This document shows positions 1 through 64,000 of a stretch of 64,000 nucleotides of DNA, one piece after another. Below the pieces are notes generated by a model that made no database searches, was not told the origin of the DNA, and worked only from the letters and a program-made list of their open reading frames with translations. A program made the translations under genes and the position numbers. This DNA comes from Apostichopus japonicus (taxonomy: Eukaryota > Echinodermata > Holothuroidea > Aspidochirotida > Stichopodidae): contig NC_092562.1 of assembly GCF_037975245.1 (NCBI RefSeq), positions 25,696,554 through 25,760,553 on the forward strand. Direction: 5' to 3'. Each line of letters opens with the position of its first letter. The first letter of the stretch is position 1.

Positions 1-1429
1 TTAAACTGCTAAGAGATTCTTTGCATTATTGATAAAGGAAATGTCCTTTTGGTGTCATGAAGCGAACTTTTTCTTTCTTTTCAACTTAATATGTTGTGCA
101 GAAGAGATGGATGCAAATAAAAATTTCAAAAAAACAAAAAAATATTATTATTATTATTATCATCATTATTAGGATTATTATTTTTATAATTGTTATCATT
201 ATTATTATAATTATGAAAAATTATTAGGATTATTATTATTTTGATGATATTTGATAAATATTTGGTCAATGTGATATGTCTTTTCTACGCTTCCTTATAT
301 CGTATCCACATCATCACATCCGATCACACATATTTCACAGTACAGTAAATGTGGATAAGGCCTCGTGGGATATACTAGGTACGGGGCCAAAGTTATCGCA
401 ATTCTGGGTAATTTGATATAGTTTTTTTTCTATTCCCGTCTTCGGGATTTTCCTATCTTTATCTATACAGGAGTAAGAAGGCGGGAATTTCCAGGCTTCC
501 AATGACGTAACACGTTTCTATACTGACCAGTGCTGTTGTGTAGTAACTTGCGCAGCTGTTTCCCGGTTTTCCTCCCAGGGGTTTCCGTCAGGAAGTTGTT
601 TCAGGTCATGTTACTTTACGAAGCTATATCTGTTGTGTTTCCTCAAAATATCAGGTTTTTTCTAGGAACATAATTCTGCATGGTTTTTAATAAAACGATA
701 ATACAACACAATGGTTTATTGATTTATACAACCTTTCGTGAGATAATCATAGGTAGACATTGTCTGTACCTTTGTCTTGCTATTGCCAAATGTACATTAT
801 AAGTGGAGACATGCATAGAACATATCGCGGACAATCAGAAATGTTATTGGGGAAGCCGGGGTTGGGAGAGGAAGGGATGTGTTGCATACGGGAGCCGGGC
901 GGGGAAGGGGGAGAGTAGATGGCCATAGTAAATATTGGATTTTAATTGTTCAAAAATTATGGACGATTCATTCAACGCTTTGTCCCGACTTAGATAAAGC
1001 TTCATGATGTATGAATAATACATACTTTCAAACATTTTAATTAGAGGACTTATTTTAAATTGCTGGAAACATTCCAACGGCATTGATTATCAAAAGCACG
1101 TTTCCAGTTTTCCTAATTATTCCTGACAGAATTGATCGGTAGTTTGAAGAAAATCGTAGAATGAAGTGAAGTAACTTAAAGACAAGGTGGAAAAAATAAA
1201 AGAATTCGTCTCAATAAACCGAGTGTGTAATGGGAGTATTTTCGGCATGTTACTTAAAAACGATCCATTATATTCACAATGGGCTTATGTATGCATAAGG
1301 ACATACTTCGAGGTTAAAAAATTTCCAATTTTTATTATTTAAATAGTCAGCAACTTTATCCTCGCTAAAATTGATACTTATTATAATCATTATAGTGATT
1401 ATTTTGTGTGCACTCATCCTAGTTAGAAC
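1..1429. other. no gene seen; AT-rich, TTA/ATT simple repeat
   Basis: Stops are frequent in all frames. A degenerate (TTA)n run lies at about 145-240. A T-rich stretch near 420 and scattered A runs are the only other structure noticed. Confidence 0.6.
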
Positions 1430-1860
1430 GCACTGCTTTACATGGGCGTCAACTGTAGGTTGCGTTATATATGACAAGTAAGGATTGTGGGGGGGGGGGT
1501 GGGGTTGGGGGGTGACTGAGGAGCAGGACTACTTTTCTTAAGCACGGGCGTCTATTTCATAATTAATGCGTGTTTTGCGTTGTTAACATAGGTAAAGAAG
1601 AAAAGGAAGGGGGGAGGGTTGGTTATGTTAAACACGGGCGTCCATGCGTTGTTTAGGAAAGGAGCGAGGAGGGATGTGTGGGGGTGCGAGGAGGGGTGTG
1701 TGGAGGGCGGGGGTTACCAAGGTTTAACACTGGCGTCGACTCTGTATTAAATGCATGTTTTGTGTTGCATTTAACAGGTAAGTAGGTTGTGGTTGGGTTG
1801 GGAGGGGGGGGGGGTGGTGGGTGGGTGGAACTGAAGATGTTGTACATAGGCTAGGAAGGA
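1430..1860. repeat. degenerate tandem repeat with G-rich spacers
   Basis: Related blocks containing GGGCGTC, ATTAATGCGTGTTTTG and TTAACA.AGGTAA occur near 1440, 1540-1592, 1627-1655 and 1718-1785. They are separated by G-rich tracts (1488-1512, 1800-1816) that read as poly-Pro on the other strand. The short reading frames here are by-products of the repeat. Confidence 0.55.
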
Positions 1861-3891
1861 GATCCCTATTATAGCTATGCAAGGAAGGAGAGCGGCCCAT
1901 CTCTGGTTTAGAATCAGAAAAACCTCACGTACACGTAATAGACCATGGAAAGAAAACAAACAAACACACAGTTGTATATTAGTATAAGTTATTTCTTAAA
2001 AGTATAAACAAATTTAGACTTTCAAGGGATTATGTGAGAGATGAAACTTCGGTAAATACATCATCGGAAGCATTTAACTAATCTTATAATGGAGAGTAGA
2101 ATCACACAAGAGACCTTTCGTTATATGATACAGTTTACGGCATGGCAGGCAGTTGAATTAACTTCACATAACTCTTACAAATTTCCAAAAGACTCACTCC
2201 AAAGTATTTATTCTGCCCCTAAGAATTTATTAATAGAAATGTCTGACCAGTTTTTACTGGAAAAAAAAGAACTACACAAAAAAAAAACAACGGTTTGCTT
2301 CACACGCACGCGCAGTGCATCAGACTAAATGCCTAGATGTGTCAAGATCAAAAGATAAGATTTGAAGGTGATGATGGGATCATGGATTCAAGTATCTACC
2401 CTCTTCACCCCACCCCCCCCCCCACCCCCACGGGAACTTTTTGGCAAGTGCTTCTGAAGATATCTACCTATTAAGAACCAATTCAAGTATACAAATGATA
2501 AAATCCTAGCAATAAGGCAGAGCAGGAATAGAAGATGGGAAATGTTTCAAGAGGAAGAACGCAATTTAGAAATAAATTGGACAGGATGGACGTGGAAAAC
2601 ATGACCAACAACATTTTAAACCCTCTCTCTCACTTCTTCAAAGAATAATAAATAATTTTAAAAAAAAACAATTCTTGATCTGAATATTTTAGCACACAAT
2701 GATGTCCTTATTATTCTTTCATATCATAAAAGAACAATATTTTTACATCATATACCCAAGTAACTTACTTAACGTTTCATAATGTGGGTCCGTTTATCTG
2801 ATCATTTTCCCCTTTAATTTACTCACTTATTTAACCCGTTTTTGTCTTCTTGTTTTCCCATTTTTTTTTTTTTTTTTAAAGTAAACTCATGCAGAAGACG
2901 GTATGAGCGATTATTAAACAGCGCCATCACTAAAAAAAATAAAACACTCGGTTAGAACTAAGCAGAAAAAAATATATATATCGATGCCGGGACTACTCCT
3001 TTCAGTAGGGTGTCAGGAACGAAGAGGGTGCTGTGGGTGGGTGTAACAGACGTCATCTGAGGGGATACACGGGACTATAGTCAGTCAATAAACCCACTCC
3101 GTTTTTGCATCTACTATATACTAAGACTCATATACCCACTACAAGACAAATACTATCTCACTATGTCTTGCCCGATCATATATAGTCCTATCATATGAAC
3201 ATATGACAGAAGAAAACCCATCAACTTTACTACCATGTAAAGCAACTTGAAGCACACATGACACACTATAACAAACATGGAAGGCTTCTGCCCCACTCCA
3301 CCACCACCCAACCTAAGTATGCGAGTGTCTGGGACAAGTGGCAAGGCTAAATCCTACCGTATTCATACGTATGTGTGTTTTGTAATAAGGAACAAACATA
3401 CCTATGCTATAAATTGATAAGAGCAGCAATTTTGTTTGTTCAAAGCAAATAGTTCTTGAGCTTTTCTTGCGTGACCCTGCATTACTGTAACGGACTTTGG
3501 TAACAACAAATCTTACCAATGGGAGTGGCATACAGCTTGTAAATGAATATTCATCATCTCAGTAAACATAATAATTATAATGACAGTGCCATCCTCCAAT
3601 CATGGGAATGTTTCTATGGAGTGAAAGAATTTAACAACAAAAAATTCTGGTTATTCCAACTTAGATATTATTATCTCATCATATCTGACAGACCGAGAAA
3701 CCACCCTGTTATAGTCCTCAATAAAATAAAATCAATATTATTAAAAATTAATTATAACAATAATAATAACAAAACTATATCAAAAATACAAGGAAAAAAG
3801 ACAATTCTGAGAAGTAGATTTGTTACGTCAGCTGGTTTGTACGATTTTCACCATTAAAATATGCTAAATGTTAAGAATGCTCCTTTAAAGT
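1861..3891. other. no gene or element recognised
   Basis: AT-rich unique-looking sequence with a C-rich run at 2410-2430 and a T15 run near 2863. Short open frames lack any recognisable protein features. Confidence 0.5.
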
Positions 3892-4112
3892 TGCCTTTCA
3901 ATCATATGGTCTCCGGTTCGAGTCACTCCAAGATTAATGTATGTCGTCCAGTTACAGAGTTGTTGACAATTGACAATTCATAATCATGGACGTTAAATAT
4001 GAATCTAAGAGACTGACTTCGGTCAGCTTGCGGCTTTGATAAGCCAATGATGCTTCGACGCGGGTTCCTGCTTGCAGGAGGATCTAAAGTACATACATAC
4101 AAATACATACAA
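3892..4112 (+). mobile_element. tRNA-derived SINE, copy 1 (5'-truncated)
   Basis: Starts inside the tRNA-like head (GCCTTTCAATCATATGGTC), keeps the B box (GGTTCGAGTCACTCC) and the same body as the copies at 14750 and 42053, including CGTCCAGTTACAGAG, TTGACAATTGACAATTCATA and CGGTCAGCTTGCGGCTTTGA. Ends in a CATACATACAAATACATAC tail. The A box is missing. Confidence 0.8.
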
Positions 4113-4990
4113 AGTTAAGCTTAATTGATGATGTTGATTCCTCCATACAGGGCTAAACGTTGATGCTAATCCATTGTTTTATCAATTCTGATAAAACAAC
4201 GAAAACTTGTTCCGTTAACTTCATAAAACCAACAGAGTGTCCTTGGGTGCTATTCAACACAATTTGTCCTTTTTGCTTATGTTTTTGTGTTTTCCGATGA
4301 TTGAGTTTTGTGGTTGCATCTCAGGAACTAACCTGATGGACTGTTTAGTAGGCTATATAGATCAGTCACTTTCACTAATGAAGCTTATCTACTTTAAGGG
4401 TCATTCTTCAAAATGTAAAAGTGTTTTTAGAAATACAACCTGGACTACTGGAAATGATTTCTAACTGTCTTCAACAAATCAAATAATTATGATATGTCTA
4501 AACTCATTTGAAAAGAATCCACCTGATATCAAGCCATGACATCAACTGTTATTAACTAAACAACAAAACATGCTTAACAAACAGGGAGACAAAGACAATG
4601 CAGAACCCAATTAGAGTTCGGACAATTTAAGAAAACAGTGAGCGTGAGTAAGAAAAAAGGAAACAAAAAATACATGATATGAAAGCGTAAACCCACTTAA
4701 AAATAAAACACCAACATGGGGAGTTCATATGATAAGATTTTAAACATACACTGTGAGTAACTAAAATAGCTTACATATGAATGGAGGGAAGGAAAAGGTT
4801 AATAAATTATTCACAAACGACATGTACACCCCCACCCCCCTTCCCCACCCCACAACCCCACAACCCCTGTACTCCCATCAGCCACCTGGTAGGAAAACAT
4901 TGTGCTTGGAGATTTATAATTTTTTGATTTGGATATAACAAAAGAGTTCAAAACCTTCAAAGAAAAGTTATGAGAAAAAAATATTCCTTT
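4113..4990. other. no gene or element recognised
   Basis: AT-rich, with a C-rich run at about 4830-4870. Nothing else found. Confidence 0.5.
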
Positions 4991-5353
4991 GGCAGACCAT
5001 GGTTGTAAGGAATTAAATGGAACTATACATGAAACATTTCAAGACCGACCATGGTTGTAAGGAATTTAATGGTAATAAGCATGTAACATTTCAAGACCGA
5101 CCAAGGTTGTAAGGAATTCAATGGTAATATACATGTAACATTTCAAGACCAACCATGGTTGTAAGGAATTTAATGGTAATATACATGTAACATTTCAAGA
5201 CCGACCCTGGTTGTAAGGAATTTAATGGTAATATACATGTAACATTCCAAGACCGACCATGGTTGTAAGGAATTCAATGGTAATATACATGTAACATTTC
5301 AAGACCGACCATGGTTGTTAGGAATTTAATGGTAATATACATGTAACATTTTA
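4991..5353. repeat. 52-bp minisatellite, 7 units
   Basis: The motif GGTTGTAAGGAATT (GGTTGTTAGGAATT in the last unit) recurs at 5001, 5053, 5105, 5157, 5209, 5261 and 5313, exactly 52 bp apart. Units also share ACATGTAACATTTCAAGACC. Units are 90% or more alike by eye. Confidence 0.95.
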
Positions 5354-6400
5354 TTATTGTTTACCCTTGTCTCTCCACTTAAACTAAATGTTTACTTATT
5401 AATGATTAAAACTATCTAAGCTCAAAAATATATATATACCCTAAATTGTTTTTTGTTTTGTTTATTGATAACAATCAGCCTCATGGTTCTTAAATTACTA
5501 AAGGTCCCTTACCACTCCCCCCCCCCAACCCTCCTCCACCCTTATAAAAATGAGGAAGAAATAACCTTAGAAAATTGTGCTCGCTTACCGCTCTGTTCAC
5601 AACATGTAATGAGCTTATCTCTGTGATATCATAAAGGGATATAACTCCCCTCGGAGTCTGTTGGCCAATCACTTACTGAACCTTGCACAACCAGTCACAA
5701 GGTCCCATTTTTAAGTAAGGAATTTGAGCTATTTTGAAATGTCTCGCATCATTTAAGCCATGGGTTCTACAGCAAAACAGTGCTATTGGATCAATTATTT
5801 AATATTTTAACTTGATTAATATTCTAGTATAAAAGTTTTACTGTAGTGATGTCATCCATCATTCAACCCATTTCAATGTTTGGCAAAACGTAACAAAATT
5901 TTAAAAACCAATACACTGCAACTGTTTTGTATCTCTTAGTAACTGGATGAAATCAATATGTACCAAAAGACTACGAACACTGCATTACAGATGAAATGAA
6001 TGTAGTTAACAACTTCCTCGATGACCGAAGCAGAACCCTCTTCAGGTCGCTTCTCCTCGGTACTAAGAGAAACTTAATGCATCACCTCTGCACAATCATT
6101 TTCAAAAGAAATGCGAGATAATTTCTATGAGATAGACAGACACTCTACCAAACTAACGCTAAACATATAGGTTGTACGACTTTGCGCCTAATTTGCTGAG
6201 CACTCTTTCCCAAGAAATAGTTTGTGTCACACTTGACATTGTGCAATAATATTATTTATTGATTTGTGCTCTCCCACTATGACTTACGTCAGCATATGAC
6301 TATCTCAAACTTTAGTTAGACAGTAATTCCTTCTTGGGTCCTTTTCAAAATGGAAATATGAAAAATAATATGAAGGGCCTTAACATGTAAAACCATACAC
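5354..6400. other. no gene or element recognised
   Basis: A C9 run lies at about 5516-5526. The rest is AT-rich with frequent stops. Confidence 0.5.
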
Positions 6401-7030
6401 CCTTATGTAAGAAATCAACAACTGGATTGAGTGTTCAGTACTGTTTGGTTCATAACTTTACTACATCAACATGACTTGCTACATATTACTTTTTCTGATG
6501 CATGTTACAGTACAGTGACTACCCATTCCAACAACCTAAAACATTTTACTGGATTAAGTGTCCGATATTGTTTGATATGTAACTTATGTGTTACTTGTTC
6601 TATGTAACTTGCTACAGGCTGAATGTTTTCTTAACCTATCACACATCACTTCCTAACGATACCTGATCTTGCTACCGGATTAAGCATTGATGTTTGACAC
6701 ATAACTGGTTAATACAGAATAATGGTTTTAAAACTTGTTACTGGATTAAGTGTTCAGTCATGTTGAAGCGTAACTGGTTAATACAGAATAACTGTTTGCT
6801 TGTACCTGTTACATATATCTTTAACTACCGATAACAATTCCCCGCAAATGTGTAACAGTAACGTTTGCTAGATAACTGGTTACGGAAGTACAGGTTACAT
6901 TACTGAAACCTGTTACCTTCAGCTAACTAACCATACTCACTCTATAATACTTGTTACTGGACTATGTGTACAGTAAAGTGAATAATACACAACTCATCAC
7001 ACAAAATATAACTTGATACAGGACACCATA
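6401..7030. repeat. degenerate long-period repeat
   Basis: Variants of ACTGGATTAAGTGTTCAGT recur near 6421, 6548, 6674, 6740 and 6956, often followed by GTAACTGGTTAATACAGAATA or TTGTTAC. Spacing is uneven (about 127, 126, 66, 216), so this looks like an old, rearranged array. Confidence 0.55.
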
Positions 7031-7966
7031 CTCGTCATAGAATCAAGTCTACGGTAATTATCAAGAACATCTACTCCGTTAGCAGCTAAACGTGACACAG
7101 AATACATAATTAACATTGCTGAAAAAAGCGATAAAATCAAACTTTTAAACCAACTTGAGTACATACAAGGTTCTGCTTCATCTGCCTGACATTTGTTTCA
7201 TTTATTATCATTTTGCTTACATCAGGACCACAGCTATTCAATAATACTAATTTTCATACAAAAAAACAGTCACTTGCAAAAAAACCAACACATTTTTGGC
7301 TGTTTTCGAAACAAAAACCATGATTATTAGATACAAAGACTTTGCTCTGTAAAAAGATCAGCTGGATTTTACACTTATTTTGTTTTTTCTTTTGTCTTAA
7401 ATTGAAAATATTTTAGTCAAAATGTGTTGTATATTTACAAAATATCTGGAAGAATATAACTCTCTTAAAGAAAGTCACTATTTACAAATATATTTATTGA
7501 ATGAAGTACTAATCCTTCACATGAGAAATATTTTTTGAGCTTTGATAGTTCTACTACTCAGAGCAAATAGGTCTGGAATAATTGGAATTTCAGTCATGAA
7601 CGAAAAAGAAATAAATAAAAAATTAATAAAACAAGTAATGACAAGACAAAGGAAATTAGAGGAGAAGAATGATAATTGCACTGTTAATAGTCTAATTAAT
7701 AAGCTCATACCAATGTGGCTTTATATAATCGATGATACATGTTTAAATACAGAGTCATAGCACAATAACTAAGATGGAAAAAAAAAAACGGTAAAATAAA
7801 TATCTAATTTTATATAAGTTATAATGAAATCACTGTGTCAATAGAAATGAACAGCACCGTAGTAAGTTTTAAATGAAAACCAGCCTGGAATAACTGAAAA
7901 ATTGATTCAATTTTCCTGTTAAATGTTATTTGTACTGTTTCCTTAATTATATTACCCAAACCATAT
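7031..7966. other. no gene or element recognised
   Basis: Highly AT-rich. Short frames at 7517-7760 have no recognisable domain. Confidence 0.5.
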
Positions 7967-8065
<99 letters not shown>

Positions 8066-8100
8066 TATGCATATGCATATGCATATACATATACATATAC

Positions 8101-8136
<36 letters not shown>
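7967..8136. repeat. compound TA microsatellite with hexamer blocks
   Basis: (TA)n is interrupted by one TGCATA, then by four TGCATA and four TACATA hexamers in order (about 8061-8106), then returns to (TA)n. Apparent Ile-Tyr repeat proteins on both strands are artefacts of this run. Confidence 0.95.
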
Positions 8137-8140
<4 letters not shown>

Positions 8141-9393
8141 AATAAATTTATGAATCCTTGGAACATTTTCATGGACATCTTCTTACCCTGGTACCCTGGC
8201 AGTGTCTGCTTTGATGTTTAAAGTTCACCATGCATAGTCCTGCATCTGTCAAAAAAAGGAAGAATGAAGTTAGATGCAGTTGCCTTCAAACTGCTCCGTT
8301 CACGGTAATTAAAATTTCTGTTACGTAAATATGTTTTGAAAACTTGCTCGGTTCTCGGACCGACAGATGTGGAACTTTTTAAACTAGAGCGATCCTCGCG
8401 AAAATTTGCATTCAATTCTTCGGGTACCTGAGATATTGAATCGAACAAAGTTATTGCAAATCTGGTATTGTGTAAGTGTAATCCGATGAAACAATGGCAA
8501 ATTGGCTTGATTAATTATGATTTGAAATTCTCAAGAGTGTTAGCTAAAAACGGACATAGTAATTATAATTATGATTATGGCGTGAATAGTGATAATTTTC
8601 TATGCTAATTTGATAATAAAATCCCATAACAATAGTTGCTTTGCTGGCTTAACTATCAATGCCTGACAGTGTCAAATAACAAAGTCAAAGCTGAAAACTT
8701 TTTGGAATTTTTGATTTCCTGAAATAAAATAATAGAAATTTGGAAATTCCAAACATGATAAATTTATCTTTGCCATTACATCTTGAAAACCTGCATCGGA
8801 TTCGACAATTACTGGATGACTCGCTAATAATGTGGTGAATGACAGACCTCCCAGCCGGCTCCTCAACAAAATAAAGGTTTTTGAAGGTCCAAAAATGAAG
8901 TTAATTTAGTAACATACTCATCATCTATGCTCCTTTTTACATCACCTGTGGCCCTTATTTAAAACACCTGAATTACATTAACTGTTGTTTTCTGAGTCTG
9001 ATTTATATCACTGCATGAATCATGCCTGGCTGTCCACAACAACTTAATGGCCAATGTTTAGCATGACTGAATACAATATTTCTACTCTAAATTAATCTTT
9101 AAAATTAAAAACTTCAACTTAAAATAAAAATAAAGGTTTTAAAGAATATTTTTGAAAAATAAATAACTGTTCTTGAAATACAGGTTTTTTAAAGGTTTAA
9201 AAGGTTTCACTGGAAGGTCTGTAATGCATATAGGATGCTGCTAACTAAAAATTTTAAGCATTTAATTTTTAAGAAATATTTGGCCAAATTATTGATCAAA
9301 CATGAAACAGTTGCTTTCAAGAATGGATATCTATCTATCTATTTTTTTAGATAGTGTGGATAGTGACATACCATCTTATATATATATTTTTGT
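8137..9393 (-). other. probable gramd1 3' untranslated region, end not defined
   Basis: Directly downstream of the gramd1 stop codon. No other gene is recognised. A polyadenylation site cannot be placed with confidence. Confidence 0.35.
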
Positions 9394-12300
9394 TCAAAGT
9401 TCTTCCTTTGTGTTTGAGTTACCCCTCGTCGCCAGGTCTTGCTGCATGTCCAGGATTATCTGAGAAAGGTTCGGTATGGAGGTAGACGTCTGGATTCCAG
9501 TTTTCAGTTCTTCGAATGTAAGTTCAATCTGTAGGACAGGGAACAGACGGAAAAAAAAGAAGCATTTATGCAATGATCTAGGTTTTCTTTGCATTGGTAC
9601 TAAAACTTACATCTAATGCCCACCCAGATGCAATGAGGGGTTTATTTATCCTTGTATTTATTGATTGATTGATTGACTGATTGATTGATTGATTTATTCG
9701 ATCAATGAACTGTTGCTTTCTGTCATCGGACATTGTGTTAGTCTAAATAAGTAGTTTCAATAACCAAGTAGGAAGTTTTAACAGTTAACACTACTGCCAT
9801 TTTACTGACAAGTGTGTTATTCACGGGGACCAAAAATAGCGACTACTTTGGTGGAGATTTTATGTCCTTTGAGAAATCCCGTACTAAATATGGATTCAAC
9901 GAAATTTAAGAACCAAAAAATTGAGTCTGAACGAGGTAAGCTTATGGTAATTGTACAAGCAGTGCTGGCAATTTGTCAGCTTAACGGCTAATATGAAGAC
10001 TCCATTACCTGCTTCATGAGGTTAACACACATTGACATTATTTCCCGCCATTTTTCCATCTCCAGTTCGTGGTACTGCTGCTGTTGATGAAGTAACAGAA
10101 GCCATTCTCTGCTGTCCTCCGGTAAACCCCTGAGAAAAAAAGATGATAAAATATGAATTTGTGTCAAAGTTTAACACTGAATCACAATAACAAAACACAA
10201 CAAAATCAATCTAGGACGAGGAATAATTTTAGTGTTCAAATTTGTGTGTAGCAGTTTCTGAAAGCTCCGAAATTTGTCTCATGTAAAATACTATGGTTTC
10301 TATGTACAAAAAACTGCTATACATCATTTGTCTTTGTATAGCATTTTTTTTACCTACTTGCAGAGCATTTTGTGGTGAGAAACTGGATAAAACATTACAA
10401 GATATCACCGAACATTCCTGTAGCCATTCTGAGATGATTACATATCAATCAGACTACAATGTACAGAATGCTACGTAACGTATGAAGACACCAAGGGTAT
10501 GCATGCATATTGCGATGCATATTAAGATCCTGCTAGGATCAGAACAGAGAACCTGCCAACTTTCTCACACTTTTGCGATACCGAACTGGCTCTATGAAAA
10601 CCCATGCCAACATTGTACTAAGGCTTGAGAACGTGCAATCCAAACTTGCTCTATGTAAACCCATGCTAACATTGTACTAAGGCTTGAGAACGTTATTTTA
10701 TTGTGCAATCGTTCAATGGAACACAATGAAGAGACTGTTAAAACAACAGCTGGACAGATAATGTAACAATGTCTACATCGAATATGTATACAGGAATGTG
10801 ATTCATAAAAGTATAGGAATGACATAGAGTGGTATGCTATGCAACACTGATAGATATATCACCTATTCTCTCCCCCCCCCCTTCTCCCAGCAATGCTTTC
10901 ATTCACCAAATCATGAGGATTAATTGTAAGGACTTTATATTAAGCACTAACCCCCCTCCATCCAGCATCACTTACCCACACCAAATGATGATTAATAACA
11001 ATTAATTACTCTATATTCTGCGCCATAGCCATACCCCCCTCCATCCAGCAATGCCTACCCACACCAAATAATGAGGATTAATGGTAATTCATTACTTTAT
11101 ACTCTGCACCACCTCATCCAGTGATAAACTTGGTGTTTTGCTGTAGCTACGGTGAAGATATTGCAGTTGAAAGTAAAGGAACATGTTGAACACTACCAGG
11201 ACAATTAACCTTTTCAATAAAGAACAGAAAGAGGAGATATTTAATATGAAAAGCATGGTTCAAAGGTTGGATACCAACTTTCCAATGAACTGGGTATTAA
11301 ACTTGTTTTGTTTTTTTCTGCATATTCATAACATTTATCAACACAACAAAATTGACAAGGTGATGTTTATATCATTTCAGAGATAGTTGCTAAAGAGAGA
11401 CAGGAGGTCATTAACCACAGCATTTTTTACATTTGATAAAATTAGCAATGATAACAATCCAGCCCTCTTACTGGCCAATCCCTCTCTTACCTACATTTAC
11501 ATCTAATGAATATTCATCATCACAAAATGTTTACCTTATAATCAAATTGAGGCATAAATTTAGGGGTCTTATCTTAATTATATAGAAACATGGACAAAAG
11601 AACACACTTCCTACACACATCATTCACAGATGGAGAACATTTCCCTAAGGACGTTTAGTGACCAAACTTGTGGATAATCGGGTACGTTATGTCACTTGAA
11701 TATATGCAAATTGAGCCAACGTTAGAACCATGAATATGCAGAAGCTCACCCAAACGATATCAAGATGATTGTTGTACATTGGAGGGATTTTGATTCTAGC
11801 TTGGTTGACACCTGTTGTGGCAGTACCCATTTCATTGCACCTGTTGAAGGACAAACAAAAATACAGGTTTAATTTTAATGGAAAAATTGATGGCTTACAA
11901 AAAAACAAAAAACAAAAACATACAGATTTGAAAGGAAGGACACTGTGGCTGGCAATTGTCACATATATATCTTTCCCACTATACTCTCAAGTTTACAGCA
12001 CTACTTGAGAACAAACATCAGAGTGAACTTATTCCTTCCTTGTTTTCAATTTCTAGTTCTTTGTGACACTCAAACTAGGATTACATGTTTTGAAAATTGT
12101 GAAAAAAATTTACTCTTCCATGAACCAAATATAATTTAAAGGCAATTGGAGACTCCCCCCAAACCGCGTGCCCTTCTCTGAAAAAGTTAACTTTCCATTG
12201 CTTGCAAGTTAAGTTTTCTTCTTGTCGCTTAAAAATGCAGACAGTAAATGAAATGTGATACCTTGTTATCTTTAGCTGGACCTGAGATGTCCATCACTGT

Positions 12301-15300
12301 ATCATTTGTACAATCTGCTGTGGGTACTGACCGTACACTAGTCAAATTACTGACGGTAGCAAGCTGTTTGTGTATTTTCTGGGATCGATGGTGGTGTCTA
12401 ACACTTCTGTTACACCTCATTCGAAACTAGGTCAGATTACCAGCATGAGACGTTTCTTTATGTGCGAGTCTTCACACCCTTTAAATGATATTAGTCATAC
12501 ATTAAAGGGGGAGATGAGGAGGGGAGGAGGGGAGGTGCACATTCAGCAAGATTCTGTCTTCCTTTTTGAATAATGCATTGAACAAACGTGTTTGTTATGT
12601 CCAAAAGGTCGAATTTTCCGAAGTTAAGAAAGTTCAATGTACTTAAAGTCCTGTCTGAACTCTTACATACATATTTGGTAACATTATGTTCGCCTCAGTC
12701 TGCAAAGTGAACAAAGATAGAAAACTTACTAATGACTGTAGATTTAGGAGGTTCCCTGGATCTCTGTTTCTGCTGCGGTTCTTCGGAGGCAGGCTCCTCG
12801 ATGGAGGATTTCTTTCTCGTCTTCTTCCTCTTGTACAGCTTCTCGAGACGGGATCTTATTAGTTTATCTAGGATGTAAACAGAATATCACAATCGGTGAA
12901 GAGCTCCTCGGGAATATTAGACGATGCCGGATAGAAATATAGTATTTATGACGGAAACTCACTTCTAGAAAATTTTGTACGATGTGAGTCAAGTTTACCT
13001 TCGTGAAATTTCACATAAAATTTGAAAACATTTTCATCTCTTCAGGATGAAACCTGCTATATCAGGATTTCATCTGGTAAAATGCTGGAGGGAGCAAATT
13101 TAACGCCTTCGTCAAAATACATCTCGTCTCCTTGTGAGTGAAAACAGTCGCTCAGCAATCTCACACAACAACGGTCTTTTAATCTTTATGTTAAAAATTA
13201 ACACACTGCTCACTTACTTTTACACATTCTCTTACACAGGCTCTCTAGTGGATAAGCAGTTTGCTAACAGTTTTATTTTATTTTGATTTCAGCTGCTCTG
13301 TTACTGTATCCCTTTGGGTGATCCTCCTTATCTACTCTGTATTTGTACTTGTATTTGTATTCTTGTGTTTCAATTTTTTCATTTCGTTTTAATCATTTGT
13401 GTTCACCATGCTCATTAACCTGTCTGTTTTCTGTGCATGTTTTTGTCCCTTCTGTTACTGTTACTTGTCACTTAGCCTTTGAAGAAGATCCTGCTAGGAT
13501 GGAAATGTCAGGCCAACTTACTTTTACACATTCTCCTACACAGGCTCTCTAGTGGATGAGCAGTTTGCTAACAGTTTTATTTTAGTTTCATATATGAAAC
13601 TGACGGCAAACGGGCACCTGTGAGTTATCATTCATGTTTTAGTACATACGTGAACAGGTATCTGTAAAGGAGTTAGAGATGAACACACCTAACAGGAGTT
13701 GATTGAGCCAAAAAGTCACCCTACTTTCATACTGTAGCTTACTGACACCATTAGGTGAACACCTCTCATTAATGGCAATTTTTCGGAGATTCTTCAAGGT
13801 AATTGAAGGAAAATGATCATGATTAATCGTCTACATAAATCAATGGTCATTTTAAAAGCCTAGGGCGACGTAATAATGCACATGGGCATGGCTGGAGAGA
13901 CAATAAGAGCATGTTTTTGTATTTCTTTCTTTAATTTAACTTAATATTGAACTGTGCTCTATCATCTTCTCCATGAACATGAACAATTCGAACATGAACA
14001 ATTCGAACATGAACAATTCGATAGACTTGCTTCTCTTTTACGAGTCAGGGTAAAATATTGGATACTCACCCGTTAGCGCCTTGTTTTGTCTGATGCCTGA
14101 TTCGATACCCCTCTCTATTAATCCTTTCATGAGTCCCATCGGACTCTTGATGTAATCCACATTGATGATGATTCTTGAGGGGTGGGGAGGGGAAAGATTA
14201 AAAAAAAGCAAAGATGAGATGATAGAATCCAATTACAAAGCTCCCAATGACCAAAATATGCTCAGCACAATACTGCTGCTGTGCTGGTTGGGCTATGAGA
14301 TATGAAGTTACGTAGTGATGAATGTTTATTCAAGTTTAAAAAGTGTAAGTGCAATTATAATCAAAAACCATCTACTTTTGTCAAATAACACAAAGAAGTA
14401 GTCGAGCAATCAACCCAATCATTGGTGTGCACATTAGTAATTTGCACATTAGTAATTTGCACATTAGTAATTCGACGACACAAGGCAAGATTTAGCTCAC
14501 CTATAATGGGTTTTGATGCTGTTCACCGCAGTCAGTACATGGCCGAGACGAACGATGAAGTAGTCTGAATAAGGCACTCCCTTGTTTTTAACCGCGGTGT
14601 CCAGGACGTATGCCTTGCCGGGCTTAAGCCACGACTTCGGGGCTGACTGTGTAAGAAATGGAGCATTACAACAATATGAAAATATTAATATCATTATTAA
14701 AAGTAGCACTTTGAATCTGGTGACTGAAGTCAAATGGAGTGGTAGCTGTGGAGTGTTAGCTCAGTGGTTAACGCCGGTACCTTCCAATTATAAGGTCCCC
14801 GGTTCGAATCACTCCAAGATTAATGTTTGTCGTCCAGTTACAGAGGTGTTGACAATTGACAATTCATAATAATGGATGTAAAATGTGAATGAAAGAGACT
14901 TACTTCGGTCAGCTTGCGGCTTTGATAAGCCAATGAGGCTTCTTCGCAAGTTCCTAATAGTTCCTAATATACATGCATACAAATAATGAATCTACTGGCG
15001 ACTAAAATTTATCCCCCTGCCCCACCTCCCCCCCCCAAAAAAAAAGAAACAAGGAAACAAAAGCATTTGCTTGACTGTTCATTTTGTTCTTCAAATTATG
15101 AAAGAAAAATGTTAAAAATGTAAAAAGATTTCCACATTTGCTTCTGGCATGTAAATTAGAAGTGAATGCTGATATATGCTAAATAGTAAAAACAATGGTA
15201 TGCTGATATAAATAAATGAATATTCATTGGTTATTAACTAATAAATGAATAACCATTGGTGATAATATCGAGAAGTGGTCTTGGTCGGATTAACTTAAAT

Positions 15301-18300
15301 CTAATTTGCACAATGTTTTGGTAATTTTTCCTAAGACTGGTTGCTTTAATTCTTACTTCAAACTCTACATTGAATAACTGGAATGAATCATCATCTACAT
15401 AGCTGTTATATTTATAGCAATAAATCAAATATTCATTGTGTTATAAAATTGCAAGGATGTGTTAATAATAATAATAAATAATAATAACCATCATCAATAT
15501 CATCATAATACTAGTAATAACAACAATAAATAATAATCATAAAACTCATAATACCCAACCTTAGTACGTACAAATCTAGAAAGGAAAAATGGAAGACTTA
15601 CATATTTTTCTACGACTGAACACGTCTTGGTTGCAAATCCTGTGTGAACCTGCATGTTATGACAGAAAGTTCTCTCCTCGATTTCATTCTCTGAATTCCA
15701 ATCAGATACGACGATGTCTAAAGTGAAAGAAGTTAACGGTGAAACAGGACCGAGGAGACAATTTATAATGTAAATAGTAACGTACTAACAAACTATAATG
15801 TAAATAGTAACGTACTAACTAGTAACATACTAAATAGTAACGTACTAAATAGCAATGTACTAAACAGTAATGTACTAAATAGTTATGTACTAAATACTAA
15901 TGTACTAAGTGGTAATGTACTAAATAGTAACATACTAAATAGCAATATACTATATAGCAATGTACTAAGTAGTAATGTACTAAATACTAATGTACAAAGT
16001 AGTAATGTACACTAAATAGTAACGTACTAAATAGTAACGTACTAAATAGTCATAGTCGCGTACCAAATAGTTGCGTACCAAATAGTCATTTACCAAAGAG
16101 TAACATTCCAAATAGTAACATACCAAATAGAAACGTACCAAATAGTATAGTACCAAATAGTAACATACGAAAAAGTAATGTACCAAATAGTAATTTACTA
16201 AATAGTAATGTACTAAACAGTAATTTACTAAACAGTAATGTACTAAGTAGTAATGTACTAAAAGTAATGTACTAAATAGTAATTTACTAAATAGTAATGT
16301 ACTAAATAGTAATGTAATAAATAGCAATGTACTAAATAGTAATGTACTAAATAGTAATGTAATATATAGTAATGTACTAAATAGTAATGTACTAAATAGT
16401 AATGTACTAAATAGTAATGTAATATATAGTAATGTACTAAATAGTAATGTACTATATGAACCCTGACTGAAATGGATTCAGAGCTGCTGAGCACTATAAA
16501 ATGTTGTCTAATATCAAGTGGAGAGACCAGGCAAAAAAAACATTTTAGTTTGGACTAATGTTCCACTTTGACAAGTCATAAATAATCAGTTTTATTTTGC
16601 CCTGGAGTAACCACCCTTTAACAACATTTTGCTTTTAGTGCACAAAACATCAAAACTTGGAACATTTTATAATCACATTTTATAATCACATGATCAGGAA
16701 TAAATCAGGATGACATACCTGTACTGCCATTGGCTTCCAGAACCTTCTCGTAAAGAGTTTCCGGTCCGGCTATCAACGAAGTAAACAACTGATCGACTGG
16801 AATGTTGTAAAATTCGTTCAGAACGGACTTGCCTTCGAACCCCAAGAGGGTGATCGGGTCGACCCCTAAAGAAACAGGGAGACATCACAAGATCAACATT
16901 AATTTTTGTTAGTTTTTCATATATTTGAGTGAAACATGAACTGGAAAAGTGTGGAATGTTACAATATTCTGAGGCAATGTTTTTTTTTTATATCTAGAAG
17001 TGAAACATGAAGGTCATCCATTGTTGTGTAACCTACACAGACTGCTCCAAGTAATAACTGTCTTCTGCAACTCTTGAATCTTTGGGTTGTACTAACTCAT
17101 AAAAAATATGCAATTGGGAAAAAACGTATTTCAAATCGTGAGAATTTTGTTGCTTTTCAAAATGAACTTCCAGATATTAGCCGTAGCCTAGCACAGAAAA
17201 CACCAAACCGAGCCTACCTGGCATGCATAAGTACATGCAGAAGTTGTTAGTTTCATTGACTTGTAACCTGGTGAGCTTTCTCATAACCAGGTAACTTGCA
17301 CCAGTTTGATAGAAATAATGAATTTGTGTCATTTCTATATTTCCAATAATATGAGCAACTCTGTCAAATTGTGGAAATGTGGTAAAACGTACCATGATAA
17401 AGATGAAATCAGGACTTCCAGATTTAATCAGGAATTTTAGAGAGGGACATTCGCTCTAATAACTAGCTCCGAAGACACTTCTTTGGATGGTAAAATAAGG
17501 AGGGCGGTAGACCAGAATGGGCAGGTCACCAGGAGCGTTTATACTGTGCTAAAATGTTAACAGTAGGCACAGAAGAGTGATAGTGTAGTTGTCAGGGATG
17601 AGCCTGGGGGAAAAAAAATCACGGAACTTTGCAAAAATTGCGGTATAGGCTCCAGTTTGCATATGCTACAGTGTGTTAGGATAATAGTTTTTGTCCCCGA
17701 GGTAGAAAAGAAATCACAGATATTCCGCGAATTCGCGAAAAAAGCTCATGCCTGAGTTGTTGTGAGAAGACAGGGAAGTGTGGAGGGAATTTTAAGCTTG
17801 TAATTTAAAGGATGGAATGCGATGAGTTTCCTTCAAGGAAAATAATCTGGTCAAATTACCCTCATCAATGTCACTGGCAGAAAGCAAGTCACTTGTCTCC
17901 TCTAGGCCGATGTGGAGTTCCCCGTCGGATTTGGAAATTTCTTCGCCCTCCTCCGTGCCATCATCTCTCTGATATAAAAGAAGAAGAAACAGGAGAAAAT
18001 ATCTTTCGGGGGATAATAACATCTCAAGGTCCAAAATTTCAAAGCTGTCTTTCTTTGGGTCGGATTTGGACCAATGTAACCACAAACTTCACAAGGATTT
18101 ATAAACAAAGAAATATGCAAATTACCATAAAATTTTCTGTATTCCACTGGTTTATAACTTGCTTCTTCGGAGCCAAACCGATGGTTGTATCCACATAAAT
18201 CCATTTGTTGGACGAGGACCCTACGAGGAATCCAGTTATGTGTGAATCTGGGCTCCAATTAACTGACAGCAGGTGACGCAGTTTGCCATGATGCCCATAA

Positions 18301-21300
18301 AAATAATCTGTTTCCAAGGCCCAACTGCTGTGCCCCCCACACGCCACCCCCCCCCCCTCCTTGTATCAAGTTTTTGTAGGTGCTCATGGTGATGATCTCA
18401 AAAATGATCCAAAATGCCAGCCATATTTTCAACAGTAAAACAGCTTTGGAGCAGCTGGGAGGGACAGAAAACAGCTTTGAAGTAGCTGCGAGAGCCGTCA
18501 GATCAAGATGTACAGTTTTACGAACAAAGCTCACAAATTCTTCATGTCTTTTGTCATTTTCATCCTCGTTTTCTTTCACATTGGAGAAACTACCTGGGCA
18601 CCCTATCAAACTTTGAGAATTGCAGAGATACCCTGCTCTGTCATGCAACTCTGAGGCGATTTCATACTTGCTCTAGAACACTTGAGTTCCCCCTCTCGAT
18701 CCATAACTTGAGTCCCCGTGTGAACATGACACAGAGATCGGTCAGAATAAGATTTAGATATTTAGAGCCCTCTCTTTTACTAACCTCTGCCAGGTCTTCT
18801 CCAACTCTGGAAGTCACATCTGGTGTTCCTCGTCCTTCTTCCTTCTCTTTCTCCTTGGTGGCAGTTTCCTCGTCGACTGGCTCCACGTAATCGTGGGGTA
18901 GCTCCTCTTCGTCCAGACCGAGATCGGATCCGTACAGTTTGTGAATCCAGCTCCAATATTCTAGTGATGTCATACTCTATAGACGGGATTTCAAGAAACG
19001 GTTAGCAGCTCTCCGTCATCAATCGCTGCTGTCACACAGCCGAGTGAAATTTTCAATGATACGTCACAAATAGAGATACTTTATGAATCCTGCTATTATT
19101 TTACTGTTTATGACAAACAAAGAGATTTCATCACCCTAAAGGACTTGTATTGGTACCTTGATATCAAACATTGGGTATAATGGTAGACCCTTTATATCAT
19201 ATGACAATGAACCGGTATATATCTCCCACAGGGAAGAAAAGAAAAGCATTATTTTTAGCTCTGTATGTTCACCACGAGTGTCTCATGTAACATGTCATCT
19301 CTTCACGAGTGTCTCATGCCACATTTTTTACCTGTTGAATCCTGATATTATTTTACTGTTTATGACAAAGAAAGAGATCTCATCCCCCTAAAGGACTTGT
19401 AGTGCTACCTTGATATCTAACATTGGGTAAAATGGTAGACCATTTATATCATATACAATGAACCTGTATATATCTCCCACAGGGGAAAAAACAAAAGCAT
19501 TATTTTTAGCTCTTAGCTCTATATGTTCACCATGAGTGTCTCATGTCACATGTCATTTCTTCATGAGTGTCTCATGCCACATTTTACCTGTTGAATCCTA
19601 TTTTACTGAATATTATTTTACTGTTTATGACAAAGAAAGAGATCTCATCCCCCTAAAGGACTTGTAGTGGTACATTGATATCAAACATTGGGTAAAATGG
19701 TAGACCATTTATATCATTTGACAATGAACCGGTATATATCTCTCACAGGAGAAAAAAAACAAAAGCATTTATTTTTAGCTCTGTATGTGCACCACGGGTG
19801 TCTCATGCCACATGTCATCTCTTCACGAGTGTCTGATGCCACATGTTACTGTACCTCTCTCATGTCTGTCCAAAATACTGACCTGAGCAAGGAGTGCATT
19901 CTGCCAGACTTTGAACAGAAGATGGAACGCCTTATCTCTTGACATGAAAGATGCAAAAAAATACTGAAAAGTAAGCAAACAAAACCGACATTACTGATAC
20001 ATCGTAAAGTAATAAGTTAGGTCTCTGAAACAGATTATCAATTCCACTTGAAGGAGACTAAAATTTAGGTTTTACTTAATAAACACCATTTGAATAAATC
20101 CCTAAGTGTCTTCTTTTGTTCACACTGTAAATACAATCAGTCAAGTTATGTCTACTCCTTAAAACACACACAGATCCCCCCAGACACTGTTAGCATTTAC
20201 TGCTGGTGGCAGCCGGGGTTTTTGTAACCTCCTCTAACACTAACTTATGTCTAGACCTGTGCAACAGACTCAACTTTAGGCATATATGAGGGTAGGCTTT
20301 CTGATTCAAGCAATTGAACCATGAGAAAATCCACATTTGAGTAGCATGATGAAGGAAGAAAAAAAACTTAATTCTTATAAAATCACAACAGTTTTTGAAG
20401 AGAGCACTATTACAGTAGTTATCAAGAGGGAAAAGTTGAGTGAAACTGGAGTGTAGGTTACAGTGCTGATAATGTTATCATTTCAAACACTCAAATACAG
20501 ATATCTACTCCTGTATATGACAGTGTTGTTGGCATGGACCTACTGTTCAAACCAAGTGATGCAGGGATTTTCCAAAACCATATTCTCACACGAGATTCAT
20601 CCTCTATTGCAGGGGTTCCCTAAACTAGAGAACCCCAGGGGGTGGGTGAGTCCATCCCAGGGGGTTTCTGAGACATTTCTGTAAGTCAAAACTAGAGTAC
20701 TTCTCGTTAAACTAAAATCTGATATGTCATATAATTTAGTGATGTGCAAAAGTCGTACCTATTAACAAATTCATGTTTTTTCTTCATTACAATATTACAC
20801 TATGAACTTGATCTTTGACGAAGCACTGTTATGCTTATTATAGTATAATAATGATGAAAAAGTTGGGTGTTTGTGGACAACTCTGACAGCATCCACAGGG
20901 GGTTCGTGGGGGGGGGATAAAGTAAGGGAAACCCTGCTTCATTGTGACACTGTATACCATCAAACCTATGGATGTGTTGTGCCCTGTCACATAGATATAT
21001 GATACAGCTCACTCTTGACATTTGAAGAGAGGGGGGGACTAAAGTTGTGAGGAGACAGGTAAGCTAGAAGGTTAAGAAGACACCCATGACCAGTTGGCTT
21101 AATATCTTCAGCAGACATCTGGACAGTGCAGTATATAGGGATGTCACTTTGGGTCAAATAGCAGCAAGTAACTTTTAATTTCCACCAAGAGCAGCTTTGG
21201 GTACAAGTTTTATTTCCAATAGTGGTGATGAAAATCAAAGAATGGTTGGGGTGGGGGTCGGCATGGGGGGGAGGGGGGAGGGGTATTGTTAAATACCTTT

Positions 21301-24300
21301 TCAGTGGCAGTGCTGACTTGAATGGCATTTGGAATGAACCTAATGGTCCTCTCTTTTGTGATGGCTGCGACGTCTTTTATCCGAACAGTCAGCTGTTGGA
21401 GAGAAGGAAGAAATCCATTAAATGGAGTTTAGTTGAAGAAAGTTTTTCCAAATTCTTCATAAACCAATAAACGCATATATCACAAACTGTAAATCCTGTA
21501 ATAAATTTCAAGAATGCGGGGGGGGGGGGTGGGGGGTTTGATGATGTCGAATGAATACTTGCTCATGTCTTCGTTCATAGGCGTGACGGAAAAATCAATA
21601 GTGTGATTTCTACAGAATGGGATTAGATTTTTTTAGCGGTGCTGTGTTGTTCATTACAAAATTCAACTGCAGATATATGCCAGACCAATAAGGATGGTTA
21701 GGTTTTACTCCTACATTAAGGTTAATGGGTCACGGTTTGTCAGCAGAAAAAAGGCAAAAGTATGGGTATTGTTAAACAGATTACATTGGTGTAGCATGTG
21801 GGGAGAGGGGTTGTGGTATGGATAAGGGTGGGTGGGTGGGTGGGGGAGGATGTGGTGTGGTCATAGATGTATCGGGTCAAATCTGCAGAAAAATAATCAC
21901 TGGGACAAAAAGATGAGAAAAGTGAGTCTATTGAGACCTGATGTGATGGATGACACCTGAGTTCTAGGCTGAGTAAGAAAGGTCTTTCGTTGGAGCCAAG
22001 ATCTGAACGAGACGAGTATTTTCCACTCTAGGCATCAACTAGATTTTGCCAGAATAGATTTGCTTGTTGAAAAGAAAACTTTGTACAGAAGGCTGGTCCA
22101 AATCTGCTTGAGTTCTGTGACCCGTGCAAAAAGCTGTTTGATCAAGTTGGCTATTACAGTATATATGTAATACAGTAATATGTACAACATAAAAGCATTA
22201 AGTCTTGAAGATTCATTCTACCAGCAACTCTTTTCTAATCAACCGCAGGTTTTTTCTTCAAATACAACATACAGTACTGTGTGTAACTTAAGACTGTTCT
22301 ACATGGCATTATCGGTACATTTCCACACACATGCAGTACATAGAGATGCCTCTGGATTTGTACTTCATTTAGTGGCAAGTCAGTGGTCATGCTAGACTGT
22401 TTCACCCTGATTACAATTGGAAAATGTCTATTAAATTTCATCTTCCATGCGATAAATACAATGAATATCAAATATTCTATGATAGCATGTTCCAAATTTT
22501 CACTACAAAGTACTGTATGCCTCTACCATGAATTATACTGTACCTCTACCTTGACCATGAATTTTATCTTAGACCGAAATCATGAATTTTTTCTCAAATT
22601 ATATGCTTAAACTTACTACAAATACTTTGACAAATGTTTGCAAGTTGATGCTATGAAAATAAGACTCTGAATGTTGGGTTCCAAATTGTTAGTCGCTGTC
22701 AAGTTATGATAATGAATTCCTCTGATCAAATTTCCTCCACCTCAAATAATAGAAAGAAATGCAGAGAGAAAAACGTCTCTCCTCATTAATTTAATCAGTG
22801 TTCATGTGAATGTGACTCAGACGTCAAAACTGATGTTGGGTAAATTCAATCAGTCGCACGATCTGTAATCATTCTATGCTCCCTCATAAATATTTATGGG
22901 GTGAATAACCCTGGGGGATTGCCACAAAGAGTTGAACAAACCACTATCACTGCGTGGAAAAAACTCAGAATGTGAACAATAGTTGAGATTTATTTAGATG
23001 TCAACCAATTTCAAATCAAGTGAAAAAAATTGGAGATTGTCAAAATTGTTCAGGGGGCACTGTAGAACACTCTCAACTGCCCCAGTGCAACCTGACAAAC
23101 TGGACTATACATTGATAAGTACTCGAGCAAGGCATGCCTGAATAAAGAACGTTTGCATACTGCTGCCTAACATGTTTATATCTGCTTACTGAGCAGAAGT
23201 GTTGTGCAGTATCATAACCTGGGACTTGTTTGTAAACAGGAGGGAAGATGGAGAACAGGAGGGGTGTGGGTGTGGAACCAATGAACCAGTATAATGTCGT
23301 CTTACAGAACATCAGCCTTTTTAAATTAGCATTTGCAAACCTCATTGCAGGAAATAAAGAAAACCATTAGAAATGAAAGTAATTGTGGTGCAATGATCAG
23401 TTCTTGAAATTCAGGCTACTGTATTAACCTGGCTAAGTGTTAGTGCATTTCACCACTTGCCAGTAAGGGGGAGGAGGAGGGGGAGGAGGAGGGGAGGAGG
23501 GGGAGGGGGGTGTTGAAAGTGGATGGAACTTGGGGTATGGGAGAGGTTGGGCGAAATTTGGATAGAAATTCAACCATCGTTGATTCTTGCTGATTTTTTC
23601 ACAAATCATCAGTTTTTCCTCAAATTTGAAATAGTATGCAAAGCACAGTTAACAATAGTCAGTCAAAGAATCAGCACGGTTTCCTTACATTACACGAGCC
23701 CTGTATTACAACTTACTATCATTTGGCAAATAATTCAGCTCTACTCACAAAAGCCTGTGCAGTAACTGATGTGTGTTGCGATTCAGGAAATGGCGTTGAG
23801 AACATAATTCAAATAGATGTTTGAATATATTAAAACATATAATGTCTGCTTTGCTACAATCAGCATTTTACAAAACTTTTATGAACACTGTAAAATCTCA
23901 GGGAGTTTAGTCTTCCTTACCACTGTCTCCCATCGGAATATGTTCGCGTAGAAACAGATCCAGTTTTCAGTGACATACATCCTTCCATGGACGAGGATAT
24001 CTTTCTGAAGGGCACAAGAGTAATCTGGAAGAAGAAAGGAAATCATTTGCGCTGAACTAGTGTTGTTTGGGATGCGAGAGAGACTACCCAAACCAGGCTA
24101 CCAAAATTGTCCTTCTTCTTCCATACGATAATATTTGAAACCACATTGATCAAAATCAATCTCTCCCTCACGTGGTTGACCTCTCTCTAACTTAACAGAG
24201 CCAATCCATACACTAGCAGCGATACTGTAGTTGCACTTCATAGCATTCTGTACTGTAAGTGTTAAATTTAGGGAAGCTTTCCATTTCTCTGAGGGCAAAA

Positions 24301-27300
24301 TTTCTCCACTTTACAGTGTATCACATCAGACATTTACAGTTTGTCACATACAGTAAGACAATGACAGTTTCACATAAGACACTTAACAGTGTCACATAAA
24401 ACATTCAGGGAGTCACATTAGACATTTACAGTGTGTCACATCAAACAATTACTGTGTGTCACATAAGACATTTACAGCGTGTCACAAATCAGACACTTTA
24501 CGGTGTGTCACATAAGACTTTCATGGTGTGTCACATAAGACATTCATGGTGTGTCACATACCATAGTTACAGTGTCACATCAGACACATTACGGTGTGTC
24601 ACATAAGACACTTTACAGAGTGTCACATCAGACAATGACAGTGTCACATAAAACATTCAGTGAGCCACATAAGACATTAACGGTGTGTCACATAAGACAC
24701 TTTACAGAGTGTCACATCAGACAATGACAGTGTCACATAAAACATTCAGTGAGCCACATAAGACATTAACAGTGTGTCACATCAGACACTTTACAGTGTG
24801 TCACATAAGACGATGACAGTGTCAAAGATTGTTCTCTAATGCCGCTCCTACTCTTTGGAACTCACTTCCACTGCACATCAAGTCGGCACCCAACGTTAAC
24901 ATTTTCAAAAACAGACTCAAAACACATCTATTTTTGACTGCACTCCCTGAGCACTAGCGCCACTGAGCATTGGTTTTCCTCTGGATATTGGCGCTATATA
25001 AATTTGCATTTATTATTATTATTATCAGACACTTTACAGTGTGTCACATAAAACATTTACAGTGTGTCACATAAGACCAAACTCACCGGCTACAAGTCGC
25101 TCATTCTCAGGAAGTGTCTTGAAAACTTTTCTAAATTCGTCTAGTTTTGACTTGTAGCTCGATGTCAATACCTGCATGGAGAAGATATAGAAAATCACTG
25201 TGAGTCTGTAGATTTATATAGTACTCCGGAACCATACATACAAGCACTTGCAGTTTTCCCGCTGTATAACTTTGGTTTTTAGGACACATGTACATCATGC
25301 TGCACCGTAAGGTACTCGATACATGTACACAATATAAGACAGGTCTGAGGCTAGGGCCTAGGCTATCCTTCTCTCACATACAGAGGCCTACTGTAGTATG
25401 CTAGGGTTCTTCTGTACAGGTCTCCTAAGCTCTGTACCTACAACAGTAGGCTAATTTAAAATATAAAAAAAATTATCACTGTATGCCTACTGTGTTCTCC
25501 AGTGAACCACACTGCAAATTGCACTGAAAATCCATTGGGGCAATGAGGTTGGAATAAATACACATCAAATGTGCATGATACGATACTCTATTCCCCAAAT
25601 GTAGGTTTAGCGCAAGTTTGCCAAAATTTACTGTATCTATGCAGACCGCCCCAGGTATAGTACACTGCTTTACAGTCACTGGTTTACTGTGTACAGTACA
25701 TATTATATGTCAAATTCCTTTCAAGGATGTTAAATTGATTTTGCACATCTGCTTTACAATGGTCTTTTGTGTTTTCTAATTGAACCCCTGAATAACAATT
25801 TTTAACAATACATGTACAGAAACTGTTAAAGTTGTACAAATTTATGTTTTATGTATGTACACTAGATATCAGTCCCTGGCATCTGGGTAAAATACTATGA
25901 ATTGCAGAAAGTGAAATACGTTCTGTGCAGCTGGTAGAAGAGACTGGAAGTCAAAGAAATCAGTTCTTTTTCAGTTCAGTGTGATGGTTTTAAAAGTACC
26001 TTCCAAACACCACACCTCTGTGTGTGTTTTATGAGGATCTAGATACGTAGCTTTTAACTGTGTACATTTCACATGAATTTAATGTATGGGCAGCCAATAA
26101 TTACATAAAAAGTTGTAATGCTTACATATACACACATTAATATGTAGGCATATATACATTAGAGTCCTTTGCATCTCATACACCGACCACATCACAAATG
26201 AGGACGTACGCAGAACCGTCGAGCAACACATCGCCAACTACGAAGACCTACTGTCCACAGTCAAGAAAAGAAAACTGAGATGGTATGGGCATGTGACAAG
26301 AACTGACGGGCTGTCGAAGACCATCCTCCAAGGCACTGTACAGGGGGAGAGAAGACGGGGCAGACAGAAGAAGAGATGGGCCAACAACATCAAGGAGTGG
26401 ACTGGCATGAACTTTGCTACAACCCAGGCTCTTGTCCATAACCGACAGGAATGGAAGCGGCTGATGAGTTCTCCATTGAAGCGCCCCTACGACCCTGGCG
26501 GGTTACGGGACCAGTAATCAGTAATATATACATTGTTTAATACTCACAGTGTACCATGGAGATGACTTTTTAGTCTTCTTTGAGCTGCTTGGTGATTTGT
26601 CGTGTTTCGTTGGAGTGGAGATTCTTACTTTCTTCTCGGATTGGGATGAAGGATCGGAGGTGGAGTTAGTCACTGGGACCTCCAAATCGCTGGTAGTGGC
26701 TGTAGCAGCCACTGGCGCAGTCACATCAGGTCGGTCTTGAGTAGACTCACCACCATCCCTAAATGTATTTAAGTGCAATAAGGGTTTTAGTTGTTTTAAA
26801 GGAACAAAAACATAAAGCAACGAGAAACATTGCTTTTAAAATGGTACCAAACTTCAGTGCCTATTACTGGGTACATGTCACCACATGTGGCAACTTGTTA
26901 ACAAATAAGTTCTCGCAAAATGATGTCTGGTCAAATCATTAAAAAGTTTCTTCAATTGTTACCTTTCTGGATATACAGCAAAATGCATACTCTACTGTAG
27001 CAATCAATAGGGTCTGTGCATGTGTCAATATGAGTCAATTGAGCTTTCAATGGTGACTAAAATAACAAACTTACGATAGTCGCATAAAATCTATTTCAGG
27101 AAAAAATGTTGAGACCTTATAGTTCAGTCGTTCATTATTCAAAATTTCAAATCATAACAAATGAGGCATTTTAGACGTGTATAAATATATATATACAGTT
27201 CAAATTGTGCAATTAGAAGATATCCCCTGAGGTTTGCACAGATGAGCTCTCTCAGACAGTGGATCCAAGGTAAAGAAATAAGGCAAATATTGAAATATAT

Positions 27301-29622
27301 TAAATCCATATAACTAAACAGTTTGTATACAAACTATTACATCTAAACAGAATGACAGAAATAGATCATTCAGGTTGCCCAAAGAAGCTGTGCAGTTTAT
27401 GAGCAGTCAAAATAATTTGAGTGCAGACACACATACAGCACAAGTATTTTACATGTTAGATTAAACTTTGTATCAAGTTGGATAAATTCATTCTGGCAAC
27501 ATGGGCTGTGACATTTGAGGGTGGGGAGAGGACGGGGAGAATGGTATACATTCAACACCACTGAACATACAGTACAGTAGGTTTGACTTCCTCCTCCCCC
27601 CCTCCCCCACCCAACCATTCTCCTCCGCCTAATCTCAAAGTTCCAAACCTATATCAGGGTCCATCAATAATCAAATAACGTCGTGCTTTCTTCAAATTTA
27701 GCCCGGTTTCTAAATGGTACAGTCACCTGTGGCATTGACATGACATGATCGGCAGTAATGTACCATACCTCCTTTTGATGCAAACTTGAAGAGTAGGCAG
27801 GCCTGTACTCGCCAATCAACATAATACACACATCCACACTGCATACATGTACAGTACTCACAGGTAGTACACTATAAAGCAGTGTAATAGTGTATGTGGC
27901 ATTAGACATTCACATGGAACGCAAACTTTATGTCTCGTTCTTCTGTGTGTCTTCTCTTAAAAATGTTGTTAATCTTTGTAAAGCTCAAGTGCTGGTTTAT
28001 ATCTACTCACATAGTTGGGATAAAAGTTAGGGCTGCATTGCAGTTAAACTATGCCAAACCTCGGTGTGGCTAATCCCTTTCTTCGAGACAGAACATACAT
28101 ACATGTACATGTGTTATTGTACCCTAAACATAATGCCATGAACTTTGATAGGAAAGACACAATTAATTTAAAACTGGACAGGTATTTGGTAGTCAAGTGC
28201 TACTTATCCAAGCTACATTACCTTGGCTTAACAAAGGACTAACTTGTTATCACAATATCTGTGCTAAAGTACACAATCTGACTAAGCATACATACATACA
28301 TGTATACTGAACATAGGCCCTAACAAAGGCACATAGGTTGAGTCTGGACTTACAGTATTATGTATGCTAATCTTGTCCACACTAAACCTTGCATATAATG
28401 GCCTTCATGAGGCATCATCTTATGAACATACAGTACAAGACAAACAGTTGAAACTGAAGGAAAAGTCAAGTAGGTTAGGAATCTTAGGATGTTCTGCAAG
28501 TAAACAGGCTTGGCTATCCTTTGTTGGCTTTGGCATGTGTAGCATAACGTTAGCATGGATGTAACTTACCAATAGATACAGTATATAATTTAAGGACATA
28601 GAATATTACTTGTCCCATCCATTGCTACAGTAGGTTGCCATGTATCACAAAATTATAGTTAAACCAAACTTGAATGTGTAGCATTTCTCTCAAGGTTTTT
28701 GTTCACAATTTAAAGTGGAGCCACATGATTTTGTAAAATTTGCAAGATAAAAGTAATTTATTCAATAACTCGTTTTGTTTTGGAGTTACTTCTTGTTAGC
28801 TTAAATTGTGTTAATTTCAGTCCAATATAATGCATGGAAACACAACATCCCTTAATAATTCTCTTTGCACCTTTGTTATTGTGCTTGTCATAAAAATGTA
28901 TTTGAGCAAAGGAGAAATTATTGAATATACATGTATAATATACAGTAGCTCATTTGACCAAGTGTTCATTCAATCAAGGGAATTACACATATTCTTTGCT
29001 ACTCTTTTCTACTGGGCTAAGTAGAATGCACCAGCAACAGCGGTAAGTTACCAAAATAGGGCCATTATTAGCTAGATGGAACCAGGGCCCAGCTAGTGCC
29101 AGTGAGATAATTCTAACTTGAACAGAATAGATGTTTCATCAAGGTTGTCACTATTATAAGTAGCTACTACTACTAGGTCTAGAACTCGTACTGTTACTGT
29201 TACTTGTTATGGGCGCAGAACTAAGCTAGGCCTTTACTTCTGAATGTAATTGATTAACGTAGCTGAGCTATTTAAGAGTGTCGCTCCCCCCCCCCCCCAA
29301 AAAAAACTGCCCACCCCCAATTATTCATATCTTTCTTAAAGCTTTTGACGAACGATTTAACATACCTTGCTAATTTGTCTATATCACTGTTCATTGTGTC
29401 ATGTGGAACATCTTTCGAATCATTCCCTTTGCTCTGATTCTGTAAGCTTTCCGCGGCATCTACGTTAGGCTTTGGTTCAATAGCCATGTCAAGTCCAGAA
29501 CCGCTGGCACTGAATATATCTGATCGCTTGTCCGAATCCTGCTCCTTTGGAACGTTTGATGCAATGTCTAACAATGTTCGCTGATTACTGAAGGGTCGGT
29601 TGTTACTTGCTTTTACTGACAT
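9394..29622 (-). CDS. gramd1: GRAMD1/Aster sterol-transfer protein, 17 exons, 748 aa
   Basis: Exons in transcript order: 29622-29366, 26758-26548, 25171-25087, 24024-23921, 21392-21297, 19963-19883, 18976-18785, 17968-17860, 16865-16719, 15717-15602, 14646-14501, 14173-14070, 12867-12730, 11840-11750, 11209-11096, 10129-10009, 9528-9394. Every intron is GT-AG and all phases agree, giving 2247 nt (748 residues plus TGA). Domains: polar N-terminus 1-156, GRAM about 157-278, acidic linker 279-378, VASt about 379-549, basic stretch 550-595, one membrane span about 618-639, lumenal tail to 748. Vertebrate GRAMD1A-C are about 660-740 residues with the same order. Family knowledge: ER-anchored proteins that sense accessible cholesterol and acidic lipid at ER-plasma membrane contacts through GRAM and carry sterol in the VASt cavity. 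Start chosen at the ATG at 29622 (A at -3). Only one paralogue is seen, consistent with a pre-duplication invertebrate gene (inference). The family is near certain; exact ends of a few exons (15, with donor GTAATG) are less sure. Confidence 0.93.
9655..9703. repeat. (TTGA)n tetranucleotide repeat in gramd1 intron 16
   Basis: About eleven TTGA/TGAT units with one variant (GACTGA). Confidence 0.85.
10592..10691. repeat. two-copy direct repeat, gramd1 intron 15
   Basis: CTATG.AAACCCATGC.AACAT followed by TGTACTAAGGCTTGAGAACG occurs twice, near 10592 and 10650. Confidence 0.8.
10865..11112. repeat. three-copy tandem repeat overlapping the end of gramd1 exon 15
   Basis: Blocks with CCATCCAGCA, CCACACCAAAT.ATGA and GATTAAT..TAATT recur with periods of about 76-86 bp. 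The third copy runs through the exon 15 donor at 11095/11096, so the last coding bases and the splice site are echoed inside the intron at about 11005-11025. Confidence 0.7.
13213..13597 (+). repeat. dispersed repeat with hammerhead-like motif, copy A (plus a separate tail fragment)
   Basis: A tail fragment (TTACTTTTACACATTCTC through GATAAGCAGTTTGCTAACAG) lies at 13213-13280, followed by a fuller copy at 13398-13590. The full copy begins GTGTTCACCATGCTCATTAA and contains GCCT-TTGAAGAA-GATCC-TGCTA-GGATG-GAAATGTC-AGGC. Lies in gramd1 intron 12. Possibly the end of a Penelope-like element or a retrozyme-like repeat (inference). Confidence 0.75.
13973..14025. repeat. 15-bp triplicate AACATGAACAATTCG
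   Basis: Three exact 15-bp units in gramd1 intron 12, just beside exon 12. Confidence 0.85.
14428..14473. repeat. 15-bp triplicate CACATTAGTAATTTG
   Basis: Three near-exact units in gramd1 intron 11. Same unit length as the large array at 15770. Confidence 0.8.
14750..14986 (+). mobile_element. tRNA-derived SINE, copy 2 (full head)
   Basis: Begins GGAGTGTTAGCTCAGTGGTT (pol III A box) and has the B box GGTTCGAATCACTCC. GGAGTG can pair with CACTCC as an acceptor stem. Body and tail match the copies at 3892 and 42053. It is in gramd1 intron 10, antisense to the gene. Confidence 0.88.
15465..15545. repeat. degenerate (AAT)n/(ATC)n run
   Basis: Repeated AATAATAATAA and ATCATCA blocks in gramd1 intron 10. 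Confidence 0.75.
15765..16456. repeat. 15-bp tandem array, about 45 units, gramd1 intron 9
   Basis: Consensus TACTAAATAGTAATG, unit 15 bp with small variants (TACCAAATAGTAACG from about 16060 to 16180). On the minus strand it reads as endless LVHYY-type pentapeptides; two frames of 115 and 78 codons there are artefacts. It sits between exons 9 and 10. Confidence 0.95.
17593..17754. mobile_element. 162-bp hAT-like MITE with 6-bp target duplication
   Basis: Ends CAGGGATGAGC and GCTCATGCCTG are inverted repeats (one mismatch). They are flanked by AGTTGT at 17587-17592 and 17755-17760. In gramd1 intron 8. Its ends resemble those of the element at 40937. Confidence 0.75.
17860..18976 (-). other. 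gramd1: gramd1 exons 7-8: acidic linker between GRAM and VASt
   Basis: Residues 279-378. Exon 7 (18976-18785) begins SMTSLEYWSWIHKLYGSDLG, the conserved helix after GRAM, then turns into Asp/Glu-rich sequence. Exon 8 (17968-17860) continues it with ERDDGTEEGEEISKSDGEL and SDLLSASDIDEG. The many Ser and acidic residues suggest a flexible, possibly phosphorylated linker (inference). The intron between them (17969-18784) holds a C-rich run near 18350 and no recognised element. Confidence 0.88.
19093..19880. repeat. three-copy tandem repeat of about 252-266 bp, gramd1 intron 6
   Basis: TTACTGTTTATGACAAA recurs at 19101, 19353 and 19619. Each unit holds AAAGGACTTGTA, CATTGGGTA, ACAATGAACC and GTGTCTCATGCCACAT. 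The third unit runs up to exon 6. Confidence 0.9.
20610..20936. mobile_element. 327-bp hAT-like MITE
   Basis: Ends CAGGGGTTCCC and GGGAAACCCTG are inverted repeats. Flanks CTCTATTG (20602-20609) and CTTCATTG (20937-20944) fit an 8-bp target duplication with two changes. In gramd1 intron 5. Confidence 0.75.
21393..23920. other. gramd1 intron 4: no gene; G-rich tracts and an old repeat copy
   Basis: G-rich runs lie at 21519-21538, about 21820-21850 and 23466-23515. The stretch 23635-23790 (AGTTAACAATA.GTCAGTCAAAGA, then ATTACA.CTTA) resembles 39588-39710, so it is probably a fragment of the same MITE family. Confidence 0.55.
24310..25076. repeat. GTGTCACATAAGACA short tandem array, interrupted
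   Basis: About 25 imperfect units of 18-30 bp built on CAGTGTGTCACATAAGACATT. It is split by a LINE tail at 24824-25025 and resumes to 25076. In gramd1 intron 3, ending just before exon 3. Confidence 0.9.
24824..25025 (+). mobile_element. 5'-truncated CR1/L2-type LINE tail
   Basis: Frame reads RLFSNAAPTLWNSLPLHIKS then NIFKNRLKTHLFLTALPEH and a stop, the typical C-terminus of CR1/L2 ORF2. After a short 3' UTR (GGCGCTATATAAATTTGC) it ends in (TTA)n. Inserted inside the GTGTCACAT array. Confidence 0.85.
26161..26519 (+). mobile_element. LINE ORF2 C-terminal fragment (RTE/Nimb-like)
   Basis: An open frame from about 26167 reads KKRKLRWYGHVTRTDGLSK, RRRGRQKKRWANNIKEW and ends RPYDPGGLRDQ-stop. 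The RWYGHV and GRxKKRW..NIKEW motifs are typical of the C-terminus of RTE- or I-like LINE polyproteins, not of a host gene. It lies antisense in gramd1 intron 2. Clade is uncertain. Confidence 0.8.
26548..29622 (-). other. gramd1: gramd1 exons 1-2: polar, low-complexity N-terminal region
   Basis: Exon 1 (29622-29366, residues 1-86) and exon 2 (26758-26548, residues 86-156) encode Ser/Thr/Asp/Lys-rich sequence with no recognisable fold, as in vertebrate GRAMD1 N-termini. Exon 2 has a TAPVAATATTSDLEVPV stretch and ends in a Lys/Ser-rich run followed by SPWYTV, which leads into the GRAM domain. The intron between them (26759-29365) shows only AT-rich sequence and short CA/TA runs; I see no gene or clear element in it. 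Confidence 0.85.
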
Positions 29623-29929
29623 TTTCTTCTCCAAAACTCGCAACGAAGTTAGGCTTGCTTTTTAAGCCAGCCATCCAATTGACGTGTCTCACTCTCACTC
29701 CTAGACGTTAGGCTTTTACTAAATACGATATGTTTTCTGAGTACCTTTACACGTACGTACGTACACAACCTAAAATAGATATGCTGGCTGGATTTTGATG
29801 TTATGAAGTTTTGGCATTTTTCATGTGACCACTTTGAAACAATGAACATCTGCTATATTTCATACATCTCCTGATCGAGTTTTACGAGGCACTCAAATCA
29901 GGGGGTTTTATCAACTTTACAGATGAGTT
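29623..29929 (-). promoter_or_regulatory. gramd1 5' flank, probable 5' UTR/promoter
   Basis: Immediately upstream of the gramd1 ATG. No TATA box or initiator could be placed. The nearest transposon end begins at 29930. Confidence 0.3.
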
Positions 29930-29984
29930 CAGGTGCGTATCCAGGGGGGGGGGGGCGTTGGGGGCGCGTGCCCCCCGGGTAAGG

Positions 29985-30112
29985 AAAAGAGGAGAGAAAA
30001 AAAGAGAAGAAAAAAGGGAAAAGGAGGGGAAAAAAGAAAAGGAGGAGAGGAAGGAAGGGAAAAGAAAAAGAAAAAAGAGAGAAAAAGGAGAAAGGAGGGA
30101 GTAGAAGATAGC
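29985..30112 (+). repeat. GA-rich purine tract
   Basis: About 128 bases, nearly all A or G on the plus strand, unlike the surrounding sequence. The Lys/Arg/Glu frame it gives, and its Pro/Ser/Phe shadow on the other strand, are not credible genes. Confidence 0.9.
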
Positions 30113-30767
30113 CAAGACCTCGGGAAGAGAAAGAGGAACAGTCATAGTTAAAGCGCTGATCCCTATTATATACACAGGGTAGCCAGTGACAGATCAAGGA
30201 TTACGGAGGGGGTGTGCGCCTCACCCTACCCCTTACTCCGACAACTCCATTTTTGACGTTTCCATTTTTCCTCTCTCACTAATGTATCTATATAAATACT
30301 ATATATGGTTTATCATAATGCGTGTGTGTGTGGACGCCTTAAACAATTGTACAATTGTGCTATATGGAACCAACTGTGGCTGGTCTTGAACTCGACCGAC
30401 TCGTCGGGAAACATGACGCATTTCGGGAAGGGGACGACTGCCCCCCCCCCGAGCAAATTTTCTTCATGACATCGCTAGTAATTTCAAAATAGACAATGCT
30501 TAGATGCAACTTACAAGGCCTGGGAAGTGTCATTTCTAGCGATCTGGGAGGCATTCTCGGCCAAAATTTTTCTTGTACGCTTCGCGCCAACTCATGGTGG
30601 CGCTTCGCTTAGATAGTTTGCCTACAGGCTTCGCCCCTCCCTTGGCAATTACTCGCTACACGCCTGTTCGAATTTGTAAAGCAAAGAGCAGATATAACAT
30701 CATATCAGTGAGCATTGAAATGCATGTTCCACGATGAACGGCCTCAAAAACTGTCTATGTGTGTAGT

Positions 30768-31204
30768 CAAAGGCGTAGGAGCCAAATTGGATTTGGGGGC
30801 TGTAATGACTTGCCCGAAAAAAAAGCCAATATTTTTCGCGCAAGAAGCGCGCGTTTAACATATCGATGCCAATATCATATAAGCAAGCATCGGTCATTAT
30901 ATTGCATGGCATCGTGTACCGCACGGTCCGTCAAAGTTGCACAGTAAACCGCCGGATGCTAATGTAAACAACCAAATGTCTTATGTAGATGGAGAAAAAG
31001 CATACAGATCCATTTATGTCAATACTCTCTTTTACAGTAGTAATGTCGGCCAAGCATAGAACTTTATTTTAATTACCAATGAGATCATTTGTAAGCTATT
31101 GTTGCTATTTATTTTTCTTTCAGTAGGTGCCCGAAAAAAATGGGGAAAAAATTTGGTTGCGGGGGGGGGGGGGCTGCAGCCCCCACCTCCTACGGGACCT
31201 ACGC
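30768..31204. mobile_element. hAT-like MITE nested in the cluster
   Basis: Left end CAAAGGCGTAGGA and right end CCTACGCCTATG are inverted. Placing the right boundary after TATG (31208) leaves TGTGTAGT on both sides (30760-30767 and 31209-31216), the 8-bp duplication expected for hAT. The flanking match is longer (CTATGTGTGTAGT), so the boundary is uncertain by 4 bp. The 3' 200 bp match 55364-55576. Confidence 0.7.
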
Positions 31205-31889
31205 CTATGTGTGTAGTGTTCGGTTCCGATATACCTGATATCGGAAATATCTGCTATTTTTCTGTTCCTTCAACGAAGTTTTATAATAGCCATTATAAGA
31301 GGTTGCAATATTTCTACACCAATAAATTAACTCTGTCTGAATTTTCGAAAATTTCTTGACCAACATTCTTCATCATACTTTCCTCTACTCTTGCAATTTT
31401 GACCTGTCTGTTAGGGGTTGCAGAAGGTTTTTCTATATTGGTTGTCCATAGATTGAATTTTGTGCAACATTATGGGTATGCTTTTAAGGGATTTCATTCA
31501 CGAGAAATGTGAATTTTCAAATTCTGAACAAATAATGGGCTTAAAACCTTGAAAAGTGGGGCTTTCGGATATTGTGGGCCGTGACGTAGAATCACCTACA
31601 AAAGCAATGATCCATAGGACATGCAATCAGGTCGAACATGATGTGTGACTGGTGACAATCTTCAAAAAGGTTATGGATGGAAAAAACTTTTGGGAAATAC
31701 TTGGTTCTCAGGCAAAAGTGTACATCTGGTTGCTCATTTTCAAGCCCGAGAAGTGCCATTTCCGGTGATCTGGGGGGTATCAAAACCAGAAAATTTCTTG
31801 TACGCTCCGCGCCAACCGATGGTGGCGCTCCGCTTAGATAGTAATTCGCGCCCCCCGGGTTAGAAAATCCTGGATACACGCCTGGAGTT

Positions 31890-34800
31890 GGTATATTTCC
31901 GTGGCTATTATAACATAAGGTATGGTAAGTCAAGACGGGGGGTGAGGGGAGGGGTCAGTGGAAAACTTAGTATTTACACGGAATTCACAAAGTATCCGCT
32001 CAGCTTGTACACTCAAATATTCCCAAAATAACTTGAAATCCTATCTTGTAATTAGGTATACTGTAGACACAAATTAAGTCTCCTTCAGTACTTTTTCCAC
32101 GTTTCTTTGTTGTTTTTTCTCAATTATTCTCGCTCAGTAAGTTTTGTTCTTCTTTTCTTTCGGCTTAAGTTTTTCTTATGGTCACTAACTTCATAAACAA
32201 CCTTGTCCATTATAATACTTATATTTACGTTCTTATTTTTGTATAGCAAGCACCTGTATTGACTGCTGTGTATACATGCACGGAGGTAAGAAATATCTCA
32301 ACTGAACATAGAATTAATTCTCTCTTTTGTGTTCACCCTGCTCATTAACCTGCCTGTATTGTGTGCTTGTATTTGTCACTTCTGTTACTGTTACTTGTCA
32401 TTCAGCCTCCGTCTGAAGAAGATCCTGCTAGGATCGAAACGTCAGGCTAACTTACTTTTACACATATAATAAACTCCGTGGGAAATCCCAGGAATAAAGT
32501 ACTTATACATTCGATGGGAACAGTTTCCGTGAGAGGTGAGGAGGCAGTCGATTAACGTATGGATCGTGGGGTGGTTTGGGTGGCGGATGAGCATGCAAGG
32601 GGAATGTGATATATGGACGCCGGAATGTTATTGGCATAGTAGTTAGGAATTATTGGATAATTAACGAAGAAGAAACAAGGCAGCTTAATTAGTGTGACAA
32701 TGTGAGAAATGACGTAGACATCACGATGTCGTAAATACCTATATATATATGAGATAATGAGTGCAGTCGCAAGTTAATTTGCTGTGATGTCCGAAATTGG
32801 TTTATTTGAAAAGAAATTAAATTTTATACATGAATTCAATGTTTTCAAGAATATTTTGAATAATTTCTGCATAGCGCCATCCCTTACGATCTGCCACACT
32901 TGTATCGATCGGGTATGTTTTACATTTGAGAAATACTGATTCACGTAATGGTACAATCTATGTTGTCAGTTATTTTACAAGATCAACGTTTGTTATTCAA
33001 ATATATCATTAAGAAACGTGAAAGTTATATTGCAGTGATACAACTAGTTATTTCTTATGTCCGACCTTATTTGAAAGAACGGTTTGTCATTCATTTGTAG
33101 TAGCCTAAATCTCGGTTACATCTGTATGAGAAACACCGACATTTCCTTTTCTTTCTGTCGAATGGAAATCGATCTTCAAGTCGAAGTCGATTTCAAGACA
33201 CTAATCAGGAATGTTTATCACCTAGTCTGAGGATATATGACGTCAAGGGAGGAACTTCAACGAGCGTATTTGTTTATTATATATACTATAGGATAAAATG
33301 TCCACCCGAGGTTTACGTTGGTTTAGAATATCCCCTTGCTCGGTGGAGAGTCTACAATAAGTTGTCACTCAAGCAACTGCGGCTGGAGAGAAGCTTTATA
33401 CGTTTAACAAGGGAGTTCATAACAACTCCCTGGTTTACTGCGAGATCAAGCTGATGTAGATCTTTTACCGACGAAGAACGATGTTTGATGCAACAATATT
33501 ACAGCAAATGTGTGCATATCGATCATATAAAAATGTCATTACTTTGTGGAAATAAGGGCGCTAAAGGAATATGCCAGCTGACGGTCAAATCAGTGCTAAA
33601 GTATCCAGCAATAACATCCAGCTTTCAGTGTTTCTCTTGCCTCTGTGGTCTATATAAACCAGCGCTCTGCAAACATTTCTGCATACTACCCAGAATGTTC
33701 CATGATGACTGAACTATCTGAGCCACTTGCCCCCCCCCCCCCCTCTCACAATCGATGTTCAGAATGCATGACAAATAGCATGGACTATATATATATTGAC
33801 TTGCTATTAAAATAATAACTTAATTCGACTGTCCGCCAGCAAGCTGAAAAAACTGTAATTAAAAAGTTTCATAACGTTTGCAAAAAAAAAACCGGCGACG
33901 TAACGCAAATAACATAATTGGTGGAGCATTGCAGCAGTTGAGACCGACTCCCATATTCCCGAGGTTGAGGAAAGTTGAGTGAGGCAAGGGAAAGAGGAGT
34001 GATTCGACATACTGCTCAGAAATGCCTGTAACGAAATGGCGAAGACTTTTTCAATTCTATGTCCTGCTTTAGTTGCTTTACCCCCATTCTCTCAAAACCA
34101 CACACTTTTTATTGTGGGGGGGGGGGGGGGGGGGTAAGTTCCATCAGAACGATTAACGGAATAAGACGAAACAAAAGTTATTTCACTTCCTTTTCACGTT
34201 CGACGTTTATTATAAAGCTCTTGCCATTGACCATTCAATACTTTACATTTATATCAGCAGATTTGTCTGTGCACTTCAAAACATTAAAAACTAATTACCA
34301 GTAATTTAAAACCACGGTCGGCTCTATTAGGTACAATGGCAACATCTTTACGTTCCAAAAATATTTGAGAAATTCCTTGACACTATTTAAAAAATAATGG
34401 ACAGAGACATTTTCATCCAAAAAATCGACAGGTCAATCTTCTTTTTTTTTTTAAATATTGTTATGATGATTGTCTATAGTACACAATCCAAAAACAGGTA
34501 AACTAAAATAAATAGATAAATAAATAGAAAATATCACAACAGTCTACCTTACATTAATTAACCCAAACCAACCTATCCAAGACTGAAAGCATAAACAAGA
34601 ACTTCCACAGCAAAAGAAGAATCTCTCTAAAGCTTCTCAATTTTCTATGAGGGCCAGGGACAAGAATGTTGGTTCAAGCAAAGAGCCCAACAGTAATCCA
34701 GACTTCACTGTACCTACATTAAGTTATGAGCAGGGTATGCCAGTATAGTTCTCAAACCACTGGCCTTGATGGTCTGCACACCCGATCAGTGCAAGATTGT

Positions 34801-37020
34801 TGGGCTTTTGTTTTACAGCCGGAGCAATGTTCAAAACATTACCAAAGCGAATAACATTATAGAACAAGTATATTAAAAAAATATTTCTATATTTAGTAAT
34901 CCTAAAGCGAGTTGCCTGGAGGTTTTCATATGCAGCCAAAGGCCGTTCCTGACCAGTACAGTTATTACAGTACAGTATATCTCTTGTCGGTTCACAAAAT
35001 ATATCTGTTGCATAACCCATGAATACTCTTGTTATAGCAACTGTACAGTAACATAAACATGTCTCGAAAAGTTCACAAGAATGGCTAGAAAATTTTGAAA
35101 AACTTTGAAACAAATTTTCAAGTTACTTGGCAGCTTTAGGTTATTAGTTTGATATGATTTTTTAATTTTATTACAAGCTCTTGTGTTCACAACTTTTCAC
35201 GATAACATATATTGAGCTAGGCAGTTTTCCATGAAAGCATTGGTACCAACAAACGATGCTTCTTGTTTGCATCACATTAAAACAATCAGAGCATTAAACA
35301 AAGAAACATGCACACATTTAGTACTTCTCTTTTGGGGTAGGGGGGAGGAGGGGGAGAGAGGGGGTTTAACAACCTTGCAAGTATCAAGGATTAAGGTGAA
35401 GATGGGGAATATTGAAGAGATGCAGACATTTTTTGGGAGAAGCAGAAGAGAATTGTAACCTTTTGTGTCATGTGGCTTAACTTGTTTCGATAATAAATAA
35501 ATTTTGGTTTGATCATACCAAAAAGGCTTTTTATAATTACATACTACTTAATTTATGCAATTATCAATTTTGACAAATTTGGCTACAAAAATTAATAGCC
35601 ATATTATGAATTCCAATTATGAAGACTGACAAAGCGATGCCTATGGTTCCCTACATTCATATTATTATAATCAGGTACTTCCTGTTTTGCTTCTAGAAAA
35701 CCTGTCAACCTTGAAAGAGACGGTTTAAGACTTTGACGAGCATCGGTTTCTGAGTATTCGTAATGGAATTGTATAATAAAGCTTAAGAATTGTAACCTTC
35801 CTGCACTTGTATTCTCCCAACACACTTTAATGTAAGGACACACAATTTTAAAATGTCTAGATTCTGGGGTTGGAGTCCATCGGGACACTCTCCAACCATA
35901 CGAGGCGTATGAAATATATTCTGAGCTTGGATTTTCATCAGAAAGTTTTACGACGTACAAGGATTATTACACGTCTTGAATAGTCCAGCTTCTTGGGAAC
36001 GGATTTTTTTACATGGATGGAGACCTTAAACATCTTGAAAACATGTAGTTTCTGAAGTTGGATGCTACAAAACACTTTAAAACCACAAGGTGTACAACAC
36101 ATCTTTAAATCTTAAGCTTCTCAGCTTGGGTTTAAAGCCTGAATTTCACCACAACCACTTTTAAGAGACAAATGGACTCAGAAGTACTAATTATCATTAG
36201 TTTTACAGCTTTTACCGCCAAAGTTTGCTTCCAACTTCAAACACATACATTTAATGCTAAAACACATGTTTAACATCCAGCATACCAATTTTGGTTTTTA
36301 CCACCAGACTTTTAATACATAGTGTGTAGAAATGCATGGAGTACTAAACATTTTATCATTTTAAGTTTCTAAGGTGGGATCCTACAACTCAAACTCTTGT
36401 TACACTAACACATGTCCTAATGTCCTTCAGAGGTTGACCGGTTCCCGGGTACATTTAATAATCCATACCATCTTTAATATCTACCATTTTTACTCCTTGA
36501 AGCTGTTATAAATATGAAATATCATTATCGAGCTTGGATCCTCCGAATAAACAGATGAACAGTTTTTAATAATAAATTACACGAAAACTGTAACATTTGT
36601 TTATGGATAATAATAACAGCAACATGAAGACGAGAGCCTCTGCAAAATATAATACCGTTTGGACAAACATTTATTACCTCGGTTCTAACACTACGTTACA
36701 CTGTACACCAAAGACAGTTTCACGAATAGCAGTGGTATTACCAAGTGATAAGGTGGGTGGAGTGATCCAGTTAAGTTACAGGCCAGACAGAAAACTCAAA
36801 TCACACCAAAATGGCCCCCCATCACTCCTCTTCTCATAGTTCTCTTCCACCCTTTTTTCTCGACACCTTTCTGTCTTTGTCCTTTTCCAGTTTACTCCCT
36901 ATCCCCTTCCCTTAATCCTCTCTTTGTCCCTCAACTGTTTATCTCCTACCTCTCCTCTTCCCCTGTTGGTTTCTTTCTTTCTTTCTTCTCTCCATCCCTT
37001 GTCTACTAATCCCCTTACAT
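31890..37020. other. no confident gene between gramd1 cluster and r3hdm4
   Basis: Minus-strand open frames of 129 codons (34724-35113) and 118 codons (35604-35960) have no domain I recognise and lack convincing exon boundaries; they could be r3hdm4 3' UTR. G-run at 34118-34135. From about 35850 to 36530 variants of GAGCTTGGAT.C and CACA..TTTAA recur irregularly, suggesting an old degenerate array. Confidence 0.4.
32328..32468 (+). repeat. dispersed repeat with hammerhead-like motif, copy B
   Basis: Starts TGTGTTCACCCTGCTCATTA and ends TTACTTTTACACAT. Motif reads CTGAAGAA-GATCC-TGCTA-GGATC-GAAACGTC-AGGC, with the CTGAAGA core intact but three or four extra bases before it. The 3' tail seen in the other copies is missing. 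Confidence 0.8.
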
Positions 37021-37023
37021 CTA

Positions 37024-37220
37024 TCTCTTTGTGTTCACCATGCTCATTAACCTGTCTGTATTCTGTGCGTGTTTTTGTTCCGTCTGTTACTGTTACTTGT
37101 CATTTAGCCTTTGAAGAAGATCCTGCTAGGATCGAAACGTCAGGCCAAATTACTTTTACACATTCTCTTACACAGGCTCTCTAGTGGATAAGCAGTTTGC
37201 TAACAGTTCTATTTGATTTT
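37024..37220 (+). repeat. dispersed repeat with hammerhead-like motif, copy C (fullest)
   Basis: Runs from TTGTGTTCACCATGCTCATT to AAGCAGTTTGCTAACAG. Motif: GCCT-TTGAAGAA-GATCC-TGCTA-GGATC-GAAACGTC-AGGC. About 150 bp beyond the r3hdm4 stop codon, antisense to that gene, so it may be within its 3' UTR. Confidence 0.8.
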
Positions 37221-37371
37221 GATTTAGTCAAATGTTATCAGATCGTTGCTACCTCGCTGCCCTCCCCCCCCCCACCCTTTTTCCCCCTGACAACAATACT
37301 GCCATATAGCTAAACATCTATAGTAACATGATAAGGTGAACTTCCTAGTGGTAAACCTATGTTACCTATTA

Positions 37372-38862
37372 TTACCTCACCGATTGAAGGTAATCGGAGA
37401 GACACATCAAAGGCGGATGGAAAGAATCCTTCTTGTTTTCTACTTTGGTCTGACGGACACCGTTGCAATTATAACCTGGAAAGACAAAGATGAGGAGAAA
37501 TTTGCATAATTACTGAAACAAACAACATCATTGGATAGACAGCATCATGTTGAAACCAGATATTGCTTAATTGTTCAACTCTGTGTCCAATTCTGAAGTT
37601 TTTTTCAATTTATCCTTGAAATAGTATGGGAAATGATTTGTTAAAATTGGAAACAAACCAGCAGCCAAAAAAAAACAGAAAAAAAAAAGAGAATAGTTGT
37701 TTAGTTTTACTACTTAAGGTTCTACTTTTTTACTAATAATTTTCCTTCAATGATTTCAAATACATTTTGAAAAGAAAGATGTTGTAAAAGATTGGTTTGA
37801 GCATGTTTCAAACCACTAACCGAGGGTTTACACAGATGTTCTGATTTACCAACTGGGCTTCCAGCCTAACGCTAATGTTGCATGAAGGTATCATTATCGA
37901 CATAAGGCAGGATAGCTGTGAAAGTAAGGCACAGGCCTCTAGTTTGGATTTTATTAAAGGAGAACGTCTGCTTTGCTGATCTCAGGATTCAACAGACCCG
38001 CAAACAGAATGAGAAACAAATCGAAATCCGACTGACGACTTTGTACGAATTAAAAAAAAAAAAAACTGGGAACACACTGCTCATGTACTGCAAAAAAACC
38101 TGTGTAGAATGAAAGATTTGTAGTGTAACCTGTAATTAACATAACATACCTTTAAAGTTTGCATAAAATGACAATGTTTACTATCACACAGAGATGGCAC
38201 TATATGACAACCCCCCCTGTAAGCATTAGCTAATCCACTCTTTTATTCTCTACTTCCTGACGGTATACTTACTCGCTGAGTTCAAGTCAAGATATTGGCT
38301 GACGGCGTGGAGTAGGAGTCGCTCGTAGTTATTTGGCAGGTTTATTATCCACACAGACTGAGGGTCCTCGGAAAACCAGCTGACAAGCTGTTCCTCGTGG
38401 TTCTCTAGGGAAGCCTTTGAAACAGAGAGAAACAGAGAGATTGCTCCTGGTGACTTACAGCAAAATAAAAGTTGATAAACAGGAGGTTAAAATTGAAAAC
38501 TCTAAGCCAGCGGTCCACAAACTTTTAGGACCACGACCCCAGGAGCTTCCAAAAGGACTTTGTCTCGACCCACCCCTCAGAATAAAATCTCAGGATGCAT
38601 GAATGCTACCTTGGATTTTGGCAAGCTCTGAAAACTGTTGATAAATTTGGCATTTTCTGGGAAAAGTCTTCTGACCCACTGCAAACTCAACCCAAGAGTG
38701 CGGCCCGGGAGCTTATCGACCATCTCTGTAAACGACTGGTGCAACGAAAAATTTGACTGTGACTTTGTGATATTACCTTTGGAATTTGACGCCTCTTCAA
38801 GAACGCCCTCAAACGAGTGTTGATCCTTCTGTAACAGTCCAATGGAGTGTATGCAGGAAAGG
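37372..38862 (-). other. r3hdm4: r3hdm4 exons 5-7: R3H domain and C-terminus
   Basis: Residues about 190-254 form the R3H domain. Exon 6 reads WFSEDPQSVWIINLPNNYER then LLLHAVSQYLDLNSAS. The signature R-x3-H is present as R238-LLL-H242. The domain is followed by the conserved tail RQTKVENKKDSFHPPL. Confidence 0.87.
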
Positions 38863-41800
38863 CTGAGATTAAAATGAAATGATAATAATGAACTGAGAAC
38901 AATTTAGACAAATACTTTAGGAAAAGGATAGTGGTTTAATAACCAGATTCAGTCAAATTGACAATCATGCCATCACAGAGGTATAACCAGCTTGGGATGG
39001 GTTTGGAGGTGGGTTAAGTGAGTAGGGTAAACCTCACTTAACCGACCCTTGATAACCGGAAGCAGTATTATACTCACTTTACAGACACATACATGTAGTA
39101 CCCAAACTTGATATGCTAATGAACCAAGTTCTGAGTCATGAATATGCATAAGCACAATTGTCTGTTGTGGGATAAAAGTGCAACAAAGCAAGAGGGTGTC
39201 TGTACGCCACAGTTAACTTTTTAAGAAATCTCACAGGCTACCTCTCTGACCAAACCTTTTTTTTTTTTCTTCTGGAGATTATTCAAGTGACATTTTTATA
39301 TTTTACTCAAGAGCATGACATGTAATGTACGATCTGATAAGCCGATTGCAACAAACACATTTGTTGTCCTGTCAAACCCTAGCTGTGCATAGGTTAAAAA
39401 ATGGGTTAAATCACAAACACATTCATGATCTGCTTGGATTACCTGCTTACCATCTCAGGCCTCGAAATTTGGGCTATTTATCGGTTAAATGCCGGTGGAT
39501 TTTTCCTGTTGCCAGTGAAAAAAAGCAAGGCACTGGCATTTCTCTACCATTAGACATGTAGAAGAAAAACACATGGTATTACAGTCAGTTAACAATATGT
39601 CAGTCAAAGAGTCCTACCTAAATTAGCTGCATATTACAGCTTATCATCAGCAAAAATTATTGGGCTACTCTCAAAAAGCATGTGAAAGCTGTAACTGATC
39701 TGCAATGCAGTTCAGAAAAATTGCCAGTGAGACTTTGAGATTTTAGCCAGTCATCAAATGGTCAAAATTGTGAAATTCTAGGCCTAAATCTCAAATCTCC
39801 TTCCTACCTTCTCTTTTGTCCTTTCCGTCGAGAATCAGGAAGTCCTCGTCGTCTACGGTCTCATCTTCATCTCTCTCATCGTTCTCTTTCCTCCTCTGCT
39901 CCAGATCCACCTTAGCTAGAGTACCGCAGACTTCCTCGTACTCATCAAGGTTCTCAAGATACCGGTCTTGCTCCTCGCCGGTCTTGTTGATAAATTTATT
40001 CCAGATCTGTATCAGAATAAATTACATCATGAAAGGAAATAAAGATTTAATCTTAACAACAACAAAATTTCAAAAAGAAGAAAATCCGGTAAGAAATCCA
40101 AAAAATTCTATTGATCTTACAAAACTCGTTTCGACAAGTATATTTTGTGCTTTGGTCTGGGAATTCTACCAAACCAACCGTACAGGCAATACAAGCAATT
40201 GTTAGCAACTGTGAGGAAAGTACTTGTGGTGAGTGCAGCAGGACTTTTTTGAAAACATAATTCATGTTACAGTAGTTCTACTTATGTGTCCATATTGCTT
40301 GATGAACAAGTGCCTTGGAAGGTACAGAGCATCAAAAATCTCATAGTTCAACCCCCCCCCCACCAGACATCCCCTTCCTCAATACTAACTTTTATGAGTA
40401 AAAAGAGGCTACATCAATTCCCTCATCAAATGCAGCCAACCTGCCTCAAAGAATGAAATTTTCACAACAATTGACACATTTTAAAAAAAACTGACAAAAT
40501 ATGCACTTGATATATACTTGATAAAAACGAATGCTTATAATTCAAAGTTTTGAAAAACCCTTCTGATTGATTTTCTATTTTGAAATAAATGCATTTTACA
40601 AGCTCTTTCTGATCTTGCGTTCTACTGCCTACCATACCTCCATGCTCTCTTGATCAGAGAAGAGTTTGTCAAAGCTACCAGATGAAGATGACACAAACTC
40701 AGAGAAACTCTCTTCGTTGGAGTACTCCTCATTCTCCACCAGATTGAGTAAAAAGTTCGCTGTAGAAACATACATAGATTAAAAGAAATGTCACAACTAT
40801 TATGAAATAATGCACATTTATGAGGAGTGATATGATAAGAAGGTATTTCATTCTTCACCAAACATGTAGCACAACAGGCAACGATAAGCAATCACACAGT
40901 CTTACTGTAGTCAATGAAACATAAAATATACATGTGCAGGGATGTGCCCACGCTAGGCGGCACTGGGCGGCCCCGCCCAGCACTAAATATTACCGCCCAG
41001 CACTGTCTTAAAAATCGTGAATCCCGCCCAGCACTATTTTCATCTAAAATTCCGACATTCCTAACAATATATTCAACAAAAATTGGGCCTAGCCTATGCC
41101 AAAATCATACAGACTAATAATGCATCAGTTACGCATGCGGGAAACATTACTTACGGCTCTCAATCGGTCCCTTGTAAAATCTCTTTGACACCAACTAATA
41201 ACTTTTACCAGGTACGTAATATATTTCACTACAAAAAAATTAAAAAAAGTGAATTGTTAACCAAAACTAGTACTTATGTATGTGCTTAAAAAGCTACACA
41301 AGTGCTTGCATTTAGCATCTGAGCACCTTCAAAAATCGAAAAATTTCTCAATGGGGAGGGGGACATCCCCTCCCCCTTAGACCCCTCCCAAGGTATACCC
41401 GGCACTCAGGAAATCCTGGGCACATCCCTGCATGTGTTTGTTGTCCTTTTACACAATTTTCAAAAAAAAAAGATTACCTTCACATTTCACAAGTCATATT
41501 CTGAAAATAATTACAGAGAACTTCAGTTATGAAGAAAAAAGTCTCTTAGCAAATCGGAAAATCAAACTTTAAATTTCTCACGATTATTGACTGTTTTGTG
41601 ACTATAAAGAAGTTTTGAAATTTTTATCACACAGTAGGTTCCAAAGACACTGAGACAGCAAAAGTATAGCTGTAAGTTTGTTTGCAATCATGGCCCCCTT
41701 AAAGCTTGTTTTAAGGAGATAACATCAAATTCATACAGTAGCAATCATTTGATCTAGGATATATATTGAACAACCTACTCAAAGTGAAATTTTGAAGATG

Positions 41801-43702
41801 TAATTACAATCCAGCCATCTTTCTCACCAAAAGTTTTCAACCCAAGAAGTAAAGGTAAATGATTCTTTTTTTTTTAGAGCACTTTTTTTTTTGTGGATTT
41901 TTTTTTTTTTTTACGCTTTATAAATCATAAATTATTATTATATCTCAGTGAAACGATGCATCGAGCTTGTCTAGAATTTTTATGTTTTCAAGTGTTGATG
42001 GTTCAAATTTTACCTGATTTTTGCTGATATTTTTGCTTGCCACTTGCTTCTAGGAGTGCTAGCTCAGTGGTTAACGCCGGTGCCTTTCAATCATAAGGTC
42101 CCGAGTTCAAGTCACTCCAAGATTAATGTATATATCGTCCAGTTACAGAGTTGTTGACAATTGACAATTCATAACCATGGACGTTAAATATGAATCTAAG
42201 AGACTAACTTCGGTCAGCTTGCGGTTTTGATAAGCCAATGATGGCTTCTTCGCGAGTTCCCGCTTGCATGAGGATCTAAAGTTCATACATACATACATGC
42301 TACTACTGTACTGTGAGCCTGACCACACACAAAGTAGGAGCATATATGTAACTTCTTACTGTTTTCTAGTCGTCTTCTCTGCCTAACACCATGTCCTTTC
42401 TTCACTGTTGCAACCACTGTGGCAAACTTTCGGCCTTTAAGAGCAGACTGAGTCTCACTCTGGTTTTTGTTATCATTTTGAGCAGATGGGACCGGAGAAC
42501 TGTAAAAGAAACCGTTGATGTTATTTACACAACAATTGAAGATTAAGATTATAATTCTGACATTAGTCTAAATAGGCCGACGTGAGACACATTGGCCGCG
42601 GACTTGTATTGACCAATGAAAATTTGCAATTTACATTTAATTAACATTAATTAATAATAAACATGACATCAACAAATGTTGCCAAGCATTGTCAAATTAT
42701 TGAAACACGGACGGAATCCTTTGGTACAAAACATTGTCAATCGTTTTTATGTCTACATTATGTCACTGTGAATAGATCCTTTATGCACAAAATCTTTCAG
42801 GACAAAGAGAATATATGGTATATAGTATAAAAACAAGATTGAGGGTCACTTTATGACAAATTATTTGCTTGGTAGCTGAAACTAGGACTAGGAGCTGAAA
42901 CTAGGTCCTGTTTAGTATCTTCTCTTCACAGATCTACACAGTATAGCTGACCAGTGCATCTACATTTAACTTGAGTTTAACCAGAATCATGTGCAGTATC
43001 TTTCTGAAGGGAATAGTGTCATTCCACTTGACATAAAACTATGACAATGACATGGTTATAGTCTCAGTGTAGGTGGATTGGGGTTGAGAGTGGATCATTG
43101 TTTGATTTTTCATGCACAGACTCTATCTTGGGTGGGTTTCCATACATATGACCTTTCTATTATAACCACTATGTTGATGACATAGCCTAACTTAGACTAA
43201 TCATACTGGACCTAGCCTAGGTTAAGCCTAATTTAAAGTAGGCTAACTAGACTTTGGGATATTTGGGGGGTGACATTGTAGTTGATCATTGTTGTTGTTA
43301 TTTTGTTACCAATACTTGGCAAGTTAACTTGCACGGTAGTTGGCTCCATTCAAGTAAAAATGGACGAAAAAGCCAATTGCTAGGCAAGTAATAACTAAGG
43401 GATACGTTATAGTACGTAGGCATAGCTTTGGCCTAAGTTAATTTAGATCTAACTGCTGTTAGGCTTCGTGTTGTGCACATATTATTGAGATGGTAAAGTT
43501 GCCTGCACAATAACAGCAGCTATTGTAACGTAGACCTAATGTCCGGGTAGTTGCTGACGTCAAACTGTTTGATCAATTTCGAGTGTCGAAAGCACTTATA
43601 TTATTAAGAAAATATAGCCATATTGTTGTACCTGACTTGCTGTAACGGGGAATTAAAACCTCCGCTGGAAGACTGTTTCTTTTCAGCGCCTTCTTCGCCC
43701 AT
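37372..43702 (-). CDS. r3hdm4: R3H domain-containing protein 4 homologue, 7 exons, 287 aa
   Basis: Exons in transcript order: 43702-43632, 42499-42360, 40759-40638, 40006-39808, 38862-38777, 38414-38273, 37475-37372. All introns are GT-AG with consistent phases; total 864 nt including TAA. The start ATG has A at -3 and G at +4. Exon 1: MGEEGAEKKQSSSGGFNSPL. Exon 2 ends in basic RRRLEN. Exons 3-4 carry TNFLLNLVENEEYSNEESF, DKLFSDQESMEIWNKFINK and a Glu/Asp-rich run (ERDEDETVDDEDF). Exon 5: AYTPLDCYRRINTRLRAFLK. Exon 6 holds the R3H core. Exon 7 ends PPLMCLSDYLQSVR. Vertebrate R3HDM4 is about 270 residues with the same order. R3H domains bind single-stranded nucleic acid; the protein's cellular role is not established. 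The name rests on remembered family similarity, not a search. It lies upstream of gramd1 in the same direction, with about 7.7 kb between coding ends. Confidence 0.87.
38508..38738. mobile_element. degenerate hAT-like (Charlie-type) remnant in r3hdm4 intron 5
   Basis: Begins CAGCGGTCCACAAACTTTTA then GGACCACGACCCC, the style of many hAT MITE ends. A matching right end is weak (CTGTAAACGACTG, 9 of 15), and no target duplication is seen. Confidence 0.4.
39456..39786. mobile_element. hAT-like MITE in r3hdm4 intron 4
   Basis: Left end CAGGCCTCGAAATTT and right end GAAATTCTAGGCCTA are inverted with few differences. Internal part resembles 23635-23790. Target duplication not clear. Confidence 0.5.
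40937..41430. mobile_element. 494-bp hAT-like MITE with 6-bp target duplication, r3hdm4 intron 2
   Basis: Ends CAGGGATGTGCCCA and CTGGGCACATCCCTG are perfect inverted repeats over 14 bp. CATGTG flanks both sides (40931-40936, 41431-41436). The internal region repeats CCGCCCAGCACT three times near the left end. Confidence 0.8.
42053..42300 (+). mobile_element. tRNA-derived SINE, copy 3 (full length)
   Basis: GGAGTGCTAGCTCAGTGGTT, B-box region GAGTTCAAGTCACTCC, the shared body, and a CATACATACATAC tail. It is in r3hdm4 intron 2, antisense, ending about 60 bp before exon 2. Confidence 0.88.
42985..43142 (+). mobile_element. old, degenerate copy of the U2-headed retroposon
   Basis: GAATCATGTGCAGTATCT, AGTCTCAGTGTAGG, GGATTGGGGTTGAGAG and GGATCATTG follow the same order as in the copies at 61043 and 63471, with many substitutions. 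In r3hdm4 intron 1. Confidence 0.65.
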
Positions 43703-45520
43703 CTTTTCGGATGTTTTTATCTCTGTGAATTAGGGACCTAAAAAGTGCAGTAGGCTATTCGAGGTCAGTGGCGAACTGCAAAAATCTAGATACATAATTG
43801 TAAACAAAGGCTTTTTCATATAGTATTCGTTAGAAGAACTACTTGAGTGCTTGTATTTTTTTTTTTTTTTTGGAATTTGCAAAGGAAAACATGACTGCAA
43901 TGGATGGTAGTACTAAACATTAAATTAAATACTTTAATATAATTGTGAATAATTATGAGAAGTTAACTGTGAAATTTAGTCCAAACCATGCTCATGAAGT
44001 TGTGGTTGAAAATATTTTAGACTTCAGTATGGAAACATTAGTGCTGCTCTGGCGTATAACGTAATTACGCGGAATTAAGTATCTTCCAACTATTATATAC
44101 AATGTTGTTGACATCGGCCGGTAGGTGCAGAAAGCTTGGAACCAAAATTCAAGGTTATAAGGTTGTTCACGTGATTAGAACGTGTATATGAACTAGGAGT
44201 GGATGAGAACTGCGGAAGGATAAATATATCCTTGGCCAGGTTAAGAATGGGGCTTGTGGATGGTCCCTGGGAAAGTGGACCTCTGAAAAGTGGTTTAGTT
44301 ACTGTAGGGGTACCATATACCAGAGTAAACCAGTTCTGATGTTGGTCTAGTATAACACATTGTGTTATGTTAAACATTTTGGAGTAGGTAGCAGTGGGTT
44401 ACCCGTTGAGCTAATCTGGCTCAACGGAGTGGGAGGGGAGGGGCGTTGAGCTAATCTGGCTCAACGGAGTGGGAGGGGAGGGGAGGGAGTGGGGATGTGG
44501 GAGGGGAGGGAGTGGGAATGGGGGTTCGAAACTGTTAATGGTAGGTTACAATTAACGCTATGGCCACAGGGATTAGGTTAATAATTGCTGTAGGAACGTA
44601 ACTTATAGATAAAAATGTCAATGGCAGTCATTTAACGCTATACTGCAATTATGGACTCCTGGCAGGGGTATCACAGCTTAAAGATGCTTGCAATAGTCAT
44701 TTCGTGGCCGTGACACTTGGTGCTATAGCGAATATTTTTTAAGCAATCTTGCGCTGATCTACGACAGTTGTCTGTGTACGTGTTGGGAGGAGATGGGAAG
44801 TTGCAGATGGCCGCGATTTGGTGTAAGTCTGACAAGGGTACCCCGCTTAAGAAAAACGTCTGGCGATGGTCTCGCATAGCATTTAAGGTTATGCCTTAGG
44901 GGTATATTTTTCAGTAAATTCCATCGTGTTACTCGTTGAAGTGATCTATAGGCCTTCCTATGGGTTCTGTGAGCCATCTAGATGGTGGGGTGGCCCTTTA
45001 GGGCGTCTGGCAGGGGTATAAACCACACCAAATGTTTTGTATTGGTCGTTAATGAAGCATGAAAGTATGTTGAATATTTTGCGATAAGTTTCATTGTTTA
45101 CTCGATAATTAGCTAGTAATCTAGAACATTTGAAGGTGGGGGCGGATGGGGATGGAAATGTATGTATATGACAGACGCCTCACACCACTGAAAAATATCT
45201 GACATCCCTGCTTCAAAGACTTTGAATGGTATTAATGTATATGGTGCCAGCCTGGTTCAATAGGTTACCTTTTGGGGTCATGATCTACATAAAAGGAAGT
45301 TTTTTGTGGAGGGGGAGGGGAAGACTCTATGAGTCCCAAAACCACACACACCACTGGAATCCCGATAGACGTACTATTCCTTTCATTCTGATCCAGAGCT
45401 AGACACAATGGTATACCTACCCTCCCAGCTGTTCCCCCCCCCCCCATCCAAGATCTCACGGTCTGTGCCATCCACGTCTACGTATGAGGTATTCCCAATT
45501 AAGCGTGAAAATAAGGTGTG
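43703..45520. other. no gene recognised upstream of r3hdm4
   Basis: The r3hdm4 promoter and 5' UTR should lie next to 43703, but no core element was placed. The minus-strand frame at 44093-44377 (94 codons) has no recognised domain. Confidence 0.4.
44404..44475. repeat. 40-bp direct duplication carrying a hairpin
   Basis: CGTTGAGC-TAATCTG-GCTCAACG can form an 8-bp stem with a 7-base loop. The hairpin and the following GGAGTGGGAGGGGAGGGG occur twice, 40 bp apart (44404, 44444). Confidence 0.85.
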
Positions 45521-45521
45521 T

Positions 45522-45594
<73 letters not shown>
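45521..45594. repeat. (TA)n microsatellite
   Basis: More than 30 TA units next to the SINE at 45595. Confidence 0.95.
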
Positions 45595-45597
<3 letters not shown>

Positions 45598-45722
45598 GAA
45601 AATATATATAAAAAAGGAAAATCGTTATGAGTTGGAAAATCAAGAACAGTGAAAAAACTCCAGCCTCCACCGGGATTCGAACCCGGGCCTCCCGCTTTGT
45701 ACGCGGACACCCTAACCAACTA

Positions 45723-45728
<6 letters not shown>
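45595..45728 (-). mobile_element. tRNA-derived SINE set between TA microsatellites
   Basis: On the minus strand: D arm GCCTAGTTGGTTAGGGT, anticodon stem TCCGC/GCGGG with loop GTACAAA, T arm CCGGG-TTCGAAT-CCCGG, then GGAGGC. The 5' acceptor strand is replaced by (TA)n, so it is not a working tRNA gene. It is followed by an unrelated 60-bp body (CACTGTTCTTGATTTTCC). Confidence 0.75.

Positions 45729-45774
<46 letters not shown>
45726..45774. repeat. (TA)n microsatellite
   Basis: About 24 TA units between the SINE and the element starting at 45775. Confidence 0.95.
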
Positions 45775-47313
<1,539 letters not shown>

Positions 47314-48480
47314 ACCACCTTTTCAAAGTAAAATGTCTTGAAATATCTGTACGGCGATAAGGTGGGGTCGAGTGGGGGAGTGGGGGGAGTGGGGGAGGTG
47401 GGGGACATTATCCATTGTTAAACCGGTGTCCTGTGACTGCCTATCTTTTTACGGTTTTATCCAAACAACGGTTTACATACATTGTAAACTCTTTGCATAC
47501 TTTGCAGGAACTCAAGCAGAATATGCATGGATTCAAGTCCTTCAACTGTATACAGATTATCTTTATTGTGACTATACCCTATAGAATGCGTCCTACAATC
47601 TAAACTGGTATTTGGCAGCTAACGAATTTGACTATTTACCAAAATCTAACAGAACTTTCTTAACGTTGATAGAAAACGTTCGAAGAACATTCTTTTAATA
47701 TCCGTTCTGGCAGGTTCATCAAATGTCGGCGTTACTAAACTCACAGTTTTGAGGTAAAAAAAAACATGCCGGTCGGTTTGATAGAAAGATTCGTTCAACG
47801 AAATGAATCGCAGAATAGATGGGGAATGACACATAATTACTAACTCTATCTCGGGAAAAAAAACTGTACTTCTCTCAATCGGTGTAATGTATACTCAAGA
47901 ATTACAACGTGACGTATTCGCAGACGTCAGCATATTCTTCGCTTACCACTATAGAGCTTTTCAAACTGAGCTGGAATTACCGTTATACGCATGCGTATTA
48001 GTAAAATTATATGCTTTGGCTTTCTTTCAACCGTCTGACCAGAAAGTGGGACTGATTCATTAGCAGGCAACTTTTTCTTTATGAGGCAGAGGGTCGTGGA
48101 GGCCTGAGTGGTGGGTGGGGGGGGGGTGTAGAGGAACAAAATAAGCGCTATTTGTATGTTATACTTCGTCTTGAAATTCGCATCGCTTTACTAGCTGCAA
48201 GGGTTCAAGTATGAGTATCTTGTTAAGGTTACTGGTACTATCAAACATGAGTTTACGCTGAGCTTTAAAAGCAATTACTTTTTAGCGATGAATTGATCGA
48301 CAGAAAATAAGAACATTAAGAAGGGACGGTGGGAAAGTCGTGGAGGGGTTTGGGAAAGGCTGGATGTGGATAATATCTGTACCCCACGGCTAGTACATAA
48401 CCAATGTTACATGATTGGTATATCATATCAATACTGAGTAAATGTAGGGGTATACTTAATGCGTATATTACAGCCTAACA

Positions 48481-48498
48481 GTGTGTGTGTGTGTGTGG
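48481..48498. repeat. (TG)n microsatellite
   Basis: About nine TG units, followed by a G-rich stretch. Confidence 0.85.
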
Positions 48499-48539
48499 GG
48501 GAGGGGTGTATGGAGGGGGAGTGAGGGAGAAATTGTATT

Positions 48540-48790
48540 CCACTTAAATAAATATAATTTCACTTAGGCTAAGCTTAATTGAATTCCACTTAAGTAAAAT
48601 TAAATTTTACTTAAGTAGAATTAAATTTTACTTGAGTAGAATTCAAGTTTACTTGAGCAGAATTCAATTTATAACTTAAGTGAAATTGGACAACATTGGC
48701 CTCTAGTTTACTTACGTAGAATACAATTCAACTTAAGTAAAATTCAATTCTACTTAGCCTAGGGGAAGTACAACTTCACTTAAGTGGAAC
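48540..48790. repeat. ACTTAAGT palindromic repeat cluster
   Basis: About a dozen copies of TTACTTAAGTAGAATTAAAT or its variants in both orientations. ACTTAAGT is itself a palindrome, and ACTTAAGTAAAATT pairs with AATTTTACTTAAGT at 48590-48620. Confidence 0.85.
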
Positions 48791-49269
48791 GGACTTTCAC
48801 TTTAGTTGAAGCATTTCACTAAAGTACAATGTGCCATACGCACGTGCAAATTCGTAATTGATTCATTCTCGTAGAAGTGACGTCACTACATACGATATCA
48901 ATCAGCCCGAGGAAAAGGCCGGCTTTTGTTTCGAGTTTGTCTTCACGTAGCCCACATGTATACGAAACCAAAACAAAGATTAACTTGTAAGACGATATGA
49001 AAAGACATTTATCCCCCTTTCTTACACGAAGTTAACTATTTACAAGCACGGTTTAAAAAGCAAGAAGAACAAAAGAAGGGAAAATGTCATCAGGAAAGAT
49101 CTTTCGATGGATTAGCCTGGTATAGCCTAAGTTCTGTTAAATATTTATTTAAAACAAGTCAGGCAAGCATTTTGTCTGTACATAAGAATCCAAAAAGTGT
49201 CTAAATGACGGTTTCCCAAATATAAGGCACATCATCCCACTATGGCAAAGCAAATCTTATATCTCTAAA

Positions 49270-49461
49270 TCTTATATATATATATATATATAGAAATATA
49301 TATATATAGAAATAAATATATATATATAGGAAATATATAAATATATATATGTCTATATATAGGCATATATATTTACTATATATATAGACGTATATATATA
49401 TTCATATATATATAGGCTATATATATATATATATATAGGCTATATATATATATATATATAG
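49270..49461. repeat. TATA-rich compound microsatellite
   Basis: (TA)n broken regularly by TAGAAATA, TAGGAAATA, TAGGC and TAGACGTA blocks. Confidence 0.9.
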
Positions 49462-50012
49462 ACTTCGCTCTGTCTAAAACGCTGACGAAAATGGAACTGA
49501 AAGTGCAACGTAATCACAGTTCATGAATAATTCATTAAAATCGTTCCATATTCATCGATCTCCCATTTCAGTCTTCATCACACTTGTAGCTGAGAGAGCG
49601 TGTAACCAGTATTCATTCGTACATATTGATTGATTGTGAACGGAGTAGGATCGGACAGAGTTTAGCTCAATATTTGACGGCTGTCAAGTTTGCGTTGTGA
49701 ATTATATGGTAACGATATATAACTATACACTTTTTACTGGTCAGCATATCGTTCAAATTAAAAAAAAGAAAGACACTGTTTGTAATAAAAGAAGAATCCA
49801 TCGGAAAGAATGTTGGCATGAAGCTGCAGGGAAGGCAGGCTGTTTGAATTTGTTGTTTATCTTTTGGAGGGAGGAAAATCTGAGAGGGGATGTCTTTTCG
49901 ATTCAGTCTGATCTTATTTCCAGTTTTCGTCTTCTGGACGATTGGATTTCGTAAGTGAAATTGTCTATTTGTTTTGTTTTGTTTTCGCCAATTTGTTAAA
50001 ACTTTCATCGCA

Positions 50013-53000
50013 TTTTTTTATTTATTTATTATTATTTAACATTAAAGGGTATACTCGGTTAGCGTAAAGCTAATCTCCCCCGAGGCCCTGAAATAAAATA
50101 ACTAATAGTGAAATGACAAAATATAATCATATAAAATAATAATAATAAAATATAAAAATATGAGACGGCAATTAAAATAAAAAATAAAAAATGACTATGG
50201 CATAAAATACAACATGGAACAATCAATGAAAAGAAATTAAGAGCATAATAAATTAGAGTAATAAATTAGTAAAAATTAGTAATAAATTAGTAACTCCTGC
50301 ATAGAACGTTCAATAGTATTTAAAGACTTGGCATTCTTACACTCCTTTGATAATTCGTTCCATTCCTTAGCAGCAACATATGAAAATGTTTTCTGGTGAT
50401 ACTGGGTATTACCACCCTCTAAAAATAAATAATTTCGTGTGGTGGACCTAAGAGAGTGGTTATGTATATTATTTTCCACAACATACTGTGGAGCAAGACC
50501 ATTTAAAAGACCTATACACCATTGTCAATCTTTTTCATTTTAAACGTTTTTCGAGTGAGGACCAGTTTAAAGTTTTAAAAAGGTCTTCAGATCTATCATC
50601 AAATGTTGCATTGAGAATAATTCTTGCTGCAGCTTTCTGTAAACGACTAAGTCTGAGAACATTTCTGGCATTACTATTTCCCCATACTAAACTACAGTAC
50701 TCAACCATCGGTAAAATATATTCATTATAAAATAGAATTCAAGTATTGGTATCAATGAATGGTTTTATGCGTCTAAGAAGAGCCAATCTACTGGAAACGA
50801 GCTTGCAAACAGAATCGACTTGTTCATTCCAAGATAATACATTGTCGATTTTTACATTGTCGTTTTGTCGAATCTTCGACGGCAATATTTAATTTGTTAT
50901 TTGGAATGGATTTCAACCTTTGTCTTGAACCAATCAACATGCTTTTAGTTTTATTATTTATAACCATTTCATTTTTCTTGCACCATTTGCAAACATTATC
51001 TATATCCTCATTAAATTTGGTATTTAAATCATTCATAGACTTGCCCTTCATATGAATTGTTGTATCGTCTGCATACATGTCCGCATTGCAATAATTAATA
51101 CTTTGAACCATGTCATTAATAAACAAAACAAAGAGCAACGGGCCCAGAATTGACCCCTGTGGCACCCCACATGTTACTGGCAGTAAGGGGGGAAATACAC
51201 CATTTACACATGTAGATTGTTGTCTATTACATAAATACGACTAAAACCATGCAACAGAGCTTTCGGAAAGACCATATATAGATAACTTATTTATTAGAAT
51301 AAAATGGTTTACTAGGTCAAATGCTTTTCTCAGGTCTAGAAATACAGATCCTATAAGATATCCACTATCAATAGATTTATTCCAGTCGTCGATTATCTTT
51401 AGTAATGAAATTTCACAAGAGTGCCCTTTTCTAAAACCTGACTGGGACGATCGTATTAGACCAAATGCATTTAAAAACTTGGATAAAGCACCATGAACGT
51501 GTTTTTCTAATAGCTTCGATAATACAGGCAAGATTGAAATGGGTCGATAATTGGATACTTCTATATTTGAATCACTCTTGTAAATGGGAACAACTTTGGC
51601 TTTCTTCCGCTTAGTAGGAAAGACGGAGTTTCTGATGCTACTATTCACTACATTGGTGATACTGTTTGTTATTTCACTAGCAGATAAGTTAAGAAGATAT
51701 AGGAGCTAATCCCGCCCAGACCGGTGGCTTTAGTAGCATCCTTTGAAATAAGCGCTTTGTAGACAAATTCATCAGTCACCTCTGGAATCTGGAATGCAAC
51801 ACCATTGCGTAATTTGGAAGAAACAAACTCTTAAACACTTGCTAAATAATCATCATCCACATTGTTGTTAATACCAATAAGATACTTAGACGATACAGAC
51901 GTAAAGAATTCGCTAAATGACTTAGCGATATCGAGTGGATCTGCTTCTAGGTTACCATTGTTGATTATCGTGCTTATTTTCTGCTGACTTTTCATTTTAG
52001 TATCATTGGACTGAATATTTTTTAGGATTTGCCAAATAGCTTTGGAATCGCCTTTGCCCTTAACATTAGAATCTCTGAAATAACTTTGTTTAGTTGATCG
52101 AATTAAACTTACAACTTTGTTTCTCCAGAATCGATATATCTCTGGATATTTTAATTTTGACGAATTCCTCATTTTAATGGCATGACTTATCTCAGCATTG
52201 AACCACTTGGGCTGATTTTTTATTTTGAACTTTTTTTTTCTTTTAGGGGAGCATGTTTATTAACAATATTAAGACAAATATTTTCTCAATTTTCTAACGA
52301 ACGATTTGCATCTGCTACCTGCAACACAGATTGCCAAGAACAATACCTTATAGGTCTTGCTTGAACGCATTTACATCTAATTTATTTGTCGCACGATATT
52401 TCATGGTTTCGTGACCCGTCTTTTTTGATGATGCATGGTTGGTGTAAGGCAGCGTGTTCTAAGTGAAATATATCGGGTAATGGTCACTCAACTTAATTTT
52501 TGGAACTTCAGTATTAATAATAATAAATGAACTTATATAAAGCGCTAAAATCTACGAAGTATTCAATAGCGCTGTACAACCCTAATGGAACGCCAACTTG
52601 AAAAAAAAAATGAGTCTTCAAGCAAGACTTGAACTGACTGAGAGTAGGAGAACTCCACACAGATATGGGCAGACCATTCCAGAGCTTGGGCCCGGCTGAT
52701 GGGAAGGCACGGTCGCCATAGGTTTTCAGTTTAGTTCTGGGAACAGTGAGAGTGAGTGTATTGCTAGAACGCAAGGTATAACGAGTATTGACCTGGAAGG
52801 ACAGATCGTCTGACAAATAGGCGGGTGCCATTCCATGAATGCACTTATACACCAGGATCAGTACTTTGCACTTAATTCTGAATTCAACAGGCAACCAGTG
52901 CAAAGAATGGAGGATACTCAACGATGGTGTGTTGAAGTCATAGCAATCTACAACAAGCCTGGCTGCGCTATTGACAATTCGACTTTCTTTAAATTAGTCG

Positions 53001-53280
53001 TATAAATATGATCAATTAATGTGCACGATAAATTAGTTACTCTAGTTGGTACCTTTATTATTTGCTTCAAGGTTGTACATCTCCGTGTCCTGCATCCACC
53101 TTTTGTTACCACCACCTAGTAGATTTATGTTAAAGTCCCCGATAATAACTATATCAAAAAAAGAATTACATGGGGCAGCTAACATGTCATGAACATGATC
53201 AATCCACTCGGCTGCTGAATCAGGGGGGCGGTACAAAACACATAATAACAAATTTTTAATATTTGATATCTTCATTTTTT
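50013..53280 (-). mobile_element. broken CR1-type LINE (endonuclease and reverse transcriptase), with a second LINE tail inside
   Basis: 5' end near 53280. Endonuclease: LYRPPDS, IIGDFNINLL, then TLIDHIYTTN near 53000; after an insertion (52506-52982), LSDHYPIYF near 52480. RT: NYRPISILPVLSKLLEKH, FLDLRKAFD, GVPQGSILGPLLFVLFIND and the catalytic YADDT (about 51075). C-terminal part ends NAKSLNTIERSMQELLIYY at 50276. 3' UTR ends GAGTATACCC and an AATAAATA tail near 50013. Several stops and frameshifts break the frame, so it is inactive. Motif order matches CR1/L2/Rex-like elements; the clade was not tested. Confidence 0.9.
52506..52982 (-). mobile_element. 5'-truncated CR1/L2 LINE tail nested in the LINE endonuclease
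   Basis: Frame from 52921: MSILHSLHWLPVEFRIKCKV, YKCIHGMAPAYLSDDLSF, RSSNTLTLTVPRTKLKTYG then PKLWNGLPISVWSSPTLSQF. This is the standard C-terminus of CR1/L2 ORF2. The 3' UTR has TATAAAGCGC and ends in (TTA)n. Same strand as the host LINE and a different family from it. Confidence 0.88.
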
Positions 53281-55363
53281 ATCCCTTTTTGATCCCTATT
53301 TGATACCTTCAATTACAAAACTATTCATAACCAGCCCCATCCGAACAAAGAAATTTTGGGGTGTAAAATGATTCAAAGTATAACATAGCCTATACTTGTT
53401 ACTAATTATTCAGAGTAACTCTGAAAGCGTCCGACAAAAACAGCTTTTTTCCCCTATAACAATGGAGATTCTTATTTAAAGCTATTCGTAATGGCATGTA
53501 TTGATCGCACGTATGTATGACTACAGCTGCATGTACTAACAGAACAGTTCCAACACCCTCTTGATAATCAGTCACATTTCCTTTACAAAAAAGCTAACAT
53601 CTTGTAATATAAAATTGAAAGTAAAACTTTGAATTCACCCCTCCGCCTACCCCCCCCCCCCCCAGAAGAACATGCTTATTACCTTATTATATAATCGGAA
53701 AGGTAATTCAGTTTATATATCGCCTGCAATATACAACTCTCAATGAATGTATTTAGTCTATAGACATACACGGTATAACAGCATTTCCCATCCATGCATT
53801 TCCCATACATTTATGTCATGTATATTATGATAGCGGTATTGTGCATGATTGAGTTAGTGTACATTAACCGTACCGTAAACCTATAGGCTATACCTAGTTG
53901 TGTTATATGTAGCTGCGTATAAATGTATGTAATGTTAGGTCACTGTCCTATAAGAAGAACAGAAGCGAAAATATGTTAACGTTCAATCTCTTACATCTAT
54001 TCAAATGACATTTCCCCCCTCGTCCATTTATTCGAAATCTGCACTCTGTTGCAGAATGAAAATAGAACATAACGTAATAGTAGTATTATAACTCGCAGTC
54101 CCCATTGAAACATAAAGAGGCACAGCCAAAGGCTATTCAACAGTCGATAGGTATTTTATTTTAATTTGTGTATTGAAACTGTTAACGCAGTGTTAAGTTT
54201 CTCTTCATTTCCATTATGTGAACGTTTGAAATTAATGACATGTCCACATAAGGATCTCTGATTCCATAATATAAGTGTTATCGTTTCTGCGTTCAGTGAC
54301 AAGAATTACGCATGAAAAGAAAACGGACACAAATTTAATCAAACAGGAACAAAGTCTGTATTCCGACAGAAAGTTGACAAATTATGTACAAATAAAATGG
54401 AAATGATTCAGTAAAACATGAGATATACTTTAGCATCTGTTGCCATATTGCTAAGTTTATTGAATCAAAAATAAAATGGTGAGGGGGAGGGAGGGGGAGT
54501 GGGTACATGTTTCATGGGTTTTTTTCTCACAAAAATGTGAGTAATTTGACATGGGTACGTTTCCAATTTCCAAATCGTTATCAGAATCAAAGTTCTTGAA
54601 CGAAAGTGAACAAACGGACATACATTTTGCATGATTCAATAAATTTGGCATGTTTCAATTTTAAGCAAAATTATGTTATGAATTATTTCTTACAAAGAAA
54701 TTCAATAAAATGTTACCTTTTACATTTGGTTGTTTTGAAAGATATTTAAATACAAATTAAAGACCAAAATAACAAAAACATCAGTAGATACTTTTGAAAA
54801 GATAAGAAAAAGAATTATTATAAACTTATACCGACAAAGAGTAAGAACATTTTCACTTCACTTTCCTATACGCAATCAGGTTAGGCCTATTTACATGTCT
54901 TAACTTAAGTCATGTCTGTAAGACAGACATTTCATGACCTCATTGTATTTTTTTGATATGGTTTATCTTAGCATTAGGGATAAAACATATAATTTATTAA
55001 CCTTAAGAATAAACTTCAATTTAGAGTAGAAATGTCAAATGGTGAGGAATTAAATTATTTAGTTTGCAACTGTAAATGCTTGCAACGGTAAGATCATGAA
55101 ATTGACTGGGTGATTAAAAAGGAGATTATGACCACAGAAAAAAATCCTGGATAAAATAAACTGCTTTCCGAATAACAATTGTTCACTGTCAAGAAGAAAA
55201 GATGAAATAACTGCAGGACAGCCTCAAAACAGGTGATCCAAGTTCCCTCTGTTTGCTTAACAAAAGGTAAATCAAAAGGCTCGTCAAGTTATTGTTTTAT
55301 TAAATGAAGAAGACGAGATGAACCAAGAATACGATGAAGGAAACGAAATGAAACATAAAGTCG
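53281..55363. other. no gene or element recognised
   Basis: AT-rich with a C14 run at 53650-53663. Nothing else found. Confidence 0.5.
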
Positions 55364-55576
55364 GGCAAGCTTAGAATTTTATTTTAATTACCAAGGAGAT
55401 TATTTTTAAACTATTCATTTCCTTTAGCTACATCATTGCAATTTATATTTCTTTCAGTAGGTGCCCGTAAAATTATCAGCATATTGCCCGAATATTCACA
55501 AAAATATTTGGTTGAGGGGCTGCAGCCCCCCCCCCCACCAGCCCCCCCCCCCGCCTCCTACGCCTATGTAACTATG
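55364..55576. mobile_element. partial hAT-like MITE, same family as 30768
   Basis: From GGCAAGCTTAGAATTTTATT through TTCTTTCAGTAGGTGCCCG to the end CCTCCTACGCCTATG. Matches the 3' half of the element at 30768-31204. The 5' half is missing. The shared terminus supports CATAGGCGTAGG as the true end. Confidence 0.7.
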
Positions 55577-55654
55577 GCGGCAAAGCCAACAACGGCAACG
55601 ACAGGAAAGACAAAAGTGAAATGAACCGCAATATCAGCGATGCTTTATATACGG

Positions 55655-56090
55655 GAAAAAGCCCGACGACGACGACAACAGCGACGACATCGACAACTGC
55701 TAGCGATGTTGACAACTCAACGGTATAACACCGTCGACAGCAAAAACTACATTGACTACATCGCTAAAATACACGTACAGTGATAATGTAGACAACAGAA
55801 ACAGCTACGTCAAAGACGATACAGTCAATGTCGTAAACGACAGCGACGACAGTTGCGTCATTATCGACAGCAACAACATCACTACGAAAAAGAGGGATGT
55901 TGACTATGACGACAGTAACAGTACAATGACGAAAACTACATTGGCGACAGCAACAATCGCGATAATGTTGACCACTTCAACGATAACGCAACGACGATAG
56001 CAAGATCAACAAACACAATAACGACAATAATGATAATAAACGGTAACGGTGGGAAATTTGTCAACAACGACGACGAAAGCAACGTCTGCA
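55655..56090 (+). repeat. ACR-rich low-complexity tract (GAC/AAC/ACA)
   Basis: Strong bias for GACGAC, AACAAC and ACGAC words on the plus strand. An 82-codon Asp/Asn/Thr-rich frame (55752-56000) follows from this composition and is not called as a gene. Confidence 0.8.
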
Positions 56091-58880
56091 ACATTATCTT
56101 TTCAAATGTTTAGCAAAAAAATGATGATAGAATTAATTAGATTATTGTCTAAATATTCATGAACATTTCCCATGATAACAATACAACAACAAATATTGAA
56201 AGAAAGACAGTGCAAAATATTATAATGATGAATCAAATAATACTAAACTATCAACGAATATAACTTTTGACGTATATAGTGATATGTGAAGGCTACATGA
56301 ATCTATATGGTGCATAATATATTTATGAATCATTAAGATGTGATATTTCTTTCACTTTTATCGTTCTTCTACTGGAATAGCAAAATATGAAAAACAAGAC
56401 CCTGAAGTTTACATCGGCGTTAATAACTTCCATTATGAAAAACGTAACCAATTATGGTGATTTTTAATAAACCCTTTACACCCATCGAGTCCTTAACGCA
56501 GGTCATACGTTGAATCGATCTTTTGACTCTACGTTAAGTTTTTGAACATAACCTTTTTATGCAATCAATATTACGTAAATCGTGTCATTAATATTAATTA
56601 ATAATTAATATTACAGAACAAGATTTGATATATTTCACTTTCAGTTCCGATATGTAAGTTATTTGATTCCTTTTTATAAATAGCCAAATAATTGAGGATA
56701 AAATTGATAATTTGATATTTCTTTTGGCTTTTTTTTTTTGGTTTTGCTCTCTTTTTTATGTTTTTTTTTTTTACTGTTTATGCTTAGAATCTCTTCAAAT
56801 GAGGTTTCATCTCTTCTATTCTTTCTTTTTGGTTCAGAATCTAGGTCTTTTTAAGTGTTCTTTTTACTTCAGTTTTCCCTCCTATAATCTAGGCCTCATA
56901 TTACTTCATATTTCAAGCTGCCTTTATTTTTAGGATTTTAATTATAGAGATGTTCTCACCAATCTTTTCTAACTCTAAACTATACCGATGTAACTCTAAA
57001 CTTGATCAAAAAGAACAGAAAACTGAGAAAAAATTATCGAGTTTTTAGTTACTAATTGGACTTTCATCTTCAGGGAATTTTGCAAATTAAAATGTGAAAA
57101 CAGCTACATTAAATACTGAACAGGAACGACAATCATGTTTATCGCGATAAATCTTTGTCATCTCGATTTTTTTCCATATTGATTCGAAAGATGACACCGA
57201 TTAAACCTTCATTTTATGTAGAAGAAGCTTTGTAATTTAATTTGAAACTCCTTCGTTTCCTTGAACTTGTGTTTATTTACCCCTGGAAAAGCAATCTGTC
57301 TCCCTAAGTGTATTTTTTCTCCTTCTCGTTTTCTGATTAATTTTTATCAAGCCATCGATCAATTCTAGAACTGATTTTTATTATTTCTTCAAACACGTAA
57401 GAAATACATGAACAGTTTTTTTTTGTAATACATTTGAGAGCTCATCATTAAGAATAATCACACATAAAAACATAATGTATGGAGAAACTGCAGGAACAAC
57501 CACACCTCCCTTCCCCTCCCCATTCCGTGGACCCACTCATTTTCAAGCATATTAAACATTGACAATAATAATTGTACAAACTTTTATCACCGTAATCCGC
57601 ACCCGTTTGTATCTTTTAAATAGCATTATTGAAAATGTTCAGTTTTATTTTTATTTTATCGTTCAGTCTGATACAGCTTCAAACCATTCATTAACACTAT
57701 ATATTCGCCACGCGCATGTTGTATGGATTAAGGGGTTAGTGTATGAGTGCATTATACGCACTCACCTTGCTCATATTGTAGTCAATGGACCCATGAAAGG
57801 TGTTCCGAAATGTCATTTTTGAATTATAAATAAATAGATCGGAAAAGTCCGCCATGTATCCAACATTTTCAACGCGAGCTTATCCATCACCCGTTGTTTT
57901 TTTAGTCGTACATTGCATGATACGAAGTTACGGTACTATATTTCTGGTCGACATGGAAATATGTAGTTTGATTCTCCTTGTGTTCGACAGTGTCATATGA
58001 AATTGGCTTTTAGCATTCGCCCATACTTACCGCGACACCCCCCCCCCCCATCCCCCATCCCCTCACACACCGGCAGGGATACTTACACCCCCTTATACAT
58101 ATACCGGTAAGTGCATAAATAGCTAGACCCTTAGGGTATACTCCTAAATATTTTCATGCTTCCTGTGCACTCTGTCCAAGAGCAAAGGTAAGCTGGGGAC
58201 GTTATCATGAAAAGTTTCCATGGCAACGTCATCCAATCAAGTCCTTGATATGCCATTATCTCTCTTATAGTTGCCATGAAAACTGCGATTACTCAAGAGA
58301 CGACACACAAACAAACAAACAAACAAAACATCATATATAAACATTTGTCCTTTATATGTTGGCTTTTTGTTAACTTCCGGGAATTGCTAGTCCTTGATAA
58401 TTCTCAAATCCCGACGGGTGTCGTATGCTTCCTTTTAGGTGACTTATTATTTTCCGATTGGATAGGTTTATGACTAACTATAGAGCCTAGCCTATATAAG
58501 AAGCACAAAAATCAAGTAAAGGAATGATCTGGAGGTATTTTTATTAAAGTGTCCTAAGTGAACTTATACAACGAGTGTGAAGTTATGTCTTCTCTCACTA
58601 ATATATGTCTGCTGCGTAGAACCATCTTTAATTTTTTAAGGTGAAAATAATGTTTTTTCTAAAAAGCTGATATATTTGGACTAAGGGAGGTGTGGGGAGA
58701 GAGTTGGCTATAATCATAATCATCGCTATAGCTCGGCCTTTATCTACTTCTGTATATACCATTATCATACGTGTATACCTCAATCGCTAAACTCCAATAA
58801 ACTAATACAGTAACCTGTACTGCTAACTCTATCTCTACAACCTCTATCTCTACTTCTACCTCTACCTCTAATGCTACCCC
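56091..58880. other. no gene or element recognised
   Basis: AT-rich; T-runs near 56730-56775, C-run at 58039-58048, (ACAA)n at 58308-58325. Confidence 0.5.
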
Positions 58881-58885
58881 TACAC
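58785..58885. repeat. (CTCTAC)n-like short repeat
   Basis: Variants of ACCTCTATCTCTACTTCTAC repeated at 58825-58880. Confidence 0.7.
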
Positions 58886-58889
58886 TCTA

Positions 58890-59270
58890 AAGAAAGGTTA
58901 CGCAAATTGTGTAGAAATTTACACAACCACTGTACGTGTACATAGTGCACATAGCAAACGTTGTGTGGCAACTACACAATGTTGTGTGAAAAACAAGTTG
59001 TGTAAAATCTACACTTAGCCTGTGAAAAAATAACACATTGTGTTCAAATATTAGCACAAGTGTTGTGTACATTATATCGAACGCATGTTTGATAGTGACA
59101 CAACTGTGTTCTTTAACTAACACAACAGTTGTATAAAATCTACCAAAGGTCTTTGTAAAGAATGAAACTTTGTTTTCTTTAACTAACACATCAGTCGTGT
59201 AAAATATAGGAATGCCGCTGCAAGAAATGACACAACGGTTGTGTCGAAGTTGCTATTGCCTGTGTACTGA
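58890..59270. repeat. TTGTGT/ACACAA degenerate repeat cluster
   Basis: More than a dozen copies of TTGTGTAAAATCTACAC-like units or their complement (ACACAACAGTTGTATAAAAT), in both orientations, many forming short inverted pairs. Confidence 0.75.
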
Positions 59271-60457
59271 TGCCACAAAGTTATGCTGTATATAAAATGT
59301 ATAGCATTACTTAAAGCCATCTTAGGAAAACATAACTCTGCAGATGTTTAGGAAGCCATGACGAAGCGGATGTGTAAAATCTGTTGAGTTGAATCTGCAA
59401 TAAATGCCTAGTTGAAAAGGACACCAAGAAGAGTTTTTTCAAACCACATCACATCTTCTGGAATTCTCATATGAGAAAAACAAATAAAATAAGGTTCAGA
59501 AGTTAAACTTTATTTTAAAACCAATAATAATAGAATACAAGCTTGAATTATCTTGAATACAACTACTACTGAAAAATGATACAAATGATGTAATTTAATA
59601 CTAAAATACGATAGGAAGCTGAATGCACTGTGCCCGCACACTGCCACCATTCCCACCCCTTCAGGGCCTTATCTACACTAAACATTTGAAAGTAGCACAC
59701 ATGGACATGTACCAAGGGACAACAGACCCGCAATAAAATAGCTATGTAATATTTATAGCTGATAGATATAACAGTATATCAGTAGCAAAACTACAAGTAT
59801 AGTAATAATAATATGTGACGATAATGATGATTTACTTATAACGGGCAAAATTGACATGAAAAGTCATATTGGCTTTGACTGACCTCCAACTAAACATATT
59901 TTAGACGGTAGGAGAGACGTAACAATCAAACACACTACTTTCAGTTCTTTCATTAAACTTTGAAAACAAAACTAGTGAAAATTTCATTGCATTTGTAAAG
60001 ACTTGTGCACACTCAATATTAAGTGTAAAATGCGGCATTTAAAATGCCTAGAAAATAAAAAAGCCCTTTTAAACATTCACATACCCCCACCACCCCCCCC
60101 CCCCCAAAAAAAAGAAGAGTTAACTTGACAAAATTGGGCATGACAGCCAAAATGTCAAATTTATTTCACCACATTTTCCCACAATATATATATACCATAT
60201 GTATCTGTATTGGCATCATCTACATTCGTTCGATTTCATCTATCAGATATATGTGGTTTGAGTGTATACCTATGTGTAATCAAGTCTACCTTTTACACTA
60301 AAAATTGGCCACAGTAAATCCACTGTTTCATTGAATACTATTTATAAATATCTATACACCCAACAGAATAAATGTGTTTACAAACTATTTTAACCCATAC
60401 ACACTCCAATAATAATACTTAGATTACATAAGAAAATACACGTACCCAACCATTATC
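59271..60457. other. no gene or element recognised
   Basis: C-rich run at 60083-60105. Nothing else found. Confidence 0.5.
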
Positions 60458-60626
60458 CAGGGTTCCCGCACCTTGGCTGAAAACCTGTTCCAACACAGAA
60501 ATTTAAAAAAATCACAAATTTTTGTGGACCCTAGGCTTTGTAAAATACCATGTCTTTTAAGTCTTGATTTTGCTTTGGGGGAAATTCCATATGTTTCCAG
60601 GTTTTTCTATGACCGCAGGAACCCTG
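60458..60626. mobile_element. 169-bp hAT-like MITE
   Basis: Ends CAGGGTTCCCGCACC and GACCGCAGGAACCCTG are inverted. Flanks ATTATC and ATCATC differ at one of six positions, in line with the 6-bp duplications of the other CAGGG elements here. Confidence 0.6.
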
Positions 60627-61042
60627 ATCATCCGTTTAAAGATAAGAGCTGAATATTGAGCAGTAATCATTGTACATTTCTAAATGTTATCACGGCTGAA
60701 TAGACACAGAGAAGTTAATGGTATATGCACAAATGACAGTTACAGCAGTCTCAGAAAAAAACACTCAATAACGAAACCATTTTCTGTCTGCTAACTACTT
60801 GTACATTTTTACTGCAATGTATACAGCGAGAGACTTTGTTTGAGGTAATTTACAATACTATGGAACTATAGAATAATTAGCTTTACTCCTTACTTTGATC
60901 ACAGTTATGTAGGGAGCGTACTTAATGAAGTAAGTTCTTTCCGACTGCCTTGAAGCTTGTAAAAACTTCCCATACAGATTAACATGCGGACGGGTACTCA
61001 ACATTTCAAACATAGAAAGCCTTAAAAGTAGCATCAACTGCA

Positions 61043-61240
61043 CCAACTTCTCGGCCTTTTGGCTAAGATCATGTGTAGTATCTGTTCCCTTTCGAGGGGA
61101 ATGGTGATGCACACCCGACGATGATCAAACAGTCACAGTCTCGATGCAAGGGGACTGGGGCTGAGAGCGGATCAGTCGTTCGGTAGTTTGGTTTTCGTGC
61201 CCAGGTTATTTCCTGGGCGACTTGTTTTTAAAGTACCAAA
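61043..61240 (+). mobile_element. U2 snRNA-headed retroposon, copy with intact head
   Basis: Positions 61047-61087 match U2 snRNA nucleotides 5-45 with one difference (CTTCTCGGCCTTTTGGCTAA, then the branch-site recognition region GTGTAGTATCTGTTC). After that the sequence departs from U2: no Sm site, no standard stems III/IV. The body has GCAAGGGGACTGGGGCTGAG and a terminal hairpin GCCCAGG-TTATTT-CCTGGGC. It is therefore not a normal U2 gene. The fusion of a U2 5' end to another body suggests a SINE (inference). Confidence 0.75.
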
Positions 61241-63456
61241 CTATTCTGGAGAACAGCAAATCTCTCCACAATTATCTGTGATGGCGTTATCATATCACCT
61301 AACACAAGGACGTAAGGTTGGTTCTGTTCTGCTTTATTTTCCAATGCCTGAAGGTAAATGTGGCAAGTTTGTTCCCAACCTGTGAGTGGAAGACAGGAAC
61401 ATGATATTTGTAAGATGCTAAACCAGAAATATGCATCAAATGGTTTCAATGCCTTTATATGTTTTAATCATAGTCTATTAATCATAGTCTAAGTTGCCAT
61501 GGCCATTTACAGTATTGGCAATTTACAAAACTATATGAATGGACTATTTTGTATTTGCTTAGTCATTAATAAACATGTCATGAGGGCAGAAGAGATCATG
61601 TACTCATTATGGCCAACATATATACTAAGTATGACATGAATCCAACTTGTTGAAAAATCTTGTTTTAACAATTTTTTTAGACTGCAAACTTTCTAGACAC
61701 ATCCAGCGATGTATATTAATTAATGAGATTAAATTAATTGATTATGTGAGCATGCATCTACCACCAACTGATCGTACCATGCATGAATATGTCAAATGCC
61801 AAATTATTAATATTTTAGCACCTCCATGTCATTAATACACATATCGAATTTAATCAAACCCATGTGTTTAGTATGGCTGATATACATATTCCAAGTAAGA
61901 CATCATTTCATTTTGTCGTAGACATGTTTCCAACTTTGGTGTTACACACATGCAACACACGTAAACTTGACTGCCAAGGTTCTGATATTGCCATCAGCAT
62001 ATGAACAAAACACAAACTGTACACTAGCAAATGGTCTCTACTGTTGCATAACATACTATAAGTGATATATCATCAAATGTTAAGCACGGTTTTGTAATGG
62101 GCTACTTTTAATGACATTTACACCAATAGCTTTCCTCTGATTAAAATAGGTAAGAGAGAGAGGGGAAAAAAACCCATCCCTGAACCACTAATGGTTTGCA
62201 AATTCAGTCGATGAAGTGTAAAAATAAGATTTACATATATTATCTTTTATTACATATATTATTATTTACATATATTATCTTTATTACATTTTCTTTATTA
62301 CATCTTTATTACATATATTATATTAAACAAACAACTCAAACGTACAAAGCTTATTACAACAGGCATCGAAACAAATGAACTCATATCATTGGTATTGCAA
62401 AGCTATTGCATTACAAAAGTTTATTTGAAAATTTCAAAAACGACTCAAAACGCACCTGGCAACACATATAGGCCCTACATGACATTTTGCACAAAGGGGG
62501 AAAACGTCATTACATATATCCTGACAATTTAGTTGACAGCAAAAAGTCTTGAAATATCCTTTAAGCATTACTAATGCATTCAATGAATTTGTTATCTACC
62601 TCGGGCCTTCGCTTGCAAAAACCCATTCCTAATGTTTGTCATACAAAGAACTGTTTATCAGACAGCAACCGTTCGTCCGTGTTTTTCTCTCCACTTAGCA
62701 ATGATGAATTTACAAAGATCGCATAATTATGCTTGTTTGAATCCCTCGAAATCAGCTGGCTACGTCCTAACTGGCGTCCTGACTTTGCCCGTAGAGTAGG
62801 CCCCAATTCCCTTGATCTAGATGATGAACACCCACATCGCCTGGATAAAATAAACTATTTGTATTGACTCAAAGCTTAATTGGTTTGCTGCAAAATAAGC
62901 TTATATGATCCTTAAATATCAGTAAAAACAAACTTCAGGTTCTTTAACAGATTTAAGCATTACCAGCATTATAATTTCAATATTAAGGTAAATGGCCATA
63001 CTCTTGATTATGTACGAAAATGAAATATGTATATATATAGTGATACCGCTATACAGTTGCAGCTATGTCATTAGCACCGATACAAACAACACTTTTTAAC
63101 TAACTTTAGCCATATATCCGTCCTCAGACTGTCAGATAAAGAATTAAATACACGAATAGTTTAACATAGTGACATCTGTAGTCCCACCCAACCTCACCCA
63201 CCCATTTGTTTAAGCTCTTTTACTTTGACTGGACATATATATTTCAATTTCTTTAATATAGCTTTCAAGTTAGAGACGTAGATTATATGATGTTACAATC
63301 ACAGAGTATAAGAATAGAAATAGCATTTATCAGTTTCATCATATCCGTTCTCTATTTACATTATACTTTTACATGAAACATCACGTAAGCATATAGGCAG
63401 CCTTTATGTTAGTCTGTTTATTTTTTTACTCTTATCTCTAAATGTAAATTTCTACA
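61241..63456. other. no gene recognised; TTACATATATTA repeats near 62230
   Basis: Repeated TTACATATATTATCTTTA blocks at 62231-62330. The rest is AT-rich with no recognised element. Confidence 0.5.
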
Positions 63457-63470
63457 ATAAAATGAAATGG

Positions 63471-63640
63471 CTAAGATCATGTGTAGTATCTGTTCCCTTC
63501 GGGAATGGTGATACACACCTGACGATGATCACACAGTCACAGTCCCGATGCAAGGGGACTGGGGCTGAGAGCGGATCAGTCGTTTGGTAGTTTGGTTTTC
63601 GTGCCCAGGTTCTTTCCTGGGTGACTTTTTCTTAAAAAGT
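63471..63640 (+). mobile_element. U2-headed retroposon, 5'-truncated copy with 14-bp target duplication
   Basis: Starts at GGCTAAGATCATGTGTAGTA (U2 position about 19) and follows the 61043 copy closely to the hairpin GCCCAGG-TTCTTT-CCTGGG. ATAAAATGAAATGG flanks both ends (63457-63470, 63641-63654). This is strong evidence of LINE-driven insertion and 5' truncation. Confidence 0.85.
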
Positions 63641-63963
63641 ATAAAATGAAATGGAAAAAAACAAAAACAGAAAACAAAACTGTAAAAGAAATAAAAAAAA
63701 TAATCCAGTACAGATTATTTTGTGACCAAGAAAGTTACGGTGAATTTGCATCATCGTTTGATGTACAACCTTTGACCTTTCTAAATATTCCCGTCATTCC
63801 TGCAGGCCTGGTGAGAGGAGAGAAGGGTAAGGGGGTTACAGCTCGAGGCCCGGAGTCAATTTGGGGGCCCGGAAAATAGGTAAGGGGCCTGGAAAATATA
63901 GGATATATGAACAATGCCTGGTGACATAAATTACCCTGTGGGCTCGATCCGGCTCTCGTCACC

Positions 63964-64000
63964 CCTGTACCCTGCACCCTGCAACCTGCACCCTGCACCA
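63964..64000. repeat. (CCCTGCA)n short repeat at window edge
   Basis: Four to five units of CCCTGCA/ACCTGCA, cut by the window end. Confidence 0.85.

Follow-up and report, generated by a model that had tools for sequence, protein, structure and literature searches.

This locus raises the question of why a short repeat in the genome of the sea cucumber Apostichopus japonicus begins with the 5′ end of U2 snRNA, and how such a repeat can be transcribed. snRNA genes have external promoters, and a SINE copy headed by part of such a gene should therefore not be transcribed, which is a puzzle. An earlier note, made from the sequence alone, had proposed three U2-headed retroposon copies of widely different age in the window, i.e., the whole stretch of 64,000 nt analyzed here (contig NC_092562.1, positions 25,696,554 to 25,760,553).

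U2-headed SINE copies in the window and the genome

All three copies are real and lie on the plus strand. The head of copy 1 (61047–61234) occupies 61047–61087 and equals U2 nt 5–45, as had been claimed; aligned to the U2 genes of this genome it matches the host's own U2, including GATCATGTG, which both carry. With the Rfam U2 model (RF00004), copy 1 scored 54 bits, above the gathering score of 46; the likeness is clear at U2 nt 1–45 and poor over the remainder. Within the head, ATCTGTTC at 61080–61087 represents U2 nt 38–45, the start of the U2 insertion site as defined by SINE and LINE insertions in U2 genes (see below). The body follows at 61088–61234, belongs to a long-loop subfamily and ends in a 3′ hairpin (GCCCAGG/CCTGGGC) and a terminal AAAGT. 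A short imperfect target duplication, ACCAA at 61235–61239 with its left partner at 61042–61046, flanks this copy, whose fold was more stable than those of 200 out of 200 shuffled sequences (z −4.5).

Copy 2 (63468/63471–63640), of a short-loop young subfamily, is 92.5% identical to copy 1 across 173 bp (E 2e-68). Its retroposition and 5′ truncation are borne out by a perfect 14-bp target duplication, ATAAAATGAAATGG, to the left (63457–63470) and right (63641–63654) of the copy, and by a start inside the head at U2 nt 18–21. The third copy (42979–43137), matched to copy 1 by nhmmer within the window (E 2.2e-9), has a decayed U2 head and belongs to an older subfamily with a longer middle.

On the minus strand, the window also contains a tRNA-like Rfam match (45670–45725; 34.7 bits) that adjoins a TA-repeat and may be a tRNA-derived repeat, and a decayed LINE with two RT fragments (50824–51705).

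Searching the entire genome (671,581,487 bases in 35 contigs), we found a 31-nt body core with up to three mismatches in 1,802 places (929 + 873) and the 41-nt head, likewise with up to three mismatches, in 1,029 (488 + 541); the respective controls, a reversed sequence in the case of the core, gave 0. The head places include at most 60 uninterrupted U2 genes and some U2 genes interrupted after the head. About one body copy in two has thus retained a near-complete head. The SINE unit is ~190 bp long and non-coding, its 3′ end reads GTGCCCAGGTTCTTTCCTGGGYGACTTTTTCTTAAAAAGT, and the body-core matches listed are spread over many contigs. A 25-mer of the body had 0 matches in viral contigs, and no similarity of the body to other Rfam families was found. 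The copies analyzed were those of the window, sets of 8 and 30 loci, and 40 stretches taken in list order from the first 100 of the 1,802 places, so that the copies studied in detail are biased toward young ones.

The wide spread of ages holds as well. For the old copy, 39 other matches with 72–87% identity were obtained (71 candidates at first look, of which 40 were scored, including the copy itself). Seven of these relatives were inspected and represent an older subfamily, whose body differs in length from that of the young family; the five with sufficiently complete alignments (L118, L119, L120, L122, and L124) have a longer middle and a shorter later part. Among the old-copy alignments listed, traces of the U2 head persist in L120, L122, L123, and L124, and the association of the family with U2 is therefore old. 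Target duplications, 5′ truncation, with starts ranging from nt 1 to 171, and a fixed 3′ end are marks of retroposition, and the data support a family of SINEs with a U2 head that spread by retroposition and whose members differ greatly in age.

Insertions within the host U2 genes

The earlier note had left it to the host's functional U2 genes whether the body belongs to them. In the whole genome, a pattern across nt 31–63 identified 60 U2 genes without interruption, 56 on contig C16 and 4 on C15. Among the candidates scored with Rfam, 46 were full-length and canonical (4 on C15 and 42 on C16, where the spacing is often 645 bp). Because these 60 genes are uninterrupted where the body would start, the family is a SINE and not U2, and the copies are not U2 pseudogenes, in agreement with the note. 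Some genes of the array do carry the body, in the form of site-specific interrupting insertions.

In 58 kb of U2 loci we counted 41 U2 3′ halves, 10 of which are interrupted between nt 37 and 38, two by the SINE, three by a LINE called LINE A, two by LINE B, and three by a third element. A genome-wide search for the junction AAAAAGT|ATCTGTTCTTTTCAGCTTAATATCTG, allowing up to two mismatches, gave 23 places, 22 of them in the U2 array on C16 and one on C20. The array places comprise 6 with AAAAAGT, 4 with AGAAAGT, and 12 with GAAAAGT. All six AAAAAGT places were read and turned out to be the SINE, whole or 5′-truncated, at U2 nt 37/38, and the six SINE-bearing U2 units lie at 31.006–31.135 Mb of C16. 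Three of them (L038, L071, and L114) have the U2 promoter, U2 nt 1–50 as a single head, the SINE body, and the rest of U2, in this order. The last 60 bases of the promoter are identical in these three whole residents, which differ at the junction between head and body (TTCCCTTA, TTCCCCTC, or ATCCCTTA). L114 additionally holds a 5′-truncated SINE in U2 that is flanked on either side by a duplicate of the U2 site (about 15–16 bp), L112 a short SINE remnant behind a LINE in the same U2 gene, and L113 a serial SINE pair behind the U2 promoter and head. The downstream Sm-type site, ATTTTTG, is retained in resident copies together with the remaining part of U2. At the C20 place (L115), the SINE is of the old form and bears a second, stacked head.

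A dispersed SINE copy lies ~1.2 kb from a U2 gene on C15, outside the gene (L011 2885–3070; C15:6480064–6480249). The third element, with the tail CCACATTAAAAGAA, was seen at U2 nt 37/38 in three copies in the U2 loci examined (C16:31096397, 31109838, and 31118098).

The same U2 site thus takes the SINE as well as at least three LINE-like tails. The open frames of LINE A (in L071) comprise 475 and 1,153 codons and contain a zinc knuckle, an APE endonuclease, an RT, and a zf-RVT (Pfam domains Exo_endo_phos, RVT_1, and zf-RVT); the left junction of this copy in U2 is irregular, with no clean left duplication. For LINE B (in L116), the open frames measure 510 and 1,162 codons, and its insertion made a 13-bp duplication, ATCTGTTCTTTTC. 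The junctions of both are at U2 nt 37/38, the same site as that of the SINE. The body of the SINE gave no nhmmer match at E 10 to LINE A or LINE B, where LINE A was represented up to its last ~20 nt, which were compared on one strand; the best blastn match of the body to LINE pieces from the U2 array had an E value of 0.17 over 15 bases. What the SINE and the U2-site LINEs share is just the end ACTT...AAAGT, so that the 3′-end identity with a local LINE that had been suggested to look for exists weakly, in this terminal motif, whereas the remainder of the tails is unlike. A 19-nt LINE tail occurs exactly in 17 places, all on C16 at 30.885–31.163 Mb, in or beside the U2 array, and with one mismatch in 12 places elsewhere, versus 5 in the control. 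LINE A and LINE B are candidate helpers of the SINE, and this is the weakest link of the model proposed below. Because the 17 exact LINE tails are bound to the array whereas the ~1,800 SINE copies are mostly dispersed, the helper may be another LINE.

Just upstream of a U2 gene lies a second LINE type (L069 1518–5515; C16:31041517–31045514) with open frames of 407 and 961 codons, the longer of which contains an APE endonuclease and an RT. Its 3′ end is present once more in front of the next U2 gene.

Junctions, ends, and targets of dispersed copies

In each of the 55 dispersed copies that could be read, the U2 part leads into one body start, GGGAATGG, separated from ATCTG by 8–12 bases (the pattern allowed 4–12). 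The junctions fall into three main forms, TTCCCTTTCGAG (16 copies), TTCCCTTC (16), and TTCCCTTA (10), and rarer ones, namely the native U2 sequence TTCTTTTC (3), TTCCCCTC (1), and minor forms (9). With the TTCTTTTC junction, U2 continues up to nt 50, where the 13-bp duplication of LINE B in U2 has its right edge. Over 186 nt, four dispersed copies are identical to the resident with TTCCCTTA and one to the resident with TTCCCCTC; no twin of the ATCCCTTA resident was found among the dispersed copies compared. Another four dispersed copies carry TTCCCTTC and are otherwise identical in form, and none of the six array residents has this junction.

To describe ends and targets, two sets were used. 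The first comprises 77 of 92 copies, the remaining 15 lacking an intact 3′ AAAGT or being truncated at the 3′ end; this set omits the U2-gene loci and ten others, nine of which were overlapping or duplicate and the tenth of which, L068, is partly re-covered by L072. For the second, of 48 independent flanks, duplicate flanks were removed along with 11 loci, most of which held serial or multiple copies. The copies start at U2 nt 1–7 in 34 of the 48 independent dispersed cases and in 47 of the 77 with an intact 3′ end. A duplication of 8–20 bp begins exactly at the 3′ end in 44 of these 77 dispersed copies, serial units included. The first base of the 3′ flank is A in 47/48 cases, and the flank begins with ATC in 13/48, versus a background of 1.6% (P 4e-13), with ACC in 10/48, and with ATCT in 7/48. 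The favored dispersed targets thus begin with ATC like the site in U2 itself, which reads ATCTG. A blastn comparison (E 0.01) of 78 dispersed loci, some of which overlap, gave no similarity to the U2 promoter.

Some loci are composite. In L093 and L097, the SINE appears to have re-entered an older copy at the U2 site in the head of that copy, with recombination as the alternative. In L050 (1010–2301; C2:21947645–21948936), nine SINE units follow one another, with the repeated target ATCCTAT... between them. The first is full-length and the others are 5′-truncated at several points; because the last units repeat as a pair, part of this array was probably duplicated later. A second partial U2 head is stacked in front of the copies in L005 and L115. 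These serial SINE-in-SINE arrays (L050, L093, L097) and stacked heads show that other routes also operate beside the one proposed in the following.

Origin of the head and proposed amplification

Taken as a whole, we consider the following account quite probable. The SINE, a non-autonomous non-LTR retroposon, would have its source copies in the U2 snRNA genes of the host, at the position between nt 37 and 38, where the RNA polymerase II promoter of U2 would drive a transcript consisting of U2 nt 1–50 and the ~140-nt body. LINE machinery with a preference for the U2 site, most likely that of the Keno-like APE LINEs of the array, would reverse-transcribe this RNA, beginning at the 3′ end of the body with its terminal hairpin and AAAAAGT. 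The new copy would go back into U2 genes or to off-target sites whose start resembles that of the U2 site (A-T/C-C), and off-target copies would keep the U2 head without the promoter and would mostly be dead on arrival. Residence behind the host promoter can explain both the transcription of the SINE and the origin of its head, for which the 5′ part of the U2 gene that houses the source copies is a better explanation than an old fusion. To our knowledge, the head contains no known promoter, and the SINE has TTTT runs at nt 15, 146, and 176, which argue against Pol III transcription; Pol II transcription from the U2 residents is therefore the likely route.

Three other explanations were weighed against this account. 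That the family consists of variant U2 genes or of U2 pseudogenes is scarcely credible and already contradicted: copy 1 and half of the dispersed loci scored (10/20) reach the Rfam gathering score for U2, but a gene variant is ruled out by the 60 uninterrupted and 46 canonical full-length genes, and target duplications, precise 3′ ends, and the U2 promoter at 0/78 dispersed loci speak against this reading too. A classical snRNA-headed SINE is a better competitor, although still an unlikely one. Head and body would then have been fused once, away from the U2 genes, and the U2 residents would be late by-products without a role in amplification. Such a history fits the vast excess of copies outside U2 over those inside, the junction CCCTTA within U2 genes in place of U2's own TTTTC, as if the head had been inherited with the element, and the full-headed copy in L093 at the U2 site within the head of another SINE. 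It leaves the element with neither a known promoter in its head nor the U2 promoter at any of the 78 dispersed loci, and it fits poorly with the native TTCTTTTC junction in 3/55 copies, in which U2 reaches precisely to the right edge of the LINE B duplication, and with the identical dispersed copies of two of the three whole residents.

Template jumping, by which the reverse transcriptase would pass from the body RNA to U2 snRNA and repeatedly add U2 5′ ends, appears very improbable. For R2, jumps to U12 snRNA and to tRNA have been reported (PMC3414825), and this precedent as well as the second partial heads in L005 and L115 would suit it; it predicts variable jump points, yet all 55 readable dispersed copies enter the body at the same start, and the U2 residents have a promoter in front.

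Beyond the account centered on U2-resident sources, we tentatively propose, with clearly less confidence and some doubt, a self-renewing cycle, in which the U2 head would serve as transcript start and also as homology arm for a seamless re-entry of the cDNA into U2 genes, recreating a promoter-equipped source. The element would in that case capture a host snRNA promoter without carrying one. Judging from the Sm-type site and the rest of U2 that it would contain, the resident RNA might receive a cap and be built into an oversized snRNP. If the account is true, a SINE competes with LINEs for a small multicopy gene. The copies of the U2 array, with the promoter attached, make the puzzle of how a headed SINE is transcribed directly testable.

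We are not aware of any SINE described as residing in snRNA genes, and none appeared among the titles and abstract openings listed in the literature searched. The closest known kinds are SINEU and the R2 SIDEs. SINEU of crocodilians, reportedly described by Kojima in 2015, is said to have a U1- or U2-derived head, recurrent addition of heads, and mobilization by a Tx1-type LINE, and its target is said to be a Mariner transposon and not U2. The sea cucumber SINE is likewise snRNA-headed (U2 nt 1–45/50), but its copies with a U2 promoter lie inside U2 genes.

The R2 SIDEs of Drosophila, which are non-autonomous, occupy a multicopy RNA gene, are transcribed together with it, and rely on a site-specific LINE; they are internally deleted LINEs with a self-cleaving ribozyme at their start (PMC3414825). 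Similarly, the SINE occupies the very site of LINE A and LINE B in a multicopy RNA gene, with six insertions at nt 37/38, and co-transcription and dependence on a LINE would be further likenesses. In contrast to the SIDEs, it is not made of the ends of LINE A or B, to which its body shows no similarity, it keeps a 5′ segment of the host U2 instead of a ribozyme (copy 1 has no Rfam ribozyme match), and it is mostly dispersed.

Keno and Utopia are U2-specific LINEs, Keno being APE-type, and U2 downstream of them is given as starting at nt 39 (PMC4640811), within one base of numbering of the SINE insertion point (nt 38). LINE A resembles Keno in being APE-type, with APE endonuclease and RT found, at the same U2 site, and LINE B has its junctions at this site and open frames. 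Keno and Utopia are autonomous, whereas the SINE codes for nothing. An origin of the head solely from a Utopia or Keno left-over ending at the insertion point is ruled out, as the head extends to nt 45–50.

For annotators, these results carry the warning that dispersed SINE copies can score as U2 genes: among 20 loci hand-picked from the 40 dispersed stretches, 10 reached the Rfam U2 gathering score. The published A. japonicus assembly is reported to have 996 'splicing' snRNAs and 0.02% SINEs (159,644 bp) (PMC10344927). Copies scoring as U2 probably inflate snRNA counts such as this one, and the 1,802 body-core matches probably exceed the published SINE total of 159,644 bp.
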